Shown: positions 1 through 44,061 of the stretch, in pieces
Numbering within the stretch: the stretch's first letter is position 1
How the letters are laid out: every line of letters starts with the position of its first letter
IMG/VR virus record: IMGVR_UViG_3300044950_001016
Coordinates: 1 to 44,061 of that record
Length of the DNA stretch: 44,061 bases
DNA from: a virus
Direction: 5' to 3' (one strand)
Notes under the pieces: generated by a model
Databases searched by the model: none
Told to the model about the DNA's origin: nothing
Seen by the model: only the letters and a program-made list of their open reading frames with translations
Translations under genes and position numbers: made by a program

Positions 1-151
1 CGGCAGCACCTGGCTCACGACGGCCGGGTCACGGGCGAAGCAGGCCCCGACGTCGACGCTGCCCTGGCCGACCAGCGGGCCGGCGGTCTTGGCCTCCGGG
101 ACCCAATCGACCTCCTTGACGTAAGGACTATTGGCCAGAAAGCGCTTGAGG
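1..151. repeat. terminal direct repeat (contig closure), left copy
   Basis: Bases 1-151 are repeated at 43911-44061. The only difference is at 127 (a) versus 44037 (g), a synonymous Ser codon change in the capsid gene. This is what a circular or circularly permuted phage genome gives when assembly runs slightly past its own start. It is not evidence of a physical genome end, because the repeat lies inside the capsid gene. Confidence 0.93.
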
Positions 152-882
152 ATCGTGTCGGTGGTCGACGTCGACATCTGGGTGGACGAGATCAGGTTGT
201 ATTGCGCCAGCGGCAGCAAGATCGTGGTCGGGATGATCGTACCGGCGCTCTGCTCGACCACCGCGTTGCCCCAGGCCATCAGGTCGTCATAGACCGCGCC
301 GGGCTTGCCGTCCGCGATCTTGTCGGCGAAGGTCTTTTTGGCGTTGACCGTCGAGACCTCGACCGCGCCCGGGGCCTCGGAGCCGGTAGCGTAGAAGCCC
401 GGGATCTTGAGCGTGGCGTCGCCCTTCCAGGCCACCGCGTTGAGCGCGAGCTCCATCACCTTGCGGGCCGCCAGGGCCTCCTTGACCGTCAAGGGCCGGC
501 CGATCCGGGCCGCCGTGCGGATCTCTTGCATGGACCAGCCGTAGGCCCCGATCAGCGGCCGGATCGGGCTGGTGAACGGGCCCTTGCGGTGGGTCTTGAT
601 CCGCGGCGCCTCGGTGTCGTAGGCGCTGCCCGCCTTGACCTGGCCGACCAAGGTCTCGACGTAATAGGTGTAGCTCTCGGCCCCGGGGTCGGGCTGGTCC
701 GGGTCCATCGGCAGGATCGACCGGAACTTGGCCATCGCAAAGCGCTCCTCGCGGACGCGCTGCGAGATGAACTCAAGCTCGCGGGCGAAGAACGTGCCCT
801 CGTTGGCGTCCAGCTTCCGGGACGCGACCAGGTCAGAGCGCAGGCCGTCGAACATGGTCTGGATGCGGGTAGGCGCGGGCAT
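1..882 (-). CDS. major capsid protein, DUF2184-like (N-terminal 294 codons; continues at 43910)
   Basis: Shell-forming major capsid protein. The gene is split by the contig ends: ATG at 882, preceded by GCAAGGAGACTGCC, reads down to base 1 and continues in frame from 43910 to a TAG at 43790-43788, 334 aa in all. This fits the usual size of HK97-fold capsid proteins of the DUF2184 family. No single open frame covers it in the window, so it is easy to miss. It follows the cement protein gene (stop at 948) and precedes a strong terminator hairpin and the connector genes, the standard place for a capsid gene. The DUF2184 assignment is from sequence pattern and context; the role as major capsid is firmer than the exact family. 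Confidence 0.85.
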   Translation of the reverse strand, partial: MPAPTRIQTMFDGLRSDLVASRKLDANEGTFFARELEFISQRVREERFAMAKFRSILPMDPDQPDPGAESYTYYVETLVGQVKAGSAYDTEAPRIKTHRKGPFTSPIRPLIGAYGWSMQEIRTAARIGRPLTVKEALAARKVMELALNAVAWKGDATLKIPGFYATGSEAPGAVEVSTVNAKKTFADKIADGKPGAVYDDLMAWGNAVVEQSAGTIIPTTILLPLAQYNLISSTQMSTSTTDTILKRFLANSPYVKEVDWVPEAKTAGPLVGQGSVDVGACFARDPAVVSQVLP

Positions 883-947
883 GGCAGTCTCCTTGCAAAA
901 TCAGGTGTCAGCTGCGGGCCAGGGCGTCGCCGTGGCCAGGTCTTGGA

Positions 948-2132
948 CTAGGGCATCAGCACCGACACGCGGGCGGGCTGGCCCGCCAGGACGTCCTGCA
1001 TCAGCTTGGCGGTCGTGATCTGGACGGCCTTGGCCGAGCCCGCCACGTTAGGGACGACGGCCTCGTTGGCCGCCAGGGTGCGGGCGGTCGCGCCGCCGTT
1101 GACCTGGTTCTGGTCGATAGCGATCGGGTTAGACGCCGCCGCGGCCAGGGCGGTCAGGGTGATCACCAGGTCGGCGCCGCCGGGTACGACGGTCACGGCC
1201 GCCGAGCCCACCTGGGCGTCGCCGCCCAGCTGCTGGGCGAACAGGGCCACGGTATCGTCGTGGCTGCCGGCCCACCCCTGGGTGTAGAGCGTATCGCCGT
1301 GCAGGCGGGCCTGGAGCTCGTGGGGCGCCTTGCCGGCCGTAACGTCGGCGCCGGTCGCGCTGGCGAACGCCGCCGTACCCACGCCGCCGGCGGTCACGGT
1401 CCAGCCGGTCAAGGGCAGGTCGGTCGCGCTCGGGGCCAGGCCGACCAGGTGGATCTCGCGGGTGGTGGCCCCGCCGATCCGAACGTCGGCGTAGGTTTGG
1501 CCACTGGCCTCCAGGGCGTCCTTGATCGCAGCGACGATCATCTGCATCGTCGACAGGTGGCTGGACGCGTAAGTTACCGCGGCGATTGCCGCTCCGCCGA
1601 TGGAGCCGGTCACGACGTCGGCCGCCACCAGGTCGGCGCTCAAGACGAGCTTCTGGACGCGGGCCCGGCCGCCGTCCAGGGCGCCGGACAAGGTCAGCGT
1701 CGAGACCTGCTTGGTCCCGGCCGCGCCGCCGGCGTCCTTGCGGATGCGCCCGGGGCTCTTGGTCGAGTCGCCGCCGTCGACGGTGAAGCGCGCGAACACG
1801 GGGTCCGTCCGCTTCATATCCTGCTCCGGGATCATCGTGACGACGCCTTGCTTGATCACGCCCATCTGGCGCTTGTCCGGGTAGGACCGCACGCCGTTGG
1901 CGTCGGCCTCAATGGCCGGGTCGAACAGCGAGACGCCGGTGATCTGGTCGGCCGCCGAGCTCGGGAGCAGGAAGGCCTGGTCGTTGCTCGGGTCGTCCTT
2001 GACGAAGCGCCCGAACGGGATCGCCCCGCCGGACTGGTTCTTGCCCGTGACCACCATGGCCGCGCCGTAGGTTGCGAGCATACCCTCGAAGCCTGCTTCG
2101 GGCGCGCTATTGACGGAAGTCTGGATAGGCAT
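948..2132 (-). CDS. capsid cement/decoration protein, Gp24-like, with extra repeated domains
   Basis: 394 aa, RBS AAGGAG eight bases before ATG. The first 150 or so residues resemble the structural cement protein (Gp24) family that decorates DUF2184-type capsids. The position between the protease/scaffold and the major capsid gene supports this. The remaining 240 residues are longer than expected for a cement protein. They contain two stretches of one pattern (about residues 195-250 and 285-345): a 'search' helix with an aliphatic/Ala run, then a strand rich in Val/Thr, then a Leu-Thr and Ser-Asn-Pro-Ile type strand. The tail sheath (40564-41922) has a similar stretch. I read these as surface-exposed beta domains added to the capsid decoration protein. 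Function on the virion is inferred. Confidence 0.7.
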   Translation of the reverse strand: MPIQTSVNSAPEAGFEGMLATYGAAMVVTGKNQSGGAIPFGRFVKDDPSNDQAFLLPSSAADQITGVSLFDPAIEADANGVRSYPDKRQMGVIKQGVVTMIPEQDMKRTDPVFARFTVDGGDSTKSPGRIRKDAGGAAGTKQVSTLTLSGALDGGRARVQKLVLSADLVAADVVTGSIGGAAIAAVTYASSHLSTMQMIVAAIKDALEASGQTYADVRIGGATTREIHLVGLAPSATDLPLTGWTVTAGGVGTAAFASATGADVTAGKAPHELQARLHGDTLYTQGWAGSHDDTVALFAQQLGGDAQVGSAAVTVVPGGADLVITLTALAAAASNPIAIDQNQVNGGATARTLAANEAVVPNVAGSAKAVQITTAKLMQDVLAGQPARVSVLMP

Positions 2133-2183
2133 GGCACTTCTCCTTGGTCTACGGGTACGGGTAGCGGTAGGCGCGCCGGGCTC

Positions 2184-3377
2184 TTAGGCTCGGGCCACGC
2201 CGATCGGGCGCAGGTGGTTGGTCGCGAGCTCGTGGCGCCGCGCGGCGTCCAGGCGGGCCACGTCCTTGGGGCCGGTGTCGCCGTCGGCCTTGTCGGCCTT
2301 GTCGGTCAGGGCGCCCACGCGAACGTCCGCCGCGTGGTCGACGCGGGGCGCCATGGACAGGGCCATGTCGAAGGCCGCGGCCAGGTAGGCGGGGTCCTTG
2401 CCGTCCAGGCGGACGTCCGGGGTCAGCTTGGCCAGCACCTGCGCGCGAACCTCGTCATCGGTCTTGCCGTCGAACTTGGCCAGGTCGACGCCCAGGGCCT
2501 TGGCGGCCTTGGCCTCCAGGTCGGCGCGGGCGCGCAGCTTGGCGACGATCGCCGCCTCGTCCGGGGCCGCGTCGGCCTTGGCCTTGGCGGCCTTGAGCTC
2601 CGCGTCCACCGCGTCCAGGCGGGCCTTGAGCGCGTCGCGCTCGCCCTCGGCCGCGCTGGCCTTGGCCTCGGCGTCTTTGCGGACCTTGGCAAGCTCGGCC
2701 TTGACCGGGGCCACCAGGTTGTCCGGGATCTCGTGGTCTACGCCGTCCAGGGTCATGCGTGGCATTGGGGCCTCCAGGGTCGGGTCAGGTCGGGCCAGGT
2801 CGGCCGCGTCGTTGGACCCACGAAGTAGCGCTTCCTGCACGCCGCTGTCAAGCCTCACCTTGACGGACGGGCCCGCGCGGCCCTTGTCCACCAGCGCGAC
2901 GTGGTTGCCGCGGATCTGGCGTTGGACCGCGTCATAGGCCTGGCCCTCCCACGTTCCGGGCGTGAAGTCGAGCTCGCAAGTGTAGCCGCAGGAGACCTCT
3001 TGGGCCTGGCCGGTTAGGACCGCGTCGACCGCGAGCTTGTCGCTCACCAGGAGCTTCGTGGCGACGTAGCGATTCTCGGCCGCGCGCACGTCGTCGCTGG
3101 TCGCGCCGCGGGCGTAGAGCTTCGCGTTGGCCGCGTCGACCATACAGGGCGGGTGCTGGAGCGTGACCACCACTTGGGCGAAGCTCGCCAGGGCGTCGGG
3201 GTGGAATACCTCCTCGGGCGGGCGAAGCTCGCGAATCACGCGGCCGTCCGCCGTGGCGTACTCCTGGATGCCGGTCCGGGCTATGTAGGCCGGGACGCGC
3301 AGCATACCGTCCGCGCCAGCCTTGCTAGGGCGGGGCCCGTCAATCTTGCCGCGGTCGTATCGGGTGGTCAGGATCAT
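2184..3377 (-). CDS. DUF2213 protein: putative prohead protease fused to scaffold
   Basis: 397 aa. Residues 1-175 match the DUF2213 pattern: an early GYI/PAYIAR-type strand, 'HPDALASFAQVVVTLQHP' near residue 60, then 'EVSCGYTC' and 'RGNHVALVDKGRAG' near 130-170. These are the features expected of a serine-type head maturation protease (HVALV..GRAG region). Residues 205-310 are Ala/Lys/Glu/Asp-rich and strongly coiled-coil, as in delta-domain scaffolds fused to proteases. The gene lies directly upstream of cement and capsid genes, the usual order. The start ATG at 3377 has only a weak SD. An alternative Met at codon 25 has none, so I keep the long form. Catalytic residues are not assigned with certainty. 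Confidence 0.75.
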   Translation of the reverse strand: MILTTRYDRGKIDGPRPSKAGADGMLRVPAYIARTGIQEYATADGRVIRELRPPEEVFHPDALASFAQVVVTLQHPPCMVDAANAKLYARGATSDDVRAAENRYVATKLLVSDKLAVDAVLTGQAQEVSCGYTCELDFTPGTWEGQAYDAVQRQIRGNHVALVDKGRAGPSVKVRLDSGVQEALLRGSNDAADLARPDPTLEAPMPRMTLDGVDHEIPDNLVAPVKAELAKVRKDAEAKASAAEGERDALKARLDAVDAELKAAKAKADAAPDEAAIVAKLRARADLEAKAAKALGVDLAKFDGKTDDEVRAQVLAKLTPDVRLDGKDPAYLAAAFDMALSMAPRVDHAADVRVGALTDKADKADGDTGPKDVARLDAARRHELATNHLRPIGVARA

Positions 3378-3417
3378 GGCCTAAGCCTGCACCAGGCGCG
3401 GGCCCGGGCGCAAGCCC

Positions 3418-3708
3418 TCAGGCGGCCGGGTAGCGGCTGGGCACCAGGGCCGCCAGGGCCTCCAGCGTGTCGGCCTCGGGCAGCGGCTTGTCGAAGTTGT
3501 CGTAGCCCCACTTGAGCGTGGCCGCCAGGGCCCAGCGCCGTTGGGCCTTCAGGTCCTGCTGGTCGTCGGGCAGGAAGTCGGTCACGGGCTTGGACCCGAG
3601 CAGGTGGCCGCGCTCGACGCGCATCAAGACCACCTGGCCGCGCTCGCTTCGCGCGGCCACGTTGCAGGCCTCAGGTACTCCAAGCGCAATCAGGGCGGTC
3701 CACTTCAT
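3418..3708 (-). CDS. hypothetical protein, 96 aa
   Basis: Small unrecognised protein in the head operon between the head-morphogenesis gene (ends 3772) and the DUF2213 protease. The start ATG at 3708 has GGAGGAG about 12 bases upstream. The sequence is mixed helix-forming, without signal peptide or membrane segment. It contains 'KPVTDFLPDDQQDLKAQRRW' in the middle and a Trp-rich 'ALAATLKWGY' following. Position suggests a minor head or assembly role, but nothing in the sequence proves it. Confidence 0.6.
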   Translation of the reverse strand: MKWTALIALGVPEACNVAARSERGQVVLMRVERGHLLGSKPVTDFLPDDQQDLKAQRRWALAATLKWGYDNFDKPLPEADTLEALAALVPSRYPAA

Positions 3709-3771
3709 GGGGCGATCGTACTCCTCCGCGCCAGCCGCTACCAGCGGGCCGTCGCCCGGTGCGCGCTCGAG

Positions 3772-6714
3772 CTAATACCAGGTGCTCGCCCGGATCGGGG
3801 CCATCCGCACCGGGATCTTGTGCTTGGCCGCGAAGTCCACCGCCGCCCGGTGCGCGCTCGGGCTAACGGTGGCCAGGTCGTGCGGCAGGACCATCTCCGC
3901 GATATCCCTGGTCCAGTCGATGCCGCCGTGGAACTGCGCCTCGAAGTACTGGGCCCGGTAGCGCCGCTGCACGCTCGTGAATAGCTCGTCGACGTCGGAC
4001 GCCGCGGTAACGGCGCCAGTCCCGCCGACGGCCCGGATCGCCTCCTCCATCGCGTCGTGGGCGCTTGCCGCCTCGCCGAGGGCCGACCCGGAGCTATTGC
4101 CGCGGGTAAACGTAGTGCGCGCCTTGACCTCCGGCTTTAGGCGCAGGTAGGCGTCGCCGTACATACTAGCCGCGCCGCCCTCGGTGCCGGCCAGGTGCAG
4201 CGCGCCATAGATCGGCCGCTCGGTTGGCTTGCCCTTCTCGTAGTTGTCCCCAAAGATTGACCGCTCCCACGAGCCGCGGGCCGATAGGTTGGTCGACCCG
4301 TTGCCGTGGCCGGTCTCGAATAGGCTCTTGCTGCGCCCGGCCTCCGTCGCGAGCTCCATGATCGTTTTGCCGCCCACCTTCTTGCCGGCCGGGACGTTGA
4401 CCGTCAGGTCCACCGACGCGAACTTGCCGCGCAGCCGGTCAAGGTCGGCCTTGGAGAACTTGGCCTCCAGCGCCTTGGCGATACGGGCCCGCTCCTCCTT
4501 GTAGCCCCGACCCACCGCGGGGTCCTGGACGTGGTCATAGGCCTTGCGCTGAACGGGCGTTAGGCGCTTGAGCTCCGCGTCCGCCAGCGCCGGGTCCACG
4601 CCGCGCAGCAGCGCCGCCTTGGCCGCGCCAGCCGCGGCGGGCGCCAGGACGGGCGCGCCGGTAGCGGCTGCGACGGGCGCCAGACCGAAGTCGGCCCACT
4701 CCTTGGCCGCCATTGCGGTCGCCTCGGCCAAGCTGCGCCCGTAGCCGAGCAGCTGCCTGGTGCGGATCGCCTTGAACTCGGCCTCCGTTAGGCCGGCCGT
4801 TCGCACGCCGCCCAGCGGGCCCAGGACCAAGGCCTTGCGCTTGCCGGACAGGAGCGTGGCCTCGCCGACGCCGCCCGATCCGGTGATCGACACGACGTGG
4901 GTATAGGTGCCGGTGAAGGGCGCCGCCGCCAGGGTTGCCGCGGACGGGTGCTTGGGCGGGGCCGCGGGCTTGGGCGCCGGCGCCGCCTTGGGCGGGGCCA
5001 CCACGCCAGAGGCCGCGGCCTTGGCCGCCGCCTTGGCCGCCGCGCTGGCCTTGAGCCCGGCCGAGATCTTGGCCGACGTCGCGGCCTTCTTGGCCGCCAG
5101 GGCCGCGGCCTCCGCTGCCTTGGTCGCCGCCGCCGCGGCTGCCGCCGCGGCAGCCTTGGCCGCCTCCTCGGCCTTGCGCTTGGCCTCCGCCTCCGCCGCG
5201 GCCTTGGCCACGCGCTTGGCCTCCGCGGCCGCCTTGAGCCCCGCCGAGATCTTGGCCGCGATCTCCGCCTTGCGCTTGGCCTCAGCCTCGGCCGCCAGGC
5301 GCTTGGCCTCCGCCTCGCGCGCCAGGCGCTCGGCCTCCACGCGGGCCGCCTCGGCCGCCACGCGGGCCGCCTCGACGGCCGCCGCCTCCGCGGCCGCCTT
5401 GGCCACGCGCTTGGCCTCCGCGGCCGCCTTGAGGCCCGCCGATATCTTGGCCGCGATCTCGGCCTTGCGCCGCTCCGCGGCCTCAATGGCCACGCGCCGC
5501 TCCTCTGCCTCCCGCGCCAGGCGCTCGGCCTCCAGCCTTGCGGCCTCCGCCGCCGCGCGGGCCGCGGCCTCGATCGCCAGGCGGCGCTCCTCGGCCTCCG
5601 CCGCCAGGCGGGCAGCCTCCGCCAGGCGCTCGGCCTCGGCCACGCGGGCCGCCTCCGCCGCTACCCTAGCCGCCGCCTCGGCCGCCGCTCGGCGCCGGGC
5701 GTGGCTGGCCCGCAGGCCTTCCGAAACACTGGCCCCGAACGCCGCCCGCTTGGCCGCCGCCCGCTCGGCCACCGCGGCAGCCCGCCGCGGCGCCATGAAC
5801 GCGGCGTGCTCGGCCGCCGCCGCCTCAGCCTCGCCGGCCACTGGAGCAGGCGGTGTCGCGCGGGACCCGGCCGCCGGGTGGAGGATCGGGATCGCCACGC
5901 AGCGGCATTGGATCGGCTGGCCCGGGTAGGCCTCCTCGCCGTCCAGGACCGGCAGCGCGTCCCAGGAGAACTCCTGGCCGTTGACCGCCCGGTGCGACGG
6001 GCGCACGCGCTCGTCCAGGCTCGACGACCAGCGAAACCACTGGACGCCGGCCGCCTGCTGGCGGGTCTTGGCCAGCGAGCCCGTGAACTTGGCCACCTGG
6101 TCCCGGGCGATCAGCGCCGCCCGGCTGGCCCCGTTGTCGAAGCGGGCGTTGATCCTCTTGGCGAGCTCCGTATGCCGCTCGCCGGCGGTCATCGCGTCGA
6201 CCACCTGGCCCTCGATCTCGGCGAAGGTGTCGCTTGTAAGGGTGCGAATCCGCGCCACGTTCTCCCGCACCCAGGCCTCGCGGGCGAAGCGCAGCGCCGG
6301 GTTGTCGGCGAACACGTTGACCGCGGGCACCTTGCCGCCGACCTTGCGCTCGGCCTCCTTGGCCGCCAGGGCCAGCAGGCGGGCGTGCGCCGCCGCGCCA
6401 GCCGCGTCGACCGCGCTAGCCGTCCGGGCGATCTCGGCCGCAAGCTCCGGGCTGTTCAGCGTGCGCCCCATCCGAAGCTCCACCGCCCCAAGGGTCCGGC
6501 GGACCAGGCCCGGCAGGCCGGCGTCGTCGGCCTTGGCAGCGGGGCCGGCGCCAGGCGCCTGGCCCTGGGCCTGGGCGTACTGCTCCAGGACCGGGGCCAT
6601 CGCCTCCAGGGTCGCCCGGCGGGCCGGCTCGACCACCTGGCGCAGGATCAAGCGCAGGTAGCCGGCCGCCTCCGCGTCGGGGTGGCGCACAAGACGCCTC
6701 GCGGGCGCGGGCAT
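3772..6714 (-). CDS. head morphogenesis protein (Mu gpF/SPP1 gp7-like) with long Ala-rich coiled coil and DUF3626-like C-terminal domain
   Basis: 980 aa, far longer than the 250-450 aa typical of this family. Residues 1-290 form the minor head protein domain: a 'LIARDQVAKFTG' helix near 200, 'LDERVRPSHRAVNGQEF' near 233-249 and 'YPGQPIQCRCVAIPI' near 260-275, the family signature. Residues 290-600 are almost entirely Ala/Glu/Lys/Arg heptad-like helix with an internal duplication. Residues 690-980 end in a separate domain with 'RPIYGALHL', 'YGDAYLRLKPEVKARTTF', 'RGNSSG' and 'YFEAQFHGG', which I recognise as the DUF3626 pattern. SD AGGAGGG precedes ATG 6714, three bases after the portal stop. 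gp7/F-type proteins enter the head and are sometimes fused to toxin or ADP-ribosyltransferase domains. I therefore infer an effector carried in the virion and possibly ejected; the activity is unknown. Confidence 0.8.
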   Translation of the reverse strand: MPAPARRLVRHPDAEAAGYLRLILRQVVEPARRATLEAMAPVLEQYAQAQGQAPGAGPAAKADDAGLPGLVRRTLGAVELRMGRTLNSPELAAEIARTASAVDAAGAAAHARLLALAAKEAERKVGGKVPAVNVFADNPALRFAREAWVRENVARIRTLTSDTFAEIEGQVVDAMTAGERHTELAKRINARFDNGASRAALIARDQVAKFTGSLAKTRQQAAGVQWFRWSSSLDERVRPSHRAVNGQEFSWDALPVLDGEEAYPGQPIQCRCVAIPILHPAAGSRATPPAPVAGEAEAAAAEHAAFMAPRRAAAVAERAAAKRAAFGASVSEGLRASHARRRAAAEAAARVAAEAARVAEAERLAEAARLAAEAEERRLAIEAAARAAAEAARLEAERLAREAEERRVAIEAAERRKAEIAAKISAGLKAAAEAKRVAKAAAEAAAVEAARVAAEAARVEAERLAREAEAKRLAAEAEAKRKAEIAAKISAGLKAAAEAKRVAKAAAEAEAKRKAEEAAKAAAAAAAAAATKAAEAAALAAKKAATSAKISAGLKASAAAKAAAKAAASGVVAPPKAAPAPKPAAPPKHPSAATLAAAPFTGTYTHVVSITGSGGVGEATLLSGKRKALVLGPLGGVRTAGLTEAEFKAIRTRQLLGYGRSLAEATAMAAKEWADFGLAPVAAATGAPVLAPAAAGAAKAALLRGVDPALADAELKRLTPVQRKAYDHVQDPAVGRGYKEERARIAKALEAKFSKADLDRLRGKFASVDLTVNVPAGKKVGGKTIMELATEAGRSKSLFETGHGNGSTNLSARGSWERSIFGDNYEKGKPTERPIYGALHLAGTEGGAASMYGDAYLRLKPEVKARTTFTRGNSSGSALGEAASAHDAMEEAIRAVGGTGAVTAASDVDELFTSVQRRYRAQYFEAQFHGGIDWTRDIAEMVLPHDLATVSPSAHRAAVDFAAKHKIPVRMAPIRASTWY
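5201..5470 (-). repeat. internal duplicated coiled-coil coding segment
   Basis: Two near-identical stretches of about 70 bases, at roughly 5201-5272 and 5396-5470, encode the same run (AEIAAKISAGLKAAAEAKRV). A third degenerate copy (KISAGLKASAAAKAAAK) lies near 5036-5090. The intervening DNA is also Ala/Glu/Arg coiled coil. The pattern suggests the helical spacer of the 980-aa head protein grew by tandem duplication. Confidence 0.7.
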
Positions 6715-6717
6715 GGC

Positions 6718-8202
6718 CTAGCCCTCCTGCTCGGGGTCGCCAGGCTCGCCCGGCTCCTCGGCCTCGCCCGGCTCCTCCGGCTCCTCCGGCTCCTCGGGGT
6801 CCTCGGGCTTGGCCCGGGCGGGCGGGTCGCCGTCGTCGGGCTCCAGGTCGGGCGGGGCGTCGGCCGCCGCCAGGATCGCGTCCATGGCCGCGTCAAGGAC
6901 GGTGTCCATGCTGTAGCCGGCGCCGCCGAAGCGGGACGACCGGATCTCCATCGGCGCGACCACGCCCTTGTCGATGTAGACCGCGTCGGTGTCGGCCTGG
7001 ATCTTGCGGGCCTCGGCGATCTCCTTTTCAGTCGGGCTCCATAGCGGCCGCGGCTCGACTTTCCAGGCCTTGGGCGGGACGCCGACAAAGGGCCCGTCCT
7101 TGGCCGCGAACACAAGCTCGAGCACGCGCCGCAGCGGCGGGACCGCCTGGGTCCGCTGGTCGGCCTGGATCGTAGCGTACCAGGACCGGGTGTCGTTGCC
7201 GGCGCCAGCGACCGCGCCCTGCTGGTTGCCGAACAGGATCGACCGCGGCATGCGGGCCGCCATGGCCACGCGGTTCTCCATGCGCTCCAGGATATCGCTA
7301 ACCCCTGACAATGGCTGGCCAAGGCGCTGGAAGGTCTCGCCTTGCGAGTCGATCAGGACCGTCCGCATCATGCTCATGGTCGTTTGCATCGCCTGGACGC
7401 GCCTGGCCACCGTCGCGGTCCCGTTCTTGGCCAGGGCCACCGATAGGTCCTTGACGCCCAGCACGTTGACCGCGAAGTCTTGCAGCGCCGTGGCCGCGCC
7501 GTCTTGGCCGGTGCTGAAGTTCAGCAGGGTCCGGTAGGCCGCCTCCAGGATCGAGTCGTGCCAGCGGGTCCGCCGTAGTACGTCGGTCGGGACCAAGGCC
7601 CCGTCGAAGCGCCAGACCCGGGAATGGTGGACGCGCTGGCCGCCGCGCAGCAGGTAGTGAAGCGGCTGGTAGAAGGTCGGGCTTTGCGGGTCCTCGTCGT
7701 AGCCCTCGGGCGAAACGTGCCAGCGGTCCAGCGGTTGCAGGTACATCACGCGCCGAAGCGTGGCCACGTTCAAGGGCAGGTCGAAGGGCTGGCCATCGTC
7801 GGCCCCGATCAGCCAGAGCGCGCCGCCGTAGAGGCGCGACCAGCACAAGCCCTCCAGCAGGGCCCGCCGCGCGCCCAGGCGGTCAAGCTCCTCGGCCGCA
7901 AGCTCCGCGATCTCGGGGTCCTCGTCGACGCGAATATCGTACCACTCGCGGACCATCTCCTGCGGGACGTGCTCCACGATCCGCCGCGCCAGGTCGTCCT
8001 GCTGAAACATGGCCTCCAGCTGCGCCCGGTCCAGCGATAGCGGGTCGTGGCCCTCGAAGCGCGAGCTCACGCGCTTGTCTACGCCCATCCGGCCCAGCCC
8101 CGTGAGCACGTTGCTCCAGCCGTCCAGGCGGGCCGCCAGGGCCGCCGCCTCGCTCGCCGGGGCCGCCGCCACGGACCCGCGCGCCTTGCTACTCGTCGCC
8201 AT
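6718..8202 (-). CDS. portal protein, DUF1073 family
   Basis: 494 aa, the usual size for the DUF1073 portal family (phage_portal_3). It forms the dodecameric DNA channel at the head vertex. Visible signatures are an N-terminal 'LDGWSNVLTGLG', 'DDLARRIVEHVPQEMVREWY' near 66-86, 'GLCWSRLYGGALWLIG' near 117-132, 'RRVMYLQPLDRWHVSP' and 'SRVWRFDGALVP'. 'QQGAVAGAGNDTRSWYATI' follows near 330. The C-terminus is a low-complexity acidic Glu/Pro tail (residues 455-494). SD GGAGG precedes ATG 8202. It overlaps the 71-aa gene upstream by 14 bases and sits between terminase and head-morphogenesis genes. Members of this family are sometimes database-labelled as Acb1 anti-CBASS proteins; nothing here supports that. 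Confidence 0.88.
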   Translation of the reverse strand: MATSSKARGSVAAAPASEAAALAARLDGWSNVLTGLGRMGVDKRVSSRFEGHDPLSLDRAQLEAMFQQDDLARRIVEHVPQEMVREWYDIRVDEDPEIAELAAEELDRLGARRALLEGLCWSRLYGGALWLIGADDGQPFDLPLNVATLRRVMYLQPLDRWHVSPEGYDEDPQSPTFYQPLHYLLRGGQRVHHSRVWRFDGALVPTDVLRRTRWHDSILEAAYRTLLNFSTGQDGAATALQDFAVNVLGVKDLSVALAKNGTATVARRVQAMQTTMSMMRTVLIDSQGETFQRLGQPLSGVSDILERMENRVAMAARMPRSILFGNQQGAVAGAGNDTRSWYATIQADQRTQAVPPLRRVLELVFAAKDGPFVGVPPKAWKVEPRPLWSPTEKEIAEARKIQADTDAVYIDKGVVAPMEIRSSRFGGAGYSMDTVLDAAMDAILAAADAPPDLEPDDGDPPARAKPEDPEEPEEPEEPGEAEEPGEPGDPEQEG

Positions 8203-8404
8203 CGTCGACCTCCTGGCCGCTAGAAAGTTGTCGCCGGACGCCGCCGTTGGGCGGTAGCCGCAGGACGCTCGCCTCGTGATACCTGCCGTCGCCGGCGTCG
8301 TAAACGAAGGCCCGGCCGCGCCAGGTCACGACGTCGGGCGCCGGCCCCGAGTGATCATGCCCGCGCGCAACCTGGCCGTCTATGCCCACCAGTACCTGGT
8401 ACAC
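8189..8404 (-). CDS. hypothetical small protein between terminase and portal, 71 aa
   Basis: GTG start at 8404 preceded by TAGGAGGTCAAC; it overlaps the portal start by 14 bases and starts nine bases after the terminase stop. The sequence is polar, with short beta-like stretches (MYQVLVGIDG, VVTWRGRAFVYDAG) and an acidic end. No family recognised. Tight coupling to the portal gene suggests translation with the head module. Confidence 0.6.
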   Translation of the reverse strand: MYQVLVGIDGQVARGHDHSGPAPDVVTWRGRAFVYDAGDGRYHEASVLRLPPNGGVRRQLSSGQEVDDGDE

Positions 8405-8413
8405 GTTGACCTC

Positions 8414-9931
8414 CTACCATTGGGCCATCTGCTCGGCGAAGCCGCCGGAGCACGGGTTTTCGCGCAAGTATCGGAGCAGCTGCGAAGTCGCGTCCACCTG
8501 GTCCGCGCTGGGGTGGACCGGGTAGGCCGTGAGCTCGCTTTCGTACTCCACCGCCCACGGCTCCGGGGCGTCGGGCAGGTGGAAGCGCCCCGCCTCAATG
8601 GCCGGGCTCTCGACGTTGTAGCGGGTCCACTTGTCGCCGTGGCCGACCGGGTCCATCGCGACGGGCACCGGCTCAAACTCGGGGTCGACGCGAAGGTCCG
8701 CCAGCAGCTGCTGCCCGCTATGCTTGTCCTCGACGAGCACCACGTTGGGCCGCCACCTGGCCGCCAGGCCCTTGGCCCGCCGCCGCAGGTCCGGGTAGAG
8801 CAGGCGCTCGCGCTCGACCGCCAGGACGTAGACGTCTTGCCCGACCTCGCCGACCGTGACGCACGCGCTGAAGGCCGCCCCGGCCGCCTGGCTGCCGGCG
8901 GTGTCCCAGGACTGGACGATCCGGTCGAAGGCCGCCGGCGGGGTCCCGTAGCGCGCCCGGTTGAGCCAATCGGACTTGACGACGCTGCCGCCGTATTGGC
9001 TCGGCCGCTGCTGGTACAGGGCGCTCCAGAAGTAGGCGCTCAAGGTCGCCTTGATCGCCTCCAGGGCCGCAAGCGGGAAGCGCTCGGCGTGCAGCGGCTC
9101 GCCCTTGGCCCGGTGCGGCTCGTCGGCCTCGGCGATGGCCGCGAAGTCGAGCACCTCCCAGCGGTCGCCCTTGCCGGCCGCCATGTCCGCCAGGCGCCGG
9201 CCGGTCAAGTCGTCCTTGTGCCAGCGGGTGGCCATCAGCAGCACGCCGCCGCCAGGCGCGACGCGGGTGTAGGCCGTCGACCCGTACCACTCATCGATAA
9301 GCTCGCGCCGCTGGGCGCTGCTGGCCTCGGCCGCGTCCTTGATCGGGTCGTCGATGATTAGGAAGGTGCAGCCGTGGCCCGTCAGGGCGCCGCCCACGCC
9401 GGTGCTCTTGTAGCGGCCGCGCACCTCGTTGCCCAAGGCGTCCAGCGGCCCGCCGGTCATCCAGTCGCGCACCTTGTCGATATCGTTCCGATTCCAGGCG
9501 CCGCCGTCCGCAATGGCCCGCCGCCGTGGCCGCAGGTCCGGGAACACGCGCAGGGCCACGTCCGACCGGGCGATCTCGCGCGCCGCCCGGGAGTGCGAGT
9601 CGGCCAGGTCCTGGGCGTAGCTGGCCACGATGAACTCGTTGCCAGGGTAGCGGCCCAGCACCCAGGCCGGGAAGCGCTGCGAGACGATGGTGCTTTTGCC
9701 GTGGCGCGGTGGCGCCGCCACGATCAGCCGCGGGCTCTCGCCACGGGAGACCGCCTCGGCGAAGGCCTCCAGGCGCTCGCAAAGGACGCGGTGAAACCAG
9801 CCCGGCTTGAAGCCCGGCGTGGTCAGCACCACGAAGTCCAGCAAGCTGTCGCGAGCCCTGGCCGCGGCCCGGCGCAGGCGCTCGCCCTGGACGTCCATCA
9901 GCGTGGGCAGCGCCTTGGCCGCGGCCGCCAT
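8414..9931 (-). CDS. terL: terminase large subunit
   Basis: 505 aa, the ATP-driven packaging motor and headful nuclease. The ATPase domain has Walker A 'AAPPRHGKST' near residues 72-81, an adenine-binding region before it, Walker B 'FLIIDDP' near 190 and the coupling 'LLMATRWH' near 230. The nuclease half has 'RIVQSWDTAG' near 325-335 and 'VVLVEDKHSGQQ' near 405-415, matching the acidic residues of the RNase H-like terminase nuclease (TIGR01630-type C-terminus). GAGGG stands about ten bases before ATG 9931, inside the end of the small-subunit gene. Order terS-terL-portal-head is canonical. Confidence 0.93.
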   Translation of the reverse strand: MAAAAKALPTLMDVQGERLRRAAARARDSLLDFVVLTTPGFKPGWFHRVLCERLEAFAEAVSRGESPRLIVAAPPRHGKSTIVSQRFPAWVLGRYPGNEFIVASYAQDLADSHSRAAREIARSDVALRVFPDLRPRRRAIADGGAWNRNDIDKVRDWMTGGPLDALGNEVRGRYKSTGVGGALTGHGCTFLIIDDPIKDAAEASSAQRRELIDEWYGSTAYTRVAPGGGVLLMATRWHKDDLTGRRLADMAAGKGDRWEVLDFAAIAEADEPHRAKGEPLHAERFPLAALEAIKATLSAYFWSALYQQRPSQYGGSVVKSDWLNRARYGTPPAAFDRIVQSWDTAGSQAAGAAFSACVTVGEVGQDVYVLAVERERLLYPDLRRRAKGLAARWRPNVVLVEDKHSGQQLLADLRVDPEFEPVPVAMDPVGHGDKWTRYNVESPAIEAGRFHLPDAPEPWAVEYESELTAYPVHPSADQVDATSQLLRYLRENPCSGGFAEQMAQW

Positions 9932-9934
9932 TGG

Positions 9935-10465
9935 CTAGCCCTCGTCGTCGTCGTCGTCCATCGGGCCCAGCGCCGGCATAGGCGCCAGCGCACGCGCGGG
10001 CGCCGCCCTGGCCGCGATAGGCGCGGCCTTGGCCAGCAGGGCCTCCAGCTGCTCTAGCTCGGCGTCGGTCAGGTTGGCCAGGTCGGCGCCGGTCGTGACG
10101 CTGGTGTGCAGGCGCATCGGCGCGCCGTCGGCCCCGGTATGCTCGACGCGGGTCCGCCCGTAGCTCTCTGGGAAGCGCCGCTCCATCTTCCAGGCCGCGG
10201 CCCGCCAGTCGCCGTCGGCCGCCGCCTTGTCGATCAGGCCGGCCCACTTGACCAGGGCGTCGCCCTTGGCCCGCTCAATAGCCTGGCGAAACACGCGAAA
10301 CGCGGCCCGGCCCCGGACGCCAGGGTCGCCCCAGGTCATCCAGCGGTGGAAGGTCTCGTAGCTCACGCCGGCCCGAAGGCAGGCGTGCTCGTAGGTTAGG
10401 CCCACGCGCACGCCTTGGACGATCGTCTCTTGGGTTTCAGGGGTCAGCTTGGTCGGCCTTGCCAT
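9935..10465 (-). CDS. terS: terminase small subunit
   Basis: 176 aa. The start at 10465 is chosen because AAAGGA lies six bases upstream; a longer reading to 10528 has no RBS and overlaps another gene. The N-terminus is a helix-turn-helix of terminase small-subunit type: 'TPETQETIVQGVRVGLTYEHACLRAGVS' then 'ETFHRWMTWGD'. A helical oligomerisation segment and 'GDWRAAAWKMERRFPESYGR' follow, common in this family. The C-terminus is Ala/Pro-rich and ends in an acidic DDDDDEG tail that may contact the motor. It recognises the packaging site and hands DNA to the large subunit, whose gene follows after three bases. Confidence 0.85.
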   Translation of the reverse strand: MARPTKLTPETQETIVQGVRVGLTYEHACLRAGVSYETFHRWMTWGDPGVRGRAAFRVFRQAIERAKGDALVKWAGLIDKAAADGDWRAAAWKMERRFPESYGRTRVEHTGADGAPMRLHTSVTTGADLANLTDAELEQLEALLAKAAPIAARAAPARALAPMPALGPMDDDDDEG

Positions 10466-10595
10466 CGGGGTCCTTTCGCGGGCGCGGTGGCGCGGGGTCA
10501 CTCTGCCGCCAGGCCACCGCGAAGGCAAGCGCCAGAAGGTAGGCCGCCAGGCCGACGCCCAGCGTGGCCAGGGCCAGGGCCAGGGCTGGCCTCAG
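10437..10595 (-). CDS. possible 52-aa single-span membrane peptide with CTG start
   Basis: The stretch between the formyltransferase stop (10592) and the terS start (10465) has an open frame. It encodes a clear hydrophobic span (ATLGVGLAAYLLALAFAVAW) followed by a charged, Pro-rich tail ending at 10437. The only sensible start is CTG at 10595, overlapping the upstream TGA as CTGA; no in-frame ATG or GTG is well placed and the SD is poor. The hydrophobic profile and the otherwise empty 126 bases make it plausible, but the GC-rich composition could produce Leu/Ala runs by chance. Confidence 0.3.
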   Translation of the reverse strand: MRPALALALATLGVGLAAYLLALAFAVAWRQSDPAPPRPRKDPDGKADQADP

Positions 10596-11239
10596 TCGGG
10601 CGCCTTGGCGCCTTGGCGCGCCGCCTTGGCGGCCAGGGTCGTCGGGTGCCAAGACTGATAGGTCGCGCCCTCCAGCGGCTGCGGGTCGCCGGCGGGGCCG
10701 TCGTTGCGCTCGCAGCGCTCCAGGGCAGCGTCCAGGGCGTCGAGCGCCAGCGGGATCAGCTGCGTCTGGTACAGGTCCAGCGGACTGGCCAGGCCGGGCA
10801 CAAGGCTGGCCAAGGACTGCGCGCAGATCGGCCCGGTGTCCAGGCCTTGGTCGGCCCAGAACCAGGTCGAGCCCACCACGCGGTCGCCCTCGTAGAAGGC
10901 CCACTTGACCGCGTCCGGTCCGCGCCGCGCTGGGAGCGGTGACGGGTGGCAGACCAAGGTGCCCAGGACCGGCGCCCGGCGCTCGGCGCCGCCGAGCACG
11001 CGCCGCAAGCTCGGGGCCAGGGCCAGGCGGGCCTCGCCAGGCGACGCCGCCAGCTTCCAGCCGCGCTGCAAGGCAAGCTCGGCGCAGGCGAGCACGAACT
11101 CCGCGCCCGGCCCGGTCGCCGGCCCGGGGTGGATGTACAAGCAGCCAGGCCCGCTCGCGCGGTGGCGGGAGCAGCGCACCTGGTGGGCCAGCCCCGGGAC
11201 GGTGCCAGGTTCGTCACAATATCGGCATCTTGCGCTCAT
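10592..11239 (-). CDS. formyltransferase-family protein with N-terminal Cys cluster
   Basis: 215 aa, ATG overlapping the upstream stop as ATGA. Residues 90-140 match the core of the formyl_trans_N fold of Met-tRNA formyltransferase and GART: 'HPSPLPARRGPD' (98-109), then 'WAFYEGDRVVGSTWFW' and 'DQGLDTGPI' (130-138). The catalytic His (H98) and Asp (D134) are present, but the usual Asn two residues before the His is Val96. The N-terminus has C5xxC8 and C23/H26, a small zinc-knuckle-like cluster. It is shorter than tRNA formyltransferases and lacks their C-terminal domain. Located between a winged-helix gene and the terminase genes, downstream of ParB and ABC-GNAT. I infer a formyl or one-carbon transfer step in a base- or amino-group modification; the substrate is unknown. 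Confidence 0.72.
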   Translation of the reverse strand: MSARCRYCDEPGTVPGLAHQVRCSRHRASGPGCLYIHPGPATGPGAEFVLACAELALQRGWKLAASPGEARLALAPSLRRVLGGAERRAPVLGTLVCHPSPLPARRGPDAVKWAFYEGDRVVGSTWFWADQGLDTGPICAQSLASLVPGLASPLDLYQTQLIPLALDALDAALERCERNDGPAGDPQPLEGATYQSWHPTTLAAKAARQGAKAPD

Positions 11240-11688
11240 GGTGCCCTGGTGGCCAGGCCGTAGAGGCCGGCCGATAGCCGCAGGGCCTTGCCCTCGCGGA
11301 TCAGCTGTTGCAGCGCCGTGGCGACGGTCGCCTCGGTCGTATCGTTCGCCAGGGCCACGCCCTCCAGGATGTCGCGCCGTTGGCAGCTGCCGCCCCGTAG
11401 CCGCGCCAGGATCTCGCTCTTGATCGGCACGCGGGCCCGGTCAGCGGCCGCCAGGTGCGGCGGGCGATCCGCAGGCGCCTGGGCCGCCGGCGCCGGCGCC
11501 ACGCGCGCCGTCGGCGCCGTTGGCGCGGGCGCCTCGGCCGGGGCGCCGGCCAGGGCGCGCAGCAGGTCCAGGGCCTCGGGCATGGCCGCGAGCTCCTGCG
11601 CGATGGCCCGGCGCCTGGCCTTGATCGCGTCCGCCTTGGCGTCCAGGTCGACCACCTCGCGCGCCAGGTCTCGCAGCTTGTCGCCCAC
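11236..11688 (-). CDS. coiled-coil / winged-helix protein, 150 aa
   Basis: GTG start at 11688, one base after the ABC-GNAT stop, with GAGGAGG upstream inside that gene; a longer ATG reading to 11805 overlaps it by over 100 bases and is rejected. The N-terminal 45 residues are helical and charged (DKLRDLAREVVDLDAKADAI). The middle is an Ala/Pro linker. The C-terminal 65 residues read as a winged helix-turn-helix: 'IKSEILARLRGGSCQRRDIL', then 'TEATVATALQQLIREGKAL' and a 'LYGLA' wing. Probably DNA-binding, either regulatory or targeting for the neighbouring modification-type enzymes. It ends overlapping the formyltransferase start. Confidence 0.65.
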   Translation of the reverse strand: MGDKLRDLAREVVDLDAKADAIKARRRAIAQELAAMPEALDLLRALAGAPAEAPAPTAPTARVAPAPAAQAPADRPPHLAAADRARVPIKSEILARLRGGSCQRRDILEGVALANDTTEATVATALQQLIREGKALRLSAGLYGLATRAP

Positions 11689-11689
11689 G

Positions 11690-12841
11690 TTAGCCTCCTC
11701 GAGTAGTACCGGGCACGCGGTCGCGCCCGTAGAAGCGAAAGCCCTGGACCGCCCTGAAGTGCCCACCGTAGCCGCTGCCGCCGGCCCCAGGGTAAAGGTT
11801 CGCATTGAGGGACTCGCGGGACTTGACCTTCTGACCGCCGTGGAGCACGGCCGACACCTGCCGCCAGCCCGGCCTGTTGCGAAGCGCCGCGCATAGGCCC
11901 GGGTGCGAAGTGTGAAAGATCGTCGTCATCTGGCGCCCGGCCAGGCGGCCCTCGCCGCGTAGCTGGAGCAGGCAGATCTCCTCCAGGAAGCGCACGCCGA
12001 TGCCCGCGCCTTGCCACTCGGGCATCACGACCAAGCGGCAGGCGCGGGCCTCGACGGCCTTGCCCACGTTCTTGGTCGCGACGCCCAGGTGGCAGACCGG
12101 CTCGCCGTCCACGAAGCCGACGTAGTAATAAGCCCCGATCATCAATGGAGCTTTCAGATAGTGATGCGGAGCAAAGTATGGCCACCACTTGCCGTCGTCA
12201 ACCTTGCGGATCTCCAGGTCGAAGGGTGGCCGTGGTCGAAGCCACCTCCCGCGGTGAAACTCGCCGCTCGCGGTGTCCAGCACCCAGTCGGGCTGGAGCC
12301 AGTCCAGCACGTCGTAATGGCAGGACAGCAAGACGGCCTGCGCCCCGGTCCGCCGCCAGGCCTTCGCAAAGGCCAGGGCCCCGAACTTAGCGATCTGCCG
12401 GTCGACCACGCTGGAGAACTCGTCGATCACCACGCGGGGCGGGGCCTCGCAGATCACGCGCGCCAGGTCGGCCCGGAAGCGCTCGCCGTTGGAAAGGGCC
12501 CCGTAGGGCCGCAGCCAGGTCGGGACGCTGCCCAGGCCCACGCCCGAAAGCGCCGCGGTCACCTCGTCGAAGCTGCCGCCGGGCGAGATTGCGTCCACGA
12601 TCGGCCCGTCCGGCCAGGCCGGGGCCCAGAGCGCGTCCTGGCCCCAGATGGCCCGGCCGACGCTGGTCTTGCCAGAGCCCGACGGCCCGACCACCACGCC
12701 CAGCCGCCAGGCGTGGTCATCGATCGCCAGGTCGACGTCCAGGTTGAACTCGGCGCCGCTGTCGCAGTTGAATAGGCTCTTGACGCGGGCCGCGCGGTAG
12801 CTGTTGAAGTCGGCGCAGCTGTTGCGGATTCTTACCTGCAT
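11690..12841 (-). CDS. ABC-type ATPase fused to GNAT (Mom-like?) acyltransferase
   Basis: 383 aa. Start at 12841 with AAGGAG upstream; a longer reading to 12985 has no support. Residues 45-190 form a complete ABC ATPase: Walker A GPSGSGKTS (52-60), signature LSNGE (116-120), Walker B VVIDE (137-141), D-loop SSVVD and switch H175. No membrane segments are present, so it is a soluble, SMC/Rad50- or UvrA-like ATPase and not a transporter. Residues 205-383 form a GNAT domain with 'YVGFVDGEPVCHLGVAT' and the acyl-CoA loop VMPEWQGAGIG (272-282). An 'FAPHHYL' motif precedes it (223-229). GNATs acting on phage DNA include Mu Mom, which modifies adenine; a Mom-like role here is inference from domain type and context with ParB, formyltransferase and terminase. 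Confidence 0.8.
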   Translation of the reverse strand: MQVRIRNSCADFNSYRAARVKSLFNCDSGAEFNLDVDLAIDDHAWRLGVVVGPSGSGKTSVGRAIWGQDALWAPAWPDGPIVDAISPGGSFDEVTAALSGVGLGSVPTWLRPYGALSNGERFRADLARVICEAPPRVVIDEFSSVVDRQIAKFGALAFAKAWRRTGAQAVLLSCHYDVLDWLQPDWVLDTASGEFHRGRWLRPRPPFDLEIRKVDDGKWWPYFAPHHYLKAPLMIGAYYYVGFVDGEPVCHLGVATKNVGKAVEARACRLVVMPEWQGAGIGVRFLEEICLLQLRGEGRLAGRQMTTIFHTSHPGLCAALRNRPGWRQVSAVLHGGQKVKSRESLNANLYPGAGGSGYGGHFRAVQGFRFYGRDRVPGTTRGG

Positions 12842-13176
12842 CGGTGCTCCTTGCGGGCGGCCCCCACCATGGCCGGGGTGTTCTGGTTGGCCCCGCGCCA
12901 CGACGCCGCGACCTTGCCACAGCAGCAGCAAAGCAAGACGCCGGCGTCCACCGCTGGCCAGCCCGGGTCGACGCGGATTGAGCACGACGTCAAGAGCTCG
13001 GCCCGGACCGCAGCCAGGTCGGCCCCGCCAGGCGCGCCGACGTAGGCGCCGCCGGCCAGGACCTCGCAGAGCTCGAAGGGCCCGTCGGGGCCATCGCCCT
13101 GGACCAGCACGTCGCCGGCCCAGACCGCGAAGGGCCCGGTCGCCGGGTTGTCCTTGAGCTTGCGCTGCCTGGCCAT
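12832..13176 (-). CDS. small Cys-rich protein of the ParB/ABC-GNAT cluster, 114 aa
   Basis: ATG at 13176 overlaps the upstream TAA (TAATG); the stop overlaps the ABC-GNAT start by ten bases, so translation is coupled on both sides. Residues include C37, C65 and a run of four Cys at 83-86 ('LLCCCCGK'), plus C113. This could bind a metal or cluster. The basic N-terminus (MARQRKLKD) precedes a beta-like segment. No family recognised. Its place inside the cluster suggests an accessory of the ATPase-acyltransferase. Confidence 0.6.
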   Translation of the reverse strand: MARQRKLKDNPATGPFAVWAGDVLVQGDGPDGPFELCEVLAGGAYVGAPGGADLAAVRAELLTSCSIRVDPGWPAVDAGVLLCCCCGKVAASWRGANQNTPAMVGAARKEHRCR

Positions 13177-13457
13177 TAGCGGGCCCGCCCGACGCTGGCC
13201 AGGCGCTGCGCCTGGGTGGCGGGCTTGCCGGCCACGGCCACGACCGGACGGCGCTCGATCACGACCGGGCGCCCGCGGGTCCCGCACTTGAGGCAGATCG
13301 GCTCGACCACCTCCAGGGCGTGGCGGTCCGTACCGTGGCCCGCGTCGACGTTGCAAAGGGTGCCGACGCGAACCACCTGGTGCGCGCACCACAGCTGCGT
13401 CCACCGCAGGCGCAGGCGCTGGCCAGCAAAGGAAAGCCACAAGATGATCGGGTGCAT
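13176..13457 (-). CDS. small putative zinc-binding protein, 93 aa
   Basis: ATG at 13457 with GGAGGG about four bases upstream, eleven bases after the ParB stop. It has C24, C35 and a C55xxC58 pair ('ICLKCGTRG'), a possible zinc ribbon, and a basic C-terminus. The N-terminal 'HPIILWLSFAG' is hydrophobic but too short and interrupted for a confident membrane span. Unrecognised otherwise. Overlaps the next gene by one base, so it belongs to the same transcript. Confidence 0.6.
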   Translation of the reverse strand: MHPIILWLSFAGQRLRLRWTQLWCAHQVVRVGTLCNVDAGHGTDRHALEVVEPICLKCGTRGRPVVIERRPVVAVAGKPATQAQRLASVGRAR

Positions 13458-13468
13458 ACGCCCTCCGG

Positions 13469-14200
13469 CTAGGTCACGACGACGCGGCAAACGTAGCCCG
13501 CGGCGGTCAAGTCGTTGTAGACGCGCTCCTGCTTGGCCGCGTCCTCGCAATGGATCAAAACCGCGTACTGCTCGCGGTAGCGGCCCGCCCCGACGTCGGG
13601 CACGCGGCTCGCGTCGTTGCCGTCGGCCGGTGGCCCGGGCGCGGGCCCTGGCCCGCCGCCCGGTGGCTCCGGCGGGGCCGCCTGGCCAGCCTGGTCTGTT
13701 GGTCCGCCAGGCGTGGCGGGCGCCGCCGGCGCCGGCGTGGCCGGCGGTGGGGTGGTCGCGCCGACCTCGACCAGCAGCCGGTCCAGGTCCGCGTCGGTCC
13801 AGCCTACGGACTCCAGCGCCACGGCGTCCTCGTCGCGGATCTCGTCCAGCAGGACCGCCAGGGCCTCGCGGTCGTCGTCGGAGCCGCGGGCGAGCTCGTT
13901 GTCGGCCGCAAGATAGGCGCGCGCCTCCGCCTGGGAGCAGGCCCACGGCGCCACGGGTACGGTCGTCCAGCCCTCTAGGCGCGCCGCCTCAAGGATGCCA
14001 TGCCCGGCCAGAACTACGCCCGAGGGCGTCTGAACGACGATCGGTTTGCGGAAGCCGCGCAGGCGTAGGCTGGCCCGCAGGGCGCGGATCTGCCCGGGCG
14101 GGTGGCGCCGGTAGTTTTGCGGGTTGGCGCGAAGGGACTCGATTGGCCATTGCTCGACGGCCAGATCGGCGGGCGGTGCGGTGCGGTCGGTCGTGGTCAA
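13469..14200 (-). CDS. ParB/Srx-fold protein with Pro/Ala linker and conserved C-terminal motif
   Basis: 243 aa, started at TTG 14200 because GGAGG lies six bases upstream; the ATG at 14407 would place 69 arginine/proline-rich, non-homologous residues in front. Residues 15-110 match the ParB N-terminal nuclease/CTPase-type domain: 'PIESLRANPQNYRRHPPGQI', 'SLRLRGFRKPIVVQTPSGVVLAGHG' and 'LAADNELA'. A 60-residue Pro/Gly/Ala linker follows, then a C-terminal 'YAVLIHCEDAAKQERVYNDL' and 'GYVCRVV' motif seen in other phage ParB-like or methyltransferase proteins. It heads the gene cluster leading to the ABC-GNAT, directly downstream of the repeat region. Roles could be DNA nicking, partition-like binding or targeting of modification enzymes. 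Confidence 0.8.
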   Translation of the reverse strand: MTTTDRTAPPADLAVEQWPIESLRANPQNYRRHPPGQIRALRASLRLRGFRKPIVVQTPSGVVLAGHGILEAARLEGWTTVPVAPWACSQAEARAYLAADNELARGSDDDREALAVLLDEIRDEDAVALESVGWTDADLDRLLVEVGATTPPPATPAPAAPATPGGPTDQAGQAAPPEPPGGGPGPAPGPPADGNDASRVPDVGAGRYREQYAVLIHCEDAAKQERVYNDLTAAGYVCRVVVT

Positions 14201-14432
14201 GGGTGGCCTCCTGGTTGCCGGCGCATCGTATCCGGGACAAGGGCCCCGCACAAGGCCGGGCCGTAGGCCAGGCCGGCCCGCGCCCGAATCGCGCCTTGGC
14301 GGGGCGGCACGGCCCCGCGTCGGCCATCCTGGCGGGCCCGCCCCGGGCCGCCCGGCGCCGCCGGGCCACCGCTCCCGCTCGGCGCCCAGCCAATACACCA
14401 TCCGCAAGAGTTACCGCCTAGGGATCGTTGGC

Positions 14433-14673
14433 TTTGCGGTGGGGTCCAGCGTTTTGCGTGGGGTCTGGCAATCGGCATCGCGCCGCGCGGGTGCGGGCGC
14501 GCTACGTTATGGACCGGGGGGGACCCACCGCAGAACTCAATAATAATCAATAGGCTTGTAAAGTACCCCACCGCAAGCGGCCTCTTTCTAGCGGGTTGCG
14601 TTGCGGTAGGTTCTGCGGTGGGTCCACCGTTTTGGCCCTGGACCCACCGCAAAAGCGCGGGACCCCACCGCAA
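14433..14673. repeat. iteron-like repeat array with AT-rich patch; candidate replication origin
   Basis: Non-coding stretch 14201-14679 holds repeated TTTGCGGTGGGGTCC-like units. Plus-strand copies lie at 14433-14447 and 14614-14625. Inverted copies lie at 14521-14532, 14565-14576, 14640-14652 and 14660-14673. Degenerate copies lie at 14452-14465 and 14601-14610. The copies at 14614-14625 and 14640-14651 form a perfect 12-bp inverted repeat with a 14-base loop. An AT-rich segment (14533-14566) stands out from the GC-rich surroundings and could be a DNA unwinding element. The array lies just downstream of the primase-helicase and upstream of ParB. Repeats plus AT-rich patch beside replication genes is the usual origin layout; a regulatory operator array is the alternative. 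I see no convincing gene in 14201-14679. Confidence 0.7.
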
Positions 14674-14679
14674 GCGCCA

Positions 14680-17184
14680 TCAGAATGGCAGGTTCGCCCC
14701 GCTCGGGGTCGCGCGCAGGAGCTTGAACATCATGGCCTTAGTGTGAGAATCCTTGCCGATCTCAATCACATAGCCGCACCGGACCGCGTCGCGTTGTGAC
14801 CTCACGGCCCGGGCGAGCCGCTGGATCTGGGCGTTCTCCATGCCCGGGCCGCGCGCTTCGAGCATCAGGCCCAAGCTGTCGGCCATATCGTAGAGCGCTT
14901 TGGCGCCCACGAAGTAGCCCGGGTTGCGCTGCCACCAGGCCTCCAGGAAGGGCGCCCACTCGTCGGCGTCCGCCGATTGCTCCTCGCGGGCGGCCTTTAG
15001 GTTGTCGAGCCAGTCCCATACGCCGGCGTGCCACAAGACGCCGCCGACCACGCGCACGAAGGCCTCGTAGCTGCCCAAGCGCAGGTGCTTGCCCGGCTCG
15101 GGCTTGCCGTCCCGCACCCATTCGGCCACGGCCTGCCAGAGCGCCGATAGCACCTTCGGCCGGTTAGCCTGGACCCAGGCGACCACGTCCAGGTGCTTGA
15201 ACTCGCGGCGGTCCTCCGGGAACTCCTCGCGCGAGACCATGCGGATGCGGACGATCCGGCGCGCCAGGTCCTCGTCGACCCGGGCGTTGTTCGACGTCAT
15301 CAGCGGGAGCAGCTGGATCGGGTAGCTCAAGCTCAGGCTTTGTTGGAGCAGCCGGCCCGTATAGACCCGCGAAGTCAGCAGGATATCCAGGGTCGGGCTG
15401 TTGACGTAGTGCTTGACGTTGTCCCAGACCTGGACCGTCCGGCCGTCGCGCAAGATCGCCAGGGCCCGCTTTTCAAGCTCGGCCTCGTCGCTGGGCAGGC
15501 TGGACATCTCCAGCGGTAGGCCGTGGACCGCCAGCAGCAGCTGCGCCAACAGGCTCTTGCCCGTACCTCGCCGGCTCGCCTCGATATTGTGCATCGGGAC
15601 CGGCCCGTCGATCATCCGGCGGACGATCGGCACCAGCAGGGCGCCCAGGTAGTTTGCCCGTTCTCCCGGACTTGCAAATGGAAAGTCGCCCAGCACCTCG
15701 TCGCAGATCCACTGGAGCGCCGCCGCCGAGTTTGGCCACTGGCCATCCTCGACCATTGGCGGGGCCGCCAGCAGGGTCCTGCTCTCCGGGTTGTAGCCCG
15801 GCTCCGTGACGGGCTGGGCGCTGGCGGTCCAGTAGGGCGTCCCGGTCACCTGCTCCAGGACGCGAAAGGCCTGCGAGTCCTCCGGCGGTAGCTCCAGCAG
15901 CATGCGGATCAGGTAGTCCGGTGGCGGTATCGCCCTGGCCTCGCCGCCCGTTACCTTCACGAAGCGCACGCGGTCGACCAGAGCCCTGGCCACGCCTCCC
16001 GCCCCGATACCTTGCACGCGCTGGCCATCGCCGACCCGGGCGATCTGACCGCCTGAAGCGTAGACGCCAGGGTGCCAGGCGAGCTCCTGGAGCGTGGCCA
16101 GGTAGACGCGCCGCGGGTCGTCCTCAACGTAGACGATCGGCCGCGGGTCGTTGTCCGGTGCCGGCCCCGGCCCGGCCCCTACCACCTTGTCCTTGCTAGC
16201 CTTGCCTTTGCTAGCCTTGACCGCCGCCGCGGCCACGGGGGGCGGGGTGGCCGGGCCCGGCCGGCTTTCCTGGGACCACGCCCTGGCCTCGGCGATCAGG
16301 TTCTCGGCGCCTTGCGACCGGCCCGGGTCGCGGTCGGGCTTGGAGCCCACCACGGCCGACCCGGACCGCAGGGCGCTCCGCAGCTTGGCCCGCAAGTCGG
16401 CCGCGCTCCAGGGTGGCACGCAGGTGGCGTTCCAAGCCTCCATCAGCGGCCAGGCCGTGGCCTCGTCCAGGCCGAAGTCGCGCACCAGTTGGCAGGCCGT
16501 GGTGAAGGTGTGCTGGTCGCCGCCGTGGCCCTGGACGGCCGGGTCCCGCCTGGCCATCCAGGCTTGCGCCCGGCGCAGGGTCAGGTCGTGGACGCCAGGC
16601 GGTGGGACGTTGACGTGCGCCGCGCCGACCGGCGGGCTCCTGGTGGCCGAGACCGGCGCCGGCGCCAGGTCTTGCTGCGCGTCGGGCCTGGCGAGCCAGG
16701 CCGGGACGAACGTTGGCAGGTGCTCCAGCGTGAGCGGGATGCCACCGATCCAGGCGTAGACCGCCCCGGTCGGGTGGAGGCTGGGCGGGGCCACGACGTA
16801 GCCGCCGTCTCCGCGGACGTCCAGGCCCATGCCCTCCAGCTTGGCCCGGTTTCGCACCGGCTCGCCCGGGTGGCGGTAGAACCGGTGCTCGCCCTTGCCG
16901 GTGCGGACCCGGACCGGGGTCGGCGGAAGGTTGCGGTTGGCCCACTCCAGGGCCTCGGCGCTGTCGCAATCGACGACGACGACGCCGGAAACGGCCCCGG
17001 TCACGATCGCAATCCCGGCCTCCGGGTGGCGCCGCCAGGACTCCTCAAGCCAGCCGCGGATCTGGCGCTCCGTCGACCAGCGGGCCCAGGACCCTAGCGG
17101 GCGCTTGCGCTCCTCCGGGTTGTCGTATCTCAGCGGGATCACGTTGAAGCCAAGGGCGTGCAAGGCCAAGGCGTGGTGAAGCAT
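14680..17184 (-). CDS. bifunctional primase-polymerase (Prim-Pol) / helicase
   Basis: 834 aa; SD GGAG before ATG 17184. Residues 1-170 are an archaeo-eukaryotic Prim-Pol domain: 'GIAIVTGAVSGVVVVDCDS' with the D72xD74 metal pair, 'GKGEHRFYRHPG' with H100 and 'GLDVRGDGGYVVAPPSLHP' with D122. Residues 205-270 look like a primase C-terminal (PriCT) helical module. From about 490 an SF3/AAA-like ATPase begins, with Walker A 'RRGTGKSLLAQ' (about 535-545), a 'VQVWDN' Walker B-like strand and 'MTSNNARVDEDLARRIVRIRM' as the sensor region. It would unwind and prime at the origin whose candidate lies directly after its stop codon. No separate phage DNA polymerase is visible, so it may also supply polymerase activity or rely on the host enzyme. 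Confidence 0.85.
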   Translation of the reverse strand: MLHHALALHALGFNVIPLRYDNPEERKRPLGSWARWSTERQIRGWLEESWRRHPEAGIAIVTGAVSGVVVVDCDSAEALEWANRNLPPTPVRVRTGKGEHRFYRHPGEPVRNRAKLEGMGLDVRGDGGYVVAPPSLHPTGAVYAWIGGIPLTLEHLPTFVPAWLARPDAQQDLAPAPVSATRSPPVGAAHVNVPPPGVHDLTLRRAQAWMARRDPAVQGHGGDQHTFTTACQLVRDFGLDEATAWPLMEAWNATCVPPWSAADLRAKLRSALRSGSAVVGSKPDRDPGRSQGAENLIAEARAWSQESRPGPATPPPVAAAAVKASKGKASKDKVVGAGPGPAPDNDPRPIVYVEDDPRRVYLATLQELAWHPGVYASGGQIARVGDGQRVQGIGAGGVARALVDRVRFVKVTGGEARAIPPPDYLIRMLLELPPEDSQAFRVLEQVTGTPYWTASAQPVTEPGYNPESRTLLAAPPMVEDGQWPNSAAALQWICDEVLGDFPFASPGERANYLGALLVPIVRRMIDGPVPMHNIEASRRGTGKSLLAQLLLAVHGLPLEMSSLPSDEAELEKRALAILRDGRTVQVWDNVKHYVNSPTLDILLTSRVYTGRLLQQSLSLSYPIQLLPLMTSNNARVDEDLARRIVRIRMVSREEFPEDRREFKHLDVVAWVQANRPKVLSALWQAVAEWVRDGKPEPGKHLRLGSYEAFVRVVGGVLWHAGVWDWLDNLKAAREEQSADADEWAPFLEAWWQRNPGYFVGAKALYDMADSLGLMLEARGPGMENAQIQRLARAVRSQRDAVRCGYVIEIGKDSHTKAMMFKLLRATPSGANLPF

Positions 17185-17195
17185 AGCGGTCTCCA

Positions 17196-17213
17196 GGTGG
17201 TGGTGGTGGTGGT
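17196..17213 (-). repeat. (ACC)6 leader microsatellite before primase gene
   Basis: Six perfect GGT units on the plus strand, i.e. six ACC on the mRNA strand, end 12 bases before the primase ATG, just ahead of its SD. Shorter ACC/CCACC runs occupy the same place in the leaders of five other early genes (18308-18319, 24008-24020, 24884-24892, 26481-26489, 27395-27404), so this is a shared leader feature. Confidence 0.85.
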
Positions 17214-17271
17214 GATAGCCCAGCGGCGTGCGCCGCGCCTCGTGATAGCTCAGGCGCGCCAGGATGGGAAG

Positions 17272-17694
17272 CTAGCGGGCGGTCAGGGCGCGCGCCAGGC
17301 CTAGGACCTCGCCACTGTACCAGGCGCAACCCCGCTTGCAGCCCGCGTAGGCCTCCAGGCCACGGCGCAGATCGCCCTTGTGGCGGGCGTGCCAGGCCAG
17401 GATCGCCGCGCCGCTTTCGGCGCCGGGCTGGGCCTGCTGAAGCTCCGGGCAGGTCAGGCCGGACCAGCGGGTGCCCACTTGCCAGGCGCCGCAATGGCCG
17501 CCGCGCTTGGCCGCCAGGCGCCAGCGGCTCTCGCGCCAGGCCACCGCGGCCAGGACCGCGGGGTCCAGGCCGTGGCGCCCGGCGGCCTCAACGGTCACAG
17601 CGGCCAGAGCGCAGCCGCGGGCCCGCTCCGCCGGCGTCGGGGCGGACGGGCCGCGCGCCGTCAGGATGGCCAAGCAAAGGGCCAGGGCCTTCAC
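17272..17694 (-). CDS. secreted lytic transglycosylase/lysozyme-like protein, 140 aa
   Basis: GTG start overlapping the upstream TGA as GTGA. An N-terminal hydrophobic segment (KALALCLAILTARG) looks like a signal peptide. It is followed by an SLT-type core: 'VLAAVAWRESRWRL' with putative catalytic E55, 'HCGAWQVGT' matching the GxxQ strand, and 'GAAILAWHARHKGDL..GLEAYAGC' at the end. Four or five Cys suggest a disulfide-stabilised exported protein. Encoded in the early/replication block rather than with the lysis genes, so a role other than final lysis is possible, for example local wall remodelling or virion-associated wall opening. Family assignment is moderate. Confidence 0.65.
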   Translation of the reverse strand: MKALALCLAILTARGPSAPTPAERARGCALAAVTVEAAGRHGLDPAVLAAVAWRESRWRLAAKRGGHCGAWQVGTRWSGLTCPELQQAQPGAESGAAILAWHARHKGDLRRGLEAYAGCKRGCAWYSGEVLGLARALTAR

Positions 17695-18296
17695 TGGACC
17701 ACGCTAGCGTGGATCGCCTCCAGGGCCGCGCCGTAGGCCCAGGAGCCGCCCAGGGCGTAGCCGGCCAGGGCCTTGAACTCCGACGGGCCGGTGGCCACCT
17801 TGAACGCCTCGCGGACGGCGCCGGCGTCGACCCGGCCGCCTTGCGCCGCCTTCGCCAGGTAGACCAGCGAGTCCAGGTTGCCAAGGGGCACGACGTAGCG
17901 AAGGCCCTTGATCTCGACCATGCACGAGATCGCTTGAACGCCGGTCACAATCTCGTCCAGGGCCGCGCTCTTGCCGCAGGGCCCGGTCTCGTTGCCCCAG
18001 ACCCAGGCGCCGGCCTCGGACGTGGACCGGATTACCATGGCGACCGGGGCCCCGCCGGAGTAAAGCACCATCACGCGGTCAGGCCCGGCCGCTACCGAGC
18101 ACGGCGTGTTGGCAAAGAGGGCCGCCCCGATCTCGGGGCCAGAGCACGGCTCCAGGCTAAGGATCTCGCCGGTGCCTTCGCAGGCCAGGCAAGGGACCGC
18201 CCCGCAAATGCAAACGCAAGCGTGGCCAAGGCCGTGGCAGATCGGGCATTCGTGGGAGGCGTCGCCGTTGCAGGTCTTGCAAGTTACTAGCTTCAT
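17691..18296 (-). CDS. DnaJ-type zinc-finger protein of unknown function, 201 aa
   Basis: SD GGAG and ATG at 18296, downstream of a good promoter (18346-18373). Residues 1-44 carry a DnaJ-like cysteine-rich region: C6xxC9, C17xxCHGLG, C27/C29/C31 and C36xxCEGTGE, enough for two zinc ions. Residues 50-201 are an unrecognised mixed alpha/beta domain without membrane segments. A chaperone or RNA/protein-binding role is possible, but there is no J-domain. It overlaps the transglycosylase-like gene downstream, so both are one transcript. Confidence 0.65.
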   Translation of the reverse strand: MKLVTCKTCNGDASHECPICHGLGHACVCICGAVPCLACEGTGEILSLEPCSGPEIGAALFANTPCSVAAGPDRVMVLYSGGAPVAMVIRSTSEAGAWVWGNETGPCGKSAALDEIVTGVQAISCMVEIKGLRYVVPLGNLDSLVYLAKAAQGGRVDAGAVREAFKVATGPSEFKALAGYALGGSWAYGAALEAIHASVVQ

Positions 18297-18345
18297 GGTG
18301 GGCTCCAGGTGGCGGTGGTGGCGGGCGTCCTTGCCCGTGCTTGCA

Positions 18346-18373
18346 AGCCTACTCCCGACGCCGTAGCTGTCAA
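18346..18373 (-). promoter_or_regulatory. early promoter P4, upstream of the 201-aa zinc-finger gene
   Basis: On the minus strand: -35 TTGACA (18373-18368), 16-base spacer, -10 TAGGCT (18351-18346). The -35 is preceded by the box GCGTAAAGGGC, whose TAA is also the stop of the gene at 18379-18669. The box plus -35 is shared with three other early promoter sites. Confidence 0.75.
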
Positions 18374-18378
18374 GCCCT

Positions 18379-18669
18379 TTACGCGACCGGGCCGGTGCAA
18401 CGGGGCCAGGCCTTGCCGGGCGGCCAGATCAGCCCGTAGGCCTCGCGGTCCGTCCACGGTGGCGGGTTGGCGTGCTTGCCGCGGTCCCAGCCCGCCGCGC
18501 GCTCGGCGGCCCGGAGCGCGTCCTCCCAGGACGGCTCCTCGCCAGCGCCAAGCACCACGTTCCCATCGCGCTGGCCAGCCCGTAGCTCCCAGCGGTAGGC
18601 GGGCGCGGCCTTGGCGACGGGCGCGGCCTTGGGCGCCGGGGCCGCCCTGCGGCGGGGCGCCGGGCTCAT
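18379..18669 (-). CDS. hypothetical protein, 96 aa
   Basis: The start ATG at 18669 is coupled to the upstream stop as ATGA; a longer reading to 18810 lies inside the previous gene and is rejected. The N-terminal 25 residues are basic and Ala/Pro-rich. The rest (YRWELRAGQRDGNVV, EDALRAAERAAGWDRG, PPWTDREAYGLIWPPGK) looks like a small compact domain with several Trp. No family recognised. Its TAA stop lies inside the conserved promoter box of the next transcription unit. Confidence 0.6.
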   Translation of the reverse strand: MSPAPRRRAAPAPKAAPVAKAAPAYRWELRAGQRDGNVVLGAGEEPSWEDALRAAERAAGWDRGKHANPPPWTDREAYGLIWPPGKAWPRCTGPVA

Positions 18670-18917
18670 ACGGGCACCGGTTTGCCGAGCACGGTCCAAT
18701 GGTTGACGATGCCCTTGGACATGATGCTGTAGGGCACCCGCCCTCCGACCAGCACCCGGATCTCGCGCCCGTTGGAAGATACGGTCACAAAGCGCTTGCC
18801 GACCTTGCAAACGACCACGTTATACGCGCCGACCCAATGCGGCTTTAGGCTTGCAACGTCGCCGGCTTTCAGCGATTCGCAGAACTCTAGGCGGTCTTTG
18901 TCGTGGTGGTAGGCCAT
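18666..18917 (-). CDS. hypothetical small beta-rich protein, 83 aa
   Basis: ATG at 18917 two bases after the DUF5131 stop, with GGGAGG upstream; a start at 18962 would overlap that gene. The sequence alternates hydrophobic and polar residues in a way typical of a small beta barrel (KAGDVASLKPHWVG, YNVVVCKVGKRFVTVSSNGR, EIRVLVGGRVPYSI). No motif recognised. Translationally coupled to the downstream 96-aa gene. Confidence 0.6.
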   Translation of the reverse strand: MAYHHDKDRLEFCESLKAGDVASLKPHWVGAYNVVVCKVGKRFVTVSSNGREIRVLVGGRVPYSIMSKGIVNHWTVLGKPVPV

Positions 18918-18919
18918 AG

Positions 18920-19858
18920 CTAACCTCCCGGGAACTGGCGCACGCGCAGGGCCTCGGGCCATTCAAGCCAGTCGCCGCCGTGGCCGGCGTCCACCAGGCG
19001 AATCCGGCCGGTCTCCCGGTCGACCGGGCCCGGGCCCTCGGGCCAGCCGTGCGGGTCGCTAACGTCGCCGAGCACCGGGCGGGCGCCCATCTGCTTGACG
19101 AAGCAAGGCACGCCAGACCTCGCGCACACCTCCACCAGGTCGCGCGCCCAGAGCACGTCGAACGGCCGCGCGCCAGGCCCGCTCTCGCCGCCGACAATGA
19201 TCCAGCCGATCGGCGTGGGCGTGGCGTGCGACGTCAACGTCGGCCACGGCGCCAGGGTCGCCGGGACCGCGTCCAGGTCGACGGGGCCGAGCAGCGGCTC
19301 CATGGACAGGAAGCGAACGCTCGCCGGGATCTGGAGCAGCAGCGGGACGCGCTCGTCCGCCCGCGCCTGGTCCTCCACGGACGTCCCGACCCAGACGTTG
19401 GCCGGCGGGTAGCCCGCCAGCCAGGCCGCCAGCATGGACGCCAGCCCGGCGGGCTGGTCGCGGCAGTAAAGCGCCGCCTCGATCCTGCTCCTCCAGGCCT
19501 CGGGGCGCTTGGTCAGCAGCTGCCAGTCCAGCCAGCCGCGGGTGCAGAGCACCAGGTAGAGCAGGTCGGCCAGCCACTCGGCCGGGACTTCGCCGTCCAG
19601 CCAGTCCGCCAGGCTGGCGCAGAACACGCGCTCGCGGCGCCCGGCCAGGCCGGCCTTGCGGGCCCAGGACGTGGGCTCGCGCCAGTAGGCCTCGCTTGTG
19701 CGCTGCCGCGCCTGGCCAGGGCCCCACTTGATGCCCTTGACCCTGGCCACGGGGCCGGCCTCGGCGTAGCAGTTAGCGCAGCCCGGGCTCACCTTGGAGC
19801 ACCCGACCCACGGGTTGAAGGTGTGATCAGTCCACGAGATACCAGTTACCTTGCCCAC
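18920..19858 (-). CDS. DUF5131 family protein (phage Gp37/Gp68-like)
   Basis: 312 aa, GTG start at 19858 with GGAGGG about eight bases upstream. The family signature is clear: 'ISWTDHTFNPWVGCSKVSPG' with C20, C27 and C30, then 'ANCYAE'. Later come 'SLADWLDGEVPAEW', 'WLLTKRP' (here WQLLTKRPEAW), 'VWVGTSVEDQ', 'FLSMEPLLGPV' and 'WIIVGGESGPGARPF', and finally 'FVKQMG'. The three-Cys motif and TIM-barrel-like pattern resemble radical-SAM relatives, but the cysteine spacing is not the classical CxxxCxxC, so the chemistry is unresolved. Frequent in phages and mobile elements. Located after a DNA adenine methylase, which would fit a nucleic-acid modification role. Confidence 0.88.
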   Translation of the reverse strand: MGKVTGISWTDHTFNPWVGCSKVSPGCANCYAEAGPVARVKGIKWGPGQARQRTSEAYWREPTSWARKAGLAGRRERVFCASLADWLDGEVPAEWLADLLYLVLCTRGWLDWQLLTKRPEAWRSRIEAALYCRDQPAGLASMLAAWLAGYPPANVWVGTSVEDQARADERVPLLLQIPASVRFLSMEPLLGPVDLDAVPATLAPWPTLTSHATPTPIGWIIVGGESGPGARPFDVLWARDLVEVCARSGVPCFVKQMGARPVLGDVSDPHGWPEGPGPVDRETGRIRLVDAGHGGDWLEWPEALRVRQFPGG

Positions 19859-19886
19859 TTGCTTGCCCTCCGCGCCGCTGCGGGCG

Positions 19887-20471
19887 CTACGGTTGCCATT
19901 GCCGCACCCACCGCGGCGCCAGGGCGCTCTTGCGCGCCCGGGTAGAGATAGCCCTTGCCACCGCCAGGCAGGCGGCCTCGGGCCCGTACAAGACCAGGGC
20001 GTGGCCGCGCCCCTTCTGCTCGATCTCGCCGTCCGGGTTTGTGAACTCCACGCGCCCGCTCAGGAAGCCGACGGCCACGGCCTCAGGCCAGACCTCATCG
20101 CGCCAGGGCCCGTCGCCCGGGACCGCCGGGACCAAGGCCACGACCACGCGGCCCAGGACCCGCGCCTGGAGCCTACAACGCCGGAGCCAGGCCCGGGTGT
20201 TGGAGAAGGGCGGGTTGACGAACACGACGCCGGCGCCGACCGGGGCCCAAGGGTGGGCCAGGCCGTCGTCGCCGCGCCGGGCGTCCAGGACCGCCGCCGC
20301 CTTGACCGCGCAGGATGGCGACCAGCAGGGGTCCAGGGCTATCCGGCCCAGCCAGGCCAGGATCTCCGCCGGCGTATACCACTCGTCGCCAGCGGCTCCG
20401 TCGGGCGCTATAGGGCCCGCCAGGAGCTCGAAGCCAGGTAGGGCCGCCCCCAGGCGCCGTCGGGCCGTCAT
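19887..20471 (-). CDS. DNA N6-adenine methyltransferase, phage Dam type
   Basis: 194 aa. Matches phage Dam-type methylases (PF05869 pattern): 'DEWYTPAEILAWLG' (29-42), 'LDPCWSP' with D47P48 for SAM binding and 'VVFVNPPFSN' with the catalytic NPPF at 86-89. 'GRGHALVLYG' follows near the end. It would transfer methyl from SAM to adenine N6, probably protecting phage DNA from host restriction or marking it for regulation. The RBS is weak; ATG 20471 is kept because the conserved domain starts soon after and the upstream gene stops at 20491. Confidence 0.85.
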   Translation of the reverse strand: MTARRRLGAALPGFELLAGPIAPDGAAGDEWYTPAEILAWLGRIALDPCWSPSCAVKAAAVLDARRGDDGLAHPWAPVGAGVVFVNPPFSNTRAWLRRCRLQARVLGRVVVALVPAVPGDGPWRDEVWPEAVAVGFLSGRVEFTNPDGEIEQKGRGHALVLYGPEAACLAVARAISTRARKSALAPRWVRQWQP

Positions 20472-20490
20472 AGGGCACCAGCGGCCAGCG

Positions 20491-20829
20491 TCAGGTCCAT
20501 TGTGCCCTCCGCTTTGCCAGGGCCGCGTCTAGGTCGGCCGCGGCCTGCTCTACGCTGAAGGCCAAGACGTAGACGCCGCCGAGGCCTTCGACCATAGCCC
20601 TGAACTTGGCCTGCTGCGGACTTAGCTTGCCGCCTGGGCGCTTGACTTCAATGGCCACGAACAGGCCCGGGTGGGCCAGGCCGATCACGTCGGCGGACCC
20701 GACCAGGCCAAAGCGGGTTGGCCGGCCGTCGGCCGCGGTCAAGACGCCGGTGTTGTTTCGCCAGACCGTCAGGTCCAGGCGGGCGCCCAGCCGGGCGAGG
20801 ATAAGCTGCTGGATCTCTTGCTCAAGCAT
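20491..20829 (-). CDS. VRR-NUC domain nuclease
   Basis: 112 aa, started at ATG 20829 with GGGAGGG upstream; a TTG at 20850 is the alternative. The PD-(D/E)xK core of VRR-NUC is visible: 'WRNNTGVLTAADGRPTRFG', 'GSADVIGL' (the D), 'FVAIEVKRPGG' (ExK) and 'LSPQQAKFRAMVEGLGGVYV' with the conserved Gln. Stand-alone phage VRR-NUC proteins act on branched or junction DNA and often sit beside SF2 helicases, as here (21241-22569). Confidence 0.88.
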   Translation of the reverse strand: MLEQEIQQLILARLGARLDLTVWRNNTGVLTAADGRPTRFGLVGSADVIGLAHPGLFVAIEVKRPGGKLSPQQAKFRAMVEGLGGVYVLAFSVEQAAADLDAALAKRRAQWT

Positions 20830-21061
20830 CGCCTGGCCCTCCCGATTCAAGGTCTATGAGCCGGACTAGCTCTTTCTCGGCCAGGACCACCGCCAGGCGC
20901 GCCCGCAGCGCCGCCTCAATCCTGGCCAGGCCATCGGCGTCGCGGTAGATGTGCTCCTCGCAGTAGCAGGTCCCGTGCAGCGACACTTGCTTGCAAGGGT
21001 AGCCGTCGTCGTCCCGGGAGTCGCAGATGGGCCTTGGCCGGCCTTTGTAGGGCGTTGGCAT
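20822..21061 (-). CDS. hypothetical small Cys/His protein, 79 aa
   Basis: ATG at 21061 with GGAGGGC upstream, after the 58-aa gene; it overlaps the nuclease gene by eight bases. The first half holds C13, C23 and the C32-C34 region with 'CYCEEHIY', a possible zinc site, and the second half is a charged helix (LARIEAALRARLAVVLAEKEL). Probably an accessory of the nuclease or helicase; no family recognised. Confidence 0.6.
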   Translation of the reverse strand: MPTPYKGRPRPICDSRDDDGYPCKQVSLHGTCYCEEHIYRDADGLARIEAALRARLAVVLAEKELVRLIDLESGGPGDA

Positions 21062-21064
21062 GGC

Positions 21065-21241
21065 CTAGCCCTCCACGCGGTCGGGCTCGGGGCCGGGGCC
21101 GGGGCCGTCGCCCCGGTCCGGGGCGTCTCCCGGCGGCAGCTGGATCGGGGTGTGCTCCCGGTAAACGCGGCGCCCGCGGGCGCAATCTGGGCAGCTGGGC
21201 GGGCATGCGCCGTAGCGGTCCCGGTCGGGGTGCTGTTGCAT
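21065..21241 (-). CDS. small Cys-pair protein, 58 aa
   Basis: ATG at 21241 overlaps the helicase TAA (TAATG), with GGAG upstream inside the helicase gene. A 'CPPSCPDCARG' cluster near residues 13-22 suggests metal binding; the C-terminal half is Pro/Gly/Asp-rich and probably disordered. Short and unrecognised, but well coupled. Confidence 0.5.
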   Translation of the reverse strand: MQQHPDRDRYGACPPSCPDCARGRRVYREHTPIQLPPGDAPDRGDGPGPGPEPDRVEG

Positions 21242-22569
21242 TACTTTCTCCAATCTAGCGCGGACTTGCGAAGGTTGTACTGCACCCAGGTCCATCCTGG
21301 GCGGTGGCCCTTCTCCCGGCGCTCGTGGTCGACCTTGCGCCACAGGTCCCAGTCGATCGCATCGGCCGCCTTGACCGGCCGGTCGGTCACGGCCTGAAGC
21401 TCGCCAGCCAGGGCCTCGAAGGACCGGACCGTGAGCGGGAGCCGGGCCCCGCAGCGCGGGCAGTTGTCCGGCCGCGGGGTCGACGCGAAGCAGGCGTAGC
21501 ACTCGCGGCAGGTGGTGATGGAGAGAATCCGCGCCCGCTTGGCGGCCTCTTTGGCCAGGGCGTCGGTCTCGACCGGGTCCTCGACGTAGCCGTGGCGGGC
21601 GAAGTTGCCGCCGTGATCGTGGACGTGGCAGTCCACCTTGCCGTCGAAGCAACGCAGCCCGCGGCCTATGGTTTGGCGCCAGATGATCTCGCTCACGGTC
21701 GGGCGGGCCATGCTCACGGCCGAGACCTCCGGGCAATCCCAGCCCTCGACCAGGACGTCAAAGGTGGTCAGGACCCGGATCTCGCCCCGGGCGTGCGCGG
21801 CCAGAAGCTCGCGCCGGTGGTCCTTGGGCAGCCCGCCGTGGATGCAGGCCGACGGGAGCCCGGCCGCCGCGAAGCCAGCGGCCAGGTCGTGGGCGTGCTG
21901 GACGTTGGCCGCGAAGGCCACGCCCAGGCGGTCCCGGGAATGCGTGACGTAGTGACCGACCACGTCGCCGACCACCGCTAGGGAGTCGCCCGCGTTGGGG
22001 TCGGCAAAATAAACCGGCGGGACCAGCCAGCCCGCGCGGATGAGCTCGCGCACGCTCGGGCCCTGGACCACGACGTCGGCCGCGTGGCCCAGCCCGCGCC
22101 GGTCGGTGCGCTTGGGCGTGGCGGTCAGGATGATGCGCCAGGCGTTTGGCCAGGCGTCTAGCAGCTGCCGGTAGGTGGTGGCCGCGGCCCGGTGGCCCTC
22201 GTCCATCACCAGGATCGTGGGCTCTGGCAGCTTGTCGGCCCGGTTGGCCATCGCGACGACGGAGCCCAGCAGGATAGGCTCGCCGCGGTTGGGCTCGCCC
22301 GGGGCCCGCACGCGCAGGCCGACCCGGGCGAACGACCTAGCGGCCTGGTCCAGGATCTCCTGCCGGTGGGCGGTGAAGGCCAGCGTCGCGCCGAGCTCCG
22401 CCGCGGACGCGGCCAGGGTGGCAACGGTGGCGGTCTTTCCCGCGCCCGTCGGCATCACCAGGACCGCGCCCACGGCGCCGCCAGTGTAGGCGGCCCGGAG
22501 CTCGTCAATCGCTTGCAGCTGGTAGGGCCTGGCGGTTAGGCCTTTGCCGGTGGTGGCGGTCTGGTCCAT
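21241..22569 (-). CDS. SF2 DEAD/DEAH-box helicase with C-terminal zinc finger
   Basis: 442 aa; ATG 22569 chosen because the conserved region begins at residue 12, and an earlier Met at 22653 lies within the upstream HTH gene. Motifs in order: Q-like 'TARPYQLQAIDEL', I 'MPTGAGKTA' (39-47), Ia 'FTAHRQEILDQ', II 'VMDEGHR' (about 121), III 'LTATP', V 'TFDVLVEGWD' and VI 'QTIGRGLR'. The tail has 'CRECYACF..CPRCGA', a zinc ribbon. This is the RadD/UvrB-like phage helicase type, usually involved in replication fork or recombination processing, and forms a unit with the following VRR-NUC nuclease. Confidence 0.9.
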   Translation of the reverse strand: MDQTATTGKGLTARPYQLQAIDELRAAYTGGAVGAVLVMPTGAGKTATVATLAASAAELGATLAFTAHRQEILDQAARSFARVGLRVRAPGEPNRGEPILLGSVVAMANRADKLPEPTILVMDEGHRAAATTYRQLLDAWPNAWRIILTATPKRTDRRGLGHAADVVVQGPSVRELIRAGWLVPPVYFADPNAGDSLAVVGDVVGHYVTHSRDRLGVAFAANVQHAHDLAAGFAAAGLPSACIHGGLPKDHRRELLAAHARGEIRVLTTFDVLVEGWDCPEVSAVSMARPTVSEIIWRQTIGRGLRCFDGKVDCHVHDHGGNFARHGYVEDPVETDALAKEAAKRARILSITTCRECYACFASTPRPDNCPRCGARLPLTVRSFEALAGELQAVTDRPVKAADAIDWDLWRKVDHERREKGHRPGWTWVQYNLRKSALDWRK

Positions 22570-22760
22570 GAGGTCACGGGCACCTTGCCGCCCGACAGGC
22601 GGGCGATCTCCGCGGCCACCGCGTCCGGGATAACGCGGTCGCCGCGAATCCACTGCGGCAGCAGCGTGGGGTGGACGCCTAGCTCCTCGGCTAGGCCCTT
22701 GGCCGTGCGGCCTTGCTCAAAGAGCCACCGCTTCAACGGGTGGGGTTTCTTGGGTTTCAC
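22536..22760 (-). CDS. small helix-turn-helix protein (Cro-like), 74 aa
   Basis: GTG at 22760 with GGAGG six bases upstream, overlapping the exonuclease stop as GTGA. The sequence 'PLKRWLFEQGRTAKGLAEELGVHPTLLPQWIRG' then 'RVIPDAVAAEIARLSGGKV' is a typical Cro/YdaS-type HTH with a dimerising C-terminal helix. It could be an early-to-late switch regulator. Its 3' end overlaps the helicase gene by 34 bases. Confidence 0.75.
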   Translation of the reverse strand: MKPKKPHPLKRWLFEQGRTAKGLAEELGVHPTLLPQWIRGDRVIPDAVAAEIARLSGGKVPVTSWTRPPPPAKA

Positions 22761-23995
22761 GATCGCCTCCGGTTCTTGACCTCGATCTCCTCGCGGATCT
22801 CGACGCCGGCAATCTGCCGGGCGCCGGCGTCCACGGCCGCCTGGACCAGCGCCAGGTCCGGGCGCCAGTACTCCCGCGGGACTTGGCCGGGCGCCACGAT
22901 GGACGCGACCCGGCGGACGGCGTAGCCCGCGGTCGACGTTGCCGACCGCACCGGGGCCACTGGCGCCTGCGCTTCGACGACCTCGGCCACCGCGTCAAAG
23001 AGCGCGGCCTGGGCCTCGACGGTCACGGCGCCGGTCTCCGCGGCTTGCGCGCTGGCCAGGGCCTCGGCCTCGCGCAGGGCCGCGGCGGCCAGGTCCTCGG
23101 CCTCGCGCTTGCGGCGGATCTTCTCCATCGCGTAGGGCTTGATCGCCGCCTCGACCCGGGCGATCGCCGCGTCCAGCGGCTGCGCCACGGCCTCCCGGAA
23201 CGCCTTGTCGATCGACCGCTTGGTCTTGTCCATGTCCTCGACGATCGCCTTGCGGCCCTTGTCGGCCTCGCTCTTGATCGTCTTGATCCGGGCGATGCCT
23301 TCGTGGCCCAGCACCTCGTCGTCGTCGTCGTCGCAAGCGTAGGCCAGGGCCCACTCGTTGGCTTTGGCCACGCGCTCGCTCGCCGCCTTGACCACGACCG
23401 CCGCCTGGGTCTCCAGGTCCGCCGTGCCCTGGACCGCCATCGGGGTGGGCGCCGCCTTGGCCAGCCCGGTGCGCGTCGCCCGGTGGGCGAAGCGCTGGAG
23501 CACCTCCGGGACCGCGCGGGCCAGGACCTCGATATCGTTGGAGGCCCGGTGCATGGTGACGCCGGTCTCGCCAAACAGGCGCTCGGCCATCGCGGTCAGG
23601 TTGTTCTCGTGGCCAGGCCAGATCGCCCGGGCCATCTCCAGGGTGCAGATCCAGTTGCAATCGGGCAGGGTCAGGTTGGCCCGGGCGTATTCACAGCGCA
23701 GGATCTCGCGGTCGAACTCCAGGTTGTGGACGTAAACCGGGACGTCATGCTCGCCCAGGAACGCCGAGAGCTTGGGCAGGCCCTCCGACAGCGGAGGCAT
23801 CCGCGCCACGTCGTCGTCGAACCAGTTGTTTACCGCGCTCGCCCCGGCCGGGATCGGGATGCCCGGGTTGGCTACAAAGTAGAAGGACCCAATGATCTTG
23901 CCGTCCTCGTACAAGCCCGCCGCGAGCTCGATCACGCGGTCGGTCGCGGGCTTTACGCCGGTGGTTTCGGTGTCCAGAACGTAGAACTTCATCAT
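22757..23995 (-). CDS. DnaQ-like 3'-5' exonuclease fused to coiled-coil recombination-type domain
   Basis: 412 aa, started at ATG 23995 with GAGG eight bases upstream (a second Met follows at once). Residues 1-175 are a DEDDh exonuclease: ExoI 'VLDTETTG' (D8, E10), ExoII 'YVHNLEFDREIL' and ExoIII 'HRASNDIEVLA'. Residues 190-330 are a charged coiled coil with a DDDDD run. The last 80 residues (VPREYWRPDLALVQAAVDAG, IAGVEIREEIEV) match a C-terminal module common in phage proteins next to RecT-type or SSB genes. Likely a DNA-end resection or proofreading factor acting with the putative SSB encoded just upstream. The fusion itself is unusual. Confidence 0.82.
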   Translation of the reverse strand: MMKFYVLDTETTGVKPATDRVIELAAGLYEDGKIIGSFYFVANPGIPIPAGASAVNNWFDDDVARMPPLSEGLPKLSAFLGEHDVPVYVHNLEFDREILRCEYARANLTLPDCNWICTLEMARAIWPGHENNLTAMAERLFGETGVTMHRASNDIEVLARAVPEVLQRFAHRATRTGLAKAAPTPMAVQGTADLETQAAVVVKAASERVAKANEWALAYACDDDDDEVLGHEGIARIKTIKSEADKGRKAIVEDMDKTKRSIDKAFREAVAQPLDAAIARVEAAIKPYAMEKIRRKREAEDLAAAALREAEALASAQAAETGAVTVEAQAALFDAVAEVVEAQAPVAPVRSATSTAGYAVRRVASIVAPGQVPREYWRPDLALVQAAVDAGARQIAGVEIREEIEVKNRRRS

Positions 23996-24028
23996 GGCAG
24001 GTGCCTCGGTGGTGGTGGGTGCCCAGGG

Positions 24029-24047
24029 GCCGCGCGTAGTGCGCGGC
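24029..24047 (-). other. hairpin in the exonuclease leader
   Basis: GCCGCGC / GCGCGGC, a perfect 7-bp stem with loop GTAGT, 34 bases or so upstream of the exonuclease start and before its ACC-rich leader. May affect translation or mark an RNA processing point. Confidence 0.4.
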
Positions 24048-24081
24048 GGGTAGCGGCGGCCGGTTTGATCGGCGCTCACGC

Positions 24082-24109
24082 CCTGGAGCGGCCCGAAGGC
24101 CGCCCCAGG
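24082..24109 (-). other. strong stem-loop with C(UUCG)G tetraloop after the SSB-like gene
   Basis: On the mRNA strand a 12-bp stem (one G-U pair) closes a UUCG loop flanked by C and G, the exceptionally stable tetraloop. It starts 20 bases past the stop at 24129. No T-run follows, so it is more likely a 3'-end stabiliser or partial terminator separating SSB-like and exonuclease expression than a classical rho-independent terminator. Confidence 0.6.
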
Positions 24110-24128
24110 CGCCGCTAGTCGCCCTTGG

Positions 24129-24851
24129 CTAGAACGTCGGGGCGCGCTTGGCCGGGGCCTGCGCCGGAGCCGGGGCCGGGGCCGCCAGGGCCGCCTTGCG
24201 GGCCTTCGCCGCGGCCATCACGCTGTCTTGGTCGGCCTGGTCCACGGCCTGCTCCCAGGCCACGCCCACCGCCGCGTTCAAGGCCACCAGGTCCGGGGCC
24301 GCGTGGATCGCGGTCAGGTCCGGCCCGAAGAACCCGGGCGCCGGGGCCTGCGCCGGGGCCTGCGCCGGGCGCTGCGCCGGGGCCTGCGCCTGCTGGCGCG
24401 GGGCCTGGACTTGGGCCGGGGCCGAGCGGACCACAACGCCAGTCGCCGCCGAGATCTGGCCGGCCAGGTCCGCGGGCACCTCGCCGAGCGGAATCATGGT
24501 GTAGCTGGTCTTGGTGTCGCCCTTGGCGCCGTTGCGGACCACGGCCACGACCGAGCTCTCAAGGCGCTGGACGCCGATCGCGCGCTTCAGGCCCAGCAGG
24601 GCCTTGAACGGGCTGGCGCCCATGTCCCAGGTCTGCTTGCCGCCGGTGCCTTCCTTGCCGCCCTCCAGGTTCCACACCTCGACGACGTAGGCGGTCCAGG
24701 TGCTGCCGTCGGAGCCTTCCTTCTCGACGGGCTCGGGCGGGCTCAGGAACACGAGCTCGGCGCGGTCGCCGTCGTTCTCGAACTTCAAGAACTTGGAGCC
24801 TTTGTTGCGGTTTTCGTTGTACTGTTTCTCGGTATCATCCCAGCTTGCCAT
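24129..24851 (-). CDS. putative single-stranded DNA-binding protein, 240 aa
   Basis: ATG 24851 with CAGGAG upstream. Residues 15-140 look like an OB-fold nucleic-acid-binding core: 'GSKFLKFENDGDRAELVFLS', 'WTAYVVEVWNLEGG', 'ASPFKALLGLKRAIG', 'SSVVAVVRNGAKGDTKTSYTM'. Residues 145-185 are a Gln/Ala/Pro repeat linker (APAQ-type), and the C-terminus is helical and Ala-rich. Size, the core followed by a low-complexity linker, and position before the exonuclease favour an SSB. There is no acidic C-terminal tip as in E. coli SSB. A leader hairpin (24867-24883) could be an autoregulation site. Functional call is inference. Confidence 0.5.
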   Translation of the reverse strand: MASWDDTEKQYNENRNKGSKFLKFENDGDRAELVFLSPPEPVEKEGSDGSTWTAYVVEVWNLEGGKEGTGGKQTWDMGASPFKALLGLKRAIGVQRLESSVVAVVRNGAKGDTKTSYTMIPLGEVPADLAGQISAATGVVVRSAPAQVQAPRQQAQAPAQRPAQAPAQAPAPGFFGPDLTAIHAAPDLVALNAAVGVAWEQAVDQADQDSVMAAAKARKAALAAPAPAPAQAPAKRAPTF

Positions 24852-24866
24852 CTTGCGCTCCTGAAA

Positions 24867-24883
24867 GCGGGGCCTCGCCCCGC
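24867..24883 (-). promoter_or_regulatory. leader hairpin just upstream of SSB-like gene RBS
   Basis: GCGGGGC / GCCCCGC, a perfect 7-bp stem with a three-base loop, lies in the 5' leader four bases before the SD (CAGGAG). It is flanked upstream by an ACC run. It could modulate translation of the ssDNA-binding candidate, by analogy with autoregulated phage SSB messages; this is inference. Confidence 0.4.
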
Positions 24884-24904
24884 GGTGGTGGTAGAACTGG
24901 ACGA

Positions 24905-24933
24905 AGCCTACATTGGCCGTCCCGCCCTGTCAA
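24905..24933 (-). promoter_or_regulatory. early promoter P3, upstream of SSB-like gene
   Basis: -35 TTGACA (24933-24928), spacer of exactly 17, -10 TAGGCT (24910-24905), all on the minus strand, 54 bases before the ATG. The upstream box GCGTAAAGCTA includes the TAA stop of the preceding gene (24939). The same -10 hexamer is used at P4. Confidence 0.8.
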
Positions 24934-24938
24934 TAGCT

Positions 24939-25172
24939 TTACGCGGGCCCGGCCTTCGCCTCGCGGGACCGCGCCTCGGCCGCGTCGCCAGCGGCCTGCG
25001 AGGCCTCCATCGTGGCGGCCAGGACCTCGGACGGAAGCGCCCGGTAGCGCATCCCGCAGGCCGCGCCCAGGGCGCGCGCCAGGGCCAGGATCGCCACGTC
25101 CGGGTCGTTGCCAGAGCGGCCCAGGGCGAGCTCTGAAAGCTCCAGGGCCAGGTCGTGAAGTTGGCTTTTCAT
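24939..25172 (-). CDS. hypothetical helical protein, 77 aa
   Basis: ATG 25172, TAGGAG upstream, nine bases after the previous stop. The protein is nearly all helix (LHDLALELSELALGRSGNDP, VAILALARALGAACG, SEVLAATMEASQAAGDAAEA) with an Ala/Glu-rich C-terminus. No motif recognised. Ends in the P3 promoter box. Confidence 0.55.
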   Translation of the reverse strand: MKSQLHDLALELSELALGRSGNDPDVAILALARALGAACGMRYRALPSEVLAATMEASQAAGDAAEARSREAKAGPA

Positions 25173-25181
25173 GTCGAGCTC

Positions 25182-26465
25182 CTACGGGGTGATCGCGCGG
25201 ACAAACGCGCGGTGGACGGGTCGGTCGGTCTCGCGCACCTTGGCGAGCCCGGCAGCGGCCAGGGTACGGGCGGCCTCGATTTTGGCCGGGCTCTTGATCG
25301 TGATGGTGGTGTTCTTGGCCCTGGCGTGCGCCAGGAGCTCAAGCGCCACGTCTGACAGGTCCGCGCCGGTCGGCCACAGCGCCAGAGCGGCCCTCTGGCC
25401 CGCCAGGGCGTCCTCGGCCTCCGTGGTCTCGACCGGCCAGACGGCCGCCCCGTTGACCAAGGCCCTGGCCTCCGCCAGGGCGCTCTCGGCGTCGGTGGTT
25501 GCGGCGGGCCCCGGGAGCACCAGGACCGAGTCGCACGTCGCCGGGCCGTCGGCCGGGACCGACCAGGTCGCAATGGTGGTCCGCGCCGCGGCCACGGCGA
25601 CGCCGGGGTCATCCGCCGGCCAGGCGGTCAGGGCGCCCAGCGCGTCCGGGCCCAGGAAGCCGTCGCGGATCGACGCATCCAGGTTGGCCCGGGCGTCCGC
25701 CAGGTCTTGCTCGACCTCTGGCCCGGTCAGGTCGAGCGCGACGGCCAGGAGGGTCGACGCCGGCGCTCTGGCGGTCTCCAGGGCGGCCAGGGCCGCCAGT
25801 AGGCCCGGGACGTCGACGTTGACCACGGGGCCGGCCGGGGCGGGCTCGCAGCACGTCGGGCAGGGCCGGGCCTCGTCGGGCCCGCCGGCGCCGCCGCAGG
25901 TCGGGCAGATCACGGCCTCCGCCGTTGCGTCCGCCCGGGCCTCGTTGGCCACGGCCTCCGCCTCGTCGGTGCCGGCCGGGAGCGCCAGAACGTAGCGCGG
26001 CTCGACCTCGATCCGCGGGACCCTGTTGCCGTGCGGGTTGAGCGGCCAGGTGATCAGCAGGTTGCCGTTGGGCCGCAGGCGATTGACGCGGCCCAGCCGG
26101 TGACCGCGGTCCGGGTGCCAGAAGCGGACGACCTGGCCCACCGCGAAGGGCGCGCTAGCGGGCGCCAGGACTGGCGCCGGCGCCGGGGCGGGCGCCAGGC
26201 CGGCCGCGGGCTCTTGCGGGGCGCTGGCGGCCACGACGGGCCCGCACGGGGCCACGGCGCCGTCTAGCTCCGCCAGGTAGGCCAGGCCCTCGACGGTCAA
26301 CAGGGTGTTGCGGTCGAACGGCGCTCCCGGGTTGATGGTCACGATCATGCCGCGGGCCTCCAGGGCTTGCGCCGTGCGGCCCTGACGGACCGGGACGTCA
26401 AAGCGCCCGAAGGTTTGGCTAATCTGGCGGAGGAGGGCTACTTGCGGGGCGGAGAGGGTGGCCAT
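25182..26465 (-). CDS. multidomain protein with N-terminal wHTH-like segment and DnaJ-type zinc motif, 427 aa
   Basis: AAGGAG before ATG 26465. Residues 1-70 look like a winged helix (SAPQVALLRQISQTFGRFDV, GRTAQALEARGMIV, TVEGLAYLAEL). An Ala/Pro linker is followed by a small beta domain near 105-165 (FAVGQVVRFWHPDRGHRLGR, LLITWPLN) resembling SH3-like folds. A CPTCGGAGG...CPTC zinc motif lies near 187-206. Residues 215-427 are Ala/Leu-rich helices. I do not recognise the whole protein. The architecture suggests nucleic-acid binding or regulation in the early operon, behind promoter site P2. Confidence 0.6.
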   Translation of the reverse strand: MATLSAPQVALLRQISQTFGRFDVPVRQGRTAQALEARGMIVTINPGAPFDRNTLLTVEGLAYLAELDGAVAPCGPVVAASAPQEPAAGLAPAPAPAPVLAPASAPFAVGQVVRFWHPDRGHRLGRVNRLRPNGNLLITWPLNPHGNRVPRIEVEPRYVLALPAGTDEAEAVANEARADATAEAVICPTCGGAGGPDEARPCPTCCEPAPAGPVVNVDVPGLLAALAALETARAPASTLLAVALDLTGPEVEQDLADARANLDASIRDGFLGPDALGALTAWPADDPGVAVAAARTTIATWSVPADGPATCDSVLVLPGPAATTDAESALAEARALVNGAAVWPVETTEAEDALAGQRAALALWPTGADLSDVALELLAHARAKNTTITIKSPAKIEAARTLAAAGLAKVRETDRPVHRAFVRAITP

Positions 26466-26515
26466 TGTGGGCTCCTTGCGGGTGGTGGTCGGCGTGGCGT
26501 CCAGGCCACAAACGA

Positions 26516-26544
26516 ACGATGCTCTTGGCGCGAGTCCTTGTCAA
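26516..26544 (-). promoter_or_regulatory. early promoter P2 (weaker -10)
   Basis: -35 TTGACA (26544-26539) with the shared upstream box GCGTAAAGAGC directly after the GGCT gene stop (26555). The best -10 at 17-base spacing is CATCGT (26521-26516), only 3/6 to consensus, so this site may need an activator or be weaker than P1, P3 and P4. Confidence 0.55.
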
Positions 26545-26554
26545 GCTCTTTACG

Positions 26555-27379
26555 CTAGCGGGCGTCGCGGTCCATGCGCCAATCGCCAGACGCCACGCGC
26601 CGCAGGCCGTCGACCGGCGGCTGGTAGATGTAGGTCTGGGCCAAAAGCCCGCCGGCCAGAATCACGCGCTCCCGGCGGTAGTGCCGCGGGTGGCCCTCCA
26701 GGCGGTCCAGGGCGGCCAGGCAATCGTCGTCCACGACGTAGACCTCGCCGCGCACCGGGGCCGCGCCGCGGGCCGGGCGCATCGCCGGGAAGGACCCGCA
26801 GGACCAGAGGCCCAGGCCCCGGCCGGTCTTAGACTCGCCCACGAACAGGGCCCCGCCGCGGGCCAGCAGGCCGTGGTTGCCAAAGCCCTGGAGCAGCGAC
26901 CCGTAGACAAACACGACGGTCCACCGCATCCCGGCCTCGGCCGCGGCCAGGGCCAGGCGGTCGCGGGGCCAGTCGGCGAGCTCGTAGGCGCCCCAGATCG
27001 TCGCCAGGTAGTCCGGGCCGGGTGGGGTGGCCAGGGCCGGGCCGGTCTTGACGTAGGTCCAGGCCACCACGTCGCCGTCGTCCGTGGCCACCTGGACGGC
27101 CTCGCGCTTGTAGCAGGACGGAACGCCCTCGTAGCCGTCCAGGCGGGCCAGGTCCACCGCGTCCAGGGCGTAGAGCACGCCCGGGACGGTAGCGCCGGGC
27201 CGCGGCTGGACGGTGGCAACGCCGCCCTGCCGGTAGGCGGACCAGCCGGTGAAGGCCAGGGCGTGGCCGGGCAGCGTGGCGTCGCACAGGTAGCCCGCCC
27301 GCGGGCAGCGCTCGCGGATCTGGCCGAAGTCCAGGTTGGAGCCGTAAGCAAAGACTAGGTGGTTGTGGCGGTCGGTCAT
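26555..27379 (-). CDS. tandem gamma-glutamylcyclotransferase (GGCT/AIG2-like) protein
   Basis: 274 aa, ATG 27379 with CGAGGA upstream. Two GGCT-fold domains lie in one chain. The first has 'FAYGSNLDFGQI' (10-21), and 'LARLDGYEGVPSCYKREAV' near 85-105 with the acidic residue in the LDxxEG motif. The second starts at about 152 with 'VFVYGSLLQGFGNHG', followed by 'GEVYVVDDDCLAALDRLEGHPRHYRRERV'. Family members release gamma-glutamyl groups as pyroglutamate or act on related amides. Directly downstream of the amidoligase; such pairs are predicted to make and break amide or isopeptide bonds. The tandem arrangement may give two substrate specificities. Confidence 0.88.
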   Translation of the reverse strand: MTDRHNHLVFAYGSNLDFGQIRERCPRAGYLCDATLPGHALAFTGWSAYRQGGVATVQPRPGATVPGVLYALDAVDLARLDGYEGVPSCYKREAVQVATDDGDVVAWTYVKTGPALATPPGPDYLATIWGAYELADWPRDRLALAAAEAGMRWTVVFVYGSLLQGFGNHGLLARGGALFVGESKTGRGLGLWSCGSFPAMRPARGAAPVRGEVYVVDDDCLAALDRLEGHPRHYRRERVILAGGLLAQTYIYQPPVDGLRRVASGDWRMDRDAR

Positions 27380-27405
27380 AGCGTCCTCGTCGTCGTGGTG
27401 GTGGC

Positions 27406-27441
27406 GGGCCAGCCCGGGGCCCCGCGCCCCGGGCCTGGCCC
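27406..27441 (-). other. long GC hairpin between amidoligase and GGCT genes
   Basis: GGGCCAGCCCGGGG (27406-27419) pairs with 27428-27441 through a 14-bp stem with one bulged base and a loop of about seven. It begins 18 bases after the amidoligase stop. No T-run follows on the transcript, so full termination is unlikely; it probably sets relative expression or protects the upstream mRNA end. Confidence 0.55.
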
Positions 27442-27459
27442 GTAGTCTCTGGCCCCGGG

Positions 27460-28392
27460 CTAGGCCGCGAGCCGGGTAGCGGCCTTGGCCGCCTTGACCT
27501 TGCTCCAGGTGGTCGTGCCCTTGAAGGCCGGAGGGCTGGCCAGCAGGTGGTGGCGGAGGGCCTTGAACTCCTCGCCGGTGCTCACGCCCAGCTTGTGAAG
27601 CAGCTGGTAGAAGTCGAACCCGGCGGTCTCGGCGCAGTAGGCCTTGCCCGTGGACTCGGCGCGCTTGCTGTTGATGGCCGAGGAGCCCAGGGCCATAGCG
27701 AACTGGATATAGGCCTTGATCTTGCCGGCGTGGAGGGTGGCCTCGAACCAGCGGAACTCGATGGTGCCCTTGTTCCAAATCGCGTGGAGATTCAGGCCGG
27801 TGTAGCGGGTCGGGTCGTAGTGCGTCGGGGCGGTGTTGCGGTATCCGTACCAGAGCTCATTGAGCCGGTCCATGGTCGGGGCGGTCTCCGCGCTAGCGGC
27901 AGCCAGGAAGCCAGGGCGGGTCGGGCCGCACCAGCGGGCCAGGCGGGCGGTCTGGATCTCCAGGGCCTTCTCGATCCAGGGCTGCCACTTGGCGACGATC
28001 TTGGTCAGGCGGACCACCGCTTTGGCGTCGAAGAACGAAGCGCCCAGGTGGACGTGGACGCCGCAGGACCCGTTGACGTCGGCGCCGGCGCCCCGCATCG
28101 CGCGGGCCACGATCTGGACCATCTCCAAGTCGGCGTAGGTGCAGATCGGGCTCACCACTTCGGTGCCGCGACCGCCCCGGCCGCCAGTGATCGAGCCGTC
28201 GGTCATGCAGGTCCAGCGGCGGCCATCGGCCAGGACGACGCAAACCTTGTCGTAGTAAGAGCCGACGCGCTCAACGTAGGCGCCCGGGATCGCCGCCGCG
28301 ATAGCGCGGGCCGACTGGTCGCGGTCCAGGTTGATGGTCTCAATCTCGACGCCGAAGGTCAGGGCTTTGTTCATGGTTCCGAGGCGTGGCAT
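27460..28392 (-). CDS. amidoligase (COOH-NH2 ligase, PF12224-like)
   Basis: 310 aa, ATG 28392 with GGAGA upstream and promoter P1 behind it; first gene of the early block. Family motifs in order: 'FGVEIE' (13-18), 'TDGSI' (64-68), 'GTEVVSP' (76-82), 'CGVHVHLG' (110-117), 'HYDPTRYTGLNLHA' and 'GTIEFRWFEATLHAGKIKAY' near 200-235. These Glu and His residues form the metal/ATP site of this glutamine-synthetase-like fold. It is predicted to ligate a carboxyl to an amino group, making amides or peptide-like bonds on an unknown target (protein, wall peptide or metabolite). Coupled with the GGCT gene downstream. Confidence 0.88.
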   Translation of the reverse strand: MPRLGTMNKALTFGVEIETINLDRDQSARAIAAAIPGAYVERVGSYYDKVCVVLADGRRWTCMTDGSITGGRGGRGTEVVSPICTYADLEMVQIVARAMRGAGADVNGSCGVHVHLGASFFDAKAVVRLTKIVAKWQPWIEKALEIQTARLARWCGPTRPGFLAAASAETAPTMDRLNELWYGYRNTAPTHYDPTRYTGLNLHAIWNKGTIEFRWFEATLHAGKIKAYIQFAMALGSSAINSKRAESTGKAYCAETAGFDFYQLLHKLGVSTGEEFKALRHHLLASPPAFKGTTTWSKVKAAKAATRLAA

Positions 28393-28441
28393 GGTGGTCT
28401 CCGGTGCGGGTGTTTGCGGCGCCGTCCAGCGTGGCGTCCAT

Positions 28442-28455
28442 GTAAAGAACTTTAC
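28442..28455. promoter_or_regulatory. perfect palindromic operator GTAAAG-AA-CTTTAC
   Basis: Fourteen-base perfect inverted repeat overlapping the -10 of P1. Its half-site GTAAAG is the same as in the boxes before the -35 of all four early promoter sites. A dimeric repressor bound here would block P1; the divergent HTH protein (28683-28994) is the natural candidate. Confidence 0.65.
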
Positions 28456-28477
28456 GCGCCCCGGTGCAGGCTGTCAA
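28449..28477 (-). promoter_or_regulatory. early promoter P1, upstream of amidoligase
   Basis: -35 TTGACA (28477-28472), 17-base spacer, -10 TAAAGT (28454-28449). Shares the GTAAAGGGC box upstream of -35 with P2-P4 and alone has the full palindrome across its -10. Start of the early minus-strand transcription unit. Confidence 0.8.
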
Positions 28478-28633
28478 GCCCTTTACTGGCGCAGGCCCAA
28501 AGATTCTTTGCGCGCTTCGTGTTTTCGCGGTCTTGTGGCGCCTGCTCGGCGTGATCACGATCCGGCCCGGCCGCGGGGCCACGGAGGCCCAGGCGTAGAA
28601 GCCAGCGGCCGTCAACGTGAATCGCCCGCGGTC

Positions 28634-28662
28634 TTGGCGGGCGCCCTTGCGTCCCGTATCCT
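28634..28662 (+). promoter_or_regulatory. promoter of the divergent HTH gene
   Basis: TTGGCG (28634-28639), 17-base spacer, TATCCT (28657-28662), 20 bases before the HTH start codon. Each hexamer is 4/6 to consensus. The -35 is part of a 7-bp inverted repeat (CGCCCGC 28623-28629 / GCGGGCG 28637-28643), a possible autoregulatory operator. Confidence 0.55.
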
Positions 28663-28682
28663 GGCCGCCCAAAGGAGCCCCG

Positions 28683-28994
28683 ATGAACCTTGTGCTTGAA
28701 ACCGTCCGCGGCCTGGGTGGCGTCCGCGCCACGGCCGCCCAGCTTGGCGTCTCGAAGTCGCACGTCGCCCGCTGGTGCGCCGCCGGGTCGGTGTTCAGCC
28801 TAGACCACGGCCTGCGCCTGGCCGACGCCAGCCTAGGGACGGCGGCCAGCCCGGCCGAGCGCCTGGCGCTCCTGCGCGCTCTGGCGGGCCAAAAGCACGA
28901 AGGGCGCGGGCCTCTCGGCGCCACGCCCTCCACGCTGGACTGTCCGGCCACCACGCCAGAGCACCCGGCTATGCTGCCGCAGGTCCTCGGCTAG
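28683..28994 (+). CDS. HTH transcriptional regulator, only plus-strand gene
   Basis: 103 aa; AAAGGAG before ATG 28683. 'GLGGVRATAAQLGVSKSHVA' then 'RWCAAGSVFSLDHGLRLADA' is a Cro/YdaS-like helix-turn-helix; the C-terminal half is low-complexity and may be flexible. Divergent from the early operon across a 290-base region with P1, the palindrome and its own promoter. This is the layout of a repressor or early-gene regulator in temperate-like control regions. No integrase is present, so it may instead set timing in a lytic cycle. Its TAG overlaps the TAG of the convergent Rz1-like gene on the palindrome CTAG. Confidence 0.78.
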   Translation: MNLVLETVRGLGGVRATAAQLGVSKSHVARWCAAGSVFSLDHGLRLADASLGTAASPAERLALLRALAGQKHEGRGPLGATPSTLDCPATTPEHPAMLPQVLG

Positions 28995-29230
28995 CGCAAG
29001 CCCGCCCGGCAGCGCTCAAGGGCCGCGCGCTCCTTGAGCACCGCGTCCGTTAGGCGCGCCAGGGCCGCGGCCGAGACCAAGTATGTCCCGGGCGTCGGCC
29101 CCTGCTCGATCCACACCTCGCCCAGGTCCACCGTCGGCGTCTCCGCTAGCGGCCTGGTCGAGCAGCACGCGAGCCAGGGCAGCGCGAACGCCGCCCAGAT
29201 CGCCGTCGTCCAGGGCCTTGACCATTGCAT
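28991..29230 (-). CDS. Rz1-like outer-membrane spanin candidate, nested in Rz-like frame
   Basis: 79 aa, ATG 29230 with GGAGGACCACA upstream. The N-terminal hydrophobic segment (TTAIWAAFALPWLACCS) ends in LAC/C, a loose lipobox, then 'STRPLAETPT'. Small size, lipoprotein-like start and embedding in another frame of the upstream gene are the hallmarks of Rz1. The lipobox -3 residue (Trp) is atypical, so lipidation is uncertain. Would pair with the 29016-29351 product to fuse inner and outer membranes at lysis. Confidence 0.6.
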   Translation of the reverse strand: MQWSRPWTTAIWAAFALPWLACCSTRPLAETPTVDLGEVWIEQGPTPGTYLVSAAALARLTDAVLKERAALERCRAGLR

Positions 29231-29351
29231 TGTGGTCCTCCACGAAGCGCGCCCGAATGCGGCGCTCTTGGGCGCCGTGGCGCCACTCGTCCAGCGCCGG
29301 CGCCAGGGCCCGCAGGACTAGGATCAGGGCCTCCAGCAGCGCGCGAATCAC
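29016..29351 (-). CDS. Rz-like inner-membrane spanin candidate, 111 aa
   Basis: GTG 29351 overlaps the holin-like stop as GTGA. N-terminal hydrophobic helix (LLEALILVLRALAPAL), then a charged helix (ERRIRARFVEDHNAMVKALD) as in i-spanins. The C-terminal 40 residues are Gly/Arg/Asp-rich because they share DNA with the Rz1-like frame. Arrangement holin, Rz, nested Rz1 is classical. The hydrophobic segment is short, so the topology is uncertain. Confidence 0.55.
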   Translation of the reverse strand: MIRALLEALILVLRALAPALDEWRHGAQERRIRARFVEDHNAMVKALDDGDLGGVRAALARVLLDQAASGDADGGPGRGVDRAGADARDILGLGRGPGAPNGRGAQGARGP

Positions 29352-29590
29352 GGCGCCTTGAGCTTGGCCTCGAGCAGGCCCACGGCCCCGGCCGCCACGG
29401 CCTTGGCGTCCCGCTTGCCGGCGGCCAGCACCAGGCCTTGCGCCGCGTCGACCAGGCCCTGGCTGCCCAGGTAGGCCAGCGCGATCGTCTGCCAAACCTC
29501 GACCGGGATCGCGTGAAGCAGCAGCAGCGCCGTCGCCACCGCAAACGCCCAGAGCTTGCGCGACCCCAGCTTGTCCTTGATCCAGTCCAT
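29348..29590 (-). CDS. holin-like membrane protein, 80 aa
   Basis: ATG 29590 with GGGAGGAG. Two hydrophobic segments, 'LWAFAVATALLLLHAIPV' (13-30) and 'WQTIALAYLGSQGLVDAAQGLVLA' (33-56), with a charged N-terminus (MDWIKDKLGSRK) and a basic C-terminal helix, fit a small two-span phage holin. It lies directly downstream of the signal-less endolysin, which needs a holin for release. Confidence 0.7.
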   Translation of the reverse strand: MDWIKDKLGSRKLWAFAVATALLLLHAIPVEVWQTIALAYLGSQGLVDAAQGLVLAAGKRDAKAVAAGAVGLLEAKLKAP

Positions 29591-29599
29591 GGCTCCTCC

Positions 29600-30412
29600 C
29601 TACTTCACAACCAGGGCGGCCAGGTCGGCCGCCGACGCCATCCAATTCAAATCCACCGCGCCGGGAACTCCGGCCAGGTGCCCGCGGCTGGTCCATTGCC
29701 AGCAAACCCAGCGGGGCCACTTGCCAATCGGGCCAGGGCCCACGGCGCCGGCCCCGCGGTAGCGGGCGATCCACAGCGGCCAGCCCTCCGCGGCCAAGGC
29801 CGCCCCGCCGCCCAGGCGCGCCTGCATGAAGTTGCCGTAGGTGTAGACCACCGGCCGCACGCCGGTGCCCTTGTGGACGCGGTCGAGCCAGGCGCTAGCC
29901 CAGGCCTGGAGCTTGGCCGCCGTCCAGTCCCGGCCCGCGTTCTCCAGGTCCAGGACCGGCGGGAGCTCGCCCGGGTAGACCGGCCCGAGCGTGGCCAGCA
30001 GGTGGTCGGCCTCCACGAGCGGGTCGCCCAGATCGGCGAAGTGATAGGCCCCGAGCGCGACCGCCGCCGCGGCGGCCTCTAGCCTGTTGCGCTGAAAGAC
30101 CTTGTCCTTGAAGCCGCGGCCTTGCGTTGCCTTGGCCCATCCGAAGCGCACGCCCTGGCCGGCCAGGCCTTGCCAATCTACGCTGCCGCCCTGGTAGTGC
30201 GAGACGTCGACGCCCAGGACCGGGCCGCCGCCAGGTAGGGCCGCCCAGGTCGCCGGGCCGATCACGCCGTCCGGGATCAGGCCCTTGCAGGCCTGGAAAG
30301 CCGCGACCGCCTTGGCCGTCTTGGGGCCGAAGTCGCCATCGGCCTCCAGGCCGAGCGCCGCTTGGGCCTGCGCCACCAGTTGGCCCTTGTCGCCCATGTG
30401 AAGCAGAATCAT
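29600..30412 (-). CDS. endolysin: PGBD + GH25 muramidase
   Basis: 270 aa, ATG coupled to the upstream stop as ATGA. Residues 7-60 are a peptidoglycan-binding domain (LGLEADGDFGPKTAKAVAAF, 'DGVIGPATW'). Residues 65-270 are a GH25 lysozyme: 'LGVDVSHYQ' with D69, 'GWAKATQG', 'GAYHFAD', and 'PPVLDLEN' with D155 and E157, then 'PVVYTYGNFM', 'WIARY' and 'WQWTSRG'. It cleaves the MurNAc-GlcNAc backbone. There is no signal peptide, so it works through the holin. Confidence 0.92.
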   Translation of the reverse strand: MILLHMGDKGQLVAQAQAALGLEADGDFGPKTAKAVAAFQACKGLIPDGVIGPATWAALPGGGPVLGVDVSHYQGGSVDWQGLAGQGVRFGWAKATQGRGFKDKVFQRNRLEAAAAAVALGAYHFADLGDPLVEADHLLATLGPVYPGELPPVLDLENAGRDWTAAKLQAWASAWLDRVHKGTGVRPVVYTYGNFMQARLGGGAALAAEGWPLWIARYRGAGAVGPGPIGKWPRWVCWQWTSRGHLAGVPGAVDLNWMASAADLAALVVK

Positions 30413-30690
30413 CTCGCCATCCTTTGCGCGCCAGCGGCGCCAGCTATCCTCGCCTCTAGGCCGGCCAGGCGCTCGCCGTGGCCCTTGTCGCCGGCCACGG
30501 TCGCCTCGACCTTGGCCAGCCGGTCGCCGTGGGCCTCCAGGAGCTCGTGGTGGGTCTCCTGCATGAACTCGACCCTGGCCACGCCGCGGCTCACGCGCCA
30601 GAGCATACCCATGGACGCCGACCAGGCCAACAGGGCGAAGGCCAGCAGGGGCCAGTAGGTTCTGACGAGCTCGTTGATTGTAGGCATCAT
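30409..30690 (-). CDS. membrane-anchored coiled-coil protein (DUF2730- or XhlA-like), 93 aa
   Basis: ATG 30690 with GAGG seven bases upstream; longer ATG/other starts overlap the fibre gene stop. N-terminal span 'YWPLLAFALLAWSASMGMLW' (11-30), then a coiled coil (VEFMQETHHELLEAHGDRLA, KVEATVAGDKGHGERLAGLE). This topology is found in DUF2730 and other lysis-cassette proteins and also fits a second i-spanin or holin accessory. It immediately precedes the endolysin. Confidence 0.6.
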   Translation of the reverse strand: MMPTINELVRTYWPLLAFALLAWSASMGMLWRVSRGVARVEFMQETHHELLEAHGDRLAKVEATVAGDKGHGERLAGLEARIAGAAGAQRMAR

Positions 30691-30700
30691 TGGCAACCTC

Positions 30701-32659
30701 TTACGCGGGCTTGACAATCTCGGACAGGCGCAGGTTAGCGTCCCAGCGGACCTCGCCGACGCCGGCGCTAGCCGCGACCGTGATCACGACCCTACCGGAG
30801 CCAGCGACGCTCGCGTTGACGGTCCAGCCTAGGGCATTCGCCGTGATCGCCACGCCGGCCGCCCCGAATACGATGGTCGTGACGCCGGCCGTCCGCTTGA
30901 CCACCAGGTCCAGCGCGAAGGCCTCGACAAGCACGCCGGAGGATATGGCGAGCACGCGGCCCTCGACGGACATTGCGCTTTCGTCTTGCAGCGAAAACGT
31001 ATCGACCGCCGCGGCCACGCCAGCCGGGTCGAGCACGCCGGAGCCGGCGTCCCGCGTTTGCTGCTTACACTCGAAGTCGCCAGCTTGGCCCTCGCCGGGC
31101 GCGCTCTGGCCAGCGAACAGCGCGAAGGCCCCGCCAAACGGCGCCCCGGACCGCATCCTTGAGCCGCGCAGCCGCGCCAGGGCCCCGAAGCCGACCGCCT
31201 CGGAGTAGTCCGCGCTCGCGGTCAGGCCGGTGCCGTGGGCCCTGGCCGCTAGCCCGGACGCCGTGACCGCGTTTGCGGACATGCCGTCGTTGCCGCTATA
31301 GCCCGAGGCCTCCGACCCGTCGCCGGACGCCGTGATCGCCCGCCCAAAGCCGCCCGGGCAGTAGCCGCCGGCCCGGGAGCCATCGCCAGACGCCAGGATC
31401 AGACCGGGCGTGTTGCCGGAATAGCCGTGCGAGAGCGCCCCGTAGCCCGTCGAGTTTACCCTGTAGCCAAGGGCCACCGCGTTGGCCCCGTCCGCCTGCC
31501 CGCCCGCAGCGGCCAGGCCTTGGGCCCCGTTCAACGTGGTCCGGGAGCCAGCCCCGAGCGCCACGCTTTTCTCGCCGAGCGCCTGCGGGGCCATGGTCGC
31601 GCCAGCGTCGCCACCGCCAAGGGCCACGGCGTCCTCGCCGCTGGCCATCGCCTGCTTGCCGATCGCAATCGACCGAAGCTCCACGCCGGTCAAGGCCTCC
31701 GGGCCAATGGCAAGCGAGTCAACGCCAGTCGCCAGGGCCCCGCTGCCGATCGCTACGCCACCGGACGCCGCGGTCTGGGCGCTTGGCCCCACCGCGATGG
31801 CCCCCGCGTGGGTGGTCTGCGCCTGGCTGCCGATCGCAATCGAGTCCACGCCGGCCGCCGTCGGGGTGTCGCCGATGGCCACCGCGGACCCGGCGGAGGC
31901 CGTGGCCAGGCGCCCGAAAGCGAACGCCTTGGCCGCCGTTGCCTGGGAGAGCCGGCCGAGCGCCACGGCCTCGGCGAAGCTCGCCAGGGTGCCGCCGCCG
32001 ATGGCCGTAGCGTAGTTTGCCGAAACGTGGCCGCCTTGGGCCGCGAAGGCGTCCGTGCCCGCTTCGCACCACGAGCCGCGGCCCAGGGCCGTGCCGCCGG
32101 CGCCGGCGTCCACCTTGGCGGCCGCGCCCACCGCGAGCGCGTCCACGGACTCGGCCACGGTCTCCCGGCCGAGCGCGACCGCGTCCTGCCCGGCCGCCTT
32201 GGCGTTTAGGCCGTGGCCGAACGACCGCAGGCCCACGTTGGCGTCGTCCCACAGCGTGCCCGTGGCCACGCCGGAGCGCCAAGCGCCCTTAGCCTTGCGA
32301 AAGTAGGCCCTTGCGTCGTGGTCCGCGTTGCCGGCGTCGTCCAGCGTAGGCGAGCCCCAGACGTAGCTTGCCGTCGGATAGGTGTCCGCCCCGGCCACGT
32401 CCCGCGGGTCCGCGACCACCGCGCCCGCGGCCTGGTCGTAGAAGCCGGCCGCAAGCTGCACGCGCAGAAGCCACAAGTAAACCGCGCGGTTGAACCAGTT
32501 AAAGTACTCCGCCGGCGGGATCTGCGCCGGGGCCCAGCCCGCGTGCTTCTCGCCCGCGGTGGGCTCGACCCAGCCGCCCGGGCCATTGACCGCCAGGCTA
32601 GCCCACTCGGTTACGTCTGGAGCGCCCGCGCCATTGAGCGGAACTGCCGGGATTGCCAT
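30701..32659 (-). CDS. tail fibre with YadA-head-like repeats
   Basis: 652 aa, TAGGAGGAC before ATG 32659. Residues 1-110 form a phage-type N-terminus (GGWVEPTAGEKHAGWAPAQI, 'EYFNWFNRAVYLWLLRVQLA'). From about 130 to 510 there are many 14-16-residue repeats of the form AxAxGxxAxAxGxxSxAIG (e.g. 'SVALGAGSRTTLNG', 'GGVAIGSGALATGVDSLAIG'), the left-handed parallel roll of trimeric autotransporter heads. Residues 540-652 are a beta-rich tip or chaperone-like domain. Predicted trimeric receptor-binding fibre attached to the baseplate; end of the tail operon, before the lysis genes. Confidence 0.85.
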   Translation of the reverse strand: MAIPAVPLNGAGAPDVTEWASLAVNGPGGWVEPTAGEKHAGWAPAQIPPAEYFNWFNRAVYLWLLRVQLAAGFYDQAAGAVVADPRDVAGADTYPTASYVWGSPTLDDAGNADHDARAYFRKAKGAWRSGVATGTLWDDANVGLRSFGHGLNAKAAGQDAVALGRETVAESVDALAVGAAAKVDAGAGGTALGRGSWCEAGTDAFAAQGGHVSANYATAIGGGTLASFAEAVALGRLSQATAAKAFAFGRLATASAGSAVAIGDTPTAAGVDSIAIGSQAQTTHAGAIAVGPSAQTAASGGVAIGSGALATGVDSLAIGPEALTGVELRSIAIGKQAMASGEDAVALGGGDAGATMAPQALGEKSVALGAGSRTTLNGAQGLAAAGGQADGANAVALGYRVNSTGYGALSHGYSGNTPGLILASGDGSRAGGYCPGGFGRAITASGDGSEASGYSGNDGMSANAVTASGLAARAHGTGLTASADYSEAVGFGALARLRGSRMRSGAPFGGAFALFAGQSAPGEGQAGDFECKQQTRDAGSGVLDPAGVAAAVDTFSLQDESAMSVEGRVLAISSGVLVEAFALDLVVKRTAGVTTIVFGAAGVAITANALGWTVNASVAGSGRVVITVAASAGVGEVRWDANLRLSEIVKPA

Positions 32660-32673
32660 AGAGTCCTCCTACC

Positions 32674-33249
32674 TTAGAGCACGCCAGCGAGCTTGCCGAC
32701 GCCAAACCCGTTGGCCTGCGGGTTGCCAGCGAACGCGAAAAACGGGCCCTCCGCGTGGACCACCGTGCCCCAGACCGCCGCGGCCCGCGTGCCCTGGATG
32801 AAGTCGGAGACCACCGCGGCCTCGGCCGCGGTCAAGGGCGCCAGGAGCAGCAGCTGCAACCAGAGCCCCGCCGGCGGGAACTCGAACAGCTGCGCCTGCG
32901 AGAGCTTGGCCGCGGGCGTGACCGCCCTGGCCACCAGGAGCAGGTCCTCCGCCGTACCCTTGGACCTGTTGCGGATCATCCGCGCCTTGACCTTGAGCCG
33001 GTAGACGGAGTCGGCCTCGCCGGCCAGGCGCGCCTGCCCGACGATCGACCCCAGCTTGTCCAGCGTCACGCCGTCGGCTACGTCCAGGCTCAGGCGCCGG
33101 ATCAGGTCAAACGCCACGTTCTCCTGCGCCTGGTGCTGCGGCGCCAGGACCAAGGCGACCAGCGCCTCGATCAGGGCCTTGCCGCGGAACTGCGAGAGCA
33201 GGCGGTCGCGAAGCTCGCCGGCGTAGTCCGTCTGTTGCGTCAGGGCCAT
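32674..33249 (-). CDS. baseplate protein, DUF2612 / tail protein I-like
   Basis: 191 aa, ATG overlapping the J-gene TGA (TGATG). The pattern 'LLSQFRGKALIEALVALVLA', 'DGVTLDKLGSIVGQARL' and 'YRLKVKARMIRNRSKGTAED', then 'VTPAAKLSQAQLFEFPPAG', matches the DUF2612 baseplate family that links J-type wedges to fibres. Position between baseplate J and the fibre gene agrees. Confidence 0.78.
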   Translation of the reverse strand: MALTQQTDYAGELRDRLLSQFRGKALIEALVALVLAPQHQAQENVAFDLIRRLSLDVADGVTLDKLGSIVGQARLAGEADSVYRLKVKARMIRNRSKGTAEDLLLVARAVTPAAKLSQAQLFEFPPAGLWLQLLLLAPLTAAEAAVVSDFIQGTRAAAVWGTVVHAEGPFFAFAGNPQANGFGVGKLAGVL

Positions 33250-34421
33250 CAGGACACCGCCACGCTTGCGGCCAGGGTCGTCGCCCGCTCGGCCTTGCCG
33301 ATCGCCAGGGTCGCCACGCCGGCCGGGTTAGGCGCGAACCCTAGGGTCAGGACCACCGTATCCTTGGCCGGGACCACCGCCGCGACCCTTGCGAGCGCCC
33401 TGAACTGCGTCACGTCGTCGCCCATCTGGAGCCCGGCCGCCGGGTCGTTGGCGCTAACAGCGGGCGGGCCGTTGACGCTGGCCACCAGGGCCGCCTTGAT
33501 TGCCGCGATCTCGTCGACCGTCGCCGCTGGGGTGCAAACTACCTTGAAGAATACGCTAACCGGGGTTGGCCGGTCGAAGTACACCGTATGCGTCACGCCT
33601 TGCGAGTCGGCCACGATCACCGGGACGGAGCCGTGGGCCAGAATGCCCGCGGGCTTGCGGACCCAGATGGCCGCCGCAATTGCCGCGTCCGCGCCGCCGT
33701 CGACAACGCACCAGATCGCCTTGCCAGGCACGCCGTCGACGTCGGCGACTAGGGCCGTGTTCTCGTAGACCTTGGCCGCCAGGACGCCGGGAACGCCTAG
33801 CAGGGCCCCGCGGATCGCGTCGATGGTCGCCACGCCAGGCGCCGCCAGCGAGAGCAGGTGGCGAACGCGAAAGGCCTGGTCGGTCTCCAGGTTCTCGCCG
33901 GGCTCCGCCGCGGCCAGGTTGGTCACGGCCAGCAGGCCGGCCACGGGCGTCACGATCACCGTGAGCTCGCCGATGGCCAGCGCGACCGGGCCAGTGTCCC
34001 GGGCCAGGCATGGCACGTTCGCCTGCCCGCCCGCGGCCACGGCCACGGTCGCCTGGGCGATGAACCTCGCGCCGGTCACGCTAGACGCAAACACGGTCCC
34101 GATCGGCAGGTTGAAGGCCGCGCCGTTGCTCGTGACCCGGGCGGTCACGGCCGACCGCGTCGCCGGTTTGCGCTCCAGGCCCGCGAGCAGCAACACGTTA
34201 TCCAGCATCACGCCAGAGCCGGTCGGGCCGATTCCAGCGTACAGGGCCGCCAGGACGTCCTCGACGCTGGCCAGGCCCTCGGACGCAAGCTGTAGGAAGT
34301 TGCCGGCCACGGTATCGGGCTCGGACGGAAGCAGCGCGGCCTTGGCCGCGGCCGCCAGGTCCGCGAGCACCTCCTGCTGGGTGCGCGTCTGGAGCCCGGT
34401 AGCGTCAAGCAGAAGCGGCAT
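33249..34421 (-). CDS. baseplate J-like wedge protein
   Basis: 390 aa. Family signature: 'DLAAAAKAALLPSEPDTVAG', 'ASEGLASVEDVLAALYAG', 'LDNVLLLAGLERKPATRSAV' near 75-95, 'PIGTVFASSVTGARF' and 'FRVRHLLSLAAPGVATIDAI' near 185, then 'VYENTALVADVDGVPGKAIW'. It forms the wedge or gpJ ring that triggers sheath contraction. Three bases separate it from the gp25-like gene. Confidence 0.9.
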   Translation of the reverse strand: MPLLLDATGLQTRTQQEVLADLAAAAKAALLPSEPDTVAGNFLQLASEGLASVEDVLAALYAGIGPTGSGVMLDNVLLLAGLERKPATRSAVTARVTSNGAAFNLPIGTVFASSVTGARFIAQATVAVAAGGQANVPCLARDTGPVALAIGELTVIVTPVAGLLAVTNLAAAEPGENLETDQAFRVRHLLSLAAPGVATIDAIRGALLGVPGVLAAKVYENTALVADVDGVPGKAIWCVVDGGADAAIAAAIWVRKPAGILAHGSVPVIVADSQGVTHTVYFDRPTPVSVFFKVVCTPAATVDEIAAIKAALVASVNGPPAVSANDPAAGLQMGDDVTQFRALARVAAVVPAKDTVVLTLGFAPNPAGVATLAIGKAERATTLAASVAVS

Positions 34422-34424
34422 GGC

Positions 34425-34811
34425 CTAGACCTCCAGGAGCGGGACCGACGCGGTCGCCAGGCCTATGCCGGCCTGCGCGGAGAACCCGACCGTAAGGTGC
34501 CGCGTGGACGGATCGATCGTCAAGTCCAGCGAGCGGATCGCTTGAACGCCGGGCGTTTGCGAGACCACGCTCTGGAGCTCCGCTTTGATCCGCCCCAAGC
34601 TCACGCCCTTCTTGCCCAGAACGCCGGCGTAGTCCACGCCTTGGTCCAGGTCGTAGGCGCACTCGCCCTTGATCGTCCGCAAGCGCACGGCGCACCGCTG
34701 CGCCACCGCGGCCAGGCCCTCGACCACCGCCAGGTCCGGGATCGGCCCGGCCAGGGCCACCAGGTCGCCGTCGGCGCCCAGCGCGAAGTCACGAAGCACG
34801 ATCTCGGCCAT
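34425..34811 (-). CDS. baseplate wedge protein, gp25/GPW-like
   Basis: 128 aa. 'VVEGLAAVAQRCAVRLRTIKGE', 'YDLDQGVDYAGVLGKKGVSL' and 'AELQSVVSQTPGVQAIRSLD' are characteristic of the gpW/gp25 sheath-initiator family: early strand, 'L.T..GE...D...G', then a helix and strand. It seeds sheath polymerisation on the baseplate. Confidence 0.82.
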   Translation of the reverse strand: MAEIVLRDFALGADGDLVALAGPIPDLAVVEGLAAVAQRCAVRLRTIKGECAYDLDQGVDYAGVLGKKGVSLGRIKAELQSVVSQTPGVQAIRSLDLTIDPSTRHLTVGFSAQAGIGLATASVPLLEV

Positions 34812-34813
34812 AG

Positions 34814-35260
34814 CTAGCTCCAGAAAGCGGGAGGCCCGCCGGTTGTCCAGGTGCCAGTCCGGGCCCAGGCGTCGATCACCGTGGCCAGGGCCAGGGCCGG
34901 GGCCAGGGCGTCCGCCGTGGGCGGTAGCGCCGGGAGGGTAACAGGCGCGGGTGGTGGCGTCGCCACGACGCCAGGCACGGCGCCGGCCGCGACCGTGGCC
35001 GCGTAGGCCGCCAGGCCGTTGACTAGCGCGGCGGGCCCGAGCGGGAGGCCCATCGCCGCCGCCATCGCAGCGGCCGCGGCCGCATGCGTACCGGGCACCA
35101 CGGCCGGGGCCACCAGGCCGCCGAAGTAGGCCAGGGCCACGCCAGACCAGCGCTCCCTAACGGCGTCCGGGCCGGGTGGCCAGCCCAGAAAGCCCGGGTT
35201 GCTCGGGTCCGTGGTCACGAGGATCGCCGCCAAAAGCGTGCCCGAATTAAGCGGCATCAC
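34814..35260 (-). CDS. hypothetical baseplate-region protein, 148 aa
   Basis: Starts at ATG 35260 overlapping the spike gene stop, ends two bases before the gp25-like gene. Ala/Pro-rich, with 'LAAILVTTDPSNPGFLGWPP' early and 'ALATVIDAWARTGTWTTGG' late, and a central Ala/Met helix. Not recognised. A comparable small protein lies between spike and gp25 in several contractile phages, so a baseplate role is likely. Confidence 0.6.
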   Translation of the reverse strand: MMPLNSGTLLAAILVTTDPSNPGFLGWPPGPDAVRERWSGVALAYFGGLVAPAVVPGTHAAAAAAMAAAMGLPLGPAALVNGLAAYAATVAAGAVPGVVATPPPAPVTLPALPPTADALAPALALATVIDAWARTGTWTTGGPPAFWS

Positions 35261-35877
35261 GGCACCTTGACGACGGTGGATAGCTCCGCCGCGGTCAGGC
35301 CAGCGACCGCGGGCCCCGACGGCCCGAAGGCAGTTTGCACCGACAGCTGCGTGGTCAGCCAGGTGGAGAAGGCGTTGCCGCGCACCAGCGCCTGCGCCGC
35401 GGCCATCGCCCCAAGGCGAAGCTCCTGCCCGGCGCCCACCGCCAGGACCGCGTGGCCCGTAGGCACGCCGTCTAGGGCCTGGGCGCGCGGGTACAGGCCC
35501 GGGAGCGCGACCATGCCCGACAAGCCGCCGCGCCGGTCCTCCGCCGGGGCGGTTACGTCGCCGGCCTTTTGCCAGGCGTCCAGGCAGACCGCCGACGGCA
35601 GCAGCGTCACGCGGTCGCCAGGCTGGAGCGGGAAGGTCAGCGAAGCCCCGCCGCCCCGTGGCCAGACCACCGGGACGTCTGGCAGCACCGGGTGGTTGAC
35701 CTGGTTGCCGTCCTCGTCCCGGGTCGCCGGCTCGGGCTGGACGTCGGCCACCTGCTTGGCCGCGTCGTAGCTCAGGACCTTGCCGGGCAGCACGCCGGAC
35801 AAGGCCAGGGCCAGGCGCGCGTCGACGACGTGCTCGATCAGGGCCAGGAGCTCCTCGGCCGCAAGTAGGGACGCCAC
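35257..35877 (-). CDS. Gp138-like membrane-puncturing spike protein
   Basis: 206 aa, started at GTG 35877 with GGGAGG upstream, one base after the hub stop; the long ATG reading to 36117 overlaps the hub gene and is rejected. 'GKVLSYDAAKQVADVQPEPA', 'DVPVVWPRGGGASLTFPLQP' and 'GDRVTLLPSAVCLDAWQKAG' match the Gp138 N-terminal OB-fold domain. A repeat-free tip with 'LDGVPTGHAVLAVGAGQELR' follows. It forms the trimeric central spike at the tail tip. Confidence 0.85.
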   Translation of the reverse strand: MASLLAAEELLALIEHVVDARLALALSGVLPGKVLSYDAAKQVADVQPEPATRDEDGNQVNHPVLPDVPVVWPRGGGASLTFPLQPGDRVTLLPSAVCLDAWQKAGDVTAPAEDRRGGLSGMVALPGLYPRAQALDGVPTGHAVLAVGAGQELRLGAMAAAQALVRGNAFSTWLTTQLSVQTAFGPSGPAVAGLTAAELSTVVKVP

Positions 35878-35878
35878 G

Positions 35879-36715
35879 CTAACCTCCCACCGGCGTAAGG
35901 TCGACGGTGCTTGTCCACTTGCCGGCGTCGTGGGTGTCGCCCTCGTGCTCGACCTTGTCGACGCGAAAGTTGCCCGACAGGCTCGCCCGCAGGCCCACCA
36001 GGCGCCCGGGGCGCAAGAGCGGGTTGAGCAGCGAAACGGCCCGCACGCGCCCGTTGTGGCCGCCGCTGGTGCCCTTGCCGCCCTTGGCCCGCCCCGATGG
36101 CTCTGGCGAGCCGACAAGGCCCGTCTCCGGGGCGAGAATCACCATCGTCTCGGTGGTCGTACCGTCGATCGGCACCAGCGCCAGGGCGCCATCCTGGATC
36201 GACCACTCCAGCCCCAGGCTGGTAGCGATCACGCCCAGCGGGTAGGCCGCCGGCCCGGAGACCGTGATCGGGCTCTCGTAGGACGCTTGCCCCAACAGGG
36301 CCAGGGTGGCGTCGGAGACCGCCACGCCCAGGACGCCGGCCAGGTGCTCCACGACCTCGCGCTTGGGCGTGCCCGCCCGCCAGGAGCGCCGCGCCAGGCG
36401 CCGGATCGCCGCGTCGCCATCGTTGGCGCGGATGGCCGTTTCCCAGTCCTGACCCTTGTGCTTGTGGACCGCGTCCCAGAGCTCGCCCGCGAACAGGACC
36501 GCCGCCTGCTCCTCGTAGCCCGCCTCCAGGCGGACGGCCAGGCCATGCTCGGCCACGCGGGCGCGGGACTCCTCGCCCAGGTTGTAGATAGAGATCTCCG
36601 CCTGGTTTGGCTTGCCGCTCGTAGACTTGGCGACCTTGAACGCCACGCGCAGGCCGCGCCACTGGCGGTCGCCGACCGTCAAGGCGCAGGTGCGCCCGTA
36701 GAGGCGCGCGCTCAC
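35879..36715 (-). CDS. baseplate hub protein (gpD/gp27/gp44-like)
   Basis: 278 aa, GTG 36715 (GTGA overlap with the plug gene; GGAGG upstream). N-terminal 'YGRTCALTVGDRQWRGLRVA' and 'NQAEISIYNLGEESRARVAE', then 'GELWDAVHKHKGQDWETAIR', 'REVVEHLAGVLGVAV' and a late 'LRASLSGNFRVDKVEHEGDT' plus 'KWTSTVDLTPV' strand. These are the signs of phage hub proteins that cap the tube and hold the spike. Neighbours are plug and spike. Confidence 0.82.
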   Translation of the reverse strand: MSARLYGRTCALTVGDRQWRGLRVAFKVAKSTSGKPNQAEISIYNLGEESRARVAEHGLAVRLEAGYEEQAAVLFAGELWDAVHKHKGQDWETAIRANDGDAAIRRLARRSWRAGTPKREVVEHLAGVLGVAVSDATLALLGQASYESPITVSGPAAYPLGVIATSLGLEWSIQDGALALVPIDGTTTETMVILAPETGLVGSPEPSGRAKGGKGTSGGHNGRVRAVSLLNPLLRPGRLVGLRASLSGNFRVDKVEHEGDTHDAGKWTSTVDLTPVGG

Positions 36716-37038
36716 GACAGGGCCTCCGTATAGACCAGGGCTACCCTGGCCCCCAGGTCGTCGACGCCAGCGTCCTCCTCCGGCCGGATCGACGCCACCG
36801 CCCGAAGCACGCCGGGCGGTAGCCTGGCGTCCTTGTGCCTGGAGAGCAGCGGGTAGCCGTTGACCACCGGCTCGCCACAGCAAACGGCCACGCCGTCCGC
36901 CGTGGCCACGTCCAGGAACCAGAGCCCGGCCCGGGCGTTCCACCGCAGGCCCAGGGTATAGACCGCGCCGTCCAGGGCCACCTGCATGGAGTAGGGCGCC
37001 GCGTCGCCCGGGTCGGTCGGGATCTTTAGGTCGGCCAT
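36712..37038 (-). CDS. baseplate plug protein (Pam3 plug-like)
   Basis: 108 aa, ATG directly after the preceding TAG. 'YSMQVALDGAVYTLGLRWNA' then 'GLWFLDVATADGVAVCCGEP' and 'YPLLSRHKDARLPPGVLRAV', ending 'LGARVALVYTEA', is the pattern of the small baseplate plug family described in simple contractile tails. It seals the tube lumen at the baseplate. Confidence 0.8.
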   Translation of the reverse strand: MADLKIPTDPGDAAPYSMQVALDGAVYTLGLRWNARAGLWFLDVATADGVAVCCGEPVVNGYPLLSRHKDARLPPGVLRAVASIRPEEDAGVDDLGARVALVYTEALS

Positions 37039-37584
37039 CTAGTCCACCTTCTCCGCCTTGCCCTGGCGCACCGCCTCGATTTTGTCCGCAAACCTGCCAC
37101 CTTTGGCCACGCGCTTGGCGTGGTGCTTTCGCGCCAGGCGCTTGACCTTGACCGTATCGGCCTCGGCAAACTGGACGCCGACCAAGGCCAGGGCGAAGCG
37201 CACGCGCCCGGCCTCCTTGATCGAGTCCTCGACCGTGAGCTTCGTAAGGATTGCCGCGTTGTAGGACCGCAGGCCGGCCGTCACCATCACGGGCTTGCGC
37301 GCCTTGACCGCCGCGTCGAGGGCCATATAGCCCGCCATGGCCCGCCCGAAGCCGCCGTCGCCGGAGGCCTTGGGCTCCAGCGTAGGGTCCAGGGGCGAGT
37401 CGGAGAACAGGCCGGTCACCTCCAGCGAATCCTGCTTGAGGATCGCGTGGTCCGCCAGGTTGACGCCTAGCTCCACCGGGAACGCCGTGACCTCGGCCGA
37501 CGTGTCGTGCTTGGCGACCTCGAAGGTGTCGGGCTCAACGTAGGTGCCGTCCGGGAACACGACGACGAAGCTCTGGCCGATCAT
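37039..37584 (-). CDS. Dit-like baseplate/tube-initiator protein
   Basis: 181 aa, ATG overlapping the tape-measure stop (ATGA). 'TFEVAKHDTSAEVTAFPVEL', 'NLADHAILKQDSLEVTGLFS' and 'SYNAAILTKLTVEDSIKEAG' fit the Dit-like N-terminal family of phage baseplates. The C-terminus is strongly basic. Position right after the tape measure is typical. Confidence 0.78.
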   Translation of the reverse strand: MIGQSFVVVFPDGTYVEPDTFEVAKHDTSAEVTAFPVELGVNLADHAILKQDSLEVTGLFSDSPLDPTLEPKASGDGGFGRAMAGYMALDAAVKARKPVMVTAGLRSYNAAILTKLTVEDSIKEAGRVRFALALVGVQFAEADTVKVKRLARKHHAKRVAKGGRFADKIEAVRQGKAEKVD

Positions 37585-39407
37585 CGCGCGCCTCCTGGGA
37601 CCAGCCGCCCGGCGCCCTCAACCAGGCGCCGCGTCGGGTCCATCATGCCTTCGCTCGCGGCCTGGCGCACCTTGGCCGGGTCGGCGTCGCCGTTGATCGT
37701 GATGTGGACCGACCCAATGTGCTGGGAGGCCTGGACGCCGCCGCCCTTGCCCTTAGCGGCCGGGGCGCCGCCCCAATCGCTAGGGCCATCGCCGCCGCCG
37801 AACGAGTAGTCCACGCCCTTGACGCCCATGGCCTTGTCGTAGGCCTCCTGGTCCCAGCTTGCGCCGTCGCCCTTGGAGCCGGCCGACGCCGCGCCCGTGG
37901 CCCTGGCCTTGCGCGCCACGGCCTTGGCCGCCCTGGCCTTCTTGGCCACGTCCTCCGGGCTCATCATCAGCATTTCTACAAACTTGTCGCCGGCCTGCTC
38001 CGTATCGCCGATGTCCTTGGAGCTCTGGGCGTTGACCGCCTTGAGCGTAGAGAAGGTCCGGTCGCCGCGCGACAAGTCGTAGGCCGCAGCGGCCGCGGCC
38101 GCGCCCGCCGCCATGATGCCCTGGACCAGCACCTTGACCGCCATGGCTGTCGCGCCGGTAAACGCCAGCAGCTGCCGGATCGTATAGGCCGCGCCAGCCG
38201 CGGCCTCCTCCAGGCCGTCCGAGCCCTCGGCGCTACCGGCCAGAAGCTCCACAAACTCGCGCATATCTGGCAGCCCGTCGACCAGCGCGGACCCGAAGCG
38301 GACCTGCGCGTCCTCGGCCGCCAGGACCGCCGGGGCGAACTTCTCGCCCAGCTGCACGCGCGCCGCCTCGACCTTGGCCCTGGCCCGGTCTAGCTCGTGC
38401 GCCAGGCCGCCGGCGCCGGTCGTGGCCTCGGTGTAGGCGTCGCCCATGGTCGTGGCCGCCCTGGCGTTGCTGGTCATCGCCGCGCTCATGGACTCGGTCC
38501 GGTCCTTGACCAGGTGCAGGACCAGGCCCTGGGCCTCCAGCGGTGGAAAGAGCTTGGCGATGGCCTCGGCCGACCCGTCGGTGTTCTTGATAAGCTCCCG
38601 GATTACGCCACTGTAGCCCATGGTCTTGACCGCGGCCTCGGCGCCTTCAAAGCCCATCTTCTTGATCGCCAGGCTCGACGGGCTGCCCTGGCGGGTAAGC
38701 TCGCCGAAGGTGGCCGCCAGGCCGGTGCCTACGGTGCTCGCCCCGTTCATCACCACCGCGTTGGCCGCGAAGGTCGCAAAGAGCTCCTCTTGCGTCACGC
38801 CCAGCGCCGCCGCCCGGCCAGCGACCACGCCCATCGCGCTGGAAAGCTCGGGCAGGGTCGTGCGGCCCAGGGCCACCGTGTTCTGGGCCAGGTTGGCCGT
38901 GAACTCGGCCGCCTTGGCGGACGTGTCGCCGTAGCTGTTCTGGACCGCGGAGAGCAGGTTCAGCGCTTCGCTGGTCGACGCGGCGCCCGCGACCGCGGCC
39001 TTGGCCGCGACCTCCAGGATCTTGACCGAGTCCGCCGTATCGCCGAACGCCGAGATCACCTGGTAGGTGCCCTTGGTCAAGTCCTCCAGCGGCTTTCCGG
39101 TGTCCAGGGCCAGGGCCATGATGCCCTCGCGTAGCTCCGCCACGCGCTTGGCGCTGCCGGGCATCAGGCTGGCCACCTGGGACAGGTTGGCCCCGAAGGC
39201 CGCCGCGGTCTTGACGCCCTCCTGCACCTGGACCCAGGCCCCGCGAGCCACCTGGAGCCCCGCGAAGGACCCGGCCAGGCGCTTGAGCTCATCGCCCAAA
39301 GACGACGCCGAGCCCTTGGCTTTCTTGGCCTTGTCGTCGGCGTCGTCCAGGGCCTTCGTGTCGCCCTTGGCCCGTACCGAGATCACAAGCTCACGGATCG
39401 TCGGCAT
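37581..39407 (-). CDS. tail tape measure protein, TP901 type
   Basis: 608 aa; GGAGGG before ATG 39407, overlapping the long chaperone frame by 17 bases. N-terminal coiled coil (DADDKAKKAKGSASSLGDEL). TP901 core at about 70-270: 'FGANLSQVASLMPGSAKRVA', 'PLEDLTKGTYQVISAFGDTA', 'ALNLLSAVQNSYGDTSAKAA'. A hydrophobic segment with two spans follows (about 405-440). By the usual rule of about 0.15 nm per residue it predicts a tail near 90 nm. It sets tail length and is ejected with DNA. Confidence 0.9.
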   Translation of the reverse strand: MPTIRELVISVRAKGDTKALDDADDKAKKAKGSASSLGDELKRLAGSFAGLQVARGAWVQVQEGVKTAAAFGANLSQVASLMPGSAKRVAELREGIMALALDTGKPLEDLTKGTYQVISAFGDTADSVKILEVAAKAAVAGAASTSEALNLLSAVQNSYGDTSAKAAEFTANLAQNTVALGRTTLPELSSAMGVVAGRAAALGVTQEELFATFAANAVVMNGASTVGTGLAATFGELTRQGSPSSLAIKKMGFEGAEAAVKTMGYSGVIRELIKNTDGSAEAIAKLFPPLEAQGLVLHLVKDRTESMSAAMTSNARAATTMGDAYTEATTGAGGLAHELDRARAKVEAARVQLGEKFAPAVLAAEDAQVRFGSALVDGLPDMREFVELLAGSAEGSDGLEEAAAGAAYTIRQLLAFTGATAMAVKVLVQGIMAAGAAAAAAAYDLSRGDRTFSTLKAVNAQSSKDIGDTEQAGDKFVEMLMMSPEDVAKKARAAKAVARKARATGAASAGSKGDGASWDQEAYDKAMGVKGVDYSFGGGDGPSDWGGAPAAKGKGGGVQASQHIGSVHITINGDADPAKVRQAASEGMMDPTRRLVEGAGRLVPGGAR

Positions 39408-40025
39408 CGTCGCCCTCCACGGTTAGCCCCAGCAGGTGGTCCAGCGCCTCGTGGGCGTCGGCCAGGTCGGCGCAAGAAAGCAGCGTCGCCACCTCGGTCC
39501 AGGTCACGACCCGGTGCGCCACCGGCCGCCATAGAAACCAGTCTAGGCCTGCTCTTGAGCCGCCCTGGCCAGGCCCGCCGCGGCCTCCGCGCTCTGCTGG
39601 CCCGCCGCCGCCCGAAGCGCCATCTGCGCGGCCGCGCTCTGTAGCACGGCGCGCGCTTCTGTAAAAAAATCCAGGTAGTTCACCTCGACGGCCGCGGCCA
39701 GGACCGCGAACAGGTGGCCGAAGCGCCCCGCGAAGTGCGCCGAGAATACCTCCCGCGTCAACAGGCGGCCGTCGGCCGAGACCTTGGCCAGCAGCGGCAG
39801 GACCACCGCCTCCAGGTCGGCGGGCTGGACGTCGCGCAAGACCCGGCCCAGGGCCCGCGTCAAGGCCCCGACGTCGGCCTCGGCGTCGGGCCTAGAGAAG
39901 AACTCCTCCAGGCCGCCGGCCAGCAGCTGGTTCAGGCGCAAGAAAACGGGCCAGCCGCTAGCGGCCGGGAGTTGTCGGATCTCGTAGGTGGTCCCGCTAA
40001 TCTCGCGGGTTACAGGCTCCAGCAT
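39391..40025 (-). CDS. tail assembly chaperone, -1 frameshift long form (G-T type)
   Basis: Reads as the 160-aa short form to the slippery site at 39669-39663, then in the -1 frame to TGA 39393-39391, 211 aa in total. The -1 frame is open through the overlap and beyond, ending with 'LDWFLWRPVAHRVVTWTEVA', 'LADAHEALDHLLG' and an acidic tail. That end resembles the T or gp42 part of tail chaperones. It has no start codon with an RBS of its own. Both forms bind tape measure and tube subunits during assembly in lambda- and Mu-type phages. Confidence 0.78.
39543..40025 (-). CDS. tail assembly chaperone, short form (G type)
   Basis: 160 aa, ATG 40025 with GAGGACGCACC; a reading to 40058 lacks an RBS. 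Mostly helical: 'TYEIRQLPAASGWPVFLRLN', 'LTRALGRVLRDVQPADLEAV', 'FSAHFAGRFGHLFAVLAAAV', 'YLDFFTEARAVLQSAAAQMA'. Sits between tube and tape measure, the classic chaperone position, and contains the slippery heptamer in the 'DFF' codons. Confidence 0.82.
   Translation of the reverse strand: MLEPVTREISGTTYEIRQLPAASGWPVFLRLNQLLAGGLEEFFSRPDAEADVGALTRALGRVLRDVQPADLEAVVLPLLAKVSADGRLLTREVFSAHFAGRFGHLFAVLAAAVEVNYLDFFTEARAVLQSAAAQMALRAAAGQQSAEAAAGLARAAQEQA
39663..39669 (-). promoter_or_regulatory. programmed -1 frameshift site T TTT TTT
   Basis: Seven T on the mRNA strand in phase T_TTT_TTT (codons GAT TTT TTT ACA), a perfect X_XXY_YYZ slippery heptamer. It is the longest T-run noticed in this GC-rich genome and lies 118 bases before the short-form stop. 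The -1 frame from here is open for 90 codons to the tape-measure start. Confidence 0.8.
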
Positions 40026-40088
40026 GGTGCGTCCTCGGGTGGCGGTAAAGGCGGCCACGGGCGCAGCTTGCGGGTGGCCCCGGTCAGG

Positions 40089-40523
40089 TTACAGGTTCAG
40101 GCCCTCGCGCTGCTTGGCCGCTCCCTGGAAGGTCCAGGTCCGGTTCGTGATCTCTTGCCCGAACTCGGGGTCCGGGCGCTTGGCAATCCAGGCCTGCGGC
40201 AGCAAGTAGACCGTCGTGCCCGAAAGGTCCACGATCTTGAGCGGGTGGACGCCGAGCCCGGTCAGGCGGTCGGTCTCGGCCATCACGCCCAGGAGCTCGT
40301 TGGCCTCGCTGGTCTGGAGCAGCTGGACCTCGACGGCCACAAGCGGGTCGTGCGCGGCCACGGAGCGCGCCACGCGGCCGTCGCCGCCCTGGACCGCGGT
40401 CACCTGTTGGCCGTCGCGCGTGACCTTGACCATGGAGCCCTTGGCGAAGCCGGAGATCACCAGCGGCCCGAACGTGACCGACAAGCGGTCCGGGCTATAC
40501 GTTTGCACAAAGGTATCAGGCAT
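40089..40523 (-). CDS. tail tube protein (DUF3277-like)
   Basis: 144 aa, GGAGACGCAG before ATG. 'YSPDRLSVTFGPLVISGFAK', 'GSMVKVTRDGQQVTAVQGGD', 'GRVARSVAAHDPLVAVEVQL', 'SGTTVYLLPQAWIAKRPDPE', 'ITNRTWTFQG' is the DUF3277 tube pattern. It follows the sheath gene as in other contractile phages. Confidence 0.88.
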   Translation of the reverse strand: MPDTFVQTYSPDRLSVTFGPLVISGFAKGSMVKVTRDGQQVTAVQGGDGRVARSVAAHDPLVAVEVQLLQTSEANELLGVMAETDRLTGLGVHPLKIVDLSGTTVYLLPQAWIAKRPDPEFGQEITNRTWTFQGAAKQREGLNL

Positions 40524-40563
40524 CTGCGTCTCCTAGCGCCGCTGGTTGGCGCGCCCCGGCCGG

Positions 40564-41922
40564 TTAGAACTCAAGCGTGCCCTGGATCGTGGTCGAGTGA
40601 ATGGCCCCGGCCAGGGTGCCCGCGAAGGCCAGGCCGGACGCCTTGCGGATGGCCTTGTCGGCCGGGTCCACGCTGGCGACCTTGGGGACCGTCACGGTAG
40701 GCGCCGGGCTCGCGGCCAGGATGCCCGCCTTGACGGCTAGCTCCAGGCGGGCCTGCATCACGCTGGCGACCTGGTGGAAGCCCTGGTCGGTGTAGGGGAT
40801 CTTCTTGGGCGCGGCCTGCTGGAGCAGGTTGAAAACGTCCTCTTGCATCCGGACCGAGATCCAGTCCACGCCCTGCTGGACGTCGATGAAGCGCCCGCTG
40901 GCCATCGTGCCTTGAGCCGGCAGCTTGGCCGACCCATAGGCCTGGTAATGGTTGCCGTTGTTCGCCTCCAGGAACGCCTGCTGCGACGCGGTCAGGGCGC
41001 TGGGCGTGATGCCCGACAAGGCCCCAAACTTCCAGGTGGTCGACCCGGGGTCCTGCGAGATCCGGCTAGAGGCCCAGGCGGCCGCGAAGCTCTCGGCCCC
41101 GCCGGCCACGACCTCCCACTTGGCGCTCGTGATCTGGGCGCCCAGCGTGATGGCCAGGTCCGTGATCTGCGGGTTGGAAGCGTTGCCGGTCGCCGTGAGC
41201 TCGATCACGCGGTCGTTGTCGGTGCCGCCGGCCACCGCCACGACCGAAGCCGCGGAGAACTTGGCGGTCGCCAGGATGGCCGACGCGAACGCCGCCAGGG
41301 TCGCGTCGCTGGTCGTGTTGATCACGCCGTCGAAGGTAGCCGTGACCGCGATGCCGTTGACCTTGCAAGAGATCACGTTATTCGCCATCAGCTTGTCGGC
41401 GAGCGTGATCTTGGACGTCTGGGCGGCCGGGTTGTGAAAGGCCAGCGCCGTGCGGTTTCGCTCCAGGTCGGCCAGGTCCTTGGCGACGCTGGCGTTGGGC
41501 GTCAGGCAGGCCACCGCGGCGGTCTGGCAAATGTAGATCGCGGGCTTGCTCCGCGTCTCAACGTAGGCCGCGACCTCCTTGATATCGGCGTCGGACCGGG
41601 CCGTCGCCACGGCGCAAAACCAGTCGGGGTCGAAGCCGTCGATAGCGGCCAGGGCCTGGGTCCAGGTCTCGCCAATGTCCTTGCGCCCGACCTTGAAAAG
41701 CGGGACGCGCTGGGCCTGGGCCAGGATCGCCGCGGCCTCGACCGCGACCTCCGTATAGGCCGGGTGGTCCGCAAGCAGGGCAGCCAAGCTACTGTAGGTT
41801 TTGACGCGGTCGGACGGCGCCACGAACTCGTCCACGACCAGGATCGTGCCGAAGCCCTGGCGCGAAAGCCCCGAGTCCTTGACGGCGATCTGGACGCTCG
41901 CGACGGTAGAGATCTCTGGCAT
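40564..41922 (-). CDS. contractile tail sheath protein (DUF3383)
   Basis: 452 aa; GGAGGCTAGCT before ATG. DUF3383 signature: 'GLSRQGFGTILVVDE', 'VKTYSSLAALLAD', 'VPLFKVGRK', 'DWFCAVATARSDADIKEVAA', and at the end 'GVDWISVRMQEDVFNLLQQA', 'IPYTDQGFHQVASVMQARLE', and 'AGAIHSTTIQGTLEF'. An inserted beta domain at about 185-270 resembles pieces of the cement protein. It defines the phage as a myovirus. Confidence 0.92.
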   Translation of the reverse strand: MPEISTVASVQIAVKDSGLSRQGFGTILVVDEFVAPSDRVKTYSSLAALLADHPAYTEVAVEAAAILAQAQRVPLFKVGRKDIGETWTQALAAIDGFDPDWFCAVATARSDADIKEVAAYVETRSKPAIYICQTAAVACLTPNASVAKDLADLERNRTALAFHNPAAQTSKITLADKLMANNVISCKVNGIAVTATFDGVINTTSDATLAAFASAILATAKFSAASVVAVAGGTDNDRVIELTATGNASNPQITDLAITLGAQITSAKWEVVAGGAESFAAAWASSRISQDPGSTTWKFGALSGITPSALTASQQAFLEANNGNHYQAYGSAKLPAQGTMASGRFIDVQQGVDWISVRMQEDVFNLLQQAAPKKIPYTDQGFHQVASVMQARLELAVKAGILAASPAPTVTVPKVASVDPADKAIRKASGLAFAGTLAGAIHSTTIQGTLEF

Positions 41923-41924
41923 AG

Positions 41925-42449
41925 CTAGCCTCCGCTGTAGGTTGCCGCCCAGGCGGCCGAGTCAATCCAGGACAGGTCTTGGGCCGCTGCAAGAGCGTAG
42001 CCCAGCGACACCTCAAACGTAGCGCGGCCCTCGACGACCGTATCTTGCGGGGCGCTGGTGTCCCGTACCGCACCACGGTCTAACACGGCCAGGCCGACGG
42101 ATTCAAGCGCCGCCCTCGTAGCCTCAAGCGCCAGGCCGCTCCGGGCCCGGCCGGCCAGGGCGTAGGGCGCCGCGTCGCCGGGCGTGGCCGCGCCGAACAC
42201 GTCGACTTGGAGCGTGGCCCGGTACTGCTCGATCACCAGGCGCTGCCCGTTGGCTAGGGCGCGGTCCTCGGCCTGCGGCGCCACGGGCACCGCCGGGCTG
42301 GTCCAGGTCAAAAGGGCGTAGGGCTTTGGCGGCCGCGGGGCGTCCTGGTGGGCCCAGCGCACGCGGTCAGCGGCAAAGCTGGTCGCGCCGCCCAGCCAGG
42401 TAGCGAGCGCCGCGTTTGCGGTTGTCCAGGACCAGGTGGGCAAAGGCAT
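41925..42449 (-). CDS. neck/tail terminator protein (LIC_12616-like)
   Basis: 174 aa, GGAGTAAGCT before ATG, two bases before the sheath gene. 'RVRWAHQDAPRPPKPYALLT', 'QRLVIEQYRATLQVDVFGAA' and 'AGRARSGLALEATRAALESV' followed by 'VVEGRATFEVSLGYA' is the phage neck-terminator pattern. It caps the tube and sheath at the head end. Confidence 0.8.
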   Translation of the reverse strand: MPLPTWSWTTANAALATWLGGATSFAADRVRWAHQDAPRPPKPYALLTWTSPAVPVAPQAEDRALANGQRLVIEQYRATLQVDVFGAATPGDAAPYALAGRARSGLALEATRAALESVGLAVLDRGAVRDTSAPQDTVVEGRATFEVSLGYALAAAQDLSWIDSAAWAATYSGG

Positions 42450-42452
42450 AGC

Positions 42453-42824
42453 TTACTCCGCCGCCGTAGCGTCGCCGAGGATAACCCGTTGAAAGGAGCC
42501 AAACGCTCGCCAGTCCTCCACCTGAAGGACCCGGTAGGTGCGGCCGCCCGTCGTGATCAGGTCCTCGCGCAGGCCAGCGGCCACGTCGGCCGTCCGCACC
42601 TCAAGCTCGAGGCCGACCCACGCCACGACCCGCGCGCTTTCGCGGACGCCCTCCGGTAGGAAGGCCGCCTGGCGTGGCGACAAGGGCTGCCAGACCGCCG
42701 TTCCCGGCGTCGACGTTGTGGCGCCAGGGGTCCAGACGCCGCCGGCCGTAGAGCCGGCGCCAGCGCGCTGCACGGCGATCGCCACGCGCGGCAGTAGGTT
42801 CAAGACGCCGCGAAGGTCAGGCAT
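42453..42824 (-). CDS. head-tail joining-region protein, 123 aa
   Basis: Overlaps the upstream gene by eight bases. 'VVAWVGLELEVRTADVAAGL', 'DLITTGGRTYRVLQVEDWRA' and 'FGSFQRVIL' have the beta-rich pattern of small head-completion or stopper proteins. Its position between the morphogenesis protein and the terminator fits. Exact family not assigned. Confidence 0.65.
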   Translation of the reverse strand: MPDLRGVLNLLPRVAIAVQRAGAGSTAGGVWTPGATTSTPGTAVWQPLSPRQAAFLPEGVRESARVVAWVGLELEVRTADVAAGLREDLITTGGRTYRVLQVEDWRAFGSFQRVILGDATAAE

Positions 42825-43341
42825 CGCCGCCCCCTGGGCCCTTGGCCTTGACCACGAAGGTAATGCTCTGGCGCAGCTGCCCGGTGTCGATCAAGGGCTT
42901 GCTCGACTTCTTGCGCTTGATCGTCGCGGGCTGGAGCGGTGGCCCGATACCGTCGGCGATCCGCTGCTGGATCATGCCCTGGATCTCCAGGCCGATATCG
43001 CTCATGGCCGTGGCCGCGCGCTTGCGAAGCTCGGCCACGTCGTCCACGGCCCGGTCGATCACCTGGCCAATCGCGTCGCCCTTCTCGTCCACCGTGGCGC
43101 GCAGGAAGCTCCGCGCCGGAATCACGACCCGCCGGCCGCCCTGCTCGAAGTCGGCCCCGAACTCGTGGACCGCCGCGAGCTCCGGGTTGGTCAGCGGGTC
43201 GCCCTTGGACCGCTCGCGGTCCTTGCCGTGAACGCCGATCGTAAGCTCCAGGCCGGCCAGCGCCTCCAGGGCGTAGCGGGTCCGGGACCACCCTAGGTCG
43301 TCGTCCGTGATCTCGACAGCCGCCGCGGTAGCCGTGGGCAT
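42817..43341 (-). CDS. virion morphogenesis / HK97 gp10-like head-tail protein
   Basis: 174 aa, GGAGGTGTAA before ATG. 'NPELAAVHEFGADFEQGG' then 'VVIPARSFLRATVDEKGDAI' and 'AMSDIGLEIQGMIQQRIADG', 'PPLQPATIKRKKSSKPLIDT', 'GQLRQSITFVV' is the well-known virion-morphogenesis pattern (Mu gpG/HK97 gp10 type). Confidence 0.85.
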   Translation of the reverse strand: MPTATAAAVEITDDDLGWSRTRYALEALAGLELTIGVHGKDRERSKGDPLTNPELAAVHEFGADFEQGGRRVVIPARSFLRATVDEKGDAIGQVIDRAVDDVAELRKRAATAMSDIGLEIQGMIQQRIADGIGPPLQPATIKRKKSSKPLIDTGQLRQSITFVVKAKGPGGGDA

Positions 43342-43713
43342 TTACACCTCCACCGAGTCGCCGCCGCTGGTCAGGCCGCCAGCGAAGCGGGCCCTGAAGG
43401 CCGCCAGCAGGTCCTGCCCGTAGCTCGTCCGGTCCAGGGTATGCCAGCCGGACAGGGTGGCCGGCGCCGCGTATTGGGCGCTCACGCCGCCCACGCTGTA
43501 GGCCGTCAAGGGGCCGGCCGAGCCGCTAGCCGCGTCGGCCATGGCGAGTTTGTGGCACGCCCAGAGCGCGGTCAGGTAGTCCCGGTCGGCCTCGTCAAAC
43601 TGCGCCAGGTCGATCTCGCGGCCCACCAGGCCGATCCAAAGGTTGATCGTGGCGTCCGCCACGCCAGCGAATTGCGGGGCCAGGGTCTTGATATACGCCG
43701 CCGTCACGGCCAT
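43342..43713 (-). CDS. head-tail connector, DUF4054-like
   Basis: 123 aa, started at ATG 43713 with GGAGG five bases upstream; the longer reading to 43830 would run through the terminator hairpin and overlap the capsid gene. 'KTLAPQFAGVADATINLWIG', 'REIDLAQFDEADRDYLTALW' and 'ACHKLAMADAA' are the DUF4054 pattern, and the C-terminus has 'LDRTSYGQDLLAAFRARFAG'. It attaches beneath the portal. Confidence 0.82.
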   Translation of the reverse strand: MAVTAAYIKTLAPQFAGVADATINLWIGLVGREIDLAQFDEADRDYLTALWACHKLAMADAASGSAGPLTAYSVGGVSAQYAAPATLSGWHTLDRTSYGQDLLAAFRARFAGGLTSGGDSVEV

Positions 43714-43720
43714 GGCCGCC

Positions 43721-43764
43721 TCCGAAAAGCACAAAGGCCCGGGCCCGATAAGGGCGCCGGGCCT
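43721..43764 (-). terminator. rho-independent terminator after the capsid gene
   Basis: AGGCCCGG-GCCC / GGGC-CCGGGCCT (43735-43764), 12 bp with one bulge and a five-base loop, begins 24 bases past the capsid stop. On the minus strand it is followed by TTGTGCTTTT. It would trim high-level capsid message from the connector genes, which have their own RBS. Confidence 0.78.
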
Positions 43765-43787
43765 CCGCGCGTGGGTCGCCTCTTGGG

Positions 43788-44061
43788 CTAGATGCCGTAG
43801 AAGAACTTCCCGCCTAGGGTCTGCTCCCACTTGCAGCCGCCGGTGCGGGCGTGGACGTGGATCAGGGTCTCGAAGCCGCGGACCTCCGGGGCGAGCTCTT
43901 CATAGTCCACCGGCAGCACCTGGCTCACGACGGCCGGGTCACGGGCGAAGCAGGCCCCGACGTCGACGCTGCCCTGGCCGACCAGCGGGCCGGCGGTCTT
44001 GGCCTCCGGGACCCAATCGACCTCCTTGACGTAAGGGCTATTGGCCAGAAAGCGCTTGAGG
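43788..44061 (-). CDS. major capsid protein (C-terminal part; overlaps left-end copy)
   Basis: Bases 43911-44061 repeat 1-151 of the window; 43910-43788 supply the last 41 codons, including stop, of the 334-aa capsid protein begun at 882. The end reads 'VDYEELAPEVRGFETLIHVH', 'ARTGGCKWEQTLGGKFFYGI', then TAG. It closes the reading frame across the contig junction without frameshift, which supports the circular assembly. Confidence 0.85.
   Translation of the reverse strand, partial: LKRFLANSPYVKEVDWVPEAKTAGPLVGQGSVDVGACFARDPAVVSQVLPVDYEELAPEVRGFETLIHVHARTGGCKWEQTLGGKFFYGI
43911..44061. repeat. terminal direct repeat, right copy
   Basis: Duplicate of 1-151 with one base different (44037 g versus 127 a). 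The codons are AGC versus AGT, both Ser. One copy should be removed for a circular map, giving a unique length of 43910. Confidence 0.93.

Follow-up and report, generated by a model that had tools for sequence, protein, structure and literature searches.

A conserved phage module of a ParB/tail-module protein, an ABC ATPase-GNAT fusion and a formyltransferase as a candidate DNA-base modification system

The window, an IMG/VR virus record that is 44,061 bases long and has a GC content of 0.72, carries six real open reading frames between positions 14200 and 10592, all of them on the minus strand and upstream of terS-terL. As read from the window sequence, which supplied both the frames and their start/stop overlaps, neighbouring ends within this cluster either overlap by 1 to 10 nt or are separated by 1 to 11 nt, so the initial description of six co-oriented genes with overlapping or nearly touching ends is borne out. 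The first gene (13469–14200, with a TTG start behind AGGAGG) encodes a ParB/Srx-domain protein ending in a C-terminal "tail" module of about 35 residues, YREQYAVLIHCEDAAKQERVYNDLTAAGYVCRVVVT. It is followed by two small Cys frames (13176–13457 and 12832–13176) that overlap by 1 nt, and by the gene of an ABC ATPase-GNAT fusion (11690–12841), which overlaps the second of them by 10 nt. A putative winged-helix-like (wHTH) protein is encoded 1 nt further on (11236–11688, GTG start), and its frame shares 4 nt with that of a formyltransferase (FT; 10592–11239; PF00551, 4e-12). The terminase genes come next on the same strand, terS (approximately 10465–9935, ATG start; phrog_4102, 4e-28) and terL (8414–9931; PF03237/PF17289; phrog_38, 5e-99); the order described earlier thus holds, and only the wording that the cluster runs straight into them is slightly generous, given a gap of 126 nt between FT and TerS. 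Family scans confirmed the ParB, ABC-GNAT and formyltransferase identities. No convincing match to the two Cys proteins was found in Pfam or PHROGs, and the wHTH candidate had no Pfam or PHROG match and no significant match in the PDB; "zinc" and "winged helix" therefore remain assignments made by eye on otherwise sound reading frames. The same Pfam and PHROGs scan, which covered the cluster proteins with host permeases lying outside it, revealed no permease domain of the membrane type that partners ABC transporters; a permease supplied by the host may still exist.

The ABC-GNAT fusion is a single protein of 383 amino acid residues, with the ABC ATPase in residues 1–205 (PF00005, 1e-5) and the GNAT acyltransferase in residues 205–372 (Acetyltransf_7, 2e-4); as a whole it falls into phrog_11143 (4e-135), which PHROGs annotates as of unknown function. 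The Walker A motif, LSNGE, DEF, the D-loop, the H-loop histidine (His175) and the GNAT motif PEWQGAG(I/V)G are kept in 53 homologues. Both domains of the AlphaFold model (mean pLDDT 79.5, pTM 0.57) match ABC and GNAT structures, respectively. ABC chains dominate the structure search, and since the GNAT half is matched only by generic GNATs (IAA acetyltransferase, RimI), its substrate cannot be read from that search. A comparison of the GNAT domain with Mom of phage Mu had been suggested; no sequence homology was detectable, the comparison of Mom (PF25680) with the ABC-GNAT family profile giving an hhalign probability of 0.3% and tblastn giving no Mom match in the related ABC-GNAT loci.

The ParB part of the window protein matches phrog_723 (8e-29; 8e-29 to 6e-27 over PHROGs 723, 620 and 498) as well as PADLOC MTase_II (1.5e-12), and the same type of ParB domain occurs on phage DNA methyltransferases (phrog_498, PADLOC MTase_II). 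A ParB-like protein, DpdB, participates in DNA base insertion (PMC12839542). The final 35 or so residues of the window protein correspond to a stand-alone protein of about 50 residues that directly precedes the ABC-GNAT gene in many proviruses, the tail module thus existing either as a ParB fusion or on its own; the latter is the form found in Mu-like phages. Matches to the module were obtained in 24 phage records, always at the ABC-GNAT gene. Because the stand-alone form recurs directly before ABC-GNAT, and because the matching phage records have ABC-GNAT adjacent, the tail module is, judged from these matches, the most constant partner of ABC-GNAT, with ParB as an optional extra domain. In P335 and EastWest, the ParB protein ends in a divergent copy of the module, as recognized by eye. 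A small protein of Porphyromonas phages that had been labelled an "acr candidate" is better read as a tail module. On the evolutionary tree, the distribution of ParB-fused versus stand-alone forms needs 9 changes, at least 3 of them on well-supported branches; the two layouts have therefore switched, yet they are mostly clade-bound.

Relatives of ABC-GNAT are widespread. By tblastn, matches were found in 64 phage records, 27 of which cover at least 80% of its length, and about 400 relatives were confirmed in viral contigs and about as many (again some 400) in bacterial genomes, the carriers being phages and prophages from a broad range of bacterial phyla (by record title, the bacterial loci include Pseudomonadota, Planctomycetota, Acidobacteria, Verrucomicrobia, Chloroflexi and others). 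To the 80 viral-contig loci that were retained, the window and three phage records were added; of these 84 loci, 73 contained an FT beside ABC-GNAT and 80 a ParB or tail module, and 7 of the 11 loci counted as lacking FT stop right at the ABC-GNAT gene and are not scorable. In 79 of 80 loci from bacterial genomes, ABC-GNAT has ParB or the tail module next to it, and in 66 it has FT. Over the approximately 160 loci together, the tail module is almost always beside ABC-GNAT, and FT is so in about 85%. The outcome named in the initial annotation as speaking against its proposal, namely ABC-GNAT homologues occurring mostly without ParB or FT, was looked for and is not what these loci display.

Gene order is conserved as well. 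Genes 1 to 4 of Gordonia phage NHagos encode ParB, ABC-GNAT, FT (gene 3, PF00551) and terminase. Phages of Gordonia, Pseudomonas and Porphyromonas all have the order ParB/tail, ABC-GNAT, FT, which returns in loci from different bacterial phyla. Relatives of the Cys frames and of the wHTH gene occur in none of the 84 loci except the window itself. It is clear that the conserved unit comprises only three of the six genes, those for ParB with its tail, ABC-GNAT and FT, and that both Cys frames and the wHTH gene are local to the window contig and stand outside the conserved system; the earlier treatment of six genes as one set survives for the former three, and the idea of a single system of all six is abandoned. 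The window FT, used alone as a query against the viral contigs, retrieved no relative, because it is divergent. In more distant relatives from Jace, EastWest, P335, MismyG and Oenococcus phages, ParB, ABC and GNAT are kept with no FT alongside, which makes formyl an improbable donor in these phages, and the ParB-ABC-GNAT part can, to judge from these sequences, exist with another donor. In phage Jace the slot of FT is occupied by an aspartate decarboxylase of the PanD type, the enzyme that provides the beta-alanine of CoA.

The FT family profile, searched against the PDB, matched FDH best (2e-44), followed by Fmt (2e-29), ArnA (1e-19), GART of the PurN type (7e-17) and HypX (4e-11). HypX thus ranks below Fmt and ArnA by sequence, whereas the first 12 Foldseek matches of the FT model are all FDH and HypX, with Fmt and ArnA close behind; FT is accordingly nearest to the hydrolase domain of FDH in sequence and to FDH and HypX in predicted fold. 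In the window FT the usual N-terminal region has been lost, leaving a short and divergent N-terminus (pLDDT below 50 for residues 1–29); the Porphyromonas phage FT is likewise short, and the two have the motifs HPSPLP and TWFWA in common. Within the active site, His98, Ser100 and Asp134 are retained and the canonical asparagine is replaced by valine. This position, that of Asn106 of PurN two residues before the catalytic histidine, holds asparagine in PurN, Fmt and ArnA, valine in HypX and isoleucine in FDH, the latter as aligned in the PDB profile search. Phage FTs have glycine, alanine, serine, isoleucine or valine there, and asparagine in none of the 136 with the motif; the histidine, serine and aspartate are invariant in all 54 aligned phage FTs, which carry glycine, alanine, serine or valine at the asparagine position. 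The phage enzyme hence departs from the Asn-His-Asp active site of PurN, Fmt and ArnA in keeping His and Asp without the Asn, and agrees in this respect with the hydrolase domain of FDH (ALDH1L1) and the N-terminal domain of HypX. FDH passes the formyl group to the phosphopantetheine thiol of a carrier domain, and for HypX the formation of formyl-CoA has been proposed only (PMC6802093). Unlike both of these domains, the phage FT is a stand-alone protein, and its thiol acceptor is putative. The likelier role of an FT of this type is to provide an acyl donor, rather than to act on an amine carried on a base; alternatively, the missing asparagine could indicate another acceptor or weak activity.

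The position of the module in Mu-like genomes connects it with the com-mom operon. In Porphyromonas phage 007a, the tail module, ABC-GNAT and FT form the last gene block, ending at 34,883 of 35,050, and com-mom of Mu lies at 35,768–36,602 of 36,717. When Mu proteins were searched for in the ABC-GNAT loci, Mom gave zero matches and Com many. Com is the translational activator of mom in Mu. By profile search, 76 of the 93 loci with a stand-alone tail have a Com homologue some 80–430 bp upstream of ABC-GNAT, about 6 of these matches being fragmentary and non-significant (L037, L093, L104, L106, L112 and L140), which leaves about 70 convincing ones; the profile found Com in none of the 66 ParB-fused loci, and there were two matches elsewhere. 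A representative homologue belongs to PF10122, "Mu-like prophage protein Com", and Pseudomonas phage Komp_PAO1_1 also has one. By the same profile, Com is absent from the Porphyromonas phage. The window has no Com either, and the Com link reaches it by homology, at an ABC-GNAT identity of about 60–68%.

The company that Com keeps was read from viral contigs scanned with Com, selected by similarity to Com regardless of the following gene. Of 100 loci, 3 were cut off and 97 were scored. The next gene encodes a D12 adenine methyltransferase in 39, an N6/N4 methyltransferase in 38, a C5-cytosine methyltransferase in 2 and Mom in 14, most of the Mom loci being near-identical relatives of Mu; the remainder consists of three ABC-GNAT modules and one unrelated gene behind a weak Com match. 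For each of the three methyltransferase classes, Pfam bore out the assignment of representatives. With Mom or a DNA methyltransferase behind it in 93 of 97 loci, Com evidently travels with enzymes that modify DNA bases, and this association strongly supports, as an argument from association, DNA-base modification by the ABC-GNAT module.

It is thus very probable that the cluster houses a system with which the phage modifies DNA bases, and the role in DNA modification proposed in the initial annotation is well supported by the Com link and by the co-conservation of the core; its suggestion that FT acts on a base-borne amine fares less well, FT being of the FDH/HypX type and lacking the asparagine. 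In the mechanism favoured here, FT would move the formyl group from 10-formyl-THF to a thiol, most likely that of CoA, to give formyl-CoA, a step proposed because of the family and active site of FT. The GNAT half would then take formyl-CoA and transfer its formyl group to the exocyclic amine of a DNA base. The ABC half would bind DNA in an ATP-dependent manner, and the ParB domain with the tail module would recruit or aim the complex prior to packaging, a role presumably taken by the stand-alone tail protein in Mu-like phages. N6-formyladenine is chemically labile, which counts against this proposal. DNA modification and the formyl-CoA route, weighed together, are marginally favoured as the best explanation of the whole. 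That the formyl-CoA route is correct in full is a tentative proposal, with rather less than an even chance, and more tentative still is its most specific form, a formyl-CoA-dependent formylation of exocyclic base amines by an ABC-driven GNAT, as a programmed mark not known before in phage DNA, with Com upstream in Mu-like phages or a fused ParB.

The sequence of events may also be the reverse, with the GNAT placing an amino-acyl group such as glycyl on the base and FT formylating its free amine in the manner of Fmt. The GNAT-family enzyme Mom is described, in the relevant passage of PMC7824862, as transferring a CoA-borne acyl group, for instance glycyl, to the N6 of adenine; furthermore, the majority of PF00551 enzymes formylate amines, and Fmt and ArnA outrank HypX in the sequence search. 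Against this, FT is nearest to enzymes with a thiol acceptor, and the asparagine of the amine-formylating enzymes compared is missing throughout the phage FTs, which makes the reverse order unlikely, if still worth serious attention. Less probable is that the GNAT acylates DNA with acetyl-CoA or another acyl-CoA of the host, with FT serving a regulatory purpose or an accessory one, such as helping to handle folate or CoA. The relatives that retain ParB, ABC and GNAT without FT, and the decarboxylase of Jace, fit such a scheme; it sits poorly with the finding that about 85% of the close family, drawn from many phyla, retain FT, and with the invariant residues and C-terminal extension peculiar to GNATs of FT-bearing systems, a feature confounded by clade and not taken as proof. 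A target in tRNA or host protein is improbable to a greater degree still: GNATs and formyltransferases often act there and the modelled GNAT half resembles RimI, but the module occupies the com-mom position, Com otherwise precedes DNA-modifying enzymes, ParB is of the methyltransferase-associated type, and the terminase is adjacent. That unrelated morons came together by chance ahead of the terminase, as the three local genes out of six might suggest, is scarcely credible and is already refuted for the three-gene core, the order of which recurs across phages and phyla.

In its mechanism the system would resemble Mom, as a GNAT acting on DNA, though the enzyme is not Mom by sequence. The module shares with Mu com-mom (PF10122 and PF25680) its genome position and, in Mu-like relatives, an upstream Com, and with Mom itself a GNAT-superfamily enzyme that has an acyl-CoA motif and a proposed function in DNA modification; it differs in having no Mom homologue, in the addition of the ABC ATPase and FT, and, in the window, in having ParB without Com. 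TmcA, a helicase-GNAT protein that makes N4-acetylcytidine in tRNA, likewise joins an ATPase to a GNAT and acts on a nucleic-acid base, as predicted for the phage system, but uses an RNA substrate and a helicase-type ATPase. A formylated deazaguanine was reportedly found in phage DNA in 2023, in a paper on deazaguanines. An acyl modification of DNA by ABC-GNAT proteins was predicted by Iyer et al. in 2013, as restated in a jumbo-phage paper (PMC7824862); in that restatement an ABC ATPase is likewise coupled to a GNAT with predicted acylation of DNA bases, and FT, Com and the tail module go unmentioned in the passage concerned. The literature search, in which Iyer 2013 was covered via this restatement, returned no account of the three-gene unit with FT. 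Thus, the idea of ABC-GNAT acylation was published earlier, and the Com link, the tail module and the FT assignment appear to be new.

If DNA is indeed marked by this module, it would represent a widespread protective modification that took over the mom locus, and formyl-CoA as the donor would, if true, be a chemistry with very few known uses. Com also appears to flag the DNA-modification genes of phages in general and as such offers a simple way to find more of them. Isolated phages carrying the module, Gordonia phage NHagos and Pseudomonas phage Komp_PAO1_1, make the proposal directly testable.

The slot 3' of the gene for the ABC ATPase fused to a GNAT acyltransferase (ABC-GNAT), which in other loci is held by the formyltransferase-fold protein (FT), is occupied in phage Jace by the gene of an aspartate decarboxylase (gp87, L280:4074-4496; PF02261, 2e-33), which might be the source of beta-alanine or CoA for GNAT. 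Both ABC-GNAT and FT are also present together on the conjugative IncP plasmid pKV29 (L173), the ABC-GNAT match beginning there at residue 54.

The intergenic stretch separating the primase-helicase gene from the ParB gene (window 14434-14675) holds several copies of TTGCGGTGGG(G)TCC, in both orientations, and near-exact copies of TGCGGTGGGTCC are more numerous in the window than in every one of 100 shuffles. These repeats could be origin iterons or be bound by a phage DNA-binding protein, e.g. ParB. Elsewhere, the window encodes a DUF5131 protein (18920-19858; PF07505, 1.7e-66), which matches the PADLOC candidate models PDC-M41B/M30B as well, and a Mu F-like head protein carrying a DUF3626 domain at its C-terminus (3772-6714).

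Some public labels of relatives look wrong: gp3 of Gordonia phages, publicly a 'tRNA-methyltransferase', was identified here as FT, and a small ORF of Porphyromonas phages, publicly an 'acr candidate', as the tail module, which in the window forms the C-terminal part of ParB. The same applies to the region of Komp_PAO1_1 encoding Com (PF10122), the translational activator of mom in Mu, where the frame of Com (22108-22224) differs from the annotated one. Among the sampled viral loci (L179-L278), Com is followed far more commonly by DNA methyltransferases than by Mom, and therefore seems to accompany phage genes for DNA modification in general.
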